IMG/VR virus record: IMGVR_UViG_3300023220_000152
Location: 1 to 41,802 of that record
Length of the DNA stretch: 41,802 bases
Source of the DNA: a virus
Reading direction: 5' to 3' (one strand)
Part shown: positions 1-41,802 of the stretch, in pieces
How positions within the stretch are numbered: the stretch's first letter is position 1
Layout of the letters: every line of letters begins with the position of its first letter
Program-made: the position numbers and the translations under genes
Notes under the pieces: model-generated
The model's input: the letters and a program-made list of their open reading frames with translations, nothing else
Databases searched by the model: none
Told to the model about the DNA's origin: nothing

Positions 1-144
1 AGGTATATTAAAATTGTAGAGTAATAGGCGTGTTGGAACGTCTTTAGAAAGCAAATCGGAATAGGGTTATTTAGTATGCGGTTCGGCGGGTTTTTCTATT
101 CCGAATTGCACCCCATTCCAACGGGCTGCATACTTAATAGCCCT
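1..144. repeat. Terminal direct repeat, left copy
   Basis: These 144 bases are identical to 41659-41802. This is the signature of a circular or circularly permuted genome whose assembly overlaps itself, or of a short direct terminal repeat on the virion DNA. The sequence alone cannot separate the two. The repeat contains most of the pseudoknot/terminator structure at 57-149, so joining the ends does not interrupt any recognised larger gene. Confidence 0.95.
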
Positions 145-149
145 TTTTT
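57..149 (+). terminator. Terminator-like structure with potential pseudoknot
   Basis: Positions 64-79 (GGGTTATTTAGTATGC) pair with 128-143 (GCATACTTAATAGCCC) over 16 positions, with one G-U pair and one mismatch. T144-T149 follow directly, as in an intrinsic terminator. The loop is unusually long. Positions 57-64 (CGGAATAG) are also perfectly complementary to 96-103 (CTATTCCG), which crosses the first helix and would make an H-type pseudoknot. Positions 32-38 (GTTGGAA) can pair with 116-122 (TTCCAAC). In a circular genome this lies just downstream of the rightward block ending near 41635, so ending that transcript is a likely role. The pseudoknot suggests an additional RNA function. Confidence 0.5.
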
Positions 150-227
150 GTGCCTGCTGGTTTTGGATCGTGACTACACAATCGGCCACAGGCACAACCT
201 TTCTAAAGACAAGCAGCCTGCAAATGT

Positions 228-343
228 ATGAATGTGGCGGAATTGGTAGACGCGCTCTCAGTAGGGTCGAGGATCTTGCAATAATCCAAGGCCTGAACAG
301 AGTGGTGAGCAAGCACCTTCCAGGTTCAAATCCTGGCATTCAT
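228..343 (+). tRNA. tRNA(Leu)-like element with oversized anticodon loop
   Basis: The parts of a class II tRNA are present in order. They are the acceptor 228-234/337-343 (ATGAATG/CATTCAT), a D arm beginning TGGCGGAATTGGTAGACGC as in bacterial leucine tRNAs, a type II variable arm 304-307/314-317 (GGTG/CACC), and a T arm 320-336 with a perfect 5-bp stem and loop TTCAAAT. The anticodon stem is CTCT 255-258 with AGAG 299-302, but its loop is 40 nt (259-298) instead of 7-9. It contains an inner GGAT/ATCC hairpin (271-274/284-287). The acceptor helix also continues outward to 18 bp, which would obstruct normal end processing. It may be an intron-bearing tRNA, a decayed tRNA, or a tRNA-like domain of the larger RNA. 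No CCA is encoded. Confidence 0.5.
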
Positions 344-362
344 ACATTTGCAGGTTGTCCAC

Positions 363-464
363 AGGTCGTATATGTGGGTGTGTTGGTGAACCCTAGTTTA
401 TGCTAGGCGTAAAGCAGCTTTAAGGTCTAAGGATCGCTGTCTAGCACCCCTTCATATACGGCCT
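363..464 (+). ncRNA. Structured RNA module, copy 1
   Basis: The outer helix is AGGTCGTATATG 363-374 with CATATACGGCCT 453-464 (12 bp, one G-U). An inner helix pairs GGGTGTGTTGG 376-386 (one bulged T) with CTAGCACCCC 441-450. The interior holds two small hairpins, CCTAG/CTAGG and GCAGC/GCTGT. The 3' strand CTAGCACCCCTTCATA is identical to that of the module at 657-783, while the outer helices differ in sequence but both pair fully. That compensating difference within one genome supports a conserved RNA fold. It has no T-arm-like sequence, so it is not a tRNA. Confidence 0.55.
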
Positions 465-615
465 GTACCACAGTCTAATTAGATGAGAGTAAAAGTTGGA
501 TTAAGGTAAATTGACCTCTATCCCAAGCTAACGCTCTAGCCGTGACCAACCTGATTCCGTCAATGTCTCAGGGGCAGACCGGCGAAATGAGCACTCTCTT
601 CTAATTAGATTGTAC
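465..615 (+). ncRNA. Long helix in the structured RNA region
   Basis: Positions 465-468 (GTAC), 474-483 (TCTAATTAGA) and 485-490 (GAGAGT) pair with 612-615, 600-609 and 593-598. The result is about 20 bp broken by small internal loops. The helix begins at the base directly after the preceding module ends, so the two could stack. The enclosed about 100 nt contain shorter complementary pieces, such as GTTGG near 496 with CCAAC near 546, and GCTA/TAGC. No coding potential is evident. The function is unknown. Confidence 0.45.
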
Positions 616-656
616 TCCACACTCCCGCCGTTTTAGTGCAGTCGTCAACGGCGTTT

Positions 657-783
657 AGAATGATTATGTGGTGGTGTTAGGTGAGCGGTGAGGGCCGCAA
701 TTAGCTAAAGGTTGGCCTCAAGTAGCTCATTCGAAGGGCTATTAGCTATCCCTATAAGCCTAGCACCCCTTCATAATCATTCT
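657..783 (+). ncRNA. Structured RNA module, copy 2
   Basis: The outer helix is AGAATGATTATG 657-668 with CATAATCATTCT 772-783, a perfect 12 bp. The inner helix is GGTGGTGTTAGG with CCTAGCACCCC 759-769, with one bulged T in the same place as in the module at 363-464. The last 16 nt of the 3' strand core match that copy exactly. The interior is longer (about 75 nt) and contains GCGG/CCGC and AGGG/CCCT hairpins. It is clearly the same kind of element, with a different insert between its arms. Confidence 0.55.
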
Positions 784-936
784 ATCCAACAAGACAGACC
801 CAACGCCAGGCCATGACCTAACCCCTGTCAACCTGGACACTTATTTGCCCCTTAAATGGGAGCTGACATCACTAATTGGCGGCACTGTAGCAATACAACT
901 GTAGCTGGTGATGTTTCCAAGGTAACACTTGGAGGG

Positions 937-994
937 TGTGGATAACCTATTCAATAAAGCCCTGTCCAATGTGGATATAGCAGGGTGTGGATAG
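937..994 (+). promoter_or_regulatory. Cluster of three DnaA-box-like sites
   Basis: TGTGGATAA at 937-945 is the exact reverse complement of the consensus DnaA box TTATCCACA. TGTGGATAT (970-978) and TGTGGATAG (986-994) each differ at the last position. All three share orientation and sit between the structured RNA and the first gene at 1024. The phage carries no recognisable initiator or helicase, so recruiting host DnaA here is plausible, either for replication initiation or for control of the early genes. I see no obvious AT-rich unwinding region next to the boxes, so an origin is only a hypothesis. Confidence 0.45.
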
Positions 995-1023
995 TGGGGT
1001 TCCTATGACTAAAGGATATAACT

Positions 1024-1227
1024 ATGAAGATTAAAGACTTAAACACAGGTGATAGATTCTATTGGAGAGGTAGGAAGTATTTAGTCTTCTTCACGCTTAA
1101 AGATACGTCTGGACCGCAAGTATACCCTCTCGGATTTACTGTGGTTGGATGGCCAAATACTGATGATTATGTAGTGATGCCAGTAAATAGAAGAGTAAAG
1201 CCCATCATCAGAGCTGAGTTTAATTAA
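1024..1227 (+). CDS. Hypothetical small early protein
   Basis: This 67-residue protein begins MKIKDLNTGDRF and has a compact beta-rich pattern (GDRFYWRGRKYLVFF) like small SH3-type or KOW-type folds, but I do not recognise a family. AAGGATA lies just upstream as ribosome binding site. It is the first gene of a rightward run of short, tightly spaced genes that begins just after the DnaA-box cluster. Such early phage genes often encode host-takeover factors, but nothing here shows a specific target. Confidence 0.7.
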   Translation: MKIKDLNTGDRFYWRGRKYLVFFTLKDTSGPQVYPLGFTVVGWPNTDDYVVMPVNRRVKPIIRAEFN

Positions 1228-1240
1228 AGAGGATAGAGAT

Positions 1241-1411
1241 ATGGATAAAGAGCTAATCAAAGAAATTCTAGAGTATATGGAATGCGTGGAAGTGAAAATC
1301 GAATGTGAGTGGGGTTATTGCCGGTCGCTTGGGGAGTTGGTTGATGCTGGTGAAATGCCAGAGCTTTACACTAAGTTAAAGGCGACTCTAGATAATTTGC
1401 CCGATGATTAA
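1241..1411 (+). CDS. Hypothetical 56-aa acidic protein
   Basis: The frame from ATG 1241 to TAA 1409-1411 encodes 56 residues starting MDKELIKEILEYMECVEV. AGAGGA at 1228-1233 is a good Shine-Dalgarno at normal spacing. It is mostly helical in pattern, acidic, and has three cysteines (residues 15, 22 and 27) that could bind a metal. It follows the previous gene after only 13 bases. No family is recognised. Confidence 0.6.
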   Translation: MDKELIKEILEYMECVEVKIECEWGYCRSLGELVDAGEMPELYTKLKATLDNLPDD

Positions 1412-1435
1412 CAACCCTTTAAAGAGGATAAGAGG

Positions 1436-1597
1436 ATGAAAGATAAACCAGAGCTAGGCCAGATAATACACAAAGGCCCTTTATACATATTTGGTGAACC
1501 CACCTTAGAAGTTGATTTTGTGACGATAACAGACGAATCAGAGATACCAGAAGATCATCCTTTTAAAAGAGTAAAGCCGGAAACTGATAAGGAATAA
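1436..1597 (+). CDS. Hypothetical 53-aa protein
   Basis: ATG 1436 to TAA 1597 encodes 53 residues beginning MKDKPELGQIIHKGPLYIFG. AAGAGGA at 1422-1428 gives a ribosome binding site 7-8 bases upstream. Codon use and spacing match the neighbouring small genes. It has no transmembrane segment and no recognised motif. Confidence 0.55.
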   Translation: MKDKPELGQIIHKGPLYIFGEPTLEVDFVTITDESEIPEDHPFKRVKPETDKE

Positions 1598-1601
1598 GAC
1601 A

Positions 1602-1772
1602 ATGATAGAGAACATCCAACTAACATCGGTATTACTGTTCGGTATATCTATATTAATAGTAAAGGGGGTGCCTGATACAGTTCCATTTTCACTAAAAGCA
1701 TTAGTAGTTTTCACACTGGTTACAAGCATCCTTACACTTACTGTAACAACATTGGTAAGAATTTGGACTTAA
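1602..1772 (+). CDS. Small membrane protein (two predicted TM segments)
   Basis: The frame 1602-1772 encodes 56 residues with two hydrophobic stretches, about residues 7-20 and 32-52, separated by a short loop KGVPDTVPFS. AAGGAA lies about 7 bases upstream. It follows the previous stop by only 4 bases. Small two-helix inner-membrane proteins are common among early phage genes. Its role cannot be deduced. Confidence 0.6.
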   Translation: MIENIQLTSVLLFGISILIVKGVPDTVPFSLKALVVFTLVTSILTLTVTTLVRIWT

Positions 1773-1796
1773 CAATGAACATAAGAGGGTAAGAAC

Positions 1797-2027
1797 ATGG
1801 CTAAGAGGTGCAACGCTCACCGGAATGATGTCTGGCTAAAAAATCCAGGGATGTCAAAGCAGGAATTCTGTGCAAGTGCCGGCCATCGTTGGTTCAACAC
1901 CCGCAGATATCGAGAGGCATACAGGCAGATGATCGTTGTCGGCGTGGAATCCACCAGCAGTGTTCTTGATAGTCGTGAATATGAATGGGCTTGCGATCGG
2001 TGCAACACTCGGAAGTGGGGGGAATGA
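1797..2027 (+). CDS. Hypothetical protein with Cys/His pairs
   Basis: This 76-residue, strongly basic protein has a C-terminal CDRC motif (residues about 67-70) and further Cys and His residues near residues 5, 8, 25 and 29, suggesting a small zinc-binding fold. The stop codon TGA overlaps the ATG of the next gene (ATGA at 2024-2027), so the two are translationally coupled. No named family is recognised. Confidence 0.65.
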   Translation: MAKRCNAHRNDVWLKNPGMSKQEFCASAGHRWFNTRRYREAYRQMIVVGVESTSSVLDSREYEWACDRCNTRKWGE

Positions 2028-2206
2028 ACATATCCGGCCACAAACAACCCTGGGATACCCCCTGTATCGGCATATGCTCCACTACAACAGGCGATACTAC
2101 CTGTAGAGGATGTGGGCGTACCGTAGAAGAGATAACCCAGTGGGCGAGCTTAGAGAGGCCAGAGAGGGTAATCATTAACGAGAAGGCAAAGAAGAGGATT
2201 AAATGA
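2024..2206 (+). CDS. DUF1289 family cysteine-rich protein
   Basis: This 60-residue protein contains PCIGICSTTTG, then TCRGCGRTVEEITQW, the hallmark of DUF1289. That family consists of short bacterial proteins with four cysteines in C-x3-C and C-x2-C pairs and a following GRT-x-EI-x-W segment. They are often annotated as predicted Fe-S or zinc proteins of unknown function. ATG 2024 was chosen because it forms the ATGA overlap with the preceding stop and gives the family's usual length. A longer start at 1985 would lie inside the upstream gene. Confidence 0.8.
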   Translation: MNISGHKQPWDTPCIGICSTTTGDTTCRGCGRTVEEITQWASLERPERVIINEKAKKRIK

Positions 2207-2469
2207 TGGAAACAAACGAGATGAAATTATTAATGGCTTTGTGTGATGCGTTAGGATTTGAAGTAGAGGAAACGCTTGATTATCAGGAGCGAGAAGAGGC
2301 CCCAGAGAATATAAAGTATTTCAACCCTAACATAGATTATCCAATGGCCAGGGGCAGAAGCTTAGTCGCTAAGAATGGGGAGTTTGAGCGGTCAGAGCAT
2401 GGCGGTTATAGATCGAGGCTTACTTCGCCCATTATTGACTACAAGATATTTGGGAAATCAGATGACTAA
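2203..2469 (+). CDS. Hypothetical 88-aa protein
   Basis: It starts with tandem ATGs (2203 and 2206); the first overlaps the preceding TGA. The N-terminal half is acidic and helical (LMALCDALGFEVEETLDYQ). The C-terminal half has a charged tail. Phage proteins with this early LCDALGFEVE pattern are common but uncharacterised. It overlaps the next gene by 8 bases. Confidence 0.65.
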   Translation: MMETNEMKLLMALCDALGFEVEETLDYQEREEAPENIKYFNPNIDYPMARGRSLVAKNGEFERSEHGGYRSRLTSPIIDYKIFGKSDD

Positions 2470-2632
2470 CCCCCACGAAGAAACAGGCTATAACCACAAA
2501 CCCCTCACAAAGCGTGAAAGAGATATAAAGCGCAACTCCGAGCGCGTTAAAAAGATCTTAGAATCACTTGACACTCCCAAGGATGATGGTAATATAAGGG
2601 AAGAGGTTAACAAAGATGGAGTTGACAGATGA
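2462..2632 (+). CDS. Hypothetical 56-aa charged protein
   Basis: The start at ATG 2462 overlaps the upstream gene's end by 8 bases and gives a 56-residue, highly charged protein (MTNPHEETGYNHKPLTKRER...). It is probably a single helix followed by a flexible tail. It ends in an ATGA overlap with the next gene. The frame is open further upstream to 2375, but that would lie wholly inside the preceding gene. Confidence 0.5.
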   Translation: MTNPHEETGYNHKPLTKRERDIKRNSERVKKILESLDTPKDDGNIREEVNKDGVDR

Positions 2633-2964
2633 CGAAATCAGAACAGCAGATAACGTTACTGGACCCTGGTACGCCAGCCTACCAGCTCATATTAAAGGAC
2701 GGCACATTATACCAAGTTACTCAGGAGGATATCGAGGTGTACAAACTTGGATTCCCCCTACTAGACCTAGACGAACAGCTAAGACTAATGGTGACGTGGT
2801 GTTACTCCAACAAAAAGAAAAGAAAAAGCCGAGGAGGCATACACGCATTCATGAACAGTTGGTTAAGCCGAGCAAAACCAACCCCAAGGATGAATCGCGG
2901 GACAACGAGTACACGAGACACCTCACTTTCGGACGACGTGACTGACAGAGGATGGGCTAAATAA
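2629..2964 (+). CDS. Phage protein with replication-protein-like C-terminal motif
   Basis: This 111-residue protein carries the segment LMVTWCYSNKKKRKSRGG followed by IHAFMNSWLSRAK at about residues 53-83. Similar W..N..KRKT..GI..F..NWL segments end many phage replisome-organiser and primosomal proteins, so a role in replication initiation is a reasonable inference. It sits three genes upstream of nothing but small genes and two before ssb. An alternative frame at 2616-2945 overlaps it but shows no family resemblance. The protein lacks the DNA-binding winged-helix part of full replication initiators. Confidence 0.5.
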   Translation: MTKSEQQITLLDPGTPAYQLILKDGTLYQVTQEDIEVYKLGFPLLDLDEQLRLMVTWCYSNKKKRKSRGGIHAFMNSWLSRAKPTPRMNRGTTSTRDTSLSDDVTDRGWAK

Positions 2965-3137
2965 TGTGGCATCTAATCTTTTTATTCGTAATGTTTATCA
3001 CTGGAATATCTTTAGAGGTAGTTGATATAGATTCAAGTCTTATTTGGGTCGCAATGCTATTAGATGTATTTCTTTACACTTGGAACTACGAGGATGATTT
3101 AAAAAATGACACATTCGATAACATGCAAGATAAATAA
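2964..3137 (+). CDS. Small membrane protein upstream of ssb
   Basis: ATG 2964 overlaps the previous stop by one base, and the frame ends at TAA 3137, giving 57 residues. Residues about 4-20 and 26-41 are hydrophobic, suggesting two membrane helices, with an acidic tail NYEDDLKNDTFDNMQDK. Its last 32 bases overlap the start of the ssb gene, implying coupled translation. The function is unknown. Confidence 0.55.
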   Translation: MWHLIFLFVMFITGISLEVVDIDSSLIWVAMLLDVFLYTWNYEDDLKNDTFDNMQDK

Positions 3138-3561
3138 AGACGCTAGACAACACCCTAATCCATCAGGAGTAACGTTTTTCGTATCACTGGGTGAAAAGAA
3201 CTATAGCCATAAATTAAAGAAATCGGTTTGGACAAATTATGAAGCCGCACTCTTCGCCAAAGAAAAACAGATTCAATACTACACCGATGTTCTAAAAGCG
3301 GGTTCTATTATAACTGTCTCTGGTACTGGGGTAATTGTTGAGGTCGATAATACCGGGAAATATGAACCTCAGCTTTCGATACAAAATGCAAAGCTAGAAT
3401 TCGCGATGGCAATGGATGTACCTATGCCGCCAGTAGTACAACAACAAATGGCTACTCAAGTTGGTGAATCTTTTAGAGATGGTATACAGGCTGCAGCGTT
3501 ATGTAAGGAGAAGCCAGCAACACCAGCACCAGATAATTTCGACGATGATATTCCCTTTTAA
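3106..3561 (+). CDS. ssb: Single-stranded DNA-binding protein
   Basis: This 151-residue protein has an N-terminal OB-fold-like region (residues about 1-105, with the strand pattern AGSIITVSGTGVIVEV). A proline/alanine linker leads to the acidic tip FDDDIPF, the classic SSB C-terminal tail that recruits partner proteins. It would coat single-stranded phage DNA during replication and recombination, working with the annealing protein encoded at 7292 and the NinB/NinG-like proteins. The central part diverges from E. coli SSB; the tail and length make the call secure. Confidence 0.85.
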   Translation: MTHSITCKINKDARQHPNPSGVTFFVSLGEKNYSHKLKKSVWTNYEAALFAKEKQIQYYTDVLKAGSIITVSGTGVIVEVDNTGKYEPQLSIQNAKLEFAMAMDVPMPPVVQQQMATQVGESFRDGIQAAALCKEKPATPAPDNFDDDIPF

Positions 3562-3578
3562 TCTATAGAGGTGACGTT

Positions 3579-3965
3579 ATGAGTTCTTCCGCCAAGAAAT
3601 CAAGCAATCGTGGCAGGATAAGATTTTTAGGGAAGGATGGAACGAGAGAAATGCGGCCAAACAGAATGTTGAACTGCGGCACTTGTATTAACGATGACGG
3701 GACAAAGGGAAAATGGAAGCATATATCTCATTTTGGAAAATACATGGGCAAGGCATACGACGTACAAAGTAACTGTAAAGTCTGTTTAAACGGAAAAAAG
3801 AAAGAGATGAGCCGGAAAGCAAGAGCAGAGAAGAAGAAAAGGAATCCCGTTGAAATTGTATATCTATACGCAGAGCCTAAAAAGACAAAGATCAACCAAA
3901 TGCTTAAATCAAAATGGAATAAAACCGTTAGCTTTAAAGGTGTAAATGATGAAGAAGTTTATTGA
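3579..3965 (+). CDS. Basic cysteine-pair protein, unknown function
   Basis: This 128-residue, very basic protein has two cysteine pairs, NCGTC (about residues 32-36) and NCKVC (about 65-69), spaced as in a zinc ribbon. A Lys/Arg-rich stretch follows (KKKEMSRKARAEKKKR). The composition suggests nucleic-acid binding. GAGGTGA precedes the ATG. It overlaps the next gene by 20 bases. Confidence 0.65.
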   Translation: MSSSAKKSSNRGRIRFLGKDGTREMRPNRMLNCGTCINDDGTKGKWKHISHFGKYMGKAYDVQSNCKVCLNGKKKEMSRKARAEKKKRNPVEIVYLYAEPKKTKINQMLKSKWNKTVSFKGVNDEEVY

Positions 3966-4149
3966 CACTGGTGATTTTGTCCACGAACACGCATATAGGA
4001 TAGCTAAAAAGAATGGATTATCTGAAGAGAAGGCTTGGCGACTAGCAGCAAAGGGATATGAGAGATACAGAAAAGGTTTAATGGGAAGGTCCATTGATGT
4101 CATGGATTGGGCTGATACTGAAGCTAAAAAGGAAAAGGTGCAAGAATGA
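3946..4149 (+). CDS. Hypothetical helical protein
   Basis: This 67-residue protein is predicted almost entirely helical, with the pattern HAYRIAKKNGLSEEKAWRLA. The start could be either of two adjacent ATGs (3946 or 3949). It overlaps both neighbours, so it belongs to the same translational cascade. No family is recognised. Confidence 0.6.
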   Translation: MMKKFIDTGDFVHEHAYRIAKKNGLSEEKAWRLAAKGYERYRKGLMGRSIDVMDWADTEAKKEKVQE

Positions 4150-4385
4150 CTGAAGGAAAACTTCATTGGTCACAAAAGCCTGTAAATTTTGAAGGTATAG
4201 AGATGACAGCAATCCTTACAAATTTGCTATTAACGACAATATTTGTACTCCTAAAGGTTATGGGTCTTATCGAATGGTCTTGGTTATGGGTTATGGGGCC
4301 CTTGTATTTTACAGCTATTTTAATATTTTACATTGTATTCATTATTGCTCTTCACGGTACGATTAAAGGGTTATGTAATGACTGA
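4146..4385 (+). CDS. Small membrane protein
   Basis: This 79-residue protein has two long hydrophobic segments at about residues 20-43 and 45-71, separated by a short turn, so it is probably a two-helix inner-membrane protein. An internal ATG at 4203 (residue 20) could give a shorter form. The function is unknown; it lies between two soluble small proteins in the early block. Confidence 0.6.
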   Translation: MTEGKLHWSQKPVNFEGIEMTAILTNLLLTTIFVLLKVMGLIEWSWLWVMGPLYFTAILIFYIVFIIALHGTIKGLCND

Positions 4386-4596
4386 GACACAAGCAGTACT
4401 TAAACGCCTACAGGAAGGACGCCGAGTATTTGGATATAAAGGCTATGTAGGCTCCCTTGAAGTAAGCCTAGCTGATAGTTGCCTGTATGGTAAATTAATG
4501 GAAATCGAACCTTTAGTGAGTTATGAAGGGGAGACCGTAGAAGAGCTGAGGCAAGCATTCAAGCAAGCAGTCGATGAACACATAAAGGAACTTTAA
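4378..4596 (+). CDS. HicB-like protein, no RHH domain
   Basis: This 72-residue protein matches the HicB antitoxin core: YKGYVGSLEVSLADSCLYGK, then an acidic segment, then YEGETVEELRQAFKQAVDEH. In HicB, this RNase-H-like core binds the HicA toxin and a C-terminal helix-turn-helix or ribbon-helix-helix part binds DNA. Here the protein ends right after the core helix, so the DNA-binding part is missing. No HicA-like gene with its double-stranded RNA-binding fold lies nearby. The start at ATG 4378 overlaps the upstream gene. It may neutralise a host HicA toxin, which is an inference. Confidence 0.75.
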   Translation: MTETQAVLKRLQEGRRVFGYKGYVGSLEVSLADSCLYGKLMEIEPLVSYEGETVEELRQAFKQAVDEHIKEL

Positions 4597-4597
4597 G

Positions 4598-4861
4598 ATG
4601 AGCTTATTTAAAGTAGGTGAAGAGGTTATATTGCAGTCGGTTGAGTATCCACACTTAAGTGGTGATGCGGTTGTGTTGGATGTTTATCGTGATTGTTTGA
4701 GTGGGAGTGGAATCTACGAGCCAGGATATAGGTTAAGCATTGATCACCCCAAGGCTTCTTGGGGGTGGACTCAATCAGCACTACGCAAGAAATACAAACC
4801 CGGCGAAGACTTCAACACCCTAATGGACAAGCTAAAGACTGGCGATGTAGTAGATGCTTAA
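4598..4861 (+). CDS. Hypothetical protein, KOW/SH3-like N-terminus
   Basis: This 87-residue protein begins MSLFKVGEEVILQSVEYPHL, a beta-rich pattern seen in small SH3-like barrels that place a fluid, glycine-turned strand pair early. Further on it has a GYRLSIDHP strand and an acidic tail. It starts one base after the previous stop. The function is unknown. Confidence 0.6.
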   Translation: MSLFKVGEEVILQSVEYPHLSGDAVVLDVYRDCLSGSGIYEPGYRLSIDHPKASWGWTQSALRKKYKPGEDFNTLMDKLKTGDVVDA

Positions 4862-4871
4862 GGAGAATAGC

Positions 4872-5279
4872 GTGAGAGAGATTAAATTTAGGGTTTGGAC
4901 TGGGAAGGAAATGTCTCTCCCTTTCGACCTTGGCGATTTACATGATGGGTGTTGTTATAACGATGAATTTGGCGCCCGTGTTGATAGTGACAAACATATT
5001 GTCATGCAATACACCGGACTAAAAGATAAGAACGGAAAAGAAATATTTGAAGGGGATATATTAATTTCCGATATTACCGATGTGCCAGACTCTGAAAAGT
5101 TTGAATATAGGAGGTGTGTAGTAAAGTTTAAAAATGGCTGCTTCTCTGTATTTTATGAGCCTCACGAATATATAGCTACACTGATATCCTTCATTTATAC
5201 CAATATCGGTTTAGGGGATGGGCCTCATGTTATCGGGAATATTTACCAACACTCCGAGCTATTAGATGCTGAAGCGTAA
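4872..5279 (+). CDS. YopX family protein
   Basis: The family signature is complete: REIKFRVWTGKEM at the N-terminus, QYTGLKDKNGKEIFEGDI in the middle, and VIGNIYQHSELL at the end. YopX proteins are widespread in phages and their molecular function is unknown. I chose GTG 4872 as start because AAGGAG lies 6 bases upstream and it puts the conserved REIKFR segment at the N-terminus. An ATG at 4854 adds six residues but has no ribosome binding site. Confidence 0.85.
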   Translation: MREIKFRVWTGKEMSLPFDLGDLHDGCCYNDEFGARVDSDKHIVMQYTGLKDKNGKEIFEGDILISDITDVPDSEKFEYRRCVVKFKNGCFSVFYEPHEYIATLISFIYTNIGLGDGPHVIGNIYQHSELLDAEA

Positions 5280-5838
5280 GCTCCCAAAGTCCAAAACCTG
5301 CAAAGGGTGTAAGGATAAGTTTACACCTACTAGACCTCTCCAGAGCGCTTGTAGTGTCCCTTGCTCAATAGTGGTAGGTAAGGTCAAAGAAGCCAAGAAA
5401 GTAGAACAGGTGAGACTACAGAGAGGCAGGGATGATAAGAAACGCAAGGATAAGCTAAAGACTTTAGGTGGATGGCTTAAGGATGCTCAAAAGGTCGTTA
5501 ATGCCTATGTGAGGGAGCGTGATAAAAAGTTACCCTGCATATGTTGCGGTCGACATCATTCCGGCCAATACCATGCTGGTCACTTTTTGAGCACAGGGGC
5601 TCATCCTGAATTAAGATTCAATCTATGGAATATCCACAAGCAAGCGAGCTTCTGTAATTCCCACAAGTCCGGCAACCAGCAACAGTACAGGATAAAACTG
5701 GTTGAAAAGATAGGTCAGGGGAAGGTTGATTGGCTTGAGGGTCCGCATAATCCTGCTAAGTTCACAATTGATTACGCCAAAAGAATAAAGAAGATCTTCA
5801 ATAAAAAGCTCAAGAGGTTAAAGCGTGATCTACCGTAA
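5266..5838 (+). CDS. ninG: NinG-like recombination protein (lambda Rap family)
   Basis: This 190-residue protein is close to the length of lambda NinG (Rap), a structure-specific endonuclease acting on recombination intermediates. It has an N-terminal four-cysteine cluster (CKGC at residues 12-15, then C29 and C33). A basic helical region follows, then the conserved core PCICCGRHHSG, AGHF and NIHKQASFCN with further Cys/His residues. It ends with a basic tail. It overlaps the upstream gene by 14 bases and the next gene by 14, and sits beside a NinB-like gene as in lambdoid phages. Confidence 0.85.
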   Translation: MLKRKLPKSKTCKGCKDKFTPTRPLQSACSVPCSIVVGKVKEAKKVEQVRLQRGRDDKKRKDKLKTLGGWLKDAQKVVNAYVRERDKKLPCICCGRHHSGQYHAGHFLSTGAHPELRFNLWNIHKQASFCNSHKSGNQQQYRIKLVEKIGQGKVDWLEGPHNPAKFTIDYAKRIKKIFNKKLKRLKRDLP

Positions 5839-6316
5839 AGTCATAAAGTCATTAGATGATTTAAGGTTTGTTGCTAATTATTTAGCTGCGAATGCCAGTA
5901 AATTCGACAACAGTACGCCAAAAGAATTAATCATATCTGAGTATAAGTTCAAGCGTACCACTCAACAAAACAAAGCCCTATGGGGGTGGTATTACAAGTT
6001 TCTATCTGACGCCTTAGAAGCTGGTGGACTTTGTGTAACAGATGATGATGGTTGTGAATATCCGTATACCCAAGAATTACTGCATGAAATGTTTAGGAAT
6101 ATGTATTTAGTTAAACAGACCATAACCCGACAAGGGAAAACAAGAAAACTCTACTGGTCAACCACTAAGCTAAACAAGTCTGGTGAAGATCCTATGAAGC
6201 CCACCTTCAGTGAATACCTGGATAAGATCAAGAACTTCGCTAGAGATTACTGGCAAATAGACATACCCGATCCAGTGAGTGGATATTGGGCAGAAATAGT
6301 TAAAGAATACAGTTGA
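5825..6316 (+). CDS. ninB: NinB-like recombination protein (lambda Orf family)
   Basis: This 163-residue protein has the segment RTTQQNKALWGWYYKFLSDA at about residues 47-66, resembling the QN..LW motif of lambda NinB/Orf, a recombination mediator that binds single-stranded DNA and can replace RecFOR. The length is similar to the family's. Position next to ninG and near ssb supports the assignment. The C-terminal half is less typical, so the call rests on the motif and on context. Confidence 0.6.
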   Translation: MIYRKVIKSLDDLRFVANYLAANASKFDNSTPKELIISEYKFKRTTQQNKALWGWYYKFLSDALEAGGLCVTDDDGCEYPYTQELLHEMFRNMYLVKQTITRQGKTRKLYWSTTKLNKSGEDPMKPTFSEYLDKIKNFARDYWQIDIPDPVSGYWAEIVKEYS

Positions 6317-6340
6317 CATTCCCTGGGATTGGGGTAGTAT
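6313..6340 (+). promoter_or_regulatory. Sigma70-like promoter
   Basis: A consensus -35 box TTGACA (6313-6318) is followed after 16 bases by TAGTAT (6335-6340), a 4/6 match to the -10 box. It begins within the last codons of the ninB-like gene and directs transcription into 6378 and the DUF1071 gene. This is one of few consensus -35 boxes in an intergenic position here. Confidence 0.6.
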
Positions 6341-6377
6341 GAGTTATACATAAACACAGGAATGGAAGGGGAATAGC

Positions 6378-6764
6378 ATGAGCGATCTAGAAGCAAAGGC
6401 AGTGGAGATACTGGATAAAATTGAAGCGATCACAACAAACTATGCACCCGATGTTGCAGAAGCTGCGCTTGCGGTTGTTCGAATTAGTGCAATGCAAGAC
6501 TTAGTGACAGCCGTAATTGGCTTAGTCTTGATGGTTTGTGGGTTCTTTGGCTTTCGGTGGGCGATAAATTTCTGTCTAAGAAAGAAAGAAGAGGATGGTT
6601 ATTGGTCCGACTGGGAAATTGGATATATGGGGCTGTCAGTTTTGGCGATAGTCCTCGGAATAGCCGGAGTATTTGACGTAGTTATCGGGTTTTCTAATGT
6701 ATGGATGTGGACAGCACTGTTCAACCCAGAACTAGCCTTAGCTCATAAGATATCGGGCTTATAA
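6378..6764 (+). CDS. Membrane protein, two predicted TM segments
   Basis: This 128-residue protein has an N-terminal amphipathic helix (residues 1-40), a strong membrane segment at about 43-62, a charged loop KKEEDGYWSDWE, and another hydrophobic region at about 83-115. AAGGGG precedes the ATG. It is the first gene after the promoter at 6313-6340. The function is unknown. Confidence 0.6.
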   Translation: MSDLEAKAVEILDKIEAITTNYAPDVAEAALAVVRISAMQDLVTAVIGLVLMVCGFFGFRWAINFCLRKKEEDGYWSDWEIGYMGLSVLAIVLGIAGVFDVVIGFSNVWMWTALFNPELALAHKISGL

Positions 6765-6781
6765 AGCATAATTTAACAGGA

Positions 6782-7141
6782 ATGGATATCATGATTAAAA
6801 ATAACGATTCACTCGTAGTCACTGGTCACAACGTCTTTGATATTAAAAGCGCCGCAGAGAGTGCAGAGCTAAAGCATGATGGTGGAGGCGATGCTCCTGA
6901 TCATTCAGAACAGGACATAGCCTTCAAGATAATGGAAATAGCTGATGATCCCAGCAAGCTAGAAGAGCTTTACAATCCTCATCAAAGGGTTTTATTTGTC
7001 ACAATATCTGAACTGTTGAATAAGATCCTAACCAATTTATCCGCCGATGTAGAAGAAGAAATGGAATTCCTAAAGAGCAACTACGTTGATTTTGCCAGGG
7101 AGATGGCAATAGAGGAGCTAGATGATGAATCAGATCACTGA
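6782..7141 (+). CDS. Hypothetical acidic protein
   Basis: This 119-residue, strongly acidic, largely helical protein begins MDIMIKNNDSLVVTG and ends with DDESDH. ACAGGA upstream fits ATG 6782, although ATG 6791 is also possible. Its last 20 bases overlap the next small gene. It could be a helper of the annealing protein two genes on, but this rests on position only. Confidence 0.6.
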   Translation: MDIMIKNNDSLVVTGHNVFDIKSAAESAELKHDGGGDAPDHSEQDIAFKIMEIADDPSKLEELYNPHQRVLFVTISELLNKILTNLSADVEEEMEFLKSNYVDFAREMAIEELDDESDH

Positions 7142-7292
7142 TCTACAAGAGACAGAGACCAGAAGATTATGCCGTGTTGCCTATCGGGAAGAAGGTAACA
7201 CTGACAACCCTTATAAGCGTGGAACCACTGAAAGCATTGTATGGGATTCAGAGGCCACACGAATCTACCTAGAGACACTGGAGTCTTTGTAA
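7122..7292 (+). CDS. Small conserved-looking phage protein
   Basis: The frame from ATG 7122 to TAA 7292 encodes 56 residues (MMNQITDLQETETRRLCRVA...). GAGGAG at 7111-7116 is a good ribosome binding site. It overlaps the previous gene by 20 bases and its stop overlaps the next ATG by one, which fits a real coupled gene. The C-terminal WDSEATRIYLETLESL looks like a helix. No family is recognised. Confidence 0.6.
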   Translation: MMNQITDLQETETRRLCRVAYREEGNTDNPYKRGTTESIVWDSEATRIYLETLESL

Positions 7293-7939
7293 TGTTTGCA
7301 AAACGAGTCTGGTCAACATTGGCCTCAATTAACGTCAGTGAGCATTCTAGCAAGAAAGGTAATTTAACCTATCTGTCTTGGGCTTGGGCTTGGGGCACGC
7401 TAATGGAGAACTTCCCAGAGTCTCATTATGGCTTTGAGCCTCCTACAATCAATCCTGACGGCAGTGTAGAGATTTGGTGTGCGGTAGTAGTACAGGAAGG
7501 AGAAAGCCATCTACGGCGCTCTATGTGGCTTCCAGTGATGGACCATAAGAACAATGCCATCATAAACCCTAATACACGACAGATTAGTGATACTAGAATG
7601 CGGTGTTTAACTAAGTGTTTGGGAATGTTTGGATTGGGTCATTACATTTATGCGGGTGAAGATATCCCAGACCCTAAGATACAAGAGGCTTTTATCAATT
7701 CTGAATATGAGGCGCTAGTAGATGCCAATATGGACAGCATTACTGTTATCAAAGAATCGATAGCAGATAATACTTTTTCAGCAGGCGCAGAGGCGTGGTA
7801 TGAGCTATCAGAAGAGGTTCAGCGCGGATTATGGAAAGCCCCAAGCAAAGGCGGCATTTTCACCACAGGGGAGCTTAAAACGATGAAATCGCCGGGGTTT
7901 AGAGAGTCTTATTTCGGTGCAGATAAGCCAAGCCCATAG
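7292..7939 (+). CDS. DUF1071/Sak3-type single-strand annealing protein
   Basis: This 215-residue protein carries the family's N-terminal core INVSEHSSKKGNLTYLSWAW, then an EIWCAVVV strand, and DTRMRCLTKCLGMFGLGHYI with the typical AGEDIP after it. DUF1071 (Sak3) proteins anneal complementary single strands in phage recombination and replication, usually with SSB. ATG 7292 was chosen because it overlaps the preceding TAA and begins just before the conserved FAKRVWSTLA segment. It forms a recombination set with ssb and the NinB/NinG-like genes. Confidence 0.88.
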   Translation: MFAKRVWSTLASINVSEHSSKKGNLTYLSWAWAWGTLMENFPESHYGFEPPTINPDGSVEIWCAVVVQEGESHLRRSMWLPVMDHKNNAIINPNTRQISDTRMRCLTKCLGMFGLGHYIYAGEDIPDPKIQEAFINSEYEALVDANMDSITVIKESIADNTFSAGAEAWYELSEEVQRGLWKAPSKGGIFTTGELKTMKSPGFRESYFGADKPSP

Positions 7940-7963
7940 TAATACACACAAGGAGATTAGAGA

Positions 7964-8539
7964 ATGGGATGCGATATACATATATGTTTAGAAAGAAAAG
8001 AAACAATTGATGGAAAGAGTGTTTGGGTAAATATTGATCCTCATATTTTTAATGAGTATCAGAAAGAATTTAGGGCAAAAGGTATAGCCGAGGATCGGGA
8101 TTATGAATTATTTTGCATATTAGCTGGGGTTAGAGACCGGCAAGGAGTTAAGCCTATAGATAGCCCCCGAGGTATTCCTGATGACTGCCACGATATCACT
8201 AGGTCGAGGTATGAATATTATTCCGGTGACGCACATACACCTAGTTACTTCTCATTAGGTGAGCTTAAAGAATACCAAGATTCTTGTGATGGACAAATAA
8301 AGCGATCTGGGATGATAAGCCCCGAGCAGCACGAGGCCCTGCTAAATGGCGAAAAGCCTGATGCCTGGTGTCAGGGCACTACAGACGCCAGCTGGGTACA
8401 TGCAGAGTGGACAGACAAATGTAACCCTATAGAGAGTTTTATCTCTAAGATAGAAAATTATCTTAATTGCATACTTTATTCGTATGAGCTTCGCAATAAA
8501 GTATGCAATTTCAGGGTTGTATTTTGGTTCGATAATTAA
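7964..8539 (+). CDS. GCDIH-motif phage protein, unknown function
   Basis: This 191-residue protein begins MGCDIHICLERK, a signature shared by many phage proteins of unknown function. Aspartate, histidine and cysteine in this start, plus DDCHDI and PSYFSLGEL later, are typical of the group and suggest metal binding. AAGGAG upstream is a good ribosome binding site. It is the last gene before the terminator at 8552-8590. Confidence 0.75.
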   Translation: MGCDIHICLERKETIDGKSVWVNIDPHIFNEYQKEFRAKGIAEDRDYELFCILAGVRDRQGVKPIDSPRGIPDDCHDITRSRYEYYSGDAHTPSYFSLGELKEYQDSCDGQIKRSGMISPEQHEALLNGEKPDAWCQGTTDASWVHAEWTDKCNPIESFISKIENYLNCILYSYELRNKVCNFRVVFWFDN

Positions 8540-8551
8540 AATGCCGCGCTT

Positions 8552-8590
8552 AGCCCCGGGTGATGGTCAAGGTCCACGGGGTTCTTTTTT
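8552..8590 (+). terminator. Intrinsic terminator
   Basis: AGCCCCG (8552-8558) pairs with CGGGGTT (8577-8583), and T8585-T8590 follow. It ends the transcript of the recombination genes before the lysis cassette. Confidence 0.75.
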
Positions 8591-8592
8591 AT

Positions 8593-8636
8593 CTCATAAC
8601 CGTTAGAATGGAACTTAACACATTCAACCTTATGAG
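8593..8636 (+). promoter_or_regulatory. Possible RBS-masking hairpin
   Basis: CTCATAA (8593-8599) is the exact complement of TTATGAG (8630-8636). The second strand contains the start of the GAGGAA ribosome binding site for the gene at 8645, so folding could lower translation of the lysis cassette's first gene. Confidence 0.3.
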
Positions 8637-8644
8637 GAAATGTT

Positions 8645-8725
8645 ATGGCAAAGCCCACTAGAAGCACAGGGAAGAAGGTTAGTCCCAACAAACCTAAGCG
8701 CAAGAAGCGGGTAATTAAAAAGTAA
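8645..8725 (+). CDS. 26-aa basic peptide
   Basis: The frame 8645-8725 encodes 26 residues with 12 Lys/Arg, beginning MAKPTRSTGKKVSP. GAGGAA lies 5 bases upstream and the next gene begins directly after the stop, so it looks translated. It could be a leader peptide for the lysis genes or a small nucleic-acid-binding peptide. Confidence 0.45.
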   Translation: MAKPTRSTGKKVSPNKPKRKKRVIKK

Positions 8726-9226
8726 ATGGTTGATTTATTCCTAGTAATATTTCCTTTTGCTCTGCTATTAGCAGGAAAAGGTTACTTACATCTCAGATCT
8801 ATTATCGTGGCGCACCTATCTTTGTCGTCACTTCTCTACGTTGTTCCTGATTTCTTCGGTGCTATAGACTCGCTAGACCCTGGATTTTATTACATGAATA
8901 TGATTCTGGCGCTTGGATTATCTTTCCTTGCCTGCTGTCGGTATACAAAACATACAAAGTCCGCATGCTATACTTTTGTATTAACTGCGATTGTGTCTTT
9001 TTTGGTCTATGTTGAGTATTATATAGATCAAGATGTAATTTACGACAGATATTCCTATTTCATGATCCTGCTCAGTGCTTGGCAGATCTTTTTGCTAATT
9101 AGGATAGGCAATGTGGGAACAACTATTAAACGCTGGGCCACTTTTCTGGTTGGGCGTAATCTTCGGCATAATCGCAATTTCAGCGGCATCCATGCTATTG
9201 TACGCCCTAGAGAGGATGAGATCTAA
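8726..9226 (+). CDS. Multi-spanning membrane protein, lysis cassette
   Basis: This 166-residue protein has about four or five hydrophobic segments (roughly residues 1-17, 26-42, 56-72, 80-98 and 109-126) and a basic C-terminus. It lies directly upstream of two small single-span proteins and the endolysin. A holin or antiholin role is possible from position, but it is larger than most holins. The start follows the preceding stop without a gap. Confidence 0.6.
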   Translation: MVDLFLVIFPFALLLAGKGYLHLRSIIVAHLSLSSLLYVVPDFFGAIDSLDPGFYYMNMILALGLSFLACCRYTKHTKSACYTFVLTAIVSFLVYVEYYIDQDVIYDRYSYFMILLSAWQIFLLIRIGNVGTTIKRWATFLVGRNLRHNRNFSGIHAIVRPREDEI

Positions 9227-9266
9227 ACTAGCAGGCGAGGAAGATGACCGACAAGGCCCTCATTGA
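9111..9266 (+). CDS. Small single-span membrane protein (holin or spanin candidate)
   Basis: The frame 9111-9266 encodes 51 residues beginning MWEQLLNAGPLFWLGVIFG. It has one hydrophobic span at about residues 9-31, followed by the charged tail LERMRSKLAGEEDD. AGGATAGG is positioned upstream as ribosome binding site. It overlaps the genes on both sides in another frame, a usual arrangement in lysis cassettes. The N-out, charged-C-tail layout suits a small holin or a short inner-membrane spanin subunit. Confidence 0.55.
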   Translation: MWEQLLNAGPLFWLGVIFGIIAISAASMLLYALERMRSKLAGEEDDRQGPH

Positions 9267-9615
9267 TAATATTATCAAAAGCCAAGATGAATTAGGTGCA
9301 TCTTTTCTGCGGTTAGAGAAAATATTAGGCGGTCAGCAAGACGTTTTGACTGAAATGGCCAAAGGTATGGCCGAATCAAACACCCGTCATGCCCTCTCTG
9401 AAGAACGTATAATCAATCTATTAGAACGTAATCAGCGCAACGAGTCTGCTATGGCAGGTCTAGGCGCTAGGGTTGTCGCTTTAGAGAACGTCACTGCTGT
9501 CAACAAATTCGCACGTCAATTCGCCCCCCGTATGTTCTTCTCCCTAATAGGCGCCTTTGGCCTAGGTTGGGCCGTTAATACTGCTATAGAGATGGCCGGC
9601 AACGGAGGATTGTAA
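9244..9615 (+). CDS. Coiled-coil protein with C-terminal TM, holin-like
   Basis: This 123-residue protein has a long N-terminal helical/coiled-coil region (residues 1-85) and one hydrophobic span at about 97-115 near the C-terminus. This layout is like the XhlA-type lysis proteins that accompany phage endolysins. Its stop codon overlaps the endolysin start, indicating coupled translation. It is a likely holin or holin partner. Confidence 0.55.
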   Translation: MTDKALIDNIIKSQDELGASFLRLEKILGGQQDVLTEMAKGMAESNTRHALSEERIINLLERNQRNESAMAGLGARVVALENVTAVNKFARQFAPRMFFSLIGAFGLGWAVNTAIEMAGNGGL

Positions 9616-9932
9616 TGACTTTAGGGGATAAGCAACGTCTCTTCGCAAAGTTTGTGCCTAGACTCATTGACTGGGCTTATGATAATGGGTACGAAATAAC
9701 CTTTGGTGATGCTTACCGTCGTCAAGATTGCACCCATGGCAGGGAGAAATCACTCCATAAGAGCCGCTTAGCCATCGATTTAAACTTATTCAAGGATGGC
9801 GTATACCTGACCGAGACAGAGGACCACAGGCCATTAGGTGAGTACTGGGAGACGTTACACGAAGATTGTTCCTGGGGTGGTCATTTTGATGATGGCAATC
9901 ACTATAGCTTTAAATATCAGGGCCGAAGGTGA
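9615..9932 (+). CDS. Endolysin, M15 family D-Ala/L-Ala-D-Glu peptidase
   Basis: This 105-residue protein has the VanY/M15 pattern: FGDAYRR, then SLHKSRLAIDLNLF with zinc ligands H48 and D55, then WGGHFDDGNHYSF with the third ligand H96 and probable catalytic acid nearby. It would cut the peptide stem of peptidoglycan to release progeny. It is compact, as are related phage peptidases of T5 type. There is no signal peptide, so it needs a holin, and the preceding membrane proteins are candidates. Confidence 0.85.
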   Translation: MTLGDKQRLFAKFVPRLIDWAYDNGYEITFGDAYRRQDCTHGREKSLHKSRLAIDLNLFKDGVYLTETEDHRPLGEYWETLHEDCSWGGHFDDGNHYSFKYQGRR

Positions 9933-10270
9933 GCGAACTACCCGATAACTACGCTAATCTACATACAGGTTACTGTGCTGGTATCAATGAAGCCCTCAAA
10001 GGGTCGGGTTATTCGGTAACTTGTACAAGAAAAGAGTATGGTAAGCTGCACGAGGAAGAAGGAAAGATCACTTTCGTGTGGGCTGATATAGAATTTGAGC
10101 GATCTGGCGAATGCACGCCTGAGAAGACTCAAGACGTAACAATGAAGTTCGACCACCCAACAAAGAACGAAAACCGTAATCCGTTAGATCTATCAGATAT
10201 AAAAGGCTATCAGATTAGAACCGTTCTGTTTAACGGTGAAGTGTCGGAATTAGTGCAGATTGATTTATAA
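9929..10270 (+). CDS. Hypothetical 113-aa protein
   Basis: It starts at GTG 9929, which overlaps the endolysin stop (GTGA). The 113 residues show a mixed alpha/beta pattern with three cysteines and no recognised motif. Its place at the end of the lysis cassette is the only hint of function. A 6-bp hairpin follows at 10273-10288. Confidence 0.6.
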   Translation: MSELPDNYANLHTGYCAGINEALKGSGYSVTCTRKEYGKLHEEEGKITFVWADIEFERSGECTPEKTQDVTMKFDHPTKNENRNPLDLSDIKGYQIRTVLFNGEVSELVQIDL

Positions 10271-10272
10271 GA

Positions 10273-10288
10273 ATCCCGATAACGGGAT
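10273..10288 (+). other. Intergenic hairpin
   Basis: ATCCCG (10273-10278) and CGGGAT (10283-10288) form a 6-bp stem with a 4-base loop between the lysis and appendage genes. No T-run follows, so it is more likely an RNA processing or stability element than a terminator. Confidence 0.4.
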
Positions 10289-10301
10289 ATAGAGGTGCCT
10301 T

Positions 10302-10604
10302 ATGGCTGATTATATAGATTTACGAGGTTTGTTTAACGATGGAGATTTGTTGGGTAGGGTAGAGGTAGCTGTTTCAAAAGCAGCGACAGATTTTTTGATT
10401 ACTGGAACTCTAGATCAACAGAAATGGGCGTGGTCAACTATGTTATCACTTAAATCTCAGAGTAAAATCGCACTAATTGCAGTATTGGCCCAAAATAGCG
10501 GATTAACGATCGGTCAAATAACCGGCGCTGGCGATCCTGCTGTACAGACAAATATTGATGCAATAGTGGATGGTTTGGTAATAGCATTTAATAACGGGGT
10601 TTAA
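10302..10604 (+). CDS. Hypothetical small structural-region protein
   Basis: This 100-residue protein is helical in its middle (STMLSLKSQSKIALIAVLAQ) and neutral overall. GAGGTG precedes the ATG. It heads a run of appendage-like genes (10302-13880), so a role in virion structure or assembly is a reasonable guess. Confidence 0.6.
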   Translation: MADYIDLRGLFNDGDLLGRVEVAVSKAATDFLITGTLDQQKWAWSTMLSLKSQSKIALIAVLAQNSGLTIGQITGAGDPAVQTNIDAIVDGLVIAFNNGV

Positions 10605-10606
10605 TA

Positions 10607-11062
10607 ATGGCTATAGGAACAGATGCTTCAATAGACTTTTTTGGTACACAAGACAGCTTAGACAGTACATCGGGGTCAGTGGCAGATGGTGCATTTTCTG
10701 TTGCTGGCGACTTAAGCACATGGACTAATGATGATGATGCATTTACTGGAAGCTTTGTCTTAGAGGCCACTTTCTCAGTAGCCCCAGATGCAAACAGTGC
10801 AGTTGCCTTGTATGCTCAGTTGCTTGATATACAAGGCACGAATGACGCACCTGTGCCCACCGCAAACTTTCAACATGTATTTATAGAAAGTATTCCAGTA
10901 AAGGATGTAACCAGTAATGAGTTTTATCCTATTATTGTCGATCTGCCCAATAATAATGCATCCCAGATTTATCAATTTTTTATTTTGAATAACTCGGGAC
11001 AAACAATGAGTGCTGGGTGGGATCTTCATCCTACTCCTAAAGCGCCTGGGCCTCATCCATGA
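10607..11062 (+). CDS. Putative virion structural protein
   Basis: This 151-residue protein is beta-rich, Ser/Thr/Asp-rich and low in Lys/Arg, ending in the proline-rich segment HPTPKAPGPHP. The composition (GSVADGAFSVAG..) is typical of phage virion decorations. It starts 3 bases after the previous stop and overlaps the next gene by 4 bases. Confidence 0.6.
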   Translation: MAIGTDASIDFFGTQDSLDSTSGSVADGAFSVAGDLSTWTNDDDAFTGSFVLEATFSVAPDANSAVALYAQLLDIQGTNDAPVPTANFQHVFIESIPVKDVTSNEFYPIIVDLPNNNASQIYQFFILNNSGQTMSAGWDLHPTPKAPGPHP

Positions 11063-11883
11063 TGCTTCCAATACGTGAAGGGTTTAAATCTCCTCATGTC
11101 AAATCAATACTTCCTTTAAAAGTTAATTGGAGTAATTCGCTAACACGCGGATTAACACGCGTATATTTGCTGAACGGACCTGTAGTTCATGAGTTAATTT
11201 CAGGCAGAGTGTCAGTAGATTCAAAAAACATCACTACCTCTTTCGATACCCGTGGGCAGCTTTCAGAGCACGCAAGCAATGGTGCCATGCTGCTTGGGCG
11301 GCAAGTTCCACATACTGGAAGATTATCAATAGTCGCAGGCATTACCCCTGCAAGTGTCACTGGGACTCAATCTATCTTTACAGCTGATTCTAGCGATATC
11401 GGGGTAAGAAGCTGGCAATTTAGATTATCTGGAGACAAAGTAAATTTTATTCCTTTCGTCTCAAACTCAAACGGGACTGTAACTGGGGCTACAGCATTAA
11501 CTATTGGTCAATTTCATATTGTAGGCTGTACGCATGATGACATAGCAGGAGCAAACAATATTCGGGTTTATGTCGATGGTGTTCAGGATGGTCAAGCTAG
11601 CAAGGCGGGTAGTTTGGACCCAGATAATGCGGCTTTAGGCATTGGATGTCGTTTTTCAAATGTAACAATTGGCAGCGATCTTGAAAATTTCGACGGAAAC
11701 ATAAACTTTATATTTTGTTGGGGCGATCGCTTTTTAAGTGCTTCCGAGCATCTATTGGTCAGCCGTGACATTAATCAACTGTTGATTCCTTCTGTTCCGA
11801 GATTTTATTTTATACCCGAGGCAGCACCAGGCGGGCTATCTATCCCAGTCGCTATGTATAATTATAGGCGTAGACGTGCATGA
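11059..11883 (+). CDS. LamG/concanavalin-like structural protein
   Basis: This 274-residue protein has a beta-sandwich pattern resembling LamG/laminin-type domains at about residues 80-240, with TGRLSIVAGITP, RSWQFRLSGDK and NNIRVYVDGVQDG strands. Such domains in phage tails often bind carbohydrate. It begins with two ATGs (11059 and 11062); the first overlaps the previous stop. It probably belongs to the virion's host-contact apparatus. Confidence 0.65.
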   Translation: MMLPIREGFKSPHVKSILPLKVNWSNSLTRGLTRVYLLNGPVVHELISGRVSVDSKNITTSFDTRGQLSEHASNGAMLLGRQVPHTGRLSIVAGITPASVTGTQSIFTADSSDIGVRSWQFRLSGDKVNFIPFVSNSNGTVTGATALTIGQFHIVGCTHDDIAGANNIRVYVDGVQDGQASKAGSLDPDNAALGIGCRFSNVTIGSDLENFDGNINFIFCWGDRFLSASEHLLVSRDINQLLIPSVPRFYFIPEAAPGGLSIPVAMYNYRRRRA

Positions 11884-13226
11884 ACTTATTAAGACAATCC
11901 ACTAGCCAGATCATACGTTTCGGGCCAGAACTTGATTCGACAGATGGTGTCACGCCTGAAACAGGATTAACCATTGCTCAAGCAGATATGCAGTTATCCA
12001 AAGACGGTGCGGCATTTGCTCAAAAAAACGCCTCTGGAAATGCAACACACGACACTGATGGCTGGTATTCCACCACGCTAGACGCCACTGACACCGCTAC
12101 GAATGGCATTTTATTGTTTCAGGTCAATGTCGCAGGTGCTCTACCTGTCTGGCATGAGTTCTATGTAGTCCCGGCAACGAGTTATGATGCCTTAACCACT
12201 AGCGGGTTAAACAATGTAGCGGCAACTGATATTGTGAGCGCAGGGGCTATTACTACACTGACTGGCGCTATTGTTAACGTTGATTTAGTCGATATACTTA
12301 CTACCTATACCGGCGATACCCCACAGACAGCAGACCACACAGCGGCCATTGCCGATATTCCCACAGTAGCCGAATTTAACGCTAGAACCTTGGTTGCAGC
12401 GAGTTACTTCGACCCAGCAGCGGATACGGTAGCGACAGTTACCAGTGTTACGAATCAAGTCACAGCAGACGTAACGGCTATTTCAGGTGATACTACCGCA
12501 GCAAACAATTTAGAAGCTGATTACGATGGAACAGGATTCACCAAAACCAACTCGACGATTGGGACTTGCACTACGAATACGGATCAGCGTGGCACTGATA
12601 GCGCTCTGCTTGCCGCCAACGTGCCTACTAATTTCACTGATCTTTCAATAACAGTCACTACAGGATTGGTTGATATTACTCAAACGGCAGCAGATAAGGT
12701 ATGGAGTACAGCCGCAAGAATACTAACAGCTGCCACTAATATCACTTCAGATGCCACTGCTATCACCATGTCATCCTCAGGTGTGGTAGGAACCGTTAAC
12801 CTGGTCAACACAACAACAACCAATACTGATCAGCGCGGCACGGACAGTGCTGCATTAGCGACCGCATTAGCCACAGCTCAGCTCGATCTAGATACGATTA
12901 CAGGCGCAGATGGCACTACGTTAGCCACATTACAGCCTAATTATGATTTCGGTACAGTTACTAAGAATGCTACCTTCTCGAATTTCGAGTTCTTGATGGT
13001 CCTAACCTCTGATCATGTGACTCCGGCAACAGGGTTAACAGTGACAGGAGAAAGATCTATCGACGGAGGGGCCTTTGCAGGCGTTACTGGGACGATTGCC
13101 GAGGTATCCAATGGTATCTACCAGTTTGATGCTCTAGCGGCTGATACGAACGGAGACGTGATTACATGGCGATTCTCTTCAGCTACTGCTGATGACACCT
13201 TTGTCACAATTAAGACCACCACATGA
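11880..13226 (+). CDS. Thr/Ala-rich fibre-like structural protein
   Basis: This 448-residue protein starts with a conserved-looking head (LLRQSTSQIIRFGPELDSTD), then a strand-rich domain. A long Thr/Ala/Asp-rich region follows in which the unit TNTDQRGTDSA occurs twice (about residues 233 and 315). A second domain similar in feel to the first (SDHVTPATGLTVTGERSIDG) ends it. Repeats of this NTDQRGTDSA type are common in phage appendage proteins that trimerise. It is probably a fibre or spike component. Confidence 0.65.
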   Translation: MNLLRQSTSQIIRFGPELDSTDGVTPETGLTIAQADMQLSKDGAAFAQKNASGNATHDTDGWYSTTLDATDTATNGILLFQVNVAGALPVWHEFYVVPATSYDALTTSGLNNVAATDIVSAGAITTLTGAIVNVDLVDILTTYTGDTPQTADHTAAIADIPTVAEFNARTLVAASYFDPAADTVATVTSVTNQVTADVTAISGDTTAANNLEADYDGTGFTKTNSTIGTCTTNTDQRGTDSALLAANVPTNFTDLSITVTTGLVDITQTAADKVWSTAARILTAATNITSDATAITMSSSGVVGTVNLVNTTTTNTDQRGTDSAALATALATAQLDLDTITGADGTTLATLQPNYDFGTVTKNATFSNFEFLMVLTSDHVTPATGLTVTGERSIDGGAFAGVTGTIAEVSNGIYQFDALAADTNGDVITWRFSSATADDTFVTIKTTT

Positions 13227-13543
13227 TATTCTGGAACAGTAACAAGGGTGGGTTTGCGGGAGGCGCTAAGACTTTCTTTAAGGGCATCTTCCCGACTTTC
13301 ATCAGTGTTACGTCTGAGGCTCCTGACACGCCTGATTGTGTATTGGCATTAACGGGTCAAATTGTTGACACATTAGCCTTAAGCAACGGAACAATTGACG
13401 ATGCGGCTACTGCATTAAGTAACGGGACTATTACTGAGGTATTAGCATTAAGCAATGGGACCATCGATGATAGTGCGACGGCATTAACCGGTACACTAAC
13501 AGAAGTACTTGCGCTAAGCTCAGGTACTCTATGTCAAATTTAG
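13223..13543 (+). CDS. Structural protein with LALSNGTI repeats
   Basis: This 106-residue protein ends in tandem units built on LALSNGTIDD / ALSNGTITEV, about five copies of a degenerate 10-13-residue repeat that suggests a beta-solenoid or fibre segment. The overlap with the previous stop is 4 bases. It likely assembles with the preceding fibre-like protein. Confidence 0.6.
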   Translation: MIFWNSNKGGFAGGAKTFFKGIFPTFISVTSEAPDTPDCVLALTGQIVDTLALSNGTIDDAATALSNGTITEVLALSNGTIDDSATALTGTLTEVLALSSGTLCQI

Positions 13544-13553
13544 GGGATTAACA

Positions 13554-13880
13554 ATGGCCGTTCTTAAAGTAGGCGACGTCGGCAAGATCATACGACTGGA
13601 CGCCAACGGTTTTGATTTATCAGGAAACACTGATTTAAGACTGGTATTTACTAGACCGGGTGGAACGCTGATTACCAAAACATCCTCAGACGGTATTACT
13701 GCTCCCGCTGTCACTGCCAGTGGGTTTGCCGCTAATGAATACTGGGAATACCCCACAGAGGCAGGCTTACTGGATATAAAGGGTGAATGGAAGATCCACG
13801 GTGAGTATGTTGATGCCACCCCCAAAGACTTTTGCGGCGATACAGTCCTATTCGATGTTGACCCCTGTGACGTCCTTTAA
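13554..13880 (+). CDS. Phage virion protein, unknown function
   Basis: This 108-residue protein begins MAVLKVGDVGKIIRLDANGF and contains SGNTDLRLVFTRPGGT and AANEYWEYPTEAG. These segments recur in small phage proteins found in tail or appendage gene clusters. Its molecular role is unknown. It follows the repeat protein and ends the appendage block. Confidence 0.65.
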   Translation: MAVLKVGDVGKIIRLDANGFDLSGNTDLRLVFTRPGGTLITKTSSDGITAPAVTASGFAANEYWEYPTEAGLLDIKGEWKIHGEYVDATPKDFCGDTVLFDVDPCDVL

Positions 13881-13883
13881 TTA

Positions 13884-14069
13884 ATGGACAATAGCATTAT
13901 CAATGACTGTTTAAAGTTATACCGATACGCCATTGAGCATTCAGAATTAGAAACCAAATACGGCAAAGCTATCTGCACCTCTTACATAATGCTAGCTGAA
14001 GCTATCGAGATCATTGAACAACTTCAAAAACAACTGGAGGACAACGATGAGCAAAACCAACATCCATGA
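13884..14069 (+). CDS. Hypothetical 61-aa helical protein
   Basis: This 61-residue protein is mostly helical, ending in a glutamine-rich tail (EQLQKQLEDNDEQNQ). There is no strong ribosome binding site, and its end overlaps the next gene by 23 bases. No family is recognised. Confidence 0.5.
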   Translation: MDNSIINDCLKLYRYAIEHSELETKYGKAICTSYIMLAEAIEIIEQLQKQLEDNDEQNQHP

Positions 14070-14280
14070 GTTTAAATGCAGTAATAGATTAGGTTCGGAT
14101 GTGTGCGTCAAGCTCCTAGAACAAGCTCTAAGCGAGGCTAAGCAAGGTAATATCCGAGGGTTGTGTATTACTACAGTTACCGCAGATGGAGATACTGAAT
14201 GGTTTTTAGGGGGTACATACTCTAGAGCTGAGATAGTTGGCGCGTTAGAGACAACAAAGCACTCTATAATTGGTGATTAA
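14047..14280 (+). CDS. Hypothetical 77-aa protein
   Basis: GGAGG at 14036-14040 marks ATG 14047 as start. The 77 residues include the segment VKLLEQALSEAKQGNIRGLC and a strand IRGLCITTVTADGD, an alpha-beta pattern recurring in phage proteins of unknown function. It is the last gene before the non-coding element at 14287. Confidence 0.6.
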   Translation: MSKTNIHEFKCSNRLGSDVCVKLLEQALSEAKQGNIRGLCITTVTADGDTEWFLGGTYSRAEIVGALETTKHSIIGD

Positions 14281-14291
14281 TAAAAGGTTTT

Positions 14292-14391
14292 ACAAGTGGA
14301 TGTGTTGGTACTGCGGCGCAAGCAGGCAGATCTGGAACATGATCGCGCACCCCAGGGCCGGTTCAATTCCGGGGCTAGCACATCTACCTAT
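14292..14391 (+). ncRNA. Structured RNA related to the left-end modules
   Basis: GTGGATGTG (14296-14304) pairs with CACATCTAC (14380-14388) over 9 positions with one G-U. Continuing inward, TTGG can pair with CTAG, giving the same GTGTTGG/CTAGCAC core seen at 363-464 and 657-783. Inside lie a CTGC/GCAG hairpin with a 7-base loop (14311-14325) and a T-arm-like GGTTCAATTCC with a 4-bp stem near 14358-14372. The element mixes tRNA-like and module-like traits and lies in the gap between the appendage genes and the terminase genes. Confidence 0.5.
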
Positions 14392-14401
14392 AGGACTTTA
14401 A

Positions 14402-14417
14402 TGTTTCACATGGAACA
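14402..14417. promoter_or_regulatory. parS-like palindrome
   Basis: TGTTTCACATGGAACA differs at two positions from the widely conserved bacterial parS sequence TGTTTCACGTGAAACA. The left half-site is perfect and the right half has a substitution at the centre and one at a position that tolerates change. No ParA or ParB gene is in the window, so a host ParB would have to bind it. It lies 16 bases ahead of the gene at 14433. Confidence 0.4.
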
Positions 14418-14432
14418 TAGGAGAAAAGCATA

Positions 14433-14621
14433 ATGCTAAAGAAACCCACATTAGCTAACGCTCTGACACATGATCATAAAGACACAGTCATGGAATTAGG
14501 CAAATCCTCAGAGTACAGGATAAATCTTCTTGGTGAGGCTCTGGATAGTTGCTTAGAGGGTGATCCAGTCCTAGCTAACTCACTTCTTCAGGATTATATC
14601 AAGGCTTATGAGCAGAACTAG
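14433..14621 (+). CDS. Antitoxin-like N-terminal domain, no HTH
   Basis: This 62-residue protein resembles the first 60 residues of certain HTH transcriptional regulators/antitoxins, matching their LTRDFKETV..., LLREAVEALLAGD and LLRDYINA pattern with ALTHDHKDTV, LLGEALDSCLEGD and LLQDYIKA. In those proteins an HTH domain follows; here the gene stops. AGGAGAA upstream is a clear ribosome binding site. It may bind a partner toxin or interfere with a host regulator; that is inference. Confidence 0.55.
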   Translation: MLKKPTLANALTHDHKDTVMELGKSSEYRINLLGEALDSCLEGDPVLANSLLQDYIKAYEQN

Positions 14622-14638
14622 CCACAAAGCATTCTAGT

Positions 14639-14651
14639 GTTATACTATAAC
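14639..14651. promoter_or_regulatory. Palindrome before terminase genes
   Basis: GTTATACTATAAC is a perfect 6-bp inverted repeat around one base. It includes TATACT, a -10-like sequence, but no good -35 box lies at the right distance. It may be an operator or an activated promoter for the packaging operon. Confidence 0.3.
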
Positions 14652-14713
14652 CAAGCCAAACAAGCGTTTTAACAGGTCAAAAATCAAGCAGTTAACTCTA
14701 AAGTGAGTTGAAT

Positions 14714-15052
14714 ATGAGCAGAGCAGGCACAACAAACAAGAATAAACAGTTTCTTCTGAAGCGATTACAAGCTATGTACGGTGATGATTTCCATCCAATT
14801 ATGGAAATAGCCAAGAACTGTGTAGTACTGCAAAAACAAGCAGATAACCTCGAAGACCCCGATCAAAGATACTCCGCACTTAAGTCAGCCAATGCCGAAT
14901 GGTCACGTATGGCTGAATACACAGAGCCTAAGCTTAGAGCTATTGAAGTAGACGCTAGTATTGATCTTGGCCTAATTGAATTATCTGACGACGCCTTAGA
15001 GCGAAGACTCTTCCAGCTTGAGCAAGAACTCAAAAGGAGCGAGTCAACCTAA
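14714..15052 (+). CDS. Terminase small subunit
   Basis: This 112-residue protein lies directly upstream of the large terminase, overlapping by one base. It is predicted all-helical, with LLKRLQAMYGDDFHPIMEIA near the N-terminus and a C-terminal helix ALERRLFQLEQELKR, similar to other small terminase proteins of this gene order. It would recognise phage DNA for packaging. ATG 14714 was chosen over an upstream TTG in frame at 14708. Confidence 0.7.
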   Translation: MSRAGTTNKNKQFLLKRLQAMYGDDFHPIMEIAKNCVVLQKQADNLEDPDQRYSALKSANAEWSRMAEYTEPKLRAIEVDASIDLGLIELSDDALERRLFQLEQELKRSEST

Positions 15053-16509
15053 TGCGTGCCAATGGCAATGCCCTTGAGTATGCAGAACTGTTAGAAGAGA
15101 AGATAAGACGCAACAAGCTCTCTCAAGGCATTCGAACCTACCACTCCCTCTATGATTGGCAGCATAAGTTTAACGCTGCAACCCGTACCCATAGTGCTTG
15201 CATGCTGATGGCAGCTAACCAAGTTGGTAAGTCTCTCACTGGATGCTCAATAGATTCATTCCACTTAACCGGTGATTATCCTGAAGACTGGGAAGGCCAT
15301 AGGTTTGTTGATCCTCCCATGTGCTGGTTACTAGGCTACTCAGGAGAGAAGACCCGAGACTTACTACAGCAGAAACTGTTTGGTAGATTCAGAGAAGGTA
15401 AGTTTGAAGGTGGCCTAATCGCTGCTGATAAGATTGCCCCGGGGGGATGGAGAGCCATGACAGGCACATCAGGTGCTATGCGTGAGATCATGGTCGAACA
15501 CGTCAATGGTATCGCTATCTGTCAGTTCTGGTCCTATAGCCAAGGTCAACATGCCTTAATGGGCGATGTGGTTGATTGGTATCATATTGACGAAGAGCCC
15601 AAAGATGGCGAAATCTATCCACAGGTTATCACCAGGACACTCAACGGTGACCAGGGGCATGGAGGTAGAGGCATTCTTACCTTTACTCCAGAGAATGGTA
15701 GAACTGAGTTAGTCTGTAAGTTCATGGATGAGCCTATCCCTAGTCAGTACATGCAGACGGCTACGTGGGAAGACGCACCCCATCTAAGCGAGGAAGCCAA
15801 AGAGTCTATACTGGCTCAATACCCACCCTATCAACGTGCTATGCGCTCTAAAGGCGTACCCTTGATGGGAGCAGGGTTAATCTTTGAGCATTCTGAAGAG
15901 GATATAAGGTGTGAAGCCTTTGAGATCCCGGCCCATTGGTATTTGATTAACGGTATGGACTTCGGTTGGACTCACCCCCAAGCACACATTCAAATAGCAT
16001 GGGATGTAGATGCTGACATATTTTATGTAACCAATGCTTTCAAACGATCAAAAATACAGCCTTTCGAAGCGTGGGATGTGGTCAAGTCATGGTCTAAAGA
16101 CGTCCCCACAGCATGGCCAGCCGATGGATTACAGACAGAGAAGGGTAGTGCTAAGGAACAAAAGCAATACTATAGTGAGACTGGGTTTGAACTTCTCTAT
16201 GAGCATGCTACCTGGGAAGAGGGCGGCAATGGTGTTGAGGCAGGCTTGATGGAGCTGAATAACCTGATGAAAACCGGCAGGTTTAAGGTCTTCTCTCACT
16301 TAAAAGAAGTATTTGAGGAGCTTAGGCAATATCATAGGGTGTCTAAACCTAATGGTAAGAGCGAAATAGCTAAGATTATGGATGACTTGCTGGACGCTAT
16401 TCGTTATGCGTATATGATGCGTAGGCACGCGATTCAGAAGAATGATGTAGGTCGCGACTGGGATGAAGAAGAACAACACTCTGAAGACGTGGGCGTAATG
16501 GGATATTGA
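15052..16509 (+). CDS. terL: Terminase large subunit
   Basis: This 485-residue protein has the ATPase motifs in order: Walker A AANQVGKS (residues 54-61), Walker B VVDWYHIDEE (about 173-182) with catalytic acid residues, and the coupling motif LTFTPENG (about 209-216). The nuclease domain shows GMDFGWTHP (D303) and the late acidic DDLLDAIRYAYMMRR. It pumps DNA into the prohead and cuts the concatemer. The length and motifs are typical; headful cutting would explain the permuted ends. Confidence 0.95.
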   Translation: MRANGNALEYAELLEEKIRRNKLSQGIRTYHSLYDWQHKFNAATRTHSACMLMAANQVGKSLTGCSIDSFHLTGDYPEDWEGHRFVDPPMCWLLGYSGEKTRDLLQQKLFGRFREGKFEGGLIAADKIAPGGWRAMTGTSGAMREIMVEHVNGIAICQFWSYSQGQHALMGDVVDWYHIDEEPKDGEIYPQVITRTLNGDQGHGGRGILTFTPENGRTELVCKFMDEPIPSQYMQTATWEDAPHLSEEAKESILAQYPPYQRAMRSKGVPLMGAGLIFEHSEEDIRCEAFEIPAHWYLINGMDFGWTHPQAHIQIAWDVDADIFYVTNAFKRSKIQPFEAWDVVKSWSKDVPTAWPADGLQTEKGSAKEQKQYYSETGFELLYEHATWEEGGNGVEAGLMELNNLMKTGRFKVFSHLKEVFEELRQYHRVSKPNGKSEIAKIMDDLLDAIRYAYMMRRHAIQKNDVGRDWDEEEQHSEDVGVMGY

Positions 16510-16510
16510 T

Positions 16511-16810
16511 ATGAATTATCCAAAAACTATAAGCTTTGCAGAAGGCTCAACCGCCGCAAGAGAAATTTATGAATGCTATACGAATGATCCTATGTTTAGA
16601 GATGATGAGGCGGATCTAAGGAATGCATGGATGGACAAACAACCTATTGATGGCCGGAGATTTAAAGCGATGAGGTCTGCAATTCAAACATATGCTGGTA
16701 AAGCTACTGTTCTCAGGCAGCTGAAGAGTGGGATGTATCTTTGTAAGGCTGATAGTGGTGAGGATTTCCAAGAGTGCCTAACAAGTATAAAGCGCAATCT
16801 GATGTATTAA
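16511..16810 (+). CDS. Hypothetical protein between terminase and portal
   Basis: This 99-residue protein, mixed helical, has the segment GRRFKAMRSAIQTYAGKA and no recognised motif. It sits 1 base after terL and 13 bases before the portal gene, so a packaging accessory role is possible. Confidence 0.6.
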   Translation: MNYPKTISFAEGSTAAREIYECYTNDPMFRDDEADLRNAWMDKQPIDGRRFKAMRSAIQTYAGKATVLRQLKSGMYLCKADSGEDFQECLTSIKRNLMY

Positions 16811-16823
16811 CGGGACAATAACA

Positions 16824-19112
16824 ATGTCAATCAGCAAATTAGTAGACTTTATCGGTAACATCAACATAGCCGAAGATCTGAAAGAAGATCAGCTTATGCA
16901 AATAGGTAACGATGTTGTTGAGAGATTCGAGGAAGATGTCCACTCTATGGATGAATGGATGGAAGCGGTTGAGAAGGGTCAAGAGCTGGTCAAGCAAGAG
17001 CTTCACCCTAAATCAACTCCGTGGGAAGGGGCTAGTAACTTCAAGTCATCCATGATGACAGAGGCATCTTTAGCCTTTGGCAACCGAGCATCCTTAGAAT
17101 TGTTGAGGGCTAGAAACCTCATCAAAGCGGATGTTATAGGTTTGAAGTCTCAAGCCAAGGGAATATCAAGGGACCAGGGCGACGTCGACGAAGCTAAGGC
17201 GCAGATAGAGCAGCAATCCCAGCAAATACAGGAGGCTCAAGAGCAGGGCCAAGAGCCTGATCCCCAAATGTCCCAGCAACTACAGCAAGCTCAGCAGCAG
17301 ATTCAAGAGCAAGAGCAAGCAATTCAGCAGCGCCGTGATTCCATGGACGATAAGCAGGCACGGGCAGACCGGATTACCGAGGTCATGAACTATCAGATCA
17401 ACCACCAGATGAAAGAGTGGCGTCCCGATCAGAAGAAGCTACTGTATATCCTGCCTAACGTAGGGGCCATGTTTAAGAAATCCCTCTTCGATCCTCTGTT
17501 AGGTAGAAACGTATCGCATGTTATTCATTACCCAGACTTTGCTGTTAACCAGGCTACAACCCACATAGACACGGCTAGATCCTTTACCCATATACTTGAT
17601 CGATCAGCTAATCAGCTCTTTGAGAACCAGCAATCAGGTATCTGGCTAGATGCTGATATCTATCCCAAAGATGTAGAAGGCGACAAAGGCTCGAACGAGG
17701 ATGAGGAAGTTACCGATGCTACTGATAACCCTAACCGATTCTTAGAGCAATACTGCTTTGTGGATCTCGACGATGATGGGTATGAAGAGCCCTACATTGT
17801 TACGGTTCACGAACAAACCAAGAAGGTGGTTAGGATTGTAGCGAGATTCGATGAGAACTCGATCATGGTGACCAACCAACAAGGTCTGGTTATCTCACTG
17901 ATCGAGCATCTTAAAGCCGAAAGGCTTCAGGATTTGAAAGATGCACAACAAGCAGGCTTGCCTGAACCTGAATTCCCCGAAGAGCCAGACTTCAAAGGCT
18001 TGAAGCTAGCCCGCATTGAAGCATCACAGCCCATTACAAAGTACGGGTTTATCCCTTCAATGGATGGAACCTTTCTAGATCTGGGCTATTTCCACTTGAT
18101 GGGAGCGACAACAGCCGGTGTGAATGCCACCACTAATCAACTGATTGATGCGGGTACGCTGTCCAATAGACAGATTGGGTTGTTAGCTAAGGGCTTCCGT
18201 AAAAAGATGGGGCCAATCTCATTTAGGCCCGGAGAGTTTAAGTCTACTGAGTTAGCGCCCAAGGAATTAGCCCAAGGCATACTACCGATGCCTATCAAAG
18301 AGCCCAGCCAAACCCTCTTCGCTCTTAATGAGAAGCTTTCTAACGAGGGTAGAGCATTTGCGGCTAGTGTTGATGCCTCAGGCCAGATAACGGCCCAGAC
18401 GGCTCCTACAACGGCTCTGGCGGTGATTCAGGAGCAATTGATACCTTTGTCCGCCTTAATGGAGAACATCATCCAGGCGGAGTCTACGGAGTTTCAGATA
18501 TTACTTAAGTTGAATCAGAAGTTTATCGACCCTCAATTGTACAAGGTTCTTCTTGATGATCCTGAGGCGGACGCTCAAGCAGACTTTAACGCGGAAGGTT
18601 TCGACATCATACCTACTGCTAACTCTGAAATGTCCTCTAAGATGCAGAGAATTCAGTTAGCTGAAGTACAGATGAGTGTGTTTGACCGTGTTCTACAGGC
18701 ACAAGGCAACCCTATTCCTATTATCCGGTCATTCTTCGAGGCGATTGGATCAGAGATTACTGATGAGATATTCCCCGATGAACAGCGTCTAAGCCCAGAG
18801 GATCAGCAGCGTCTCGATGCTTTGAGACAGCAGCAAGAACAAGCGAATCAATTTGCCGAGCAGCAACAAGAGCTAACACGCATACAGATCGATTTAATGA
18901 AGCGTGCTGAGGACCGTAAAGACGGGGAAGCAGAAGTTAAAGCAGAAGAAGCACTGGCTGGTGTCGAGAAAACACTGGCTGAGACTAGAGAAGTGGCAGC
19001 CAATATCCTATTAACCCTAGAGAAAGCAGAGACAGAGGAGGTTACCAATCAGATTAGTATTTATACAGCGCAGTTAGAAGCTCTTAACCCACAAGGAACT
19101 ATCCCGATATGA
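16824..19112 (+). CDS. Portal protein
   Basis: This 762-residue protein has the size and gene position of podovirus portals. Near the N-terminus the sequence TPWEGASNFKSSMMTEA is characteristic of large phage portals. Residues about 125-175 are a Gln/Glu-rich coiled coil, and the C-terminus (about 665-740) is another long charged helix, probably the barrel or crown. The dodecameric portal is the channel for DNA entry and the platform for the gp4-like and gp10-like proteins. Confidence 0.88.
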   Translation: MSISKLVDFIGNINIAEDLKEDQLMQIGNDVVERFEEDVHSMDEWMEAVEKGQELVKQELHPKSTPWEGASNFKSSMMTEASLAFGNRASLELLRARNLIKADVIGLKSQAKGISRDQGDVDEAKAQIEQQSQQIQEAQEQGQEPDPQMSQQLQQAQQQIQEQEQAIQQRRDSMDDKQARADRITEVMNYQINHQMKEWRPDQKKLLYILPNVGAMFKKSLFDPLLGRNVSHVIHYPDFAVNQATTHIDTARSFTHILDRSANQLFENQQSGIWLDADIYPKDVEGDKGSNEDEEVTDATDNPNRFLEQYCFVDLDDDGYEEPYIVTVHEQTKKVVRIVARFDENSIMVTNQQGLVISLIEHLKAERLQDLKDAQQAGLPEPEFPEEPDFKGLKLARIEASQPITKYGFIPSMDGTFLDLGYFHLMGATTAGVNATTNQLIDAGTLSNRQIGLLAKGFRKKMGPISFRPGEFKSTELAPKELAQGILPMPIKEPSQTLFALNEKLSNEGRAFAASVDASGQITAQTAPTTALAVIQEQLIPLSALMENIIQAESTEFQILLKLNQKFIDPQLYKVLLDDPEADAQADFNAEGFDIIPTANSEMSSKMQRIQLAEVQMSVFDRVLQAQGNPIPIIRSFFEAIGSEITDEIFPDEQRLSPEDQQRLDALRQQQEQANQFAEQQQELTRIQIDLMKRAEDRKDGEAEVKAEEALAGVEKTLAETREVAANILLTLEKAETEEVTNQISIYTAQLEALNPQGTIPI

Positions 19113-19381
19113 TGATAGAAAAGCTCATAGATAGCATTAAAGCGAAACACAAAGAAGAGTTAATACCCGAAGAAGCCTACGCCGCATGGCGTCAAAGCAC
19201 AGTCACTAAGCGATTGATGGAGGAATTAGAAGTAGGTCTGATGGAACTCGCAATAACCAGCTCACCTAATCTCACTCTTCAAGAGGCAGGAATGATGCAT
19301 TCCTCACGAGAAGGATTTAATACGATGGTTGAGAATGTGATCTGTTGGAAGCCACAGGAGTTACTAAGCGATGAAGATTAA
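19109..19381 (+). CDS. Hypothetical 90-aa helical protein
   Basis: This 90-residue protein overlaps the portal stop by 4 bases and the next gene by 11. It is helical and acidic in part (AAWRQSTVTKRLMEELEVG). Small helical proteins next to portal genes may act in head assembly, but no family is recognised. Confidence 0.6.
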   Translation: MMIEKLIDSIKAKHKEELIPEEAYAAWRQSTVTKRLMEELEVGLMELAITSSPNLTLQEAGMMHSSREGFNTMVENVICWKPQELLSDED

Positions 19382-19688
19382 GCCAGCAGGATTCTATGTA
19401 CTGATACGAATGGATACCATTGAAGATCTTAGTGAAGGTGGTATTTACATGGGGGATAAACAGACCAGGAAGGAGCAGGAAGCTTGCGAATTCGGCGTCA
19501 TTGTTGCGTTCGGCCCCGCTGCCTATAAGGGTTTCCCCGGCTGTGAAGGTCCTCATGATTGGGGCGTAGAGGTCGGTGATAAGATCGAATACCGTCGTTA
19601 TGAAGGGAAGATGTCCAGCTTGGAAAGCCAAGATAACTTTCGTTACATCCCTGATTCTCACATCATAGGAGTGATAAGCGATGAGTGA
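19371..19688 (+). CDS. GroES-like co-chaperonin
   Basis: This 105-residue protein reads like a GroES barrel: IKPAGFYVLIRMDTIEDLSE then GGIYMGD, a mobile-loop-like stretch, VIVAFGPAAYKGF, WGVEVGDKIEYRRYEG and a final HIIGVI strand. Phage co-chaperonins such as T4 gp31 replace GroES on host GroEL to help fold the major capsid protein. Position just before the scaffold and capsid genes fits this. The mobile loop (residues about 24-36) would make contact with GroEL. Confidence 0.75.
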   Translation: MKIKPAGFYVLIRMDTIEDLSEGGIYMGDKQTRKEQEACEFGVIVAFGPAAYKGFPGCEGPHDWGVEVGDKIEYRRYEGKMSSLESQDNFRYIPDSHIIGVISDE

Positions 19689-20502
19689 AGAAGCGTTAGA
19701 AGCAGCAGAAGAAGGTCAAGAAACTGACCAAATTGATCAACCGACTGAGCAATTAGATCAATCTACCCCCGAAGAGGATAAACCAAAAGGTCATATATCC
19801 AAGGCAGAGTGGGTAGAACAGGGTAATAACGCTGATGATTGGCGTTCACCTGAAGTATTCAAAGAGCGTGGCAAGTGGATTGGCCGCGTAAAGGAGTTAG
19901 AGAATCAGCGAGTCATAGACCGTCAAGATACTGACTCTCAGATTAGGAACCTTAACTCGCTTCACCAGATACAGTTGGCTCAAACCATTAGTGACCTGGA
20001 AGCTAGACGTGACAATGCCATTGAAGAGGCGGATACAGAAGGGGCCAACAATATACAAGGCCAGATTGATTTGGCTCGTGATGCTAAACGTGTTGCTGAT
20101 ATACCCGCACCAGTCCCTCAAGTGGCACCTAAATCACCCGAAGTAATGGAGTGGGAAGCTAGAAACCCGTGGGTAAATAACCCGAACGACCCTAAAACGC
20201 CTTACGCTCAACAGCAGTTTGGTCTCTATCAAGCACAAGGCATGGATCAAGTGAATGCTTTGGCGGCTGTTGAAGCAGATGTTAATAGAGCTTTTCCTAA
20301 CATCAATCCTGCACGTAATTCAGCGGCAACGGGAGAAACGCCAGGTGGCCCAGGCCGTAAGCGCTCAAGCCCAGGATCATCTATTACCATGAAAGATCTT
20401 ACCCACGAGGAAACTGCTATCTGGAAACAGGTAGGCCCAGATTCATTTGGTAGTGAAGCTGAATTCTTAAAAGCTGTCGTCAATAGCCGTAAGGAGGCTT
20501 GA
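19681..20502 (+). CDS. Scaffolding protein
   Basis: This 273-residue protein is highly acidic and Gln-rich at the N-terminus (residues 1-35), has a long central coiled coil (about 70-130), and ends with a more basic, Pro/Gly-rich region and a helix. This charge polarity and position before the capsid gene are typical of podoviral scaffolds, which shape the prohead and then leave. It overlaps the co-chaperonin gene by 8 bases. Confidence 0.75.
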   Translation: MSEEALEAAEEGQETDQIDQPTEQLDQSTPEEDKPKGHISKAEWVEQGNNADDWRSPEVFKERGKWIGRVKELENQRVIDRQDTDSQIRNLNSLHQIQLAQTISDLEARRDNAIEEADTEGANNIQGQIDLARDAKRVADIPAPVPQVAPKSPEVMEWEARNPWVNNPNDPKTPYAQQQFGLYQAQGMDQVNALAAVEADVNRAFPNINPARNSAATGETPGGPGRKRSSPGSSITMKDLTHEETAIWKQVGPDSFGSEAEFLKAVVNSRKEA

Positions 20503-20503
20503 T

Positions 20504-21031
20504 ATGGATAAGAAACGAGGACCAGGGCGTCCACCTAAAACCCAAGAGATCGGTGTTCAGCGTGGTGAGACCCAAGCAAGTCACTCGCCAGCAATGGCAG
20601 AATCTAATCCAGGTGTAGTCACAGGCGACAGAGAAACAAATGCCCACGGCATCAATCGCCATAATCGTGTATCAATGGGCGGGGCAATGAAAAGCCTTAC
20701 GCTGCCTGCCAGTGTTCAACAACGACTTGAGTCTGAAAACCGACACGCACACTATGTCCGTGATGATAATCGAGGCAGACTGCAACAGGCCATTAATGCA
20801 GGTTATGAGCATGTGGTGGATGAGCAAGGAAACAACATATCTAGACGCTCTGGGCCTGGAACACTGTACCTAATGTCCATCCCCAACGAGTGGCATGAAG
20901 ACGACAAAGCCTTGAAAAGACAGAAGGCTGCTGCTAGTCTAGGCAAAGAAGCTACCCTTGGTGAAGGTGAGTATTCACCAACAGGACAGCAAAGCGCTGT
21001 CAAAACTAGCGAAAGTCGAGAACCTATTTAG
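20504..21031 (+). CDS. Virion protein with N-terminal AT-hook-like motif
   Basis: This 175-residue protein starts MDKKRGPGRPPKTQ, an AT-hook-type DNA-contact motif, followed by a flexible region and a more ordered core (residues about 60-145) with the segment SRRSGPGTLYLMSIPNEWHE. It lies between scaffold and head genes. A head-internal or DNA-contacting role is suggested by the motif only. Confidence 0.6.
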   Translation: MDKKRGPGRPPKTQEIGVQRGETQASHSPAMAESNPGVVTGDRETNAHGINRHNRVSMGGAMKSLTLPASVQQRLESENRHAHYVRDDNRGRLQQAINAGYEHVVDEQGNNISRRSGPGTLYLMSIPNEWHEDDKALKRQKAAASLGKEATLGEGEYSPTGQQSAVKTSESREPI

Positions 21032-21064
21032 CAAAAGTCCAGTCAAGCGGCAGTTCGTCGTAAG

Positions 21065-21092
21065 TTGATTGATTAAATAGAACGTTTATTTT
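21065..21092 (+). promoter_or_regulatory. Weak promoter candidate before the head genes
   Basis: TTGATT (21065-21070) and TATTTT (21087-21092) are 16 bases apart. Both match the sigma70 boxes only partly. They lie in the 86-base gap before the decoration and capsid genes, where extra transcription would be useful. Confidence 0.3.
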
Positions 21093-21117
21093 CTTTATTA
21101 ACTTAGGAGGAATTGCC

Positions 21118-21675
21118 ATGCCTGGTGGTTTCAAACAAGTCAACACAGACTCGCAAGGGGATGTGACTGGCAAGCAAAAAACATTTGCTGTTTTGGCAGC
21201 AACAACTGAAGTGATTGTCCCTGGTGACCTTGTCCGCATAGCAGGTACTGCTAATGCTGAAGGCGTCGCCGATGTGGAAATCGCTCCCACTGGTACTGCT
21301 TCCACGGGTGTTGTGATGTCGGTAGATCCGACGTTTACCGGTGAAGCTTTATCTCAAACGCACCACGTCTCTGGCACTTTAGGTACGATTAAGGTCAATG
21401 TTGATCCTAATGCCACCTATGAAGTGGATGTCGCCAATGGGCCGCTTTTGATCACTGAGGTTGGGCTTAATGCTCCAGCCGTCGTCACTGAATCAACTGC
21501 TGTAGGCAGTCTGTTTCCGTCAGTGATGGAAGTGAACGCAACGGGTGCCGCTACAACTGCAACTCTCCCACTACATATTGTCGCGCTGAAAGAAGATGCG
21601 GCTGGTGTATTGGGGAATGTTGCCATTGTGCGGTTAAATGAAACCACAGTAGCGCCTGGCGCCACTGGCATATAA
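21118..21675 (+). CDS. Putative head decoration protein
   Basis: This 185-residue protein is beta-rich, hydrophobic and low in charge (VNVDPNATYEVDVANGPLL), with Thr/Ala/Gly-rich loops. It sits directly before the major capsid gene with a strong ribosome binding site AGGAGG at 21105-21110. Small beta-rich proteins at this spot are usually capsid decoration or stabilisation proteins. No residue-level family match is claimed. Confidence 0.6.
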   Translation: MPGGFKQVNTDSQGDVTGKQKTFAVLAATTEVIVPGDLVRIAGTANAEGVADVEIAPTGTASTGVVMSVDPTFTGEALSQTHHVSGTLGTIKVNVDPNATYEVDVANGPLLITEVGLNAPAVVTESTAVGSLFPSVMEVNATGAATTATLPLHIVALKEDAAGVLGNVAIVRLNETTVAPGATGI

Positions 21676-21687
21676 GGAGACTGAATC

Positions 21688-22611
21688 ATGTCAGGACTTA
21701 CTATAAGTACGGGTTCGGTCCCACGTTTATTGCAAGACGGCGTAAAGAATGTCTTTGGTAATGAGCTTAAACTGCACAACCCTAAATGGCCCATGCTGTA
21801 TGCATCCCATACGTCCAACAAGGCGTTTGAGATTGCGGTCCAGTTAGAGGGTTTCGGCCTTGCGAGTGCGAAAGCTGAAGGTGATGACATTACCTTTGAC
21901 TCCCGTCGTCAAGGATTCACACCTAAGTACATTCATACCACTTTTGCCAAGGGTTATATTGTTACCCGTGAAGCATTAGAGGATGAGTTGTATAGTCAAC
22001 TGAATGACGGCGCCAAAGCATTAGGGCGCACGATGGGGATCACCAAAGAAGTACAAGGTGCCGCCTCGTATAACAATGGCTTTGATGCCACTGTGACTAT
22101 GGTTGATGGTGATGGTTCTCAGTTGTTCTCAACTGCGCATTCTAACGGTCCTTCTGGTGGTACGTATTCAAACACCTTAGCGGTCGCTGCTGACTTCTCC
22201 GAAGCTTCACTGGAAGATCTGTTAATTCAGATGGCTGAAATCCAAGACGCTCGGGGTTTGCAGATGGATCTTCAGGCGGTACGTTTGGCCGGAGCCCCTG
22301 CTAACATGTTTGAATTCCAGCGTGTTATGGGTTCAGTGCTACAGAATGATACCGGGAACAATGCAACCAATGCAGTTCGCGATATGAACTCTGTTCGTGA
22401 TGGATTTATGACCAATCCGTTCTTCACTGATCCAGATGCCTGGTTCTTAACCACTGACGCACCGAATGGTCTGAAGTACTACACTCGTAGAGAAGTAGAT
22501 TTCGGCCAAGACAATGCGTTTAGTTCAGAAAATGCACGATTCAAAGCCTCTGAGCGGTACAGCTTCGGCTGGGATGACGCGCGTGGCGTGTTTGGTTCTG
22601 AAGGCGCATAA
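21688..22611 (+). CDS. Major capsid protein, HK97 fold
   Basis: This 307-residue protein has the position, length and pattern of an HK97-like capsid protein. The segment KYIHTTFAKGYIVTREALED at about residues 72-91 fits the spine helix and P-domain. It ends with a compact domain containing TDAPNGLKYYTRREVDFG. It follows the scaffold and decoration genes, has GGAGA as ribosome binding site, and is followed by a terminator-like hairpin. Such a strong stop after the capsid gene is common in phages. Confidence 0.85.
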   Translation: MSGLTISTGSVPRLLQDGVKNVFGNELKLHNPKWPMLYASHTSNKAFEIAVQLEGFGLASAKAEGDDITFDSRRQGFTPKYIHTTFAKGYIVTREALEDELYSQLNDGAKALGRTMGITKEVQGAASYNNGFDATVTMVDGDGSQLFSTAHSNGPSGGTYSNTLAVAADFSEASLEDLLIQMAEIQDARGLQMDLQAVRLAGAPANMFEFQRVMGSVLQNDTGNNATNAVRDMNSVRDGFMTNPFFTDPDAWFLTTDAPNGLKYYTRREVDFGQDNAFSSENARFKASERYSFGWDDARGVFGSEGA

Positions 22612-22615
22612 AGAC

Positions 22616-22637
22616 AGGGGCTCCGGCCCCTTTCTCT
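22616..22637 (+). terminator. Intrinsic terminator after capsid gene
   Basis: AGGGGC (22616-22621) and GCCCCT (22626-22631) form a 6-bp GC-rich stem with a TCCG loop. It is followed by a T-rich stretch (TTCTCTT). It probably limits readthrough from the abundant capsid transcript. Confidence 0.6.
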
Positions 22638-22679
22638 TGATGGGCGCAAGCCTGGTCAATGACTGTTAGGAGATTAACA

Positions 22680-23180
22680 ATGACTGGCACTAATTATCCA
22701 ACGGGTGTAGCGACTCGCAGAAAGTTCGACGGCTCAACTGCAGGTTCTAAAAATGCAGCAGATACCAAGTTTATCAAAAAAACGGCTGTGATTCGCTGTG
22801 ACGCACAGACAACCGAAACACAAACAGGCTTTACACTTCCAGCAACTGCAATTGTTCAAGACGTATTCTTGAACGTTATTACTGTGGATGCCACTGAGAC
22901 TGCTGATGTGGGCACGCAAGGCACATCAAATGATCCTAACGGCTACCTAGCAGCTGCTTCACTGGCTACGGCAGGCCTCGTATATGGCTCGCTTGCTGAT
23001 GGCTCAGTAACACGTGGGGCTCTATTGTTCGAGATCACAGAAGCCACTACGGCGGCTGCACGAATGCCAGATATTACTGCTGGCGGTGATCCTGTCTCTT
23101 ATACCTGTTCTGCGGGTTCTGATACGGCTGTATTCGATATCGTTATTGAGTACATAGAAGTGGTCAGTGAGGCCAGCTAA
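22680..23180 (+). CDS. Head or neck structural protein
   Basis: Beginning at ATG 22680 with TAGGAGA upstream, this 166-residue protein is beta-rich and Thr/Ala-rich (FTLPATAIVQDVFLNVI; DADTAVF-type strands). It follows the capsid gene. A head-surface or neck role is likely but no family is recognised. A longer start at 22659 lacks a suitable ribosome binding site. Confidence 0.6.
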   Translation: MTGTNYPTGVATRRKFDGSTAGSKNAADTKFIKKTAVIRCDAQTTETQTGFTLPATAIVQDVFLNVITVDATETADVGTQGTSNDPNGYLAAASLATAGLVYGSLADGSVTRGALLFEITEATTAAARMPDITAGGDPVSYTCSAGSDTAVFDIVIEYIEVVSEAS

Positions 23181-23225
23181 AACAATGGCTCTTGACTACA
23201 TATTGGTCGCAAAAGAGAGATAATT

Positions 23226-23372
23226 ATGAAGGCCAAAGTAGCTAAAGACGAAAACGGCAAATATTGCATCGAAGTCTATAACGGAAATATTGTCCAAAAA
23301 GTCATCCCTTGTGATAACTGGAAGGATGGTTTGAAGAAATTACTGGAGGAGTTTAAAAAAAGTAATGGTTAG
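23226..23372 (+). CDS. Hypothetical 48-aa protein
   Basis: The frame 23226-23372 encodes 48 residues, beginning MKAKVAKDENGKYCIEVYNG with a short strand pattern and a lysine-rich helical tail. It fills the gap before the next gene and overlaps its start by 8 bases. GAGAGA upstream is a weak ribosome binding site. Confidence 0.5.
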   Translation: MKAKVAKDENGKYCIEVYNGNIVQKVIPCDNWKDGLKKLLEEFKKSNG

Positions 23373-24174
23373 TTTAGGCACAAACATTCCTTACCGTGAT
23401 TTCATCCTTGATGTAGCGCTAGCTCGCATTCCTGGATACGCAGAAGATTTTATGGTTGGTGATGCACCTCCCATACAGATATCTGATGGTCGGGTAACAA
23501 TATGGGATCTAGCGGATCTTGGAGAATCAGGAGGAGGGGTGGTAACTCCTCTTACCTCTGATACTGAGATATTTGCGTCAAGTACAAGCGCTAGTGATAC
23601 GGTTGCCATAGTAGTGGTGCAGGGTCTTGATGTTAATAGTGACCGACAGGCAACCCTTACAGTGTTGACCGGACAGTCACAAGTCTCTGTGGGTAATTTT
23701 ACTCACGTTCAGTCGGGAACGATTATTGTAACCGATGCTTTGGGAGATGTGTTTATAGCGGAAGCCGATACAGTAACCGCAGGTGTGCCTGATACGCCAT
23801 CAAAGATTAAAAGCAAAATACCTCTGGGTACCAATATTACGCATAATGGTTTCTATAAGGTTCCCAATGGGTGTGGAGCGATTAGTATGGCTCTTCGCGC
23901 TACCACGGATGGTGACAAGGATTCTAAGATTGAGACGTTTATCACACTCGATGGCCAGCCAACCATTATGTCAGTAACCTATGATGTTCAGGGCAGCATT
24001 AATTGGGCCTTCCCCGCGCCAGTGGCGACTATCAATGTTTTAGGCGTCGTATTACCTCCAAAGACTTTTTTAGAGATGAGAGAATCAGTTAGCACTAACT
24101 CCACGAGGACATTTTTCGGGACTGATTTTTTTATTGTTGACATTAATCAATACAATTTAGCCCTTTTACCTTAA
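23365..24174 (+). CDS. Putative virion structural protein
   Basis: This 269-residue protein has an N-terminal region (residues 1-50), a Thr/Ser/Val-rich beta section (about 60-140) and a C-terminal jelly-roll-like section (about 150-269) with SKIPLGTNITHNGFYKVPNG. The composition is typical of phage surface proteins. It overlaps the preceding small gene. The exact role is unknown. Confidence 0.6.
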   Translation: MVSLGTNIPYRDFILDVALARIPGYAEDFMVGDAPPIQISDGRVTIWDLADLGESGGGVVTPLTSDTEIFASSTSASDTVAIVVVQGLDVNSDRQATLTVLTGQSQVSVGNFTHVQSGTIIVTDALGDVFIAEADTVTAGVPDTPSKIKSKIPLGTNITHNGFYKVPNGCGAISMALRATTDGDKDSKIETFITLDGQPTIMSVTYDVQGSINWAFPAPVATINVLGVVLPPKTFLEMRESVSTNSTRTFFGTDFFIVDINQYNLALLP

Positions 24175-24188
24175 AAAGTGAGTTATTT

Positions 24189-24479
24189 ATGGCACGTCGA
24201 ACTGTAAACAAACCAACCGCAGGTGCTGTTACGTTTGTACTCAATCACAAGCGAGGCCCTGAATATAATGCGACCTTTTTAAATCTAACCGGCGCTAGTA
24301 TTACTATTCAGGTGACTAACGAAAACATCCAAACAGCCACCTCTCCCACCTTTGCCAACCCTGCGGCTGGGGTGTTGACAGTAGCCGATGATACTATGGG
24401 TGCATTAACAGAACCTTATGAAGCGGCTGAGATTACTGGGGCCGGGACAGGCGATATACACGTTGTGGAGGCAGGATAA
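24189..24479 (+). CDS. Small beta-rich structural protein
   Basis: This 96-residue protein has alternating strands (ASITIQVTNENIQTA) and few charges, like Ig-like or decoration proteins. It overlaps the next start by one base and lies between head and neck genes. Confidence 0.6.
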   Translation: MARRTVNKPTAGAVTFVLNHKRGPEYNATFLNLTGASITIQVTNENIQTATSPTFANPAAGVLTVADDTMGALTEPYEAAEITGAGTGDIHVVEAG

Positions 24480-24607
24480 TGAGCAGAGTACGCGAAACAC
24501 TACAACAGCAGGCAGGTCATCAACTACCTCAACAGGCAGGTGCTTCTAAGCCATTAAGCCAGAAGGGTAAGAAACGTAAGAGTGCCAGTAAAGGCCGTAA
24601 GTACTGA
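24479..24607 (+). CDS. 42-aa basic peptide
   Basis: The frame 24479-24607 encodes 42 residues, beginning MSRVRETLQQQAGHQLPQQ and ending in a Lys/Arg-rich tail. GGAGG is 7 bases upstream. Both ends overlap the neighbours by a single base, which supports translation. It may be a small DNA- or RNA-contact peptide of the virion. Confidence 0.55.
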   Translation: MSRVRETLQQQAGHQLPQQAGASKPLSQKGKKRKSASKGRKY

Positions 24608-24861
24608 TGCCTAGGAAGAGCACGTTTCGAGCCGGTGACTGGAATGTTATCGATGATATCGATGGGCAGAAATATAAGCGCTCGCAAATGTCGTTCAACT
24701 GGAAGAATCAGATGGTTAATACCGTCAGAAACTTTGAAGTTAAACAACCACAGTTAATTATTATCCCCCGCAAAGAAAACATATCGGTTACTGAGACTAG
24801 AACTCAGGCCCCTGATTCAGCTTTACAAGATCCTCCCGTTACTGCGAGCCAACTTGTATGA
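24607..24861 (+). CDS. Conserved-context phage protein before gp4-like gene
   Basis: This 84-residue protein includes RAGDWNVIDDIDGQKYKRSQ followed by a tryptophan-containing helix. Small proteins with the FRAGDWNVIDD pattern precede P22 gp4-like genes in many podoviruses, but the function is not known. It overlaps both neighbouring genes. Confidence 0.65.
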   Translation: MPRKSTFRAGDWNVIDDIDGQKYKRSQMSFNWKNQMVNTVRNFEVKQPQLIIIPRKENISVTETRTQAPDSALQDPPVTASQLV

Positions 24862-26177
24862 GCAGTCCTACACTTACCTTTAGCGCAGGCGATGCTGTCC
24901 GGGGTGCGTTGAGGGATGCCCGTATTATTCCCTCTGAGCAACCTATTCAAAACGTTGACTTACAGACTGGATTAAACGCTCTAAACGTCGTTATCAAACA
25001 TTGGCAGGCCCAAGGTATACACTTATGGTCTGAGACTGAGGCGATTGTCCCTCTTATCAAAGGGCAGCGGAAATACCAGTTAGGCCCCGGTGGTGATGAG
25101 GTTGCAGAAGCCGACACCTTTGTGAATACCACGCTCACAGCTAACCAGGTGGCCACAGACACGACTTTAACGCTCGCTAGTACCACAGGCATGGCGGGAG
25201 CCACAAACATCCTTACAACGGACGTGACGACCTCTACGCAGGACTGGACCGCGATTAACTCGGCAGTATTAAGCATTAGTAGTGGGTTATTGATCAATAA
25301 TGGTTCAACGGTAGCGGGCGGCGCTGAACGTACCTTAACCACTACGCCTGGTGTCACATATCGTGTGAGATTCGGTTATACCAAAGGCAGCTCTATTAGT
25401 GCGGTGTTTACTGTACTGAATGGAGGGGTTACGGCAGAGACTACCACGCTAACTGCTACAGGGACCGGGGAATTAACCATCACTGCGGTCAATGATAGCA
25501 TCACCTTCAGAGTTGAAAATACCGGCACTCTAGTCGGCGAAGATTCTACCCTAACCTCCTTGAATTATATTGATGAGACTGGTGGCGATCGTATAGGCAT
25601 CGAGTTAGATGATGGTACCCGACAGTGGACAGACATTCTTAATGTAGTTTCAACCACTTCTGTCACGCTAAAAGATGGATTGACGGGTGTCGCGGCGACA
25701 GCAAAGTCTGTTTATTCGTTTAGTGCGCAGATAGATCGGCCATTACGGGTATTAAATGCACAATTTGGTGAAACTTTAACCGCATCTGAGATACCGGTAG
25801 AGCAGTGGTCTCGCCAAGAATACTTTAACCAGCCTGATAAGGACTCCTCTGGCACTGTTGTACAGTTGTATTATTCTCCACAATTAACGCTGGGTAACCT
25901 ACTTATATGGCAGGTGGCCGCCAATGTTAATCAGGTCTTACGGTTCACTTATATTAGGCCGATAGAAATACCCGATGATCAATTGGATAGTCTTGATCTA
26001 CCTTCTGAGTGGTTTTTGCCTATTAAGTGGGCTATTGCGGCGGAGATAGGGCCTGGTTATGGCTTGCCAGATAATCGTCAACTAGTTATTGAAAGTAAGG
26101 CCGCGACTACACTACAGGAAGCGCTGTCCCACGACGTCGAAAGGGACTCAATGAGCATACAACCGGACTTTAACTAA
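24858..26177 (+). CDS. P22 gp4-like head-completion/adaptor protein with insertion
   Basis: This 439-residue protein has the gp4-type start (DAVRGALRDARIIPSEQP, residues 13-30) and end (DDQLDSLDLPSEWFLPIKWA, then a helical tail). P22 gp4 binds the portal and forms the neck adaptor; in many podoviruses this family is 160-270 residues. Here residues about 115-242 form an extra Thr/Ser-rich beta region inserted between GMAGA and GDRIGIELDDG. The inserted region looks like a carbohydrate-binding-type sandwich but lacks clear motifs. The gene overlaps the next one by one base. Confidence 0.75.
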   Translation: MSSPTLTFSAGDAVRGALRDARIIPSEQPIQNVDLQTGLNALNVVIKHWQAQGIHLWSETEAIVPLIKGQRKYQLGPGGDEVAEADTFVNTTLTANQVATDTTLTLASTTGMAGATNILTTDVTTSTQDWTAINSAVLSISSGLLINNGSTVAGGAERTLTTTPGVTYRVRFGYTKGSSISAVFTVLNGGVTAETTTLTATGTGELTITAVNDSITFRVENTGTLVGEDSTLTSLNYIDETGGDRIGIELDDGTRQWTDILNVVSTTSVTLKDGLTGVAATAKSVYSFSAQIDRPLRVLNAQFGETLTASEIPVEQWSRQEYFNQPDKDSSGTVVQLYYSPQLTLGNLLIWQVAANVNQVLRFTYIRPIEIPDDQLDSLDLPSEWFLPIKWAIAAEIGPGYGLPDNRQLVIESKAATTLQEALSHDVERDSMSIQPDFN

Positions 26178-27646
26178 TGGCTATTACTGTTCCTTTTGCT
26201 CAAGGATTCTATGTTAGTGAGTCCTTACCAATCTCTTCTCAAGAGTGTGTCAACTTCTATCCAAGCCCCCCTCAAACACTCACCATTACGGAAATGGCAT
26301 TGTTTGGTACTCCTGGACTGGTAGAGCAGACAACCGCTGCCATTAAAGAGTTTAATCGCGGCTCTCATGTTTTAGATGAAATACTACACGAGATTAACGG
26401 TAATAATCTTTATCGAATTGATAGAACCTTCGATGCTTTTGGAGTTGCTTCTTACAATGCGGTTGTTGTTAATGGAGCAGTTACGTTGCCTGGCGATGGT
26501 CGAGTAGTCACCGCTGACAACGGCACTGAGTTATGTATTGTTATCCCTGGTGAAACCCAGACCTTCAACGCTTGGATATTTACGGCGGCGGGGGGATTGA
26601 TTCAGATCTCAGATAGTGACTTTGATGGTCCTGTTAGCTCAGTGATATATGTCGATGGGTTTTTCTTATTTACGAAGAAAGACGGCAATAAATTCTTTAT
26701 TTCTAATTTACGTCAAGGGTTGGTGTATACAGCCACGGACTTTGCGGCTGCGGAAGTAGATCCAGATCCTATTAGAGCGCCGTTTGTCCTGCATAATCAG
26801 GTCTATATATTTGGGTCTCAAACTGCCGAACCCTTCCAGAATCTAGGCGGTAGTGGATTTCCCTTCCAGAGAATCGAAGGTGGAGTACTGCAAAAGGGCA
26901 TATCAGCCCCTAATACCTTGGCTGAGATTGATGATGCAATGGTATGGGTGGGGTCTGGCGTCAATGAGCAGACGGCTATTTGGAAGTCTGGCGGGGGAAA
27001 ACCTCAGAAGTTATCCACAAGTGCTATTGATAACCAAATCCGTCAATTTCCTGACGATGATGTAACAAATGCCTTTGTTTTGAAATATGCACAGGCAGGT
27101 AATTTCTTTGTTGCCTTTACCTTTCCTAATCAGGTGACATTTACTTATAACTTAACCAGTGGCTTATGGTTTACCCAAGAATCCTCCAATAATGCCAAAG
27201 CTATACCTTGGCGTGTTAGCAGTATCTCCGAAGCCTACGGCGAATTATTTGTCGGTGATACCATTAGTAATAAGATTGGCACTATTGATAAAGATGCCTT
27301 GGTGGAGTATGACGACGTTGAGTTTAGACGACGATTCAGCACACCACCTGCTGGTAATGGAGGACAGCCTTTGTTTACTGACAGTGTTGAGTTGTTAATG
27401 GAGACAGGCACCGCCTCTCAAGCCGGTCAAGGGTCAGATCCTGAAATTTTAATGACTTTCTCTGATGATGGAGGAAGAACCTTTAATCATCCTGTTTCAC
27501 GTAAGGTTGGAAAGATAGGTGAATATGGCCAACGGGTCATTTGGAACCGACAGGGCAGGGCGCCAAGAGAGCGTGCCTATCGATTTACGATTAGCGACCC
27601 TATCAAGCCTGTGATCTTAAAGATGGAGATCAATGTCGATGGCTAA
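26177..27646 (+). CDS. P22 gp10-like tail hub/packaged-DNA stabilisation protein
   Basis: This 489-residue protein starts with PFAQGFYVSESLPISSQECV and VNFYPSPP, which is the gp10 signature. Repeated strand patterns compatible with a propeller or beta-rich hub follow. It ends with TFSDDGGRTFNHPVSR and a final beta region. P22 gp10 plugs the neck below gp4 and helps retain DNA. Length (P22 gp10 is about 470) and gene order agree. Confidence 0.8.
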   Translation: MAITVPFAQGFYVSESLPISSQECVNFYPSPPQTLTITEMALFGTPGLVEQTTAAIKEFNRGSHVLDEILHEINGNNLYRIDRTFDAFGVASYNAVVVNGAVTLPGDGRVVTADNGTELCIVIPGETQTFNAWIFTAAGGLIQISDSDFDGPVSSVIYVDGFFLFTKKDGNKFFISNLRQGLVYTATDFAAAEVDPDPIRAPFVLHNQVYIFGSQTAEPFQNLGGSGFPFQRIEGGVLQKGISAPNTLAEIDDAMVWVGSGVNEQTAIWKSGGGKPQKLSTSAIDNQIRQFPDDDVTNAFVLKYAQAGNFFVAFTFPNQVTFTYNLTSGLWFTQESSNNAKAIPWRVSSISEAYGELFVGDTISNKIGTIDKDALVEYDDVEFRRRFSTPPAGNGGQPLFTDSVELLMETGTASQAGQGSDPEILMTFSDDGGRTFNHPVSRKVGKIGEYGQRVIWNRQGRAPRERAYRFTISDPIKPVILKMEINVDG

Positions 27647-27887
27647 AATAACTCCTCTTAATCGCAGCCAAGCCCTTCTTGATGATGAAGGGAAGATGAC
27701 ACCACGCACACAGATATGGGCTGAACTTATTAATCAGCTTTCTACAATTGAAGGTTCAGGGTCTCCTGAAGGGGTTGTTGAGGCGAGAAGCACACGGCTC
27801 TACATGGATACTGGTAACGGGGATCTATATATCAAGCATTTAGCGGATGTTGCCGGGGATCGCACGTCAGGGTGGGTATTAGTATGA
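27633..27887 (+). CDS. Small virion protein
   Basis: This 84-residue protein starts at ATG 27633 (another ATG at 27639), overlapping the gp10-like gene by 14 bases. It has helical N-terminal and beta C-terminal parts (ARSTRLYMDTGNGDLYIKH), the latter like a short tail-spike strand. No firm role is assigned; it lies in the neck/tail gene block. Confidence 0.6.
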   Translation: MSMAKITPLNRSQALLDDEGKMTPRTQIWAELINQLSTIEGSGSPEGVVEARSTRLYMDTGNGDLYIKHLADVAGDRTSGWVLV

Positions 27888-28462
27888 TCGTTATTGATGG
27901 TTTCTTAGACGACTATGACGATTTTCGCGCCCATTGTGATAACCTTCAGTATGGTGATGTGGAGAATCCTGAAGACGGGGTCAGTTATCCGGGCATTAGT
28001 TTAGATATTCCTGATGCTATTAAGCGGGAAATTCTAGCAAAGGCACAAGCGGTGATGAAAAAGACCATTTCTCGGGATGTGACTTTTCTACGGCTGTCTA
28101 AAAAAGGAGTGAAAGCTCCTCACCAGGCACATACAGATGCGTTAATGGGCGATATTGGGTTGTTTTTGTACATGGGATCGGATGGCGGGACGTCATTTGT
28201 AAAGCATAAAGAAACAGGTATGGAATATAACCCTGATAGCCAGGAAGAGACGGCCATCTGGGCCCGAGATACGAACAATTACGAAGCGTGGGACGTGTTG
28301 GAATACATTGGCATGAAGCCTAATCGAGCGTTGGTCTTTGATGCTCGACGCATGCATAGGGCTGAGCCTCCTGGTGGTTATGGGGATAGTTCAAGTAATG
28401 GCCGATTGGCCTTAATTTCTTTCTTGACGGTGAATGATGATAAGAGCAGCGAAACACACTGA
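27884..28462 (+). CDS. 2OG-Fe(II) oxygenase-like protein
   Basis: Residues 83-85 (HTD) and H158 fit the iron-binding HxD...H triad of 2-oxoglutarate-dependent oxygenases. R174 within SNGRLALISFL fits the 2OG-binding arginine. Strand patterns LFLYMGSDGGTSF and ALVFDARRMHRAEP complete the double-stranded beta-helix. Such enzymes hydroxylate proteins or nucleic-acid bases. The substrate is unknown. ATG 27884 was chosen because it overlaps the previous stop and gives the family N-terminus. It sits between neck and ejection genes, next to an acetyltransferase. Confidence 0.75.
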   Translation: MIVIDGFLDDYDDFRAHCDNLQYGDVENPEDGVSYPGISLDIPDAIKREILAKAQAVMKKTISRDVTFLRLSKKGVKAPHQAHTDALMGDIGLFLYMGSDGGTSFVKHKETGMEYNPDSQEETAIWARDTNNYEAWDVLEYIGMKPNRALVFDARRMHRAEPPGGYGDSSSNGRLALISFLTVNDDKSSETH

Positions 28463-28877
28463 TATAGACGCCATTATTAACATGGCTGAAGTTTTTTGGA
28501 TGCATACGGTCTATGACGATCCATTTTGCCAAGAAACAGTCGAAGGTATGGCGGAGAGCTGTATTGATAATGATTTTGCTGCGGTTTTAGAGATAGACGG
28601 AAAGACCGAAGGGTTTGCTTGTGCGATTAAAGGCCCTCTATTGGCTAACAATGATGTTCAAGTGGGTATTGAGGTCGCGTGGTGGGTGAATGAAGAGCAT
28701 CGAGGTGGCCGAAATGGCATAAAGCTGTTGATGTTTATGGAAGATTTAGCCAGGCAGGCAGGGGTTAAGCACTGGAACATGGTGTATATGGTTTCTAGCA
28801 TGCCGGATCAAATTGAAAAAATGTATCAAAAACTCGGTTATAGAAAGACCGAAGTTACTTACTCAAAGGTGTTGTGA
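28434..28877 (+). CDS. GNAT family N-acetyltransferase
   Basis: This 147-residue protein has the GNAT fold signature: an N-terminal IRAAKHTDIDAIINMAEVFW, a central strand pair (EVAWWVNEEHRGGRNGIKLL) whose R-G-G-R-N-G loop is the acetyl-CoA pyrophosphate site, and the final MYQKLGYRKTEVTYSK. Phage GNAT proteins of this type lie in virion gene blocks. The target is unknown. It overlaps the oxygenase gene by 29 bases and the next gene by 4. Confidence 0.8.
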   Translation: MMIRAAKHTDIDAIINMAEVFWMHTVYDDPFCQETVEGMAESCIDNDFAAVLEIDGKTEGFACAIKGPLLANNDVQVGIEVAWWVNEEHRGGRNGIKLLMFMEDLARQAGVKHWNMVYMVSSMPDQIEKMYQKLGYRKTEVTYSKVL

Positions 28878-29464
28878 TGGCAGCGATAACAACGGCAGTG
28901 GTAGGCACAGGTTTAGCTATTAAAGGCTCCCGAGATCAAAAAAAAGCCTCCAAAAAAGCGCTACAGTCGCAAGAAAAACAAGTGTCTGAAAATCGCGACT
29001 TTATCAGTAAGTCTCAAACTCAGGCCAGGGCAGATGTGCAGCGGATATTTCCAGAAGCACAACAGCAAAGACAGTTGGGATTCCAGGGTGCTTTAGATGT
29101 GTTTGGTGAAACGATCCCACAACAGTTAGGGGTTTTCCAACAAGGCAATCTAGCCGCCCAGCAAGCGTTATTGGGTGGACTGCCTCAGATCCAGAACGCT
29201 ATTTTAGGTCGGCCTGTTGATTTCTCACAATTTCAACCTCAACAACTACGATTTGATTCTAGCTTTGCGCAACAGCAATTGCCTGATTTTCAAGCACTAC
29301 AGGCGCCAGTTGCACCACCTCAAACACCAGAACCCAACATTGGTGTTGACCCAGGAAATTTATTGGGGGGTGGGAGTATCAATTTAGGAAGAGGCCCAGC
29401 CATTCAGAGGTTTTTCGGCCAAGGCGGCGGTCGCTTCGCTAACAGAACGATAAGAGGGTTGTAA
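28874..29464 (+). CDS. Putative ejection protein, P22 gp7-like
   Basis: This 196-residue protein has a short hydrophobic start (AAITTAVVGTGLAIKG), a Gln-rich helical middle and a Gly-rich end. The location and composition resemble P22 gp7, the first of the DNA-ejection proteins. A clear sequence match is not visible, so the call rests on context and composition. Confidence 0.55.
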   Translation: MMAAITTAVVGTGLAIKGSRDQKKASKKALQSQEKQVSENRDFISKSQTQARADVQRIFPEAQQQRQLGFQGALDVFGETIPQQLGVFQQGNLAAQQALLGGLPQIQNAILGRPVDFSQFQPQQLRFDSSFAQQQLPDFQALQAPVAPPQTPEPNIGVDPGNLLGGGSINLGRGPAIQRFFGQGGGRFANRTIRGL

Positions 29465-29465
29465 A

Positions 29466-31013
29466 ATGCCACATGCTCCAGGCCATGTTATACAAAGATT
29501 TGCCGATCCAGGCTTGGGAGGGCCTACAGGATTTCCTTCCCCTGGAGAGCCGCCACTAGCTGGTATCAATCCCCCTGACCCGCTACTTTTCCCAAACATA
29601 GACTTTGGAGGTGCGCCACTCAGAAGTGAAGGGTTTGTTGACTCAGAAGGCAATCTTGTCAGAGACTTTGGAGAGTTTGACCCAAACGCACGATTTGGTA
29701 TCAATCCCCCTCCTGGCCCAAGAAGTGCGCCACTCCCAAACTCAGGATTTCCTGGTCCTCAAGGATTCCCTCAACAGACGTTACCCCAACAAGGGTTTCC
29801 TCAACAAGGTTTCCAACAGCAAGGGTTTCCTACTGCACCTCCAACCGGTCTTATAGGCTCAGAATTAGCTTTAAGACAAGGTCTAAGAGGTGGTTCAGCC
29901 GCACTATTAAGGGGTGCAGGTATTGGCCGTAGTGATATCCGGGCAGGCACAGAAGGGGCATTGGGACAGTTACGACAAGCCCAGCAGCGTGCCAGTGCCG
30001 AAATAGCGGCGGGAAGAGGTGATTTAGCCCGCGCGCGTGGTGATATTAGCACGGCTATTGGTCAAGGTGTCGGTACTCTAAGCCCATTTATAGACCCTGG
30101 TCAGAAGGCCCAACAACAACAGGCGGCTTTATCGGGGGCATTGGGTCCAGAAGCACAAGCACAAGCCTTTGCGGCATTCCAAGAATCGCCGGGTCAATCT
30201 TTTCTAAGAGAACAGGCTGAACGAGCAACAACCCGAAATGCGGCGGCTATTGGTGGATTGGGCGGGGGGAATGTTCGAAGAGAATTACAGCGTCAAGCTA
30301 TCGGTCTGGCCCAGCAAGATTTTCAGAATCAATTTAATCGTCTAGGTGCCGTAACAGGTCAAGGATTGCAAGCAGCCGGACAGGTGGGTCAGTTAAGAGG
30401 CCAACAAGCTGGATTAACCGGTCAATTAGGGGCAGCAGGCGCACAGCTTGGAGGGCAGGGGGCAGGAATAGCGGGCCAATTAGGTCAAGCCGGAGCCCAA
30501 GCCTTGTTAAGCAGAGGGACTAATCTTGCTAACATTGCAGGTCAAACAGGTGTTAATGTCGCTAACTTAATCTCAGGAACAGGTCAGCAGTTGGCCGGAG
30601 GACGTACACGCGCGGGTGAGCAGATTGCACAGGCGGTCGGTGGCACAACGTCTGCTTTAAGTAATTTATTGTCACAGCAGGGTGGTGGAATCTCTGACTT
30701 AATAGGCCAGGGTGGTGTTAATTTAGCCAATCTTCTTTCTGCTGCGGGCCAGCAACAAGGTACAAGCCAAGAGCAGTTGGCGGCAATTCTTGCTAATATA
30801 GCCACACAATCTGGCTCTCAGTTAGGCGGTCAACCTATTGTTACTGCACCTCAGGTCAATACACAGCAAAATAACGCTAATTTACTCGGGGCATTAGGTA
30901 CTTTAGGAACAACGTTAGGGGGTTCTGGAGGATTTGGTGGCGGTGGGACATCTTCTCCACCACCTCCCGTTACCACGATTAACACAGGCGCACAATTCGC
31001 AGGGTTCGCATAA
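29466..31013 (+). CDS. Gly/Gln-rich ejection protein
   Basis: This 515-residue protein has an N-terminal Pro/Gly-rich low-complexity part with a GINPP unit occurring twice and QQGF repeats (29750-29833). A long Ala/Gln/Gly helical region and a Gly-rich end follow. Ejection proteins of podoviruses are typically Ala/Gln/Gly-rich and pass through the tail into the host. It starts just after the preceding stop and overlaps the next gene by one base. Confidence 0.55.
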   Translation: MPHAPGHVIQRFADPGLGGPTGFPSPGEPPLAGINPPDPLLFPNIDFGGAPLRSEGFVDSEGNLVRDFGEFDPNARFGINPPPGPRSAPLPNSGFPGPQGFPQQTLPQQGFPQQGFQQQGFPTAPPTGLIGSELALRQGLRGGSAALLRGAGIGRSDIRAGTEGALGQLRQAQQRASAEIAAGRGDLARARGDISTAIGQGVGTLSPFIDPGQKAQQQQAALSGALGPEAQAQAFAAFQESPGQSFLREQAERATTRNAAAIGGLGGGNVRRELQRQAIGLAQQDFQNQFNRLGAVTGQGLQAAGQVGQLRGQQAGLTGQLGAAGAQLGGQGAGIAGQLGQAGAQALLSRGTNLANIAGQTGVNVANLISGTGQQLAGGRTRAGEQIAQAVGGTTSALSNLLSQQGGGISDLIGQGGVNLANLLSAAGQQQGTSQEQLAAILANIATQSGSQLGGQPIVTAPQVNTQQNNANLLGALGTLGTTLGGSGGFGGGGTSSPPPPVTTINTGAQFAGFA

Positions 31014-32251
31014 TGGCTAATGGTTTCTTACAACAGTTAGGTCAAGAATTACCCCAAGCGGGTAATGTCCTTTTAGGGTTGTCAGCCGGGCTACAGGGGC
31101 GTGGGCCACAGTTTGCACAGCAGCAGCAAGCTCTACAGCTCGCTCAGCAAGAACAGCAGAGGAAAGCAGAAATAGAGCGTCGTAAGACCTTATTTACGGA
31201 TGCTTCTAGTGCGTTGAAATTTGCCAAACAGGGTCGATTTGATTTAGTGACCCAACTTGGTCAGTCACGCATAGAGTTCGCACAGCAGTTCCCAGGCACT
31301 GATTTCTCTGATACCGAACGGATCATGCAGCTATCTCAATTAGCCTCTCAGGGCGATAAGGAGGCGGCTGAACGGTTAATCAAGGAATTGGATAATACTG
31401 AACAGATTGGCATAGGGTTGGGTGTCTTGCAGGGGCCTGGGAAGCCTAAGCAACAGATCGTTGGTGGTCAGCTAGTGACTATAGGTCCAGGAGGGGCTGT
31501 AGCTACTGATATTGAAGGATTAAGACGGGATGGTGGTGCTGATAAGGGCACTGAGCAAGTGTTTTTTGAAAGCTTACTTGAAAGCTTACCCGATGACGGC
31601 ACGAAAGCTCAGAAACAGCAAAACGCTCGTGAAGTTAAGCTTGGCTTGAGGGGTCGCAAGGTTAGTAATGCGATATTGAGCGCTATCGCGAGCGGAGATA
31701 TAAAAAACCTCGCAGACGCAAAGGCGCAAATAAGGCAAGCTGAAAAGTTTGGTGAGATGACAGGATCATCAAGAGCCAAAGCTATCGATGCTGGTGTCGA
31801 GAAGATTGTTAAGATAGATGCGGGCATTAAAAACATCGACCGAGCTATTGAGGCTGTTCAGGGTGGTGCGGGTGTTGGCGCCATTCAGAAGAATTTCCCC
31901 TCAATCAGAGCGGCCAGTGTTGAGCTTGATAATATTCAAAAGTCTATGGCGCTTGATGTTATTGGCGCTGTGACATTCGGCGCGTTATCTAAGGGCGAGC
32001 TGGATCTTGCCAGAGAAGTTGCGCTTCCAACGGGATTAGATAGCCCTCAATTAATTGATCACTTGCAGCAAAAGAAAGCGGCACAGCAAAAGCTGAGGGC
32101 CTACTACAATGACCAAATACAACATCTTGATCAAGGCGGTACCGTAGCTTCATTTATAAGATTGAAAGAGCGTGAGGGAGCTGCTGGTCAAAACCAAGCA
32201 ATTCAGCCAGCAGCGCCTACCCAAAATAGAAATATACAGGTAGATTTTTAA
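31013..32251 (+). CDS. Ejection-type internal virion protein
   Basis: This 412-residue protein has an Ala/Gln-rich helical N-terminus (LAQQEQQRKAEIERRKTL) and helical bundles afterwards. Its position (third in the ejection gene cluster) and composition suggest a P22 gp20 or gp16-type role. It overlaps the neighbours by one base on each side. Confidence 0.55.
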   Translation: MANGFLQQLGQELPQAGNVLLGLSAGLQGRGPQFAQQQQALQLAQQEQQRKAEIERRKTLFTDASSALKFAKQGRFDLVTQLGQSRIEFAQQFPGTDFSDTERIMQLSQLASQGDKEAAERLIKELDNTEQIGIGLGVLQGPGKPKQQIVGGQLVTIGPGGAVATDIEGLRRDGGADKGTEQVFFESLLESLPDDGTKAQKQQNAREVKLGLRGRKVSNAILSAIASGDIKNLADAKAQIRQAEKFGEMTGSSRAKAIDAGVEKIVKIDAGIKNIDRAIEAVQGGAGVGAIQKNFPSIRAASVELDNIQKSMALDVIGAVTFGALSKGELDLAREVALPTGLDSPQLIDHLQQKKAAQQKLRAYYNDQIQHLDQGGTVASFIRLKEREGAAGQNQAIQPAAPTQNRNIQVDF

Positions 32252-34074
32252 TGCCTTATTCGATCACGACACAAGACGGGATAACGATTAATAATATCCC
32301 TGATAACATAGATCCTAACTCTGATGTATTGCGTCAGAGGGTTGTAGCTATTCGTGGAGGTCAAGATGGATTGGTTGATACTGGCGGTGCAGGTGGTGAT
32401 GTTTCTCAGCCTATATTGGGAGATACACCAACTCAAGCGCAAATACTAGCTAACGCACAACGATTACAAGAGCTTGCAAGTCCTGGCGTAGGTCAACAGG
32501 TAGGTGCGGGAGAAGAGGCTTTATTCTCTATTGCTAGCGGTGCTTTGGCTGAGCCTATAGCGGGCGTTGCTGGAATTGCTCAAGCACTTAATCCTTTTGC
32601 TGCACCTGGCGCAGGAGCGCGCGCCGTAGAGGCAACAAGGGAAGCCTTAACGCTACAACCTCCCACCCAGGCAGGCCAAGAAGCACTTGTAGGGGCTGGT
32701 GAAGCCTTGGGTACTGCTGGTAGAGCAATAGTGACGCCTGTAGCAGGAATCGCTGGTATAGCTCAGGCAATTAACCCACTCGCTGAGCCAGGAGCAGGTG
32801 CTAGAGCAGTCGAAGCCACACAAGAAGCTTTAACTTTTGGAAATATTGAAAACTTTCTTGGCAACAAAACATTGGAGTTAACAGGTAGCCCAGCATTAGC
32901 AGCAGCAGCCAAAACCTTACCCACGGCAGTATTAGAGGCGCTTGGGGGTGCGGCGGCATTGGCTAAGCGTGGAGGCAGGCTAAAAAGAACCGGGAAAGAA
33001 GCATTAAAAGTCACTGAAAAACGACTTGATAAGGCTTTGGTTGAAGCTGCACCGCAGATAGAGACATTGAAAGATGCTTCGAGGGCTGTTTACAAAGAGA
33101 TTGGTGATATTGGCGTGCAAGTTAAGCCAGAAGCGGCTAATAGTTTATTAAAAACCGTTGTCAGAAAAGCCAGGAAAGCAAATGTAGATTCAGTTTTAAC
33201 CCCTAAGTCAGCCAGGGTAGTAGAGCAGTTTGTCGATGAAATTAGAGACAGATCATTAAGAACGATTGAAGATTTAGATAATTTCAGAAGCAAAGCCCAG
33301 ATAGCCGCTAGCTCCGCTGATCTTTCTGATGCTAGAGTCGGGGCCATCATGATCGACGAAATTGATTCTTTTATGGATAAAATCGGGCCAGCTGCATTTG
33401 TGGGTGAAGGTGCCAAAGAAGCGGCAGGCATTGGCGGGAAATATAAAGTTGCCCGCAAGTTGTGGGGAAGAGCCAGGAGGGCAGAAGTTATACAGGAAGC
33501 TATGGACAAGGCATCAAGACAAGCTAGCGGGTTTGAGAATGGTATACGAAATCAATTAAGGGCTATTCTTAATAACAAAAAGCGGTCAAGATTCTTCAGT
33601 AAAGAAGAACTTAGTTCTATGGATGCCGTGGTTCAAGGCAGTAACGAACAGAATATTTTAAAACTGGTGGGGAGGCTTGGGTTTTCCGAAGGTCAAGCCA
33701 CCAATATCATAGGAGGATTGGCCGGTACCGCAGTATTTGGACCTGTTACCCCTATTATCGGTCAAGCAAGCAGGGCTTTGGCTCAAAGATCTACTCGTAA
33801 GGCGGCGGCATTATCAGATGCGGTTGTGAAGGCCGGTCCTAATGGAAGAGCCATAGTTGAGGCTTATCGAAAAACCATTCCATTCAATCAGCGTAGTGCT
33901 GCTGAATTATCGAATTTATTGGTCAATGCAAATCCTGCTGATATTGATGATTTACTTAAATCTGCTAATCGGGCCACCAGAGCGGCGGCTGAGCTTGCCA
34001 AAGGTAGAAAAGCTTTTGCAGCAGGTGCAATAACCGCAGGTGTAGCGCCTTCACTAACAAGAGAACAGCAATAA
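32251..34074 (+). CDS. Large ejection protein with internal duplication
   Basis: This 607-residue protein has Ala/Gly-rich, membrane-compatible hydrophobic helices near residues 86-195. There the unit AGIAQALNPFAAPGAGARAV recurs 61 residues later as AGIAQAINPLAEPGAGARAV, each followed by EAT.EALT. The rest is helical with charged segments and a final Ala-rich end. It may help form the channel through the host envelope, as P22 gp16 does. That is inferred from position and composition. Confidence 0.6.
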   Translation: MPYSITTQDGITINNIPDNIDPNSDVLRQRVVAIRGGQDGLVDTGGAGGDVSQPILGDTPTQAQILANAQRLQELASPGVGQQVGAGEEALFSIASGALAEPIAGVAGIAQALNPFAAPGAGARAVEATREALTLQPPTQAGQEALVGAGEALGTAGRAIVTPVAGIAGIAQAINPLAEPGAGARAVEATQEALTFGNIENFLGNKTLELTGSPALAAAAKTLPTAVLEALGGAAALAKRGGRLKRTGKEALKVTEKRLDKALVEAAPQIETLKDASRAVYKEIGDIGVQVKPEAANSLLKTVVRKARKANVDSVLTPKSARVVEQFVDEIRDRSLRTIEDLDNFRSKAQIAASSADLSDARVGAIMIDEIDSFMDKIGPAAFVGEGAKEAAGIGGKYKVARKLWGRARRAEVIQEAMDKASRQASGFENGIRNQLRAILNNKKRSRFFSKEELSSMDAVVQGSNEQNILKLVGRLGFSEGQATNIIGGLAGTAVFGPVTPIIGQASRALAQRSTRKAAALSDAVVKAGPNGRAIVEAYRKTIPFNQRSAAELSNLLVNANPADIDDLLKSANRATRAAAELAKGRKAFAAGAITAGVAPSLTREQQ

Positions 34075-34709
34075 TGGCTGACAGATATGTAGATCCCTTT
34101 CCCCGGTATTTAACGGCCAGTATCAAGCCAGATGCTGGTGGACAGTTAACGTTCTTTGAGCCGGGGTCAACTACGACCAAAAAGCCTGTGTTTAAGGATC
34201 AGCAGGGACTAAAACCGCACACTAACCCTGTCATACTGGATGCGTCAGGTGTTGTCCCAGATATATTTTTAGACGGCACCTATGGCATTGAGAAAAGAGA
34301 TAAAAATGGTGTGCTAACTGATTCTGCTGATCCTATAGGGGGTGATGCGACAGGAGGTGCTTTTGCTGACTGGAATGAAACTGTTTCTTATTCAATTAAT
34401 GACTTAGTGACCGGATCAGATGGCTGCCGTTATAACTCTTTGGTTGACAACAATCTGAACAATGATCCTGCCAGCGAAGCTAATCCGGCATCCTGGGAGA
34501 AGATATTATTCATTAGGATCTGGAATGCCAATGTCACTTATGCATTAAACGATGCGGTAAGGGGGTCTGATGGGGAAGATTATCAATCCATCACAGCTGT
34601 CAATTTGAACAACAATCCAACCACTGATAATAGGGTTAATTGGCGATTACAGACCTTAACACCTGTTGTTACCGCCGCTGCTAAATTATTTGCCTTTAGG
34701 AATTTTTAA
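34074..34709 (+). CDS. Tail fibre protein with two chitin-binding-like repeats
   Basis: This 211-residue protein starts with a P22-tailspike-like head-binding region (FPRYLTASIKPDAGGQLTFF, residues 9-28, plus PVFKDQQGL). Two repeats with period about 50 follow: WNETVSYSINDLVTGSDGCR at about 100-119 and WNANVTYALNDAVRGSDGED at about 150-169. These resemble CBM5/12 chitin-binding modules (W..sv.Y..gd.V...g..Y.s). It could attach the tail to surface sugars. It overlaps the previous gene by one base. Confidence 0.7.
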   Translation: MADRYVDPFPRYLTASIKPDAGGQLTFFEPGSTTTKKPVFKDQQGLKPHTNPVILDASGVVPDIFLDGTYGIEKRDKNGVLTDSADPIGGDATGGAFADWNETVSYSINDLVTGSDGCRYNSLVDNNLNNDPASEANPASWEKILFIRIWNANVTYALNDAVRGSDGEDYQSITAVNLNNNPTTDNRVNWRLQTLTPVVTAAAKLFAFRNF

Positions 34710-34711
34710 TC

Positions 34712-35128
34712 ATGACAACATCAACAGCAAGTAAAGACGCTATTTTTCTGAATAGCACTAAAAACCCATTGGAACGAATTACAGATGCCGACACAACCGT
34801 GGTTCAGCAGATCTTTACCGCTGGTGCTGATGGAGGTGCTGTGACTGAATTAACAGCCACCTCTACCGATACGGTAGCTAGAATTATCGTGATTGGTATT
34901 AATAATGGAACAAGCAGTTTTATTATTGGCGAGGTTACTGTCCCTGCAGGCGCGGGAACGGATGGCTCTACAGCACCAAAAACCCTGCTAGACCCCGTTG
35001 TATTACCCATAATAGATGCTGATAATTCCCTGGTACTACAGAAAACATTCATCCTTGAGGTCAATGCAAAAGTGACCTTAACAGCAGGAAAAGTTATTGA
35101 TATAGCAGGCGTTGCGGGAGATTACTAA
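34712..35128 (+). CDS. Beta-rich tail protein
   Basis: This 138-residue protein is beta-rich with low charge and a DADTTVVQQIFTAGADG opening, like phage proteins with an Ig-like or beta-sandwich fold. It lies between the fibre and the Gly-rich adhesin gene and overlaps the latter's start by one base. A role in the tail tip or fibre assembly is inferred from position. Confidence 0.6.
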   Translation: MTTSTASKDAIFLNSTKNPLERITDADTTVVQQIFTAGADGGAVTELTATSTDTVARIIVIGINNGTSSFIIGEVTVPAGAGTDGSTAPKTLLDPVVLPIIDADNSLVLQKTFILEVNAKVTLTAGKVIDIAGVAGDY

Positions 35129-35922
35129 TGGCTGGGTTTAATAAATTCGCAACTAAATCTACCACTGCATCAACAACAGCAGAGGAGAATATCCTTGTTT
35201 TTACGGCTACTGACACTTATACGCCAACTACAGGTGCGATAGCGTGGACTATCACAGCGTGTGGAGGCGGTGGTGGTGGCGGTGGTGGTTTTGATGATGG
35301 GGATGATTCTGCTGGTGCTGGTGGCGGAGGAGGGGGCGCCGGTGCTGTTATTGAGTTTCCTCATACATTTGGTTCGGGGTCTTTTACCGTTACTATTGGT
35401 GCTGGTGGAACTGGTGGTGCCATTGGGGCCGCAGGTGCTACAGGAGGCACGACCTCTATAGGCAATATTTCATGTGCGGGCGGTGTAGGGGGATTGGCAG
35501 GTACGGCTACAACAGGTGGTGTAGGGTCTGCGGGCGGAACCTCTAACAATATTCCAGCCGGAACTGGTGGTGGTGTCGCTACAGCCGGTGGGTCGCCAGC
35601 AACAAACAACACTTATGCGTTCCCTGGTGCCGGCGGTGGTGGTGGCGGAGGTCCTGTTACTCAGGGTGGTGAAGGCGGTAGTAACTTCCTCAACGTCACT
35701 CTTAGATCGGTTGGTACACAAGCCTCAGGCGGGTCTGGTGGTGGCTCATTGGGCATAGGTGGTACTGGCGATGAACCCGTATCAACCGGAGGCACAGGTG
35801 CTACTGAAGGCACAGATGGTGGCGGTGGCGGAGGTGGTTCCGGTGAGCGTGGTGTAGCAGCAGAAGCTACCATTGGTGCAGATGGTGCAGATGGTATAGT
35901 AATCATTAAGGAGTTCTTCTGA
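35128..35922 (+). CDS. Gly-rich tail adhesin
   Basis: This 264-residue protein has a short N-terminal part, then TYTPTTGAIAWTITACGGGG, and afterwards numerous runs of glycine (GGGGGGG, GAGGTGG and similar). This polyglycine pattern is found in the distal receptor-binding tips of phage fibres, where glycine helices stack into a compact sandwich and variable loops bind the receptor. The last residues form a regular strand. It is the best candidate for the host-recognition protein. Confidence 0.7.
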   Translation: MAGFNKFATKSTTASTTAEENILVFTATDTYTPTTGAIAWTITACGGGGGGGGGFDDGDDSAGAGGGGGGAGAVIEFPHTFGSGSFTVTIGAGGTGGAIGAAGATGGTTSIGNISCAGGVGGLAGTATTGGVGSAGGTSNNIPAGTGGGVATAGGSPATNNTYAFPGAGGGGGGGPVTQGGEGGSNFLNVTLRSVGTQASGGSGGGSLGIGGTGDEPVSTGGTGATEGTDGGGGGGGSGERGVAAEATIGADGADGIVIIKEFF

Positions 35923-36284
35923 TGGCTAATTTAGCAATTGTCGAAAACGACATAATTGTCAATATCATCGTGGGTAATGCGTCTAGATTTCCTGCCTACG
36001 ATGATGTCACGGGATTAGGTTATGGTGTTGGATGGGTTAAGAATGGCAATGTATTTGATCCACCTACGCCTGTGGCTGCCTATGAAACAATGCTTTACCC
36101 CGATGAATTAATAGAAATGCTTACTAATGCTGAATATGCATTAGTCCCGGAAAGACTGAAAACTGAAATATTAGCGGCTGCTGGTAGGAAGATCGATGTT
36201 ACTAAGGTACGTGTTAAAAGTGGCCTATCAAGCTTCTTGTCTAGTGCCAGAGTTGATGAGTTGATTTTAGGTAAACCGATGTAA
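35922..36284 (+). CDS. Tail fibre-associated protein
   Basis: This 120-residue protein begins with MANLAIVENDIIVNIIVGNA and contains the GVGWVKNGNVFDPP segment common in small phage proteins following fibre genes, which often help fibre assembly or are chaperones. The C-terminus is helical and basic. It overlaps the adhesin stop by one base. Confidence 0.6.
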   Translation: MANLAIVENDIIVNIIVGNASRFPAYDDVTGLGYGVGWVKNGNVFDPPTPVAAYETMLYPDELIEMLTNAEYALVPERLKTEILAAAGRKIDVTKVRVKSGLSSFLSSARVDELILGKPM

Positions 36285-36301
36285 CCCCCAAAGGTTAATT
36301 T

Positions 36302-36553
36302 ATGAGACACCCTTTAAAAGTAGTATCTGTCCTATTTTTAGTTGTTTTCATGAGTGGTTGTGCTGAGTGGTCATCTTTTAGAAGTAGTTTTGGGTCTTAT
36401 AGTCAGAAAGCGGCTGATGAAGCCTTAGTTGTTAAAGTCTGGGCTATCTGCAATGTCACCAGCAGAGGAGCATTAAAGCGCAAGTTTGATTCCACTGCTA
36501 AACAGAAAAAGTTGGATGAATTCTGTAATTTATTCGAAACAGGCGTCCAATGA
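36302..36553 (+). CDS. Lipoprotein
   Basis: This 83-residue protein has a signal peptide (LKVVSVLFLVVF) and a lipobox MSGC, so Cys20 would be lipidated. The mature part is about 63 residues, helical, with two more cysteines that could form a disulphide. Small lipoproteins of late phage regions can be o-spanins or superinfection-exclusion proteins. The lack of a proline-rich stretch argues against classic Rz1. It overlaps the lipase gene's start by 4 bases. Confidence 0.65.
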   Translation: MRHPLKVVSVLFLVVFMSGCAEWSSFRSSFGSYSQKAADEALVVKVWAICNVTSRGALKRKFDSTAKQKKLDEFCNLFETGVQ

Positions 36554-37200
36554 ATTTCCAAGAAGAACTCGCCAAACTCCCTCTAAGCCCTTCTGAGATC
36601 ATTATCTTGATGGAACGTTCAGTTAATGAACTGACCATTAAAATCAATGATATCGAATGTCTAGTAGTTTATGCACAGGGTTATCAACATGTTATCCCCA
36701 GACCTACCGAAGCTGACGGTTTAATAAGCAAAGAAGGTTGGAAGGATGTTTTAAGAGATCTTCGCGCCATGCCCTGGTATAGCAGTAGATTACACGGTTG
36801 GAGTCATGCCGGATTTCTCAAAGGTGCGACGAAGTTAGTCGATCATGGCTTACAAGGATTTCTGAGGAAAGATGTTAAGACGTTTTTCTGGGGACATAGC
36901 CTTGGAGGGTCATTATCCCAGAACTGCGCTGCGCTGCTCTGTGACATGGGTTTCACTATAGGGGGTGTAATCACCCTAGGTGCCCCTAGAACGTTCACTA
37001 GAGGGACTGCCAAGCGGGTTAAGCGGCTAGGTTATCCTATCTGGGAGTTTTCTAACGCTGGTGACCCTATTCCTGACGTTCCTTTACGGATTTGGGGCTA
37101 TCGTCATATGAATGAGATTAAGACAGATAGAAAGCGTGATGGTTATTCAATTAAGAAAAACCATTCACTTACGTTCTATCGAGAGGCGTTTGGGTGTTAA
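36550..37200 (+). CDS. Lipase class 3-like alpha/beta hydrolase
   Basis: This 216-residue protein carries GHSLGGSL (nucleophile S117 in GxSxG), a GAPRTF strand-turn after it, an acid in NAGDPIPDVP (D172 or D176), and H205 in NHSLTFYREA. These form a Ser-Asp-His triad in family order. It probably hydrolyses an ester in lipid or in acetylated surface sugar. It has no signal peptide, so it would act inside cells, through lysis, or in the virion. It is the last rightward gene before convergent genes. Confidence 0.7.
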   Translation: MNFQEELAKLPLSPSEIIILMERSVNELTIKINDIECLVVYAQGYQHVIPRPTEADGLISKEGWKDVLRDLRAMPWYSSRLHGWSHAGFLKGATKLVDHGLQGFLRKDVKTFFWGHSLGGSLSQNCAALLCDMGFTIGGVITLGAPRTFTRGTAKRVKRLGYPIWEFSNAGDPIPDVPLRIWGYRHMNEIKTDRKRDGYSIKKNHSLTFYREAFGC

Positions 37201-37214
37201 TCTATATGCCTATG

Positions 37215-37226
37215 GGTTAATCAACC
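37215..37226. promoter_or_regulatory. GGTT/CAACC dyad, copy at operon end
   Basis: GGTTAATCAACC sits at the 3' end of the convergent leftward operon. It shares half-sites with GGTTGATCAACC at 37950-37961 and GGTTGTGTCAACC at 39087-39099. The repeat of this dyad suggests a shared binding protein. Confidence 0.35.
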
Positions 37227-37924
37227 TTTCTAACTTTATTCATTAACGGCCCACTGCCTTTCTGATAGTGACCAATCCACGTATAACCCTGAATATTTCG
37301 CTCGCCATCACGGCCCATACCGATTGACGAAGGGCTGCTAAGCTGCCTCCAGTGAGCCCTTACATTCCAGCTATTCGACCAGTCGATAGCACGGCCACTC
37401 TCAGTGGTACTTCGTTGATTTTTTCTACCAACATAAATAACACCTCTTGGCCTGAATGTTCTCTTTGTCCCTTCAATCGTTTTGTAACGAACCCTGCCAG
37501 TCCCGCTGGTTGTTCCCGTATCTTCAACGTTCATTCTGGCCAACATTTCTTGAATGACGGGCAGAGCTTCAGCGTTGCTTTCGTCAGTGTCGAGACTAAT
37601 CACCACATCTCTGATTTTCTGGTCATCTTTCCAGTGTTCCATAAGAGCAAGGATTTCATAATTCCCCGGCGCAACCTCTCTTACACATAGACATAGAAAC
37701 ATTGACTCAACATCAGTGATGCCAAACATCTCGTGACGGTCACCACAAAGCCCCATAAGTCCATCCATCTCTATACTGAATAGAGGGAATGGGCAGGCTA
37801 AAATTTTATCTGCATGCTCTGTCCATTTAGTGTCGAGATGACCGGCTTGGCCGAACACAAATACTTGCAAGCCTTCGAAGTCGAATCCCGGTGGGGCTAT
37901 CTCGATCAATCTAGAAATCTGCAT
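37217..37924 (-). CDS. Hypothetical 235-aa leftward protein
   Basis: This 235-residue protein is the last gene of the leftward operon. The N-terminal half has an acidic alpha/beta pattern. The C-terminal 80 residues (RVRYKTIEGTKRTFRPRG..., ending GYTWIGHYQKGSG) are basic, with W and H residues in a spacing like small DNA- or RNA-binding tails of phage regulators. No named family is recognised. The start is preceded by the dyad at 37950-37961. Confidence 0.6.
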   Translation of the reverse strand: MQISRLIEIAPPGFDFEGLQVFVFGQAGHLDTKWTEHADKILACPFPLFSIEMDGLMGLCGDRHEMFGITDVESMFLCLCVREVAPGNYEILALMEHWKDDQKIRDVVISLDTDESNAEALPVIQEMLARMNVEDTGTTSGTGRVRYKTIEGTKRTFRPRGVIYVGRKNQRSTTESGRAIDWSNSWNVRAHWRQLSSPSSIGMGRDGERNIQGYTWIGHYQKGSGPLMNKVRKVD

Positions 37925-37949
37925 ATATCTCTGTATTTACCATTATTGG

Positions 37950-37961
37950 GGTTGATCAACC
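37950..37961. promoter_or_regulatory. GGTTGATCAACC perfect palindrome
   Basis: This perfect 12-bp palindrome lies between the two downstream genes of the leftward operon, 26 bases upstream of the start at 37924. Its half-sites match the dyad inside the divergent promoter region. Confidence 0.4.
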
Positions 37962-38191
37962 TAGTACATATCTGCAACATCAGCACCTCGACGGAAGCAC
38001 ACCCACATTAATTGGACTGTTTCATTCTTGTAGTCGAAATAGTTAACAGTTTCTTTTAGCAGTGACTCGTCATTATCTGGAAAGGATAAATAGAAGTCCT
38101 CGAAGCGCTTCATTTCTACCCAAATAGCATCCGCCCTAGCATTTCCGGCGTCGTAGTAGTCCTGCATTTTAGATTCCATGTATTCCATCAC
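37961..38191 (-). CDS. Hypothetical 76-aa leftward protein
   Basis: This 76-residue protein is acidic and helical (MMEYMESKMQDYYDAGNARA), with a C-terminal aromatic-rich stretch. Its start overlaps the preceding leftward gene's stop by 4 bases. No family is recognised. Confidence 0.6.
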   Translation of the reverse strand: MMEYMESKMQDYYDAGNARADAIWVEMKRFEDFYLSFPDNDESLLKETVNYFDYKNETVQLMWVCFRRGADVADMY

Positions 38192-38538
38192 TCTTTACCT
38201 TCTGGTGGAGTGGGGAGGCACCCTATACCTGGGTTGAGCGGGTCAATAAAATCGCATCCGTTGAATGTCTCACCGCACAGCGCCCTAAGTTCGGATCTCC
38301 ACCAATAGGGACCTTCACCATCCTGCCTTTGTGGGAAGTTGGTATACCCGAGCGCCCATGCAATGGCTGCACGTAGTGTTTTGTTGTCTTGCTCTAGCTT
38401 CTGGTAATCCGCATGCATCTTTTGAAAAGCCTTACAAGGATCACCTCCGTCCGGCATCATGCAATCTGGTAATATATCTACTGACATAGTGGTTCCCTCT
38501 TCAAAACCGCCTTGTTCGTTTTTAATTGTGATTGTCAT
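38188..38538 (-). CDS. Hypothetical 116-aa leftward protein
   Basis: ATG 38538 gives 116 residues starting MTITIKNEQGGFEEG. A longer frame would need a TTG start at 38604. The C-terminal half contains the WALGYTNFPQRQDGEGPYWW segment, often seen in small phage proteins of unknown function, and an R-x-E-L-R helix. Cysteines at four positions may bind metal. The ribosome binding site is weak (GAGACGC), suggesting coupling to the upstream small gene. Confidence 0.55.
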   Translation of the reverse strand: MTITIKNEQGGFEEGTTMSVDILPDCMMPDGGDPCKAFQKMHADYQKLEQDNKTLRAAIAWALGYTNFPQRQDGEGPYWWRSELRALCGETFNGCDFIDPLNPGIGCLPTPPEGKE

Positions 38539-38560
38539 GGCATGCGTCTCAATTAGTACA

Positions 38561-38656
38561 TCACTGAAAGTAGTGCTGCGCCACGCCCCACATATTAAGG
38601 ACAATAAAAAATGCTATCATCCATGCTTGCAATATCTGTCTATCTTCTTTATCCAT
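38561..38656 (-). CDS. 31-aa single-span membrane peptide
   Basis: ATG 38656 with AGGAGC seven bases upstream gives 31 residues, beginning MDKEDRQILQ with one hydrophobic span at about residues 11-26. It lies between csrA and the 116-residue gene. The start codon, ribosome binding site and spacing support translation; the function is unknown. Confidence 0.45.
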   Translation of the reverse strand: MDKEDRQILQAWMIAFFIVLNMWGVAQHYFQ

Positions 38657-38684
38657 GTCATTGCTCCTGTACAGTGATGCGTTA

Positions 38685-38870
38685 TCAACGATTATATTCA
38701 TCTTCTTTCTGTCGACGCTTCTTTTCAAATATCTCTTCCCGGTCAACATCTACATCATCAGGCGCAGCAATGCCTATTCGAACCTGGCCGCCTTTTACAC
38801 CTAATACCGTGACTGATATATCATCACCAATCATTATCGATTCACCAGTTTTTCTCGTAAGTATTAACAT
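38685..38870 (-). CDS. csrA: CsrA-like RNA-binding regulator
   Basis: This 61-residue protein matches CsrA along its length: [20 protein letters not shown], then [13 protein letters not shown] and [16 protein letters not shown]. CsrA dimers bind GGA motifs in mRNA leaders and change translation and stability. The key arginine (R44) in the VHREE site is kept, while the histidine before it is Asp here. The start at 38870 follows GGGAGAGG. It is in a leftward operon near the divergent promoter, so it is probably made early, and may rewire host carbon storage or motility regulation. Confidence 0.92.
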
Positions 38871-38874
38871 ATCC

Positions 38875-39042
38875 CTACCTCTCCCTACAGATTTTAACTT
38901 GTTCATCACTCTGTTCAGTCTCCGCCATATAACAGCGGGCCTCATCCTTTATTTCCATTGCTCCCGCTATACCCAGCACAATCAGGAAGAAAACAACAAA
39001 CAGCAAAAACCTTCCATCATCTTTATCTATTTTCCTTCTCAT
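38875..39042 (-). CDS. Small membrane protein, first gene of leftward operon
   Basis: This 55-residue protein is read from ATG 39042, with a perfect AGGAGGT site 5 bases upstream. It has one strong hydrophobic span at about residues 11-28 and an acidic/charged C-terminus ([15 protein letters not shown]). Its stop is at 38875-38877, just before the csrA start. It is the gene directly after the leftward promoter. The function is unknown. Confidence 0.65.
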
Positions 39043-39068
39043 GATCAACCTCCTGTTAAGTTACATTC

Positions 39069-39097
39069 ATATTACCCATTAAAAGGGGTTGTGTCAA
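39069..39097 (-). promoter_or_regulatory. Leftward sigma70 promoter
   Basis: On the minus strand TTGACA (39097-39092) is followed after exactly 17 bases by TAATAT (39074-39069). The consensus -35 and optimal spacing make it one of the strongest promoter predictions in the window. It drives the operon containing csrA. Confidence 0.7.
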
Positions 39098-39099
39098 CC
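39087..39099. promoter_or_regulatory. Operator-like dyad in divergent promoters
   Basis: GGTTGTGTCAACC is a near-perfect dyad that covers the -35 boxes of both the leftward and rightward promoters. A protein bound here would control both. Related dyads occur at 37215 and 37950. Confidence 0.45.
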
Positions 39100-39117
39100 A
39101 TTTATTTGGGGTATGAT
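39089..39117 (+). promoter_or_regulatory. Rightward promoter
   Basis: TTGTGT (39089-39094) is 17 bases upstream of TATGAT (39112-39117), a 5/6 match to the -10 box. It directs transcription into the gene at 39141. The weak -35 suggests dependence on an activator or competition with the leftward promoter, whose -35 it overlaps. Confidence 0.55.
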
Positions 39118-39140
39118 TGAAAAAACACAGAGAGGCCATT

Positions 39141-39392
39141 ATGAATAAAGAGCAATTTAGTAAGAAGGTTATCAAGTACATCACATCCACCTTTGACACG
39201 GACGGCAGCAATAGTGATAAGGGATTCAAGAATTGCAGCAATCATTATGGCTATGGTGATAACTATATTAGCCGATGCCTAGGTAAGGAAAGCAGATCAT
39301 TCCCCATTGGATTAATTGAGGACATGGGTTTTGAACGTATCAGGATTAAAACAACGATTGATGAATATAAAAGGATAGAAGCTGATGACTAG
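39141..39392 (+). CDS. Putative HTH regulator (Cro-like)
   Basis: This 83-residue protein has a segment resembling a phage helix-turn-helix: NHYGYGDNYISRCLGKESRS, then FPIGLIEDMGFERI. In many small phage regulators the pattern 'A..yGv...yIs..L.G....P..i...lG...' marks the DNA-binding helices and following helix. It is the first gene after the rightward promoter, and AGAGAGG precedes its ATG. It could control the divergent promoters. A direct motif match is modest. Confidence 0.5.
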   Translation: MNKEQFSKKVIKYITSTFDTDGSNSDKGFKNCSNHYGYGDNYISRCLGKESRSFPIGLIEDMGFERIRIKTTIDEYKRIEADD

Positions 39393-39579
39393 TATTAAGA
39401 TAAAAGAAGGTAACGAGGTTACCAGCCTGGTCAAGATGTGGCAGCAACAAGGCTATGAATTAGGCGAGAAGGCCATGTATAAGCTGATTCTCGCACATGC
39501 TGAACACACCTTAAAGGAATTCCCAGACTGTACCGGAGAAGACTTAGTCAATGGTATTAAACGATTGGGGGTGGTGTGA
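39385..39579 (+). CDS. Hypothetical 64-aa protein
   Basis: This 64-residue, mostly helical protein overlaps the upstream gene by 8 bases and the next by one. It begins MTSIKIKEGNEVTSLVKMWQ with an aromatic-rich middle. No family is recognised. Confidence 0.6.
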   Translation: MTSIKIKEGNEVTSLVKMWQQQGYELGEKAMYKLILAHAEHTLKEFPDCTGEDLVNGIKRLGVV

Positions 39580-39722
39580 TGTCTGTGCTTCCTATGATTC
39601 TGGCTTGCGTACTTTTAATATTATCGTTCGTTAGTAAAGATGCCGACGCTTCGTTATGTCACATTATAACGAGTAATATTTGGGCGGCTGCGGCTTACAT
39701 AATATACGCAGGAGCAATGTAA
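39579..39722 (+). CDS. Small membrane protein
   Basis: The frame 39579-39722 encodes 47 residues with two hydrophobic stretches (about 3-18 and 33-46) and the charged link SKDADASLCH. GGGGGTGG upstream serves as ribosome binding site. It is one of several two-span peptides in this genome. Confidence 0.55.
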   Translation: MSVLPMILACVLLILSFVSKDADASLCHIITSNIWAAAAYIIYAGAM

Positions 39723-40009
39723 TGGATAGGTCACGCGCTAAAGAGCTTCTACCTGTAATAACAGCTTATGCAGAGGGTAAGGATATAGAATTCACACAGA
39801 TTGGAAATGATGATGAATGGTCGCCAGTTCCAGATCTTATCTATCGATTTGAAGATGACTATAAATACCGCATAAAGCCAGAACCAGAGGAATATTGGTT
39901 TATTGATGGGTTATCAGGCAGGTGGTTGTCTCTGGAAGAGGCAAAAACAACAAAACATGAACATAAACTACAAGGCAAAATATTTCATGTCAAGGAGGTC
40001 ATTGAATGA
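39722..40009 (+). CDS. Phage protein with YRIKPEP motif, copy 1
   Basis: This 95-residue protein has a Trp/Tyr-rich core ending in KYRIKPEPEEYWFI, and is paralogous to the next gene (VRIKPEPRQWLI). The ATG overlaps the previous stop by one base. Small proteins with this motif are common in phage genomes, usually uncharacterised. It may bind nucleic acid or a partner, which I cannot show. Confidence 0.65.
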   Translation: MDRSRAKELLPVITAYAEGKDIEFTQIGNDDEWSPVPDLIYRFEDDYKYRIKPEPEEYWFIDGLSGRWLSLEEAKTTKHEHKLQGKIFHVKEVIE

Positions 40010-40284
40010 ACACCCTAACACTAGTAGAGCTCGCCCAGGCTATTGAAGATAAGAAGGCTATTGAAGTTTTTTACACAAAAGACAATAGATGGGCGAGCGC
40101 TGACTTTATAGCTGGTGGCGATTCATTAAGATTTATCATTGACTGCCTCAAGGAGAACCGTGTACGCATAAAGCCAGAGCCAAGACAGTGGCTTATTAAT
40201 GAGAGGAATGGGCAGACCACACCCGTTGATAGAGGGCCAATCAAGAAGGCCGGTTACGTACTGGTGTCGGAGGTAATAGAATGA
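40006..40284 (+). CDS. Phage protein with YRIKPEP motif, copy 2
   Basis: This 92-residue protein overlaps the previous gene by 4 bases and shares the RIKPEP.QW.I core and the ending V.EVIE with it. N-terminal LVELAQAIEDKKAIEVFYTK is partly shared as well, indicating a duplication of one ancestral gene. Confidence 0.65.
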   Translation: MNTLTLVELAQAIEDKKAIEVFYTKDNRWASADFIAGGDSLRFIIDCLKENRVRIKPEPRQWLINERNGQTTPVDRGPIKKAGYVLVSEVIE

Positions 40285-40529
40285 ACATCTTCAAACCCCT
40301 CTGTGATATCCACTTACATGCCTATGACCTTATTGTTGACGATGGCCTACACCGTGTCTGTGAGCGCTGTAACTACCATGAAAAGATAAAGGAGCTAGTC
40401 TATGGAAAGAACGCTGTAGTCCACTACGATTGGGTACAGGAGCTAGGAGGGCTACCAGAGAAGCCTTACAACGGAAAACCACTTATAAGGAGTCACAATC
40501 ATGTTAATGAAGAAATGGAAGGTTACTAG
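40281..40529 (+). CDS. Hypothetical protein with Cys/His-rich start
   Basis: This 82-residue protein has C8, H11, H13, then CERCNYHE (about residues 27-34), which is a possible zinc-binding set. It overlaps the previous gene by 4 bases. The rest is unremarkable. No family is recognised. Confidence 0.6.
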   Translation: MNIFKPLCDIHLHAYDLIVDDGLHRVCERCNYHEKIKELVYGKNAVVHYDWVQELGGLPEKPYNGKPLIRSHNHVNEEMEGY

Positions 40530-40686
40530 CGCGTGTAAATCATCCGTGATCAAGTGGGTTAGGGTCACTCATATAGCAACAGGAATCACTGCTAGCGGAC
40601 CTCATGAGCATAATTATAGGACGGTCAGGCGGTTAATGAAGGAAGTAAAGGCCAAGATAGACCGTGCAGGGGTGGAGCATGAGTAA
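40501..40686 (+). CDS. Hypothetical 61-aa basic protein
   Basis: AAGGAG about 40488 precedes ATG 40501. The 61-residue product is basic with a helical C-terminus (RTVRRLMKEVKAKIDRAGVE). It overlaps both neighbours. The basic character suggests nucleic-acid contact. Confidence 0.55.
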   Translation: MLMKKWKVTSACKSSVIKWVRVTHIATGITASGPHEHNYRTVRRLMKEVKAKIDRAGVEHE

Positions 40687-40891
40687 GTATAGGTTAGTGC
40701 CAACAGCAAATGATGATTTCTCATTGCAGAAGCTTCCAGAGGGTAAAGCTCTAGCGGGTGCTCTAGAGCATGATTGGTACCACATAAAATTTGTCATCTC
40801 TGAAGAACAAGGCCGTAACGCAGTAAGGGGAATAAAGCGAGGGATTATTTACATAGAGGATGATGAGGAGGGGTGTGATGCTGATAAATAA
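40679..40891 (+). CDS. Hypothetical 70-aa protein
   Basis: The start ATG 40679 overlaps the previous gene by 8 bases, with GGTGGAG as ribosome binding site. The 70-residue product is beta-rich in its middle (WYHIKFVISEEQG) and acidic at the end (IEDDEEGCDADK). No family is recognised. Confidence 0.55.
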   Translation: MSKYRLVPTANDDFSLQKLPEGKALAGALEHDWYHIKFVISEEQGRNAVRGIKRGIIYIEDDEEGCDADK

Positions 40892-41078
40892 AGAAATTGG
40901 TATTGGTTTGGATTTTGGTGCGTCTACAGCCGCTGGCGAGTTAAAAATTGGTCTTATTGATTGTTGGGGATGGGGAGAAGAGGTTGTATCTGGAAATACT
41001 TTTATCAACAAAGACGACGCTATAAAGATCATAGAGCATTTAAAACAAGTGTTTGAATTGGAGGATAAGCATGAATAG
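40878..41078 (+). CDS. Hypothetical 66-aa protein
   Basis: ATG 40878 with GAGGAGGGG upstream encodes 66 residues, beginning MLINKEIGIGLDFGASTAAG. The LDFGAS segment recalls ATPase-fold phosphate loops but is too short to assign. It overlaps both neighbours by short stretches. Confidence 0.55.
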   Translation: MLINKEIGIGLDFGASTAAGELKIGLIDCWGWGEEVVSGNTFINKDDAIKIIEHLKQVFELEDKHE

Positions 41079-41292
41079 ACCAGAATTGATAGAGCTGTTA
41101 CAGGAGCTAGTTGAAAGTGATTTAGTTGTTGGGTCTAATATTTACGATCACCCGTGCGCTGTTGCAATTAAAGCAATAAATCAATGCTTTGATGACATCA
41201 AATTCCTTCAGGGGATTGCTAAGGGTAACGAGAGAAACAAGTGCAAGCGAATCCAAGTCATGGTCAAAGGAATTTATGACCCTTCTTGGTAA
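41071..41292 (+). CDS. Hypothetical 73-aa helical protein
   Basis: ATG 41071, with TTGGAGGA upstream, encodes 73 residues, mostly helical (ELIELLQELVESDLVVGSNI), with a basic C-terminal part. It ends just before the three hairpins at 41301-41387. Confidence 0.55.
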   Translation: MNRPELIELLQELVESDLVVGSNIYDHPCAVAIKAINQCFDDIKFLQGIAKGNERNKCKRIQVMVKGIYDPSW

Positions 41293-41300
41293 TTAACAAT

Positions 41301-41387
41301 ATATAACCGGTTTAACTCCTGTCCCCCGGTTATATAGCTACAGTCTTCACGAGTTTCTGTAGTCTAAGGCGGTGGTTAAAACCCCGC
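41301..41387 (+). promoter_or_regulatory. Three consecutive hairpins before the LexA-like gene
   Basis: Three stems lie in line: ATATAACCGG/CCGGTTATAT (41301-41310/41326-41335), CTACAG/CTGTAG (41338-41343/41357-41362) and GCGG.GGTT/AACCCCGC (41369-41377/41380-41387, one bulged T). No T-run follows, so this is not a simple terminator. It could be an RNA leader that controls expression of the next gene or an RNA processing element. Confidence 0.45.
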
Positions 41388-41419
41388 TGACAGGGTCAAT
41401 TATAGCAGAGGAAATCATT

Positions 41420-41635
41420 ATGCTTACATTAAGGCAGAAGGAGGTTTTAGAGTTCATCGTAGAGTATTCGAGCGATAACGGATACCCACCCTCAAGACTT
41501 GATATTGCATGTAACTTTTTATTCGGGCCCAATGCGGCACAGTGTCATCTAAAAGCTATAGAAAAGAAAGGGTATATAACTCTAACTAAGGGCATCAATC
41601 GTGGAATTAAGATAGTTAAAAAGCCGATTAGATGA
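41420..41635 (+). CDS. Stand-alone LexA-type DNA-binding domain
   Basis: This 71-residue protein matches the LexA winged-helix domain: LTLRQKEVLEFIVEYSSDNG, PPSRLDIACNF and a wing ending in GYITLTKGINRGIKI. The LexA peptidase/dimerisation domain is absent, so it cannot self-cleave. It could bind SOS-type operators, either host or phage. AGAGGAA precedes ATG 41420. A longer start at 41372 would extend into the hairpin region and is less likely. Confidence 0.75.
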   Translation: MLTLRQKEVLEFIVEYSSDNGYPPSRLDIACNFLFGPNAAQCHLKAIEKKGYITLTKGINRGIKIVKKPIR

Positions 41636-41682
41636 AGAAAACACTTGCAATTAGAGGGAGGTATATTAAAATTGTAGAGTAA
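41632..41682 (+). CDS. Possible 16-aa peptide across the terminal repeat
   Basis: An ATG overlapping the previous stop (ATGA, 41632-41635) opens a 16-residue frame, MKKTLAIRGRYIKIVE, ending in the terminal repeat. The overlap suggests coupling, but the peptide is short and no other evidence supports it. Confidence 0.25.
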   Translation: MKKTLAIRGRYIKIVE

Positions 41683-41802
41683 TAGGCGTGTTGGAACGTC
41701 TTTAGAAAGCAAATCGGAATAGGGTTATTTAGTATGCGGTTCGGCGGGTTTTTCTATTCCGAATTGCACCCCATTCCAACGGGCTGCATACTTAATAGCC
41801 CT
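41659..41802. repeat. Terminal direct repeat, right copy
   Basis: It is identical to 1-144. If the molecule is circular, the genome is 41658 bases and this copy is an assembly overlap. Confidence 0.95.

Follow-up and report, generated by a model that had tools for sequence, protein, structure and literature searches.

A probable new family of large, modular structured phage RNAs with tRNA-like elements

Analysis of a viral record of 41,802 nt (IMG/VR IMGVR_UViG_3300023220_000152; the whole stretch is called the window here) pointed to a noncoding RNA of about 1 kb. Its transcription is predicted, and it most likely belongs to a new family of phage RNAs that are large, structured and modular. 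That the region is structured at the level of RNA and has family members in other phages is, in our judgement, very likely. The RNA is described from genome sequence and computation, through its structure, covariation, modularity, spread and tRNA-like content. Its carrier was likened to the P22-like podoviruses through its terminase, head-closure protein, NinG, NinB and Sak.

A preliminary description of the same DNA had placed a structured RNA at 217-933 and had listed long-range helices within it, including a perfect 18-bp pair and helices that abut one another. All of these helices were present on the plus strand, with the 18-bp pair found at 217-234/337-354 and the abutting helices borne out at 354/363 and 464/465. 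The plus strand of 217-933 had a folding energy of -276.8 kcal/mol, against a mean of -216.2 kcal/mol for 20 dinucleotide shuffles (z -8.7), and the minus strand gave a z of -6.2. The boundaries themselves proved too narrow, as a 5' leader (~21-149) and a 3' part reaching to ~1000 also belong to the RNA. The latter includes the helix 616-626/931-942, which passes the earlier limit, and the fuller region 21-1005 gave a plus-strand z of -11.9. When the genome was scanned in 83 segments of 300 nt, the most extreme z (-4.6) was that of the segment starting at base 1, against a median of -0.1; no other part of the genome is as structured as approximately 21-1000 on the plus strand. The features of the RNA are listed in Table 1. 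A coding signal across the region had been named as evidence that would speak against a structured RNA, and none was found when the overlapping ORFs were examined; PHROG gave no match for these ORFs. Rfam 15 gave no family match in the window at gathering scores, a permissive search (E up to 10) of 1-1100 returned chance matches only, and neither ARAGORN nor Rfam detected a tmRNA.

Table 1. Features of the predicted RNA and of the related lone unit, with fold z-scores for individual elements
Feature	Position	Strand	Fold z	Details
Sigma-70-like promoter (predicted)	41645..41672	+		TTGCAA-16-TAAAAT; 9/12 consensus matches; predicted start near base 21
5' leader	21..149	+	-3.6	Interlocked helices A 31-38/116-123, B 51-64/96-109, C 64-79/128-143
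Stem GUGCCUG/CAGGCAC	150..210	+		Pairs 150-156/189-195, enclosed by helix 40-51/199-210
tRNA-Leu-like element	217..354	+	-7.1	18-bp outer stem; tRNA body ~228-345
Arms of the tRNA-Leu-like element	within 217..354	+		D within 234-255; expanded anticodon arm 259-298; variable 304-317; T 320-336
B unit 1	363..464	+	-5.2	UAUGUGGGUGUGUUG ... UAGCACCCCUUCAUA; arms 363-386/441-464; CM R1 78.8 bits (own row in the model); covariation
A unit A1	472..611	+	-5.4	GAUGAGAGUAAA ... AGCACUCUCUUC; arms 472-495/589-611; covariation, 8 units
Junction strand and hairpin	616..652	+		Strand 616-626 (pairs with 931-942), hairpin 627-652; BLAST, MFE
B unit 2	657..783	+	-6.6	Arms 657-681/759-783; CM R1 79.4 bits (own row in the model); covariation
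3' domain	786..1000	+	-1.4	Closing strand 931-942; 3'-terminal hairpin ~946-994
Lone B-like unit	14285..14398	+	-3.7	Canonical T arm CCGGTTCAATTCCGG; CM R1 18.0 bits, E 0.016 (weak)

Bases 1-144 of the record recur as 41659-41802, leaving a unique length of 41,658 bp, and the genome seems to be complete and either circular or terminally redundant. Given this 144-bp terminal repeat, the position of the left end is arbitrary and the record contains two copies of the leader; the RNA, which had been assigned to the left end of the genome, thus lies merely at the cut point of the record. Owing to the same repeat, the -10 box of the predicted promoter is also found at 9-14. Shuffled sequences yield about one such promoter site per region, which makes it weak evidence taken alone; a TATAAT-like box was read by eye just upstream of most other leaders.

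Pattern and model scans of IMG/VR identified 13 further leaders in other phages, and 14 leaders, of three loose types, were taken out by eye from their T-run. In the window the leader ends in U6 at 144-149, followed by GUGCCUG, and the match of 40-51 with 199-210 is a perfect one of 12 bp. Because MAFFT introduced gaps when aligning the C-helix arms, the pairing of each arm with its own leader was compared with its pairing across leaders. The ungapped 14-nt arm before the T-run paired with its own leader at a mean of 13.2 of 14 positions, against 10.3 with other leaders, and 13 pairs were reached in 8 of 182 cross-leader comparisons. In every leader, helices of 6-13 bp join the bases before C to the loop of C and so cross C, with a different order of the inner strands in the type I leaders (L031, L182, L187 and L089). 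We read this as a conserved pseudoknotted domain, one that MFE folding, which excludes pseudoknots, is unable to draw. The crossing helices and U-run shared by the leaders of 14 phages, and the small ORFs that start at 1024, directly past the RNA, would also suit a 5' region that controls the downstream early genes in cis, in which pseudoknot and U-run act as an attenuator and everything else belongs to a long, structured untranslated stretch. However, such a reading leaves about 850 nt of modular units unexplained, and a search of 21 related records gave no homologue of the first downstream protein, so that no conserved target gene is apparent; we regard it as improbable.

The first big helix of the preliminary description (217-354) was found to be a tRNA-like element, which had gone unrecognised there. 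Its D arm (GTGGCGGAATTGGTAGACGCGC) and T arm (CCAGGTTCAAATCCTGG) resemble those of tRNA-Leu, and BLAST matched the element to tRNA-Leu genes. In place of the anticodon loop there is a 40-nt arm (259-298), and ARAGORN rejected the element as it stands and accepted it as a tRNA once this arm was exchanged for a 7-nt loop. ARAGORN labelled the edited element 'tRNA-Leu', a label that stems from the inserted loop and is uninformative; the Leu identity accordingly derives from BLAST and the long variable arm only. Of the traits of a type II tRNA, the D arm, T arm and acceptor stem were recovered through the edited ARAGORN test and BLAST, while a 7-nt anticodon loop was not found, neither ARAGORN nor Rfam finding a tRNA in the unedited element. 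Nor does it have an encoded or free CCA, its 3' end running on into the 18-bp stem (...CATTCATACATTTGCAGG). The setting had earlier been thought rich in tRNAs, which was not the case, ARAGORN detecting no tRNA in the whole window, though the region itself contains a tRNA body and its relatives embed real tRNAs. For 217-354 and several relatives, it is highly likely that tRNA bodies are part of the architecture of the RNA.

Two other identities considered for this element were not borne out. An intron-bearing tRNA was set aside, the 40-nt insert being too short for a group I intron and giving no Rfam intron match. For a bacterial Y RNA, Rfam gave only a match that fell on the variable and T arms and that, at 16 bits, stayed under the gathering score of 80. 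The Ro/Rsr (TROVE) domain PF05731 was absent from 15 records including the window, and a Y RNA system is thus not indicated within the phage; a host copy may exist.

Behind the tRNA-like element lie hairpin units of two kinds, A and B, which have conserved closing-helix motifs and an outer stem that is near-constant in length and free in sequence. Across the arms of 21 B units (24 pairs tested), 95.2% of cells were paired, against at most 53.5% in slid controls, a percentage that is partly selected given that the scanner required good outer pairing, whereas pair-type diversity is not. Twelve of these pairs were doubly changed, and the covariation score was 0.471, compared with 0.144 for column shuffles and at most 0.084 for slid versions. 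The double changes lay mostly in six columns just outside the conserved core (5-10), for example GGUG/CACC to GGAG/CUCC, the invariant core columns being uninformative for covariation. Outer-stem columns were aligned by their fixed distance from the motif, and the arms-only alignments were built by motif, a procedure that favours the motif columns and not the variable outer-stem columns in which most double changes fell. In the arms of eight A units all cells (100%) were paired, with 8 of 18 pairs changed on both sides, and slid versions reached at most 50%. Further compensatory changes were seen by eye in L209, which was found by the CM. A check for covariation among relatives had been named in the preliminary description; it was carried out, and covariation was strong.

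The block that includes 616-652 was about 90% identical to L008 by BLAST, and an 18-nt block common to the window and L008 was absent from all other viral contigs. Bases 932-1002 showed 86% identity to G017, with which they were also aligned; G017 has an A unit and the 3' domain in common with the window, and no leader of the window's type was found in it. A further B-like unit of the window stands by itself, shortly upstream of the terminase large-subunit gene (14285-14398).

Outside the window, pattern and model scans of IMG/VR identified about 20 B units and 7 A units in other phages. At the loci returned by a 15-base B motif search of IMG/VR, the outer stem paired at 7-8 of 8 positions despite differing sequence, and three repeats of this search on mononucleotide shuffles gave no such loci; more loci came from additional scans with exact patterns. 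A CM built from 12 B units placed a B unit in 18 of 48 viral records, including a terminase relative (G015) missed by the pattern; the records were partly picked for motif matches, and this proportion is therefore no estimate of frequency. Among the closest terminase relatives, B units were present in G002 and G015 only, most being without them, so that many phages can dispense with the RNA or have replaced it. No match to one exact B pattern (gap 60-90) was found in genome_contigs, and diverged prophage copies may exist. When the RNAs of five relatives were compared by BLAST with cultured phages, three gave tRNA-Leu fragments or short matches only and two gave nothing, and there was thus no cultured full-length homologue. 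Lone B units were found before genes in L049, L106 and L025, as at 14285 in the window, which means that not every unit depends on the full array; the flanks of the lone unit in L106 had no match among the relatives. At 2680-2850 in L106, a B unit is nested in a further stem (AGTCTGTATT/AATACAGATT), an outer stem otherwise typical of A units.

The same B unit occurs in L024 (5555-5756) and L049 (10168-10369), with 89% identity over about 200 nt that stops about at the unit ends and in different contexts, which suggests that units are exchanged between phages like cassettes. It could be argued from this pair, and from the lone units and the opposite-strand unit copies of L089, that A and B are non-autonomous, MITE-like mobile hairpins spreading between phages, the array being a pile-up of little function. 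The covarying stems with their G-U pairs and the retained tRNA elbows, however, indicate selection on RNA; no transposase or target duplication was identified; and the leader, where present, precedes the units on the same strand. We thus hold an array of mobile elements of this kind to be very unlikely.

Traces of tRNAs are seen in several genomes. Rfam called a tRNA above gathering in a 112-nt element inside an A unit (L187 2281-2392) and in a 125-nt element of L030 (8872-8996). The Leu-like body of L190 carries CCA; its anticodon arm is altered and an outer stem is present, and ARAGORN did not call its edited form. In G015, a tRNA-like stretch in which D- and T-arm sequences can be recognised lies inside a unit. 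Of 29 A and B units, 4 had a T arm with a standard loop, in all four cases 11-13 nt from the 3' arm, against a mean of 0.09 and a maximum of 2 in 500 shuffles; in the other 25 a canonical T arm was absent. At the site of the tRNA-like element, canonical tRNAs are found in L089 and in the Vibrio phages L033-L035; that of L089 (5682-5757, called tRNA-Met) takes the place of the window's stem 150-195. Some units thus appear plainly tRNA-derived, whereas for a tRNA origin of all of them we see the chances as even. From the minority of units with evident tRNA bodies or T arms, we infer that some, perhaps all, units arose through the capture of tRNAs, the elbow being retained and an anticodon arm able to decode being lost.

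The Vibrio breoganii phages 1.242.O, 1.110.O and 1.240.O have a homologous leader (76-80% identity by BLAST) and the same order of helices, followed by the tRNA site. In contrast to the window, this site holds a canonical tRNA-Arg or tRNA-Met instead of tRNA-like elements, and no A or B units were found in these three phages. Such a leader followed by one canonical tRNA, together with the long paired leader and trailer around the tRNA bodies of L190 and window 217-354, could point to a degenerate tRNA operon, in which leader and units would be elements for processing by RNase P, RNase E or RNase III or for stability, and the functional tRNAs would have been lost here. The A and B motifs, their compensatory changes and the near-constant outer stems in genomes without an ARAGORN tRNA argue instead for selection on the units, and an operon in decay seems to us a poor prospect. 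Most likely the tRNA bodies have lost decoding and are now structural or decoy modules.

Among known RNAs, the closest analogues are GOLLD and T4 RNAC. GOLLD is a phage-encoded, pseudoknotted RNA of more than 800 nt whose role is not known and whose linkers sometimes hold phage tRNAs, ROOL is a large phage and prophage RNA with multiple pseudoknots that lies near tRNA islands, and both form cages (PMC12286853), that of GOLLD being a 14-mer. There is a genuine resemblance in size and in embedded tRNAs: the RNA of the window shares with GOLLD its size, phage origin, pseudoknots and a tRNA at a linker-like site (L089, L033-L035), and is, like ROOL, a large phage RNA with pseudoknots. In contrast to GOLLD, however, its 5' leader is conserved and its hairpin units, strung in a row, are interchangeable, and it differs from ROOL in its architecture and in giving no Rfam match. 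Membership of either family was not supported, as neither CM matched at gathering or at E up to 10 on 1-1100, nor in the relatives. The earlier suggestion of a new or strongly diverged large structured RNA was thus upheld by the absence of an Rfam match and by covariation in relatives.

An assembly RNA of unrelated sequence could nevertheless be envisaged, expressed in lytic growth and self-assembling into a particle or cage with embedded tRNAs in the manner of GOLLD and ROOL. Its length of ~985 nt, phage origin, pseudoknots and tRNAs or tRNA-like elements in a linker position are in keeping with this, as are the cages and the tRNA-bearing GOLLD linkers mentioned above. The lack of a GOLLD or ROOL match in Rfam even under permissive settings speaks against it, and the variation in unit number and type among genomes is hard to square with one fixed cage; we consider this alternative unlikely.

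The species 1 and species 2 RNAs of T4 (RNAC and RNAD) are small stable RNAs of the T4 tRNA cluster, with roles that are not known (PMC3014915, PMC9697503). Near its 3' end RNAC (L191 909-1047, minus strand) contains CCGGGTTCGAATCCCGG, which reads as a perfect T arm, and the place of an anticodon arm is taken by a long one; the Rfam tRNA model does not call it, and RNAC may be the same sort of tRNA mimic. RNAC and RNAD are, however, single small RNAs without a leader pseudoknot, and any homology is putative. ICP1 produces an abundant noncoding transcript of ~800 nt, which its discoverers likened to GOLLD and ROOL (PMC7567579). It resembles the RNA of the window in size and phage origin and differs from it in lacking A and B units, no credible examples of which were found in the T4 and ICP1 regions, and in belonging to a phage without tRNA. 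The Bacillus cereus pseudo-tRNA tRNAOther is a tRNA-like RNA that takes no part in translation (PMC3399842), but is cellular, single and outside any large structured RNA. No description of the family was found among open PubMed Central papers, which is weak evidence of absence.

As to function, the RNA would be made from the sigma-70 promoter, and its leader, as a domain for folding or attenuation, would allow polymerase to read through the U-run. It would then accumulate and work in trans as a scaffold showing several tRNA elbows without anticodons, and these elbows would bind or titrate host tRNA-handling factors, whether RNase P, maturation enzymes, elongation factor or tRNA-directed defence nucleases. 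We infer in this way the transcription, accumulation, target and benefit of the RNA. Taken as a whole and averaged over its parts, the best explanation, a family of modular tRNA-mimic RNAs together with this mechanism, appears to us about as probable as its opposite. A platform of interchangeable cassettes, with tRNA bodies lacking a decoding arm set on handles behind a knotted leader, swapped between phages and occupying host tRNA-binding proteins or tRNA-directed defences, is put forward tentatively, and the step of acting in trans by binding tRNA-handling factors is, taken singly, rather doubtful. The readings discussed are not mutually exclusive, and the leader may act in cis and the array in trans.

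Large structured phage RNAs such as GOLLD, ROOL and T4 RNAC and RNAD count among the longest-standing puzzles of phage biology. The present family offers natural variation, in that at one site some phages have a canonical tRNA and others an anticodon-expanded mimic and that units are swapped, and the question of what phages do with non-decoding, tRNA-shaped RNAs thereby becomes testable. A reduced form is carried by a cultured pair, Vibrio breoganii and phage 1.242.O.

Several minor observations were made in the related phages. The int-alpA RNA (RF02996) was found above gathering at L188 1702-1768, on a phage contig that also has a B unit. In L187 (minus strand) and L034, a common hairpin (CGTGGCGATGCTGAACCTTGCATCCACG / CACGGCAATGCCTAACCTTGTATCCGTG) with a compensatory change lies 3' of the units and may represent a 3' domain of a second kind. 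Further hairpins, with AGTCTGTA...TACAGATT ends and no A or B cores, lie between the leader and the A and B units of L031 (minus strand) and L182, suggesting that there are more types of unit.
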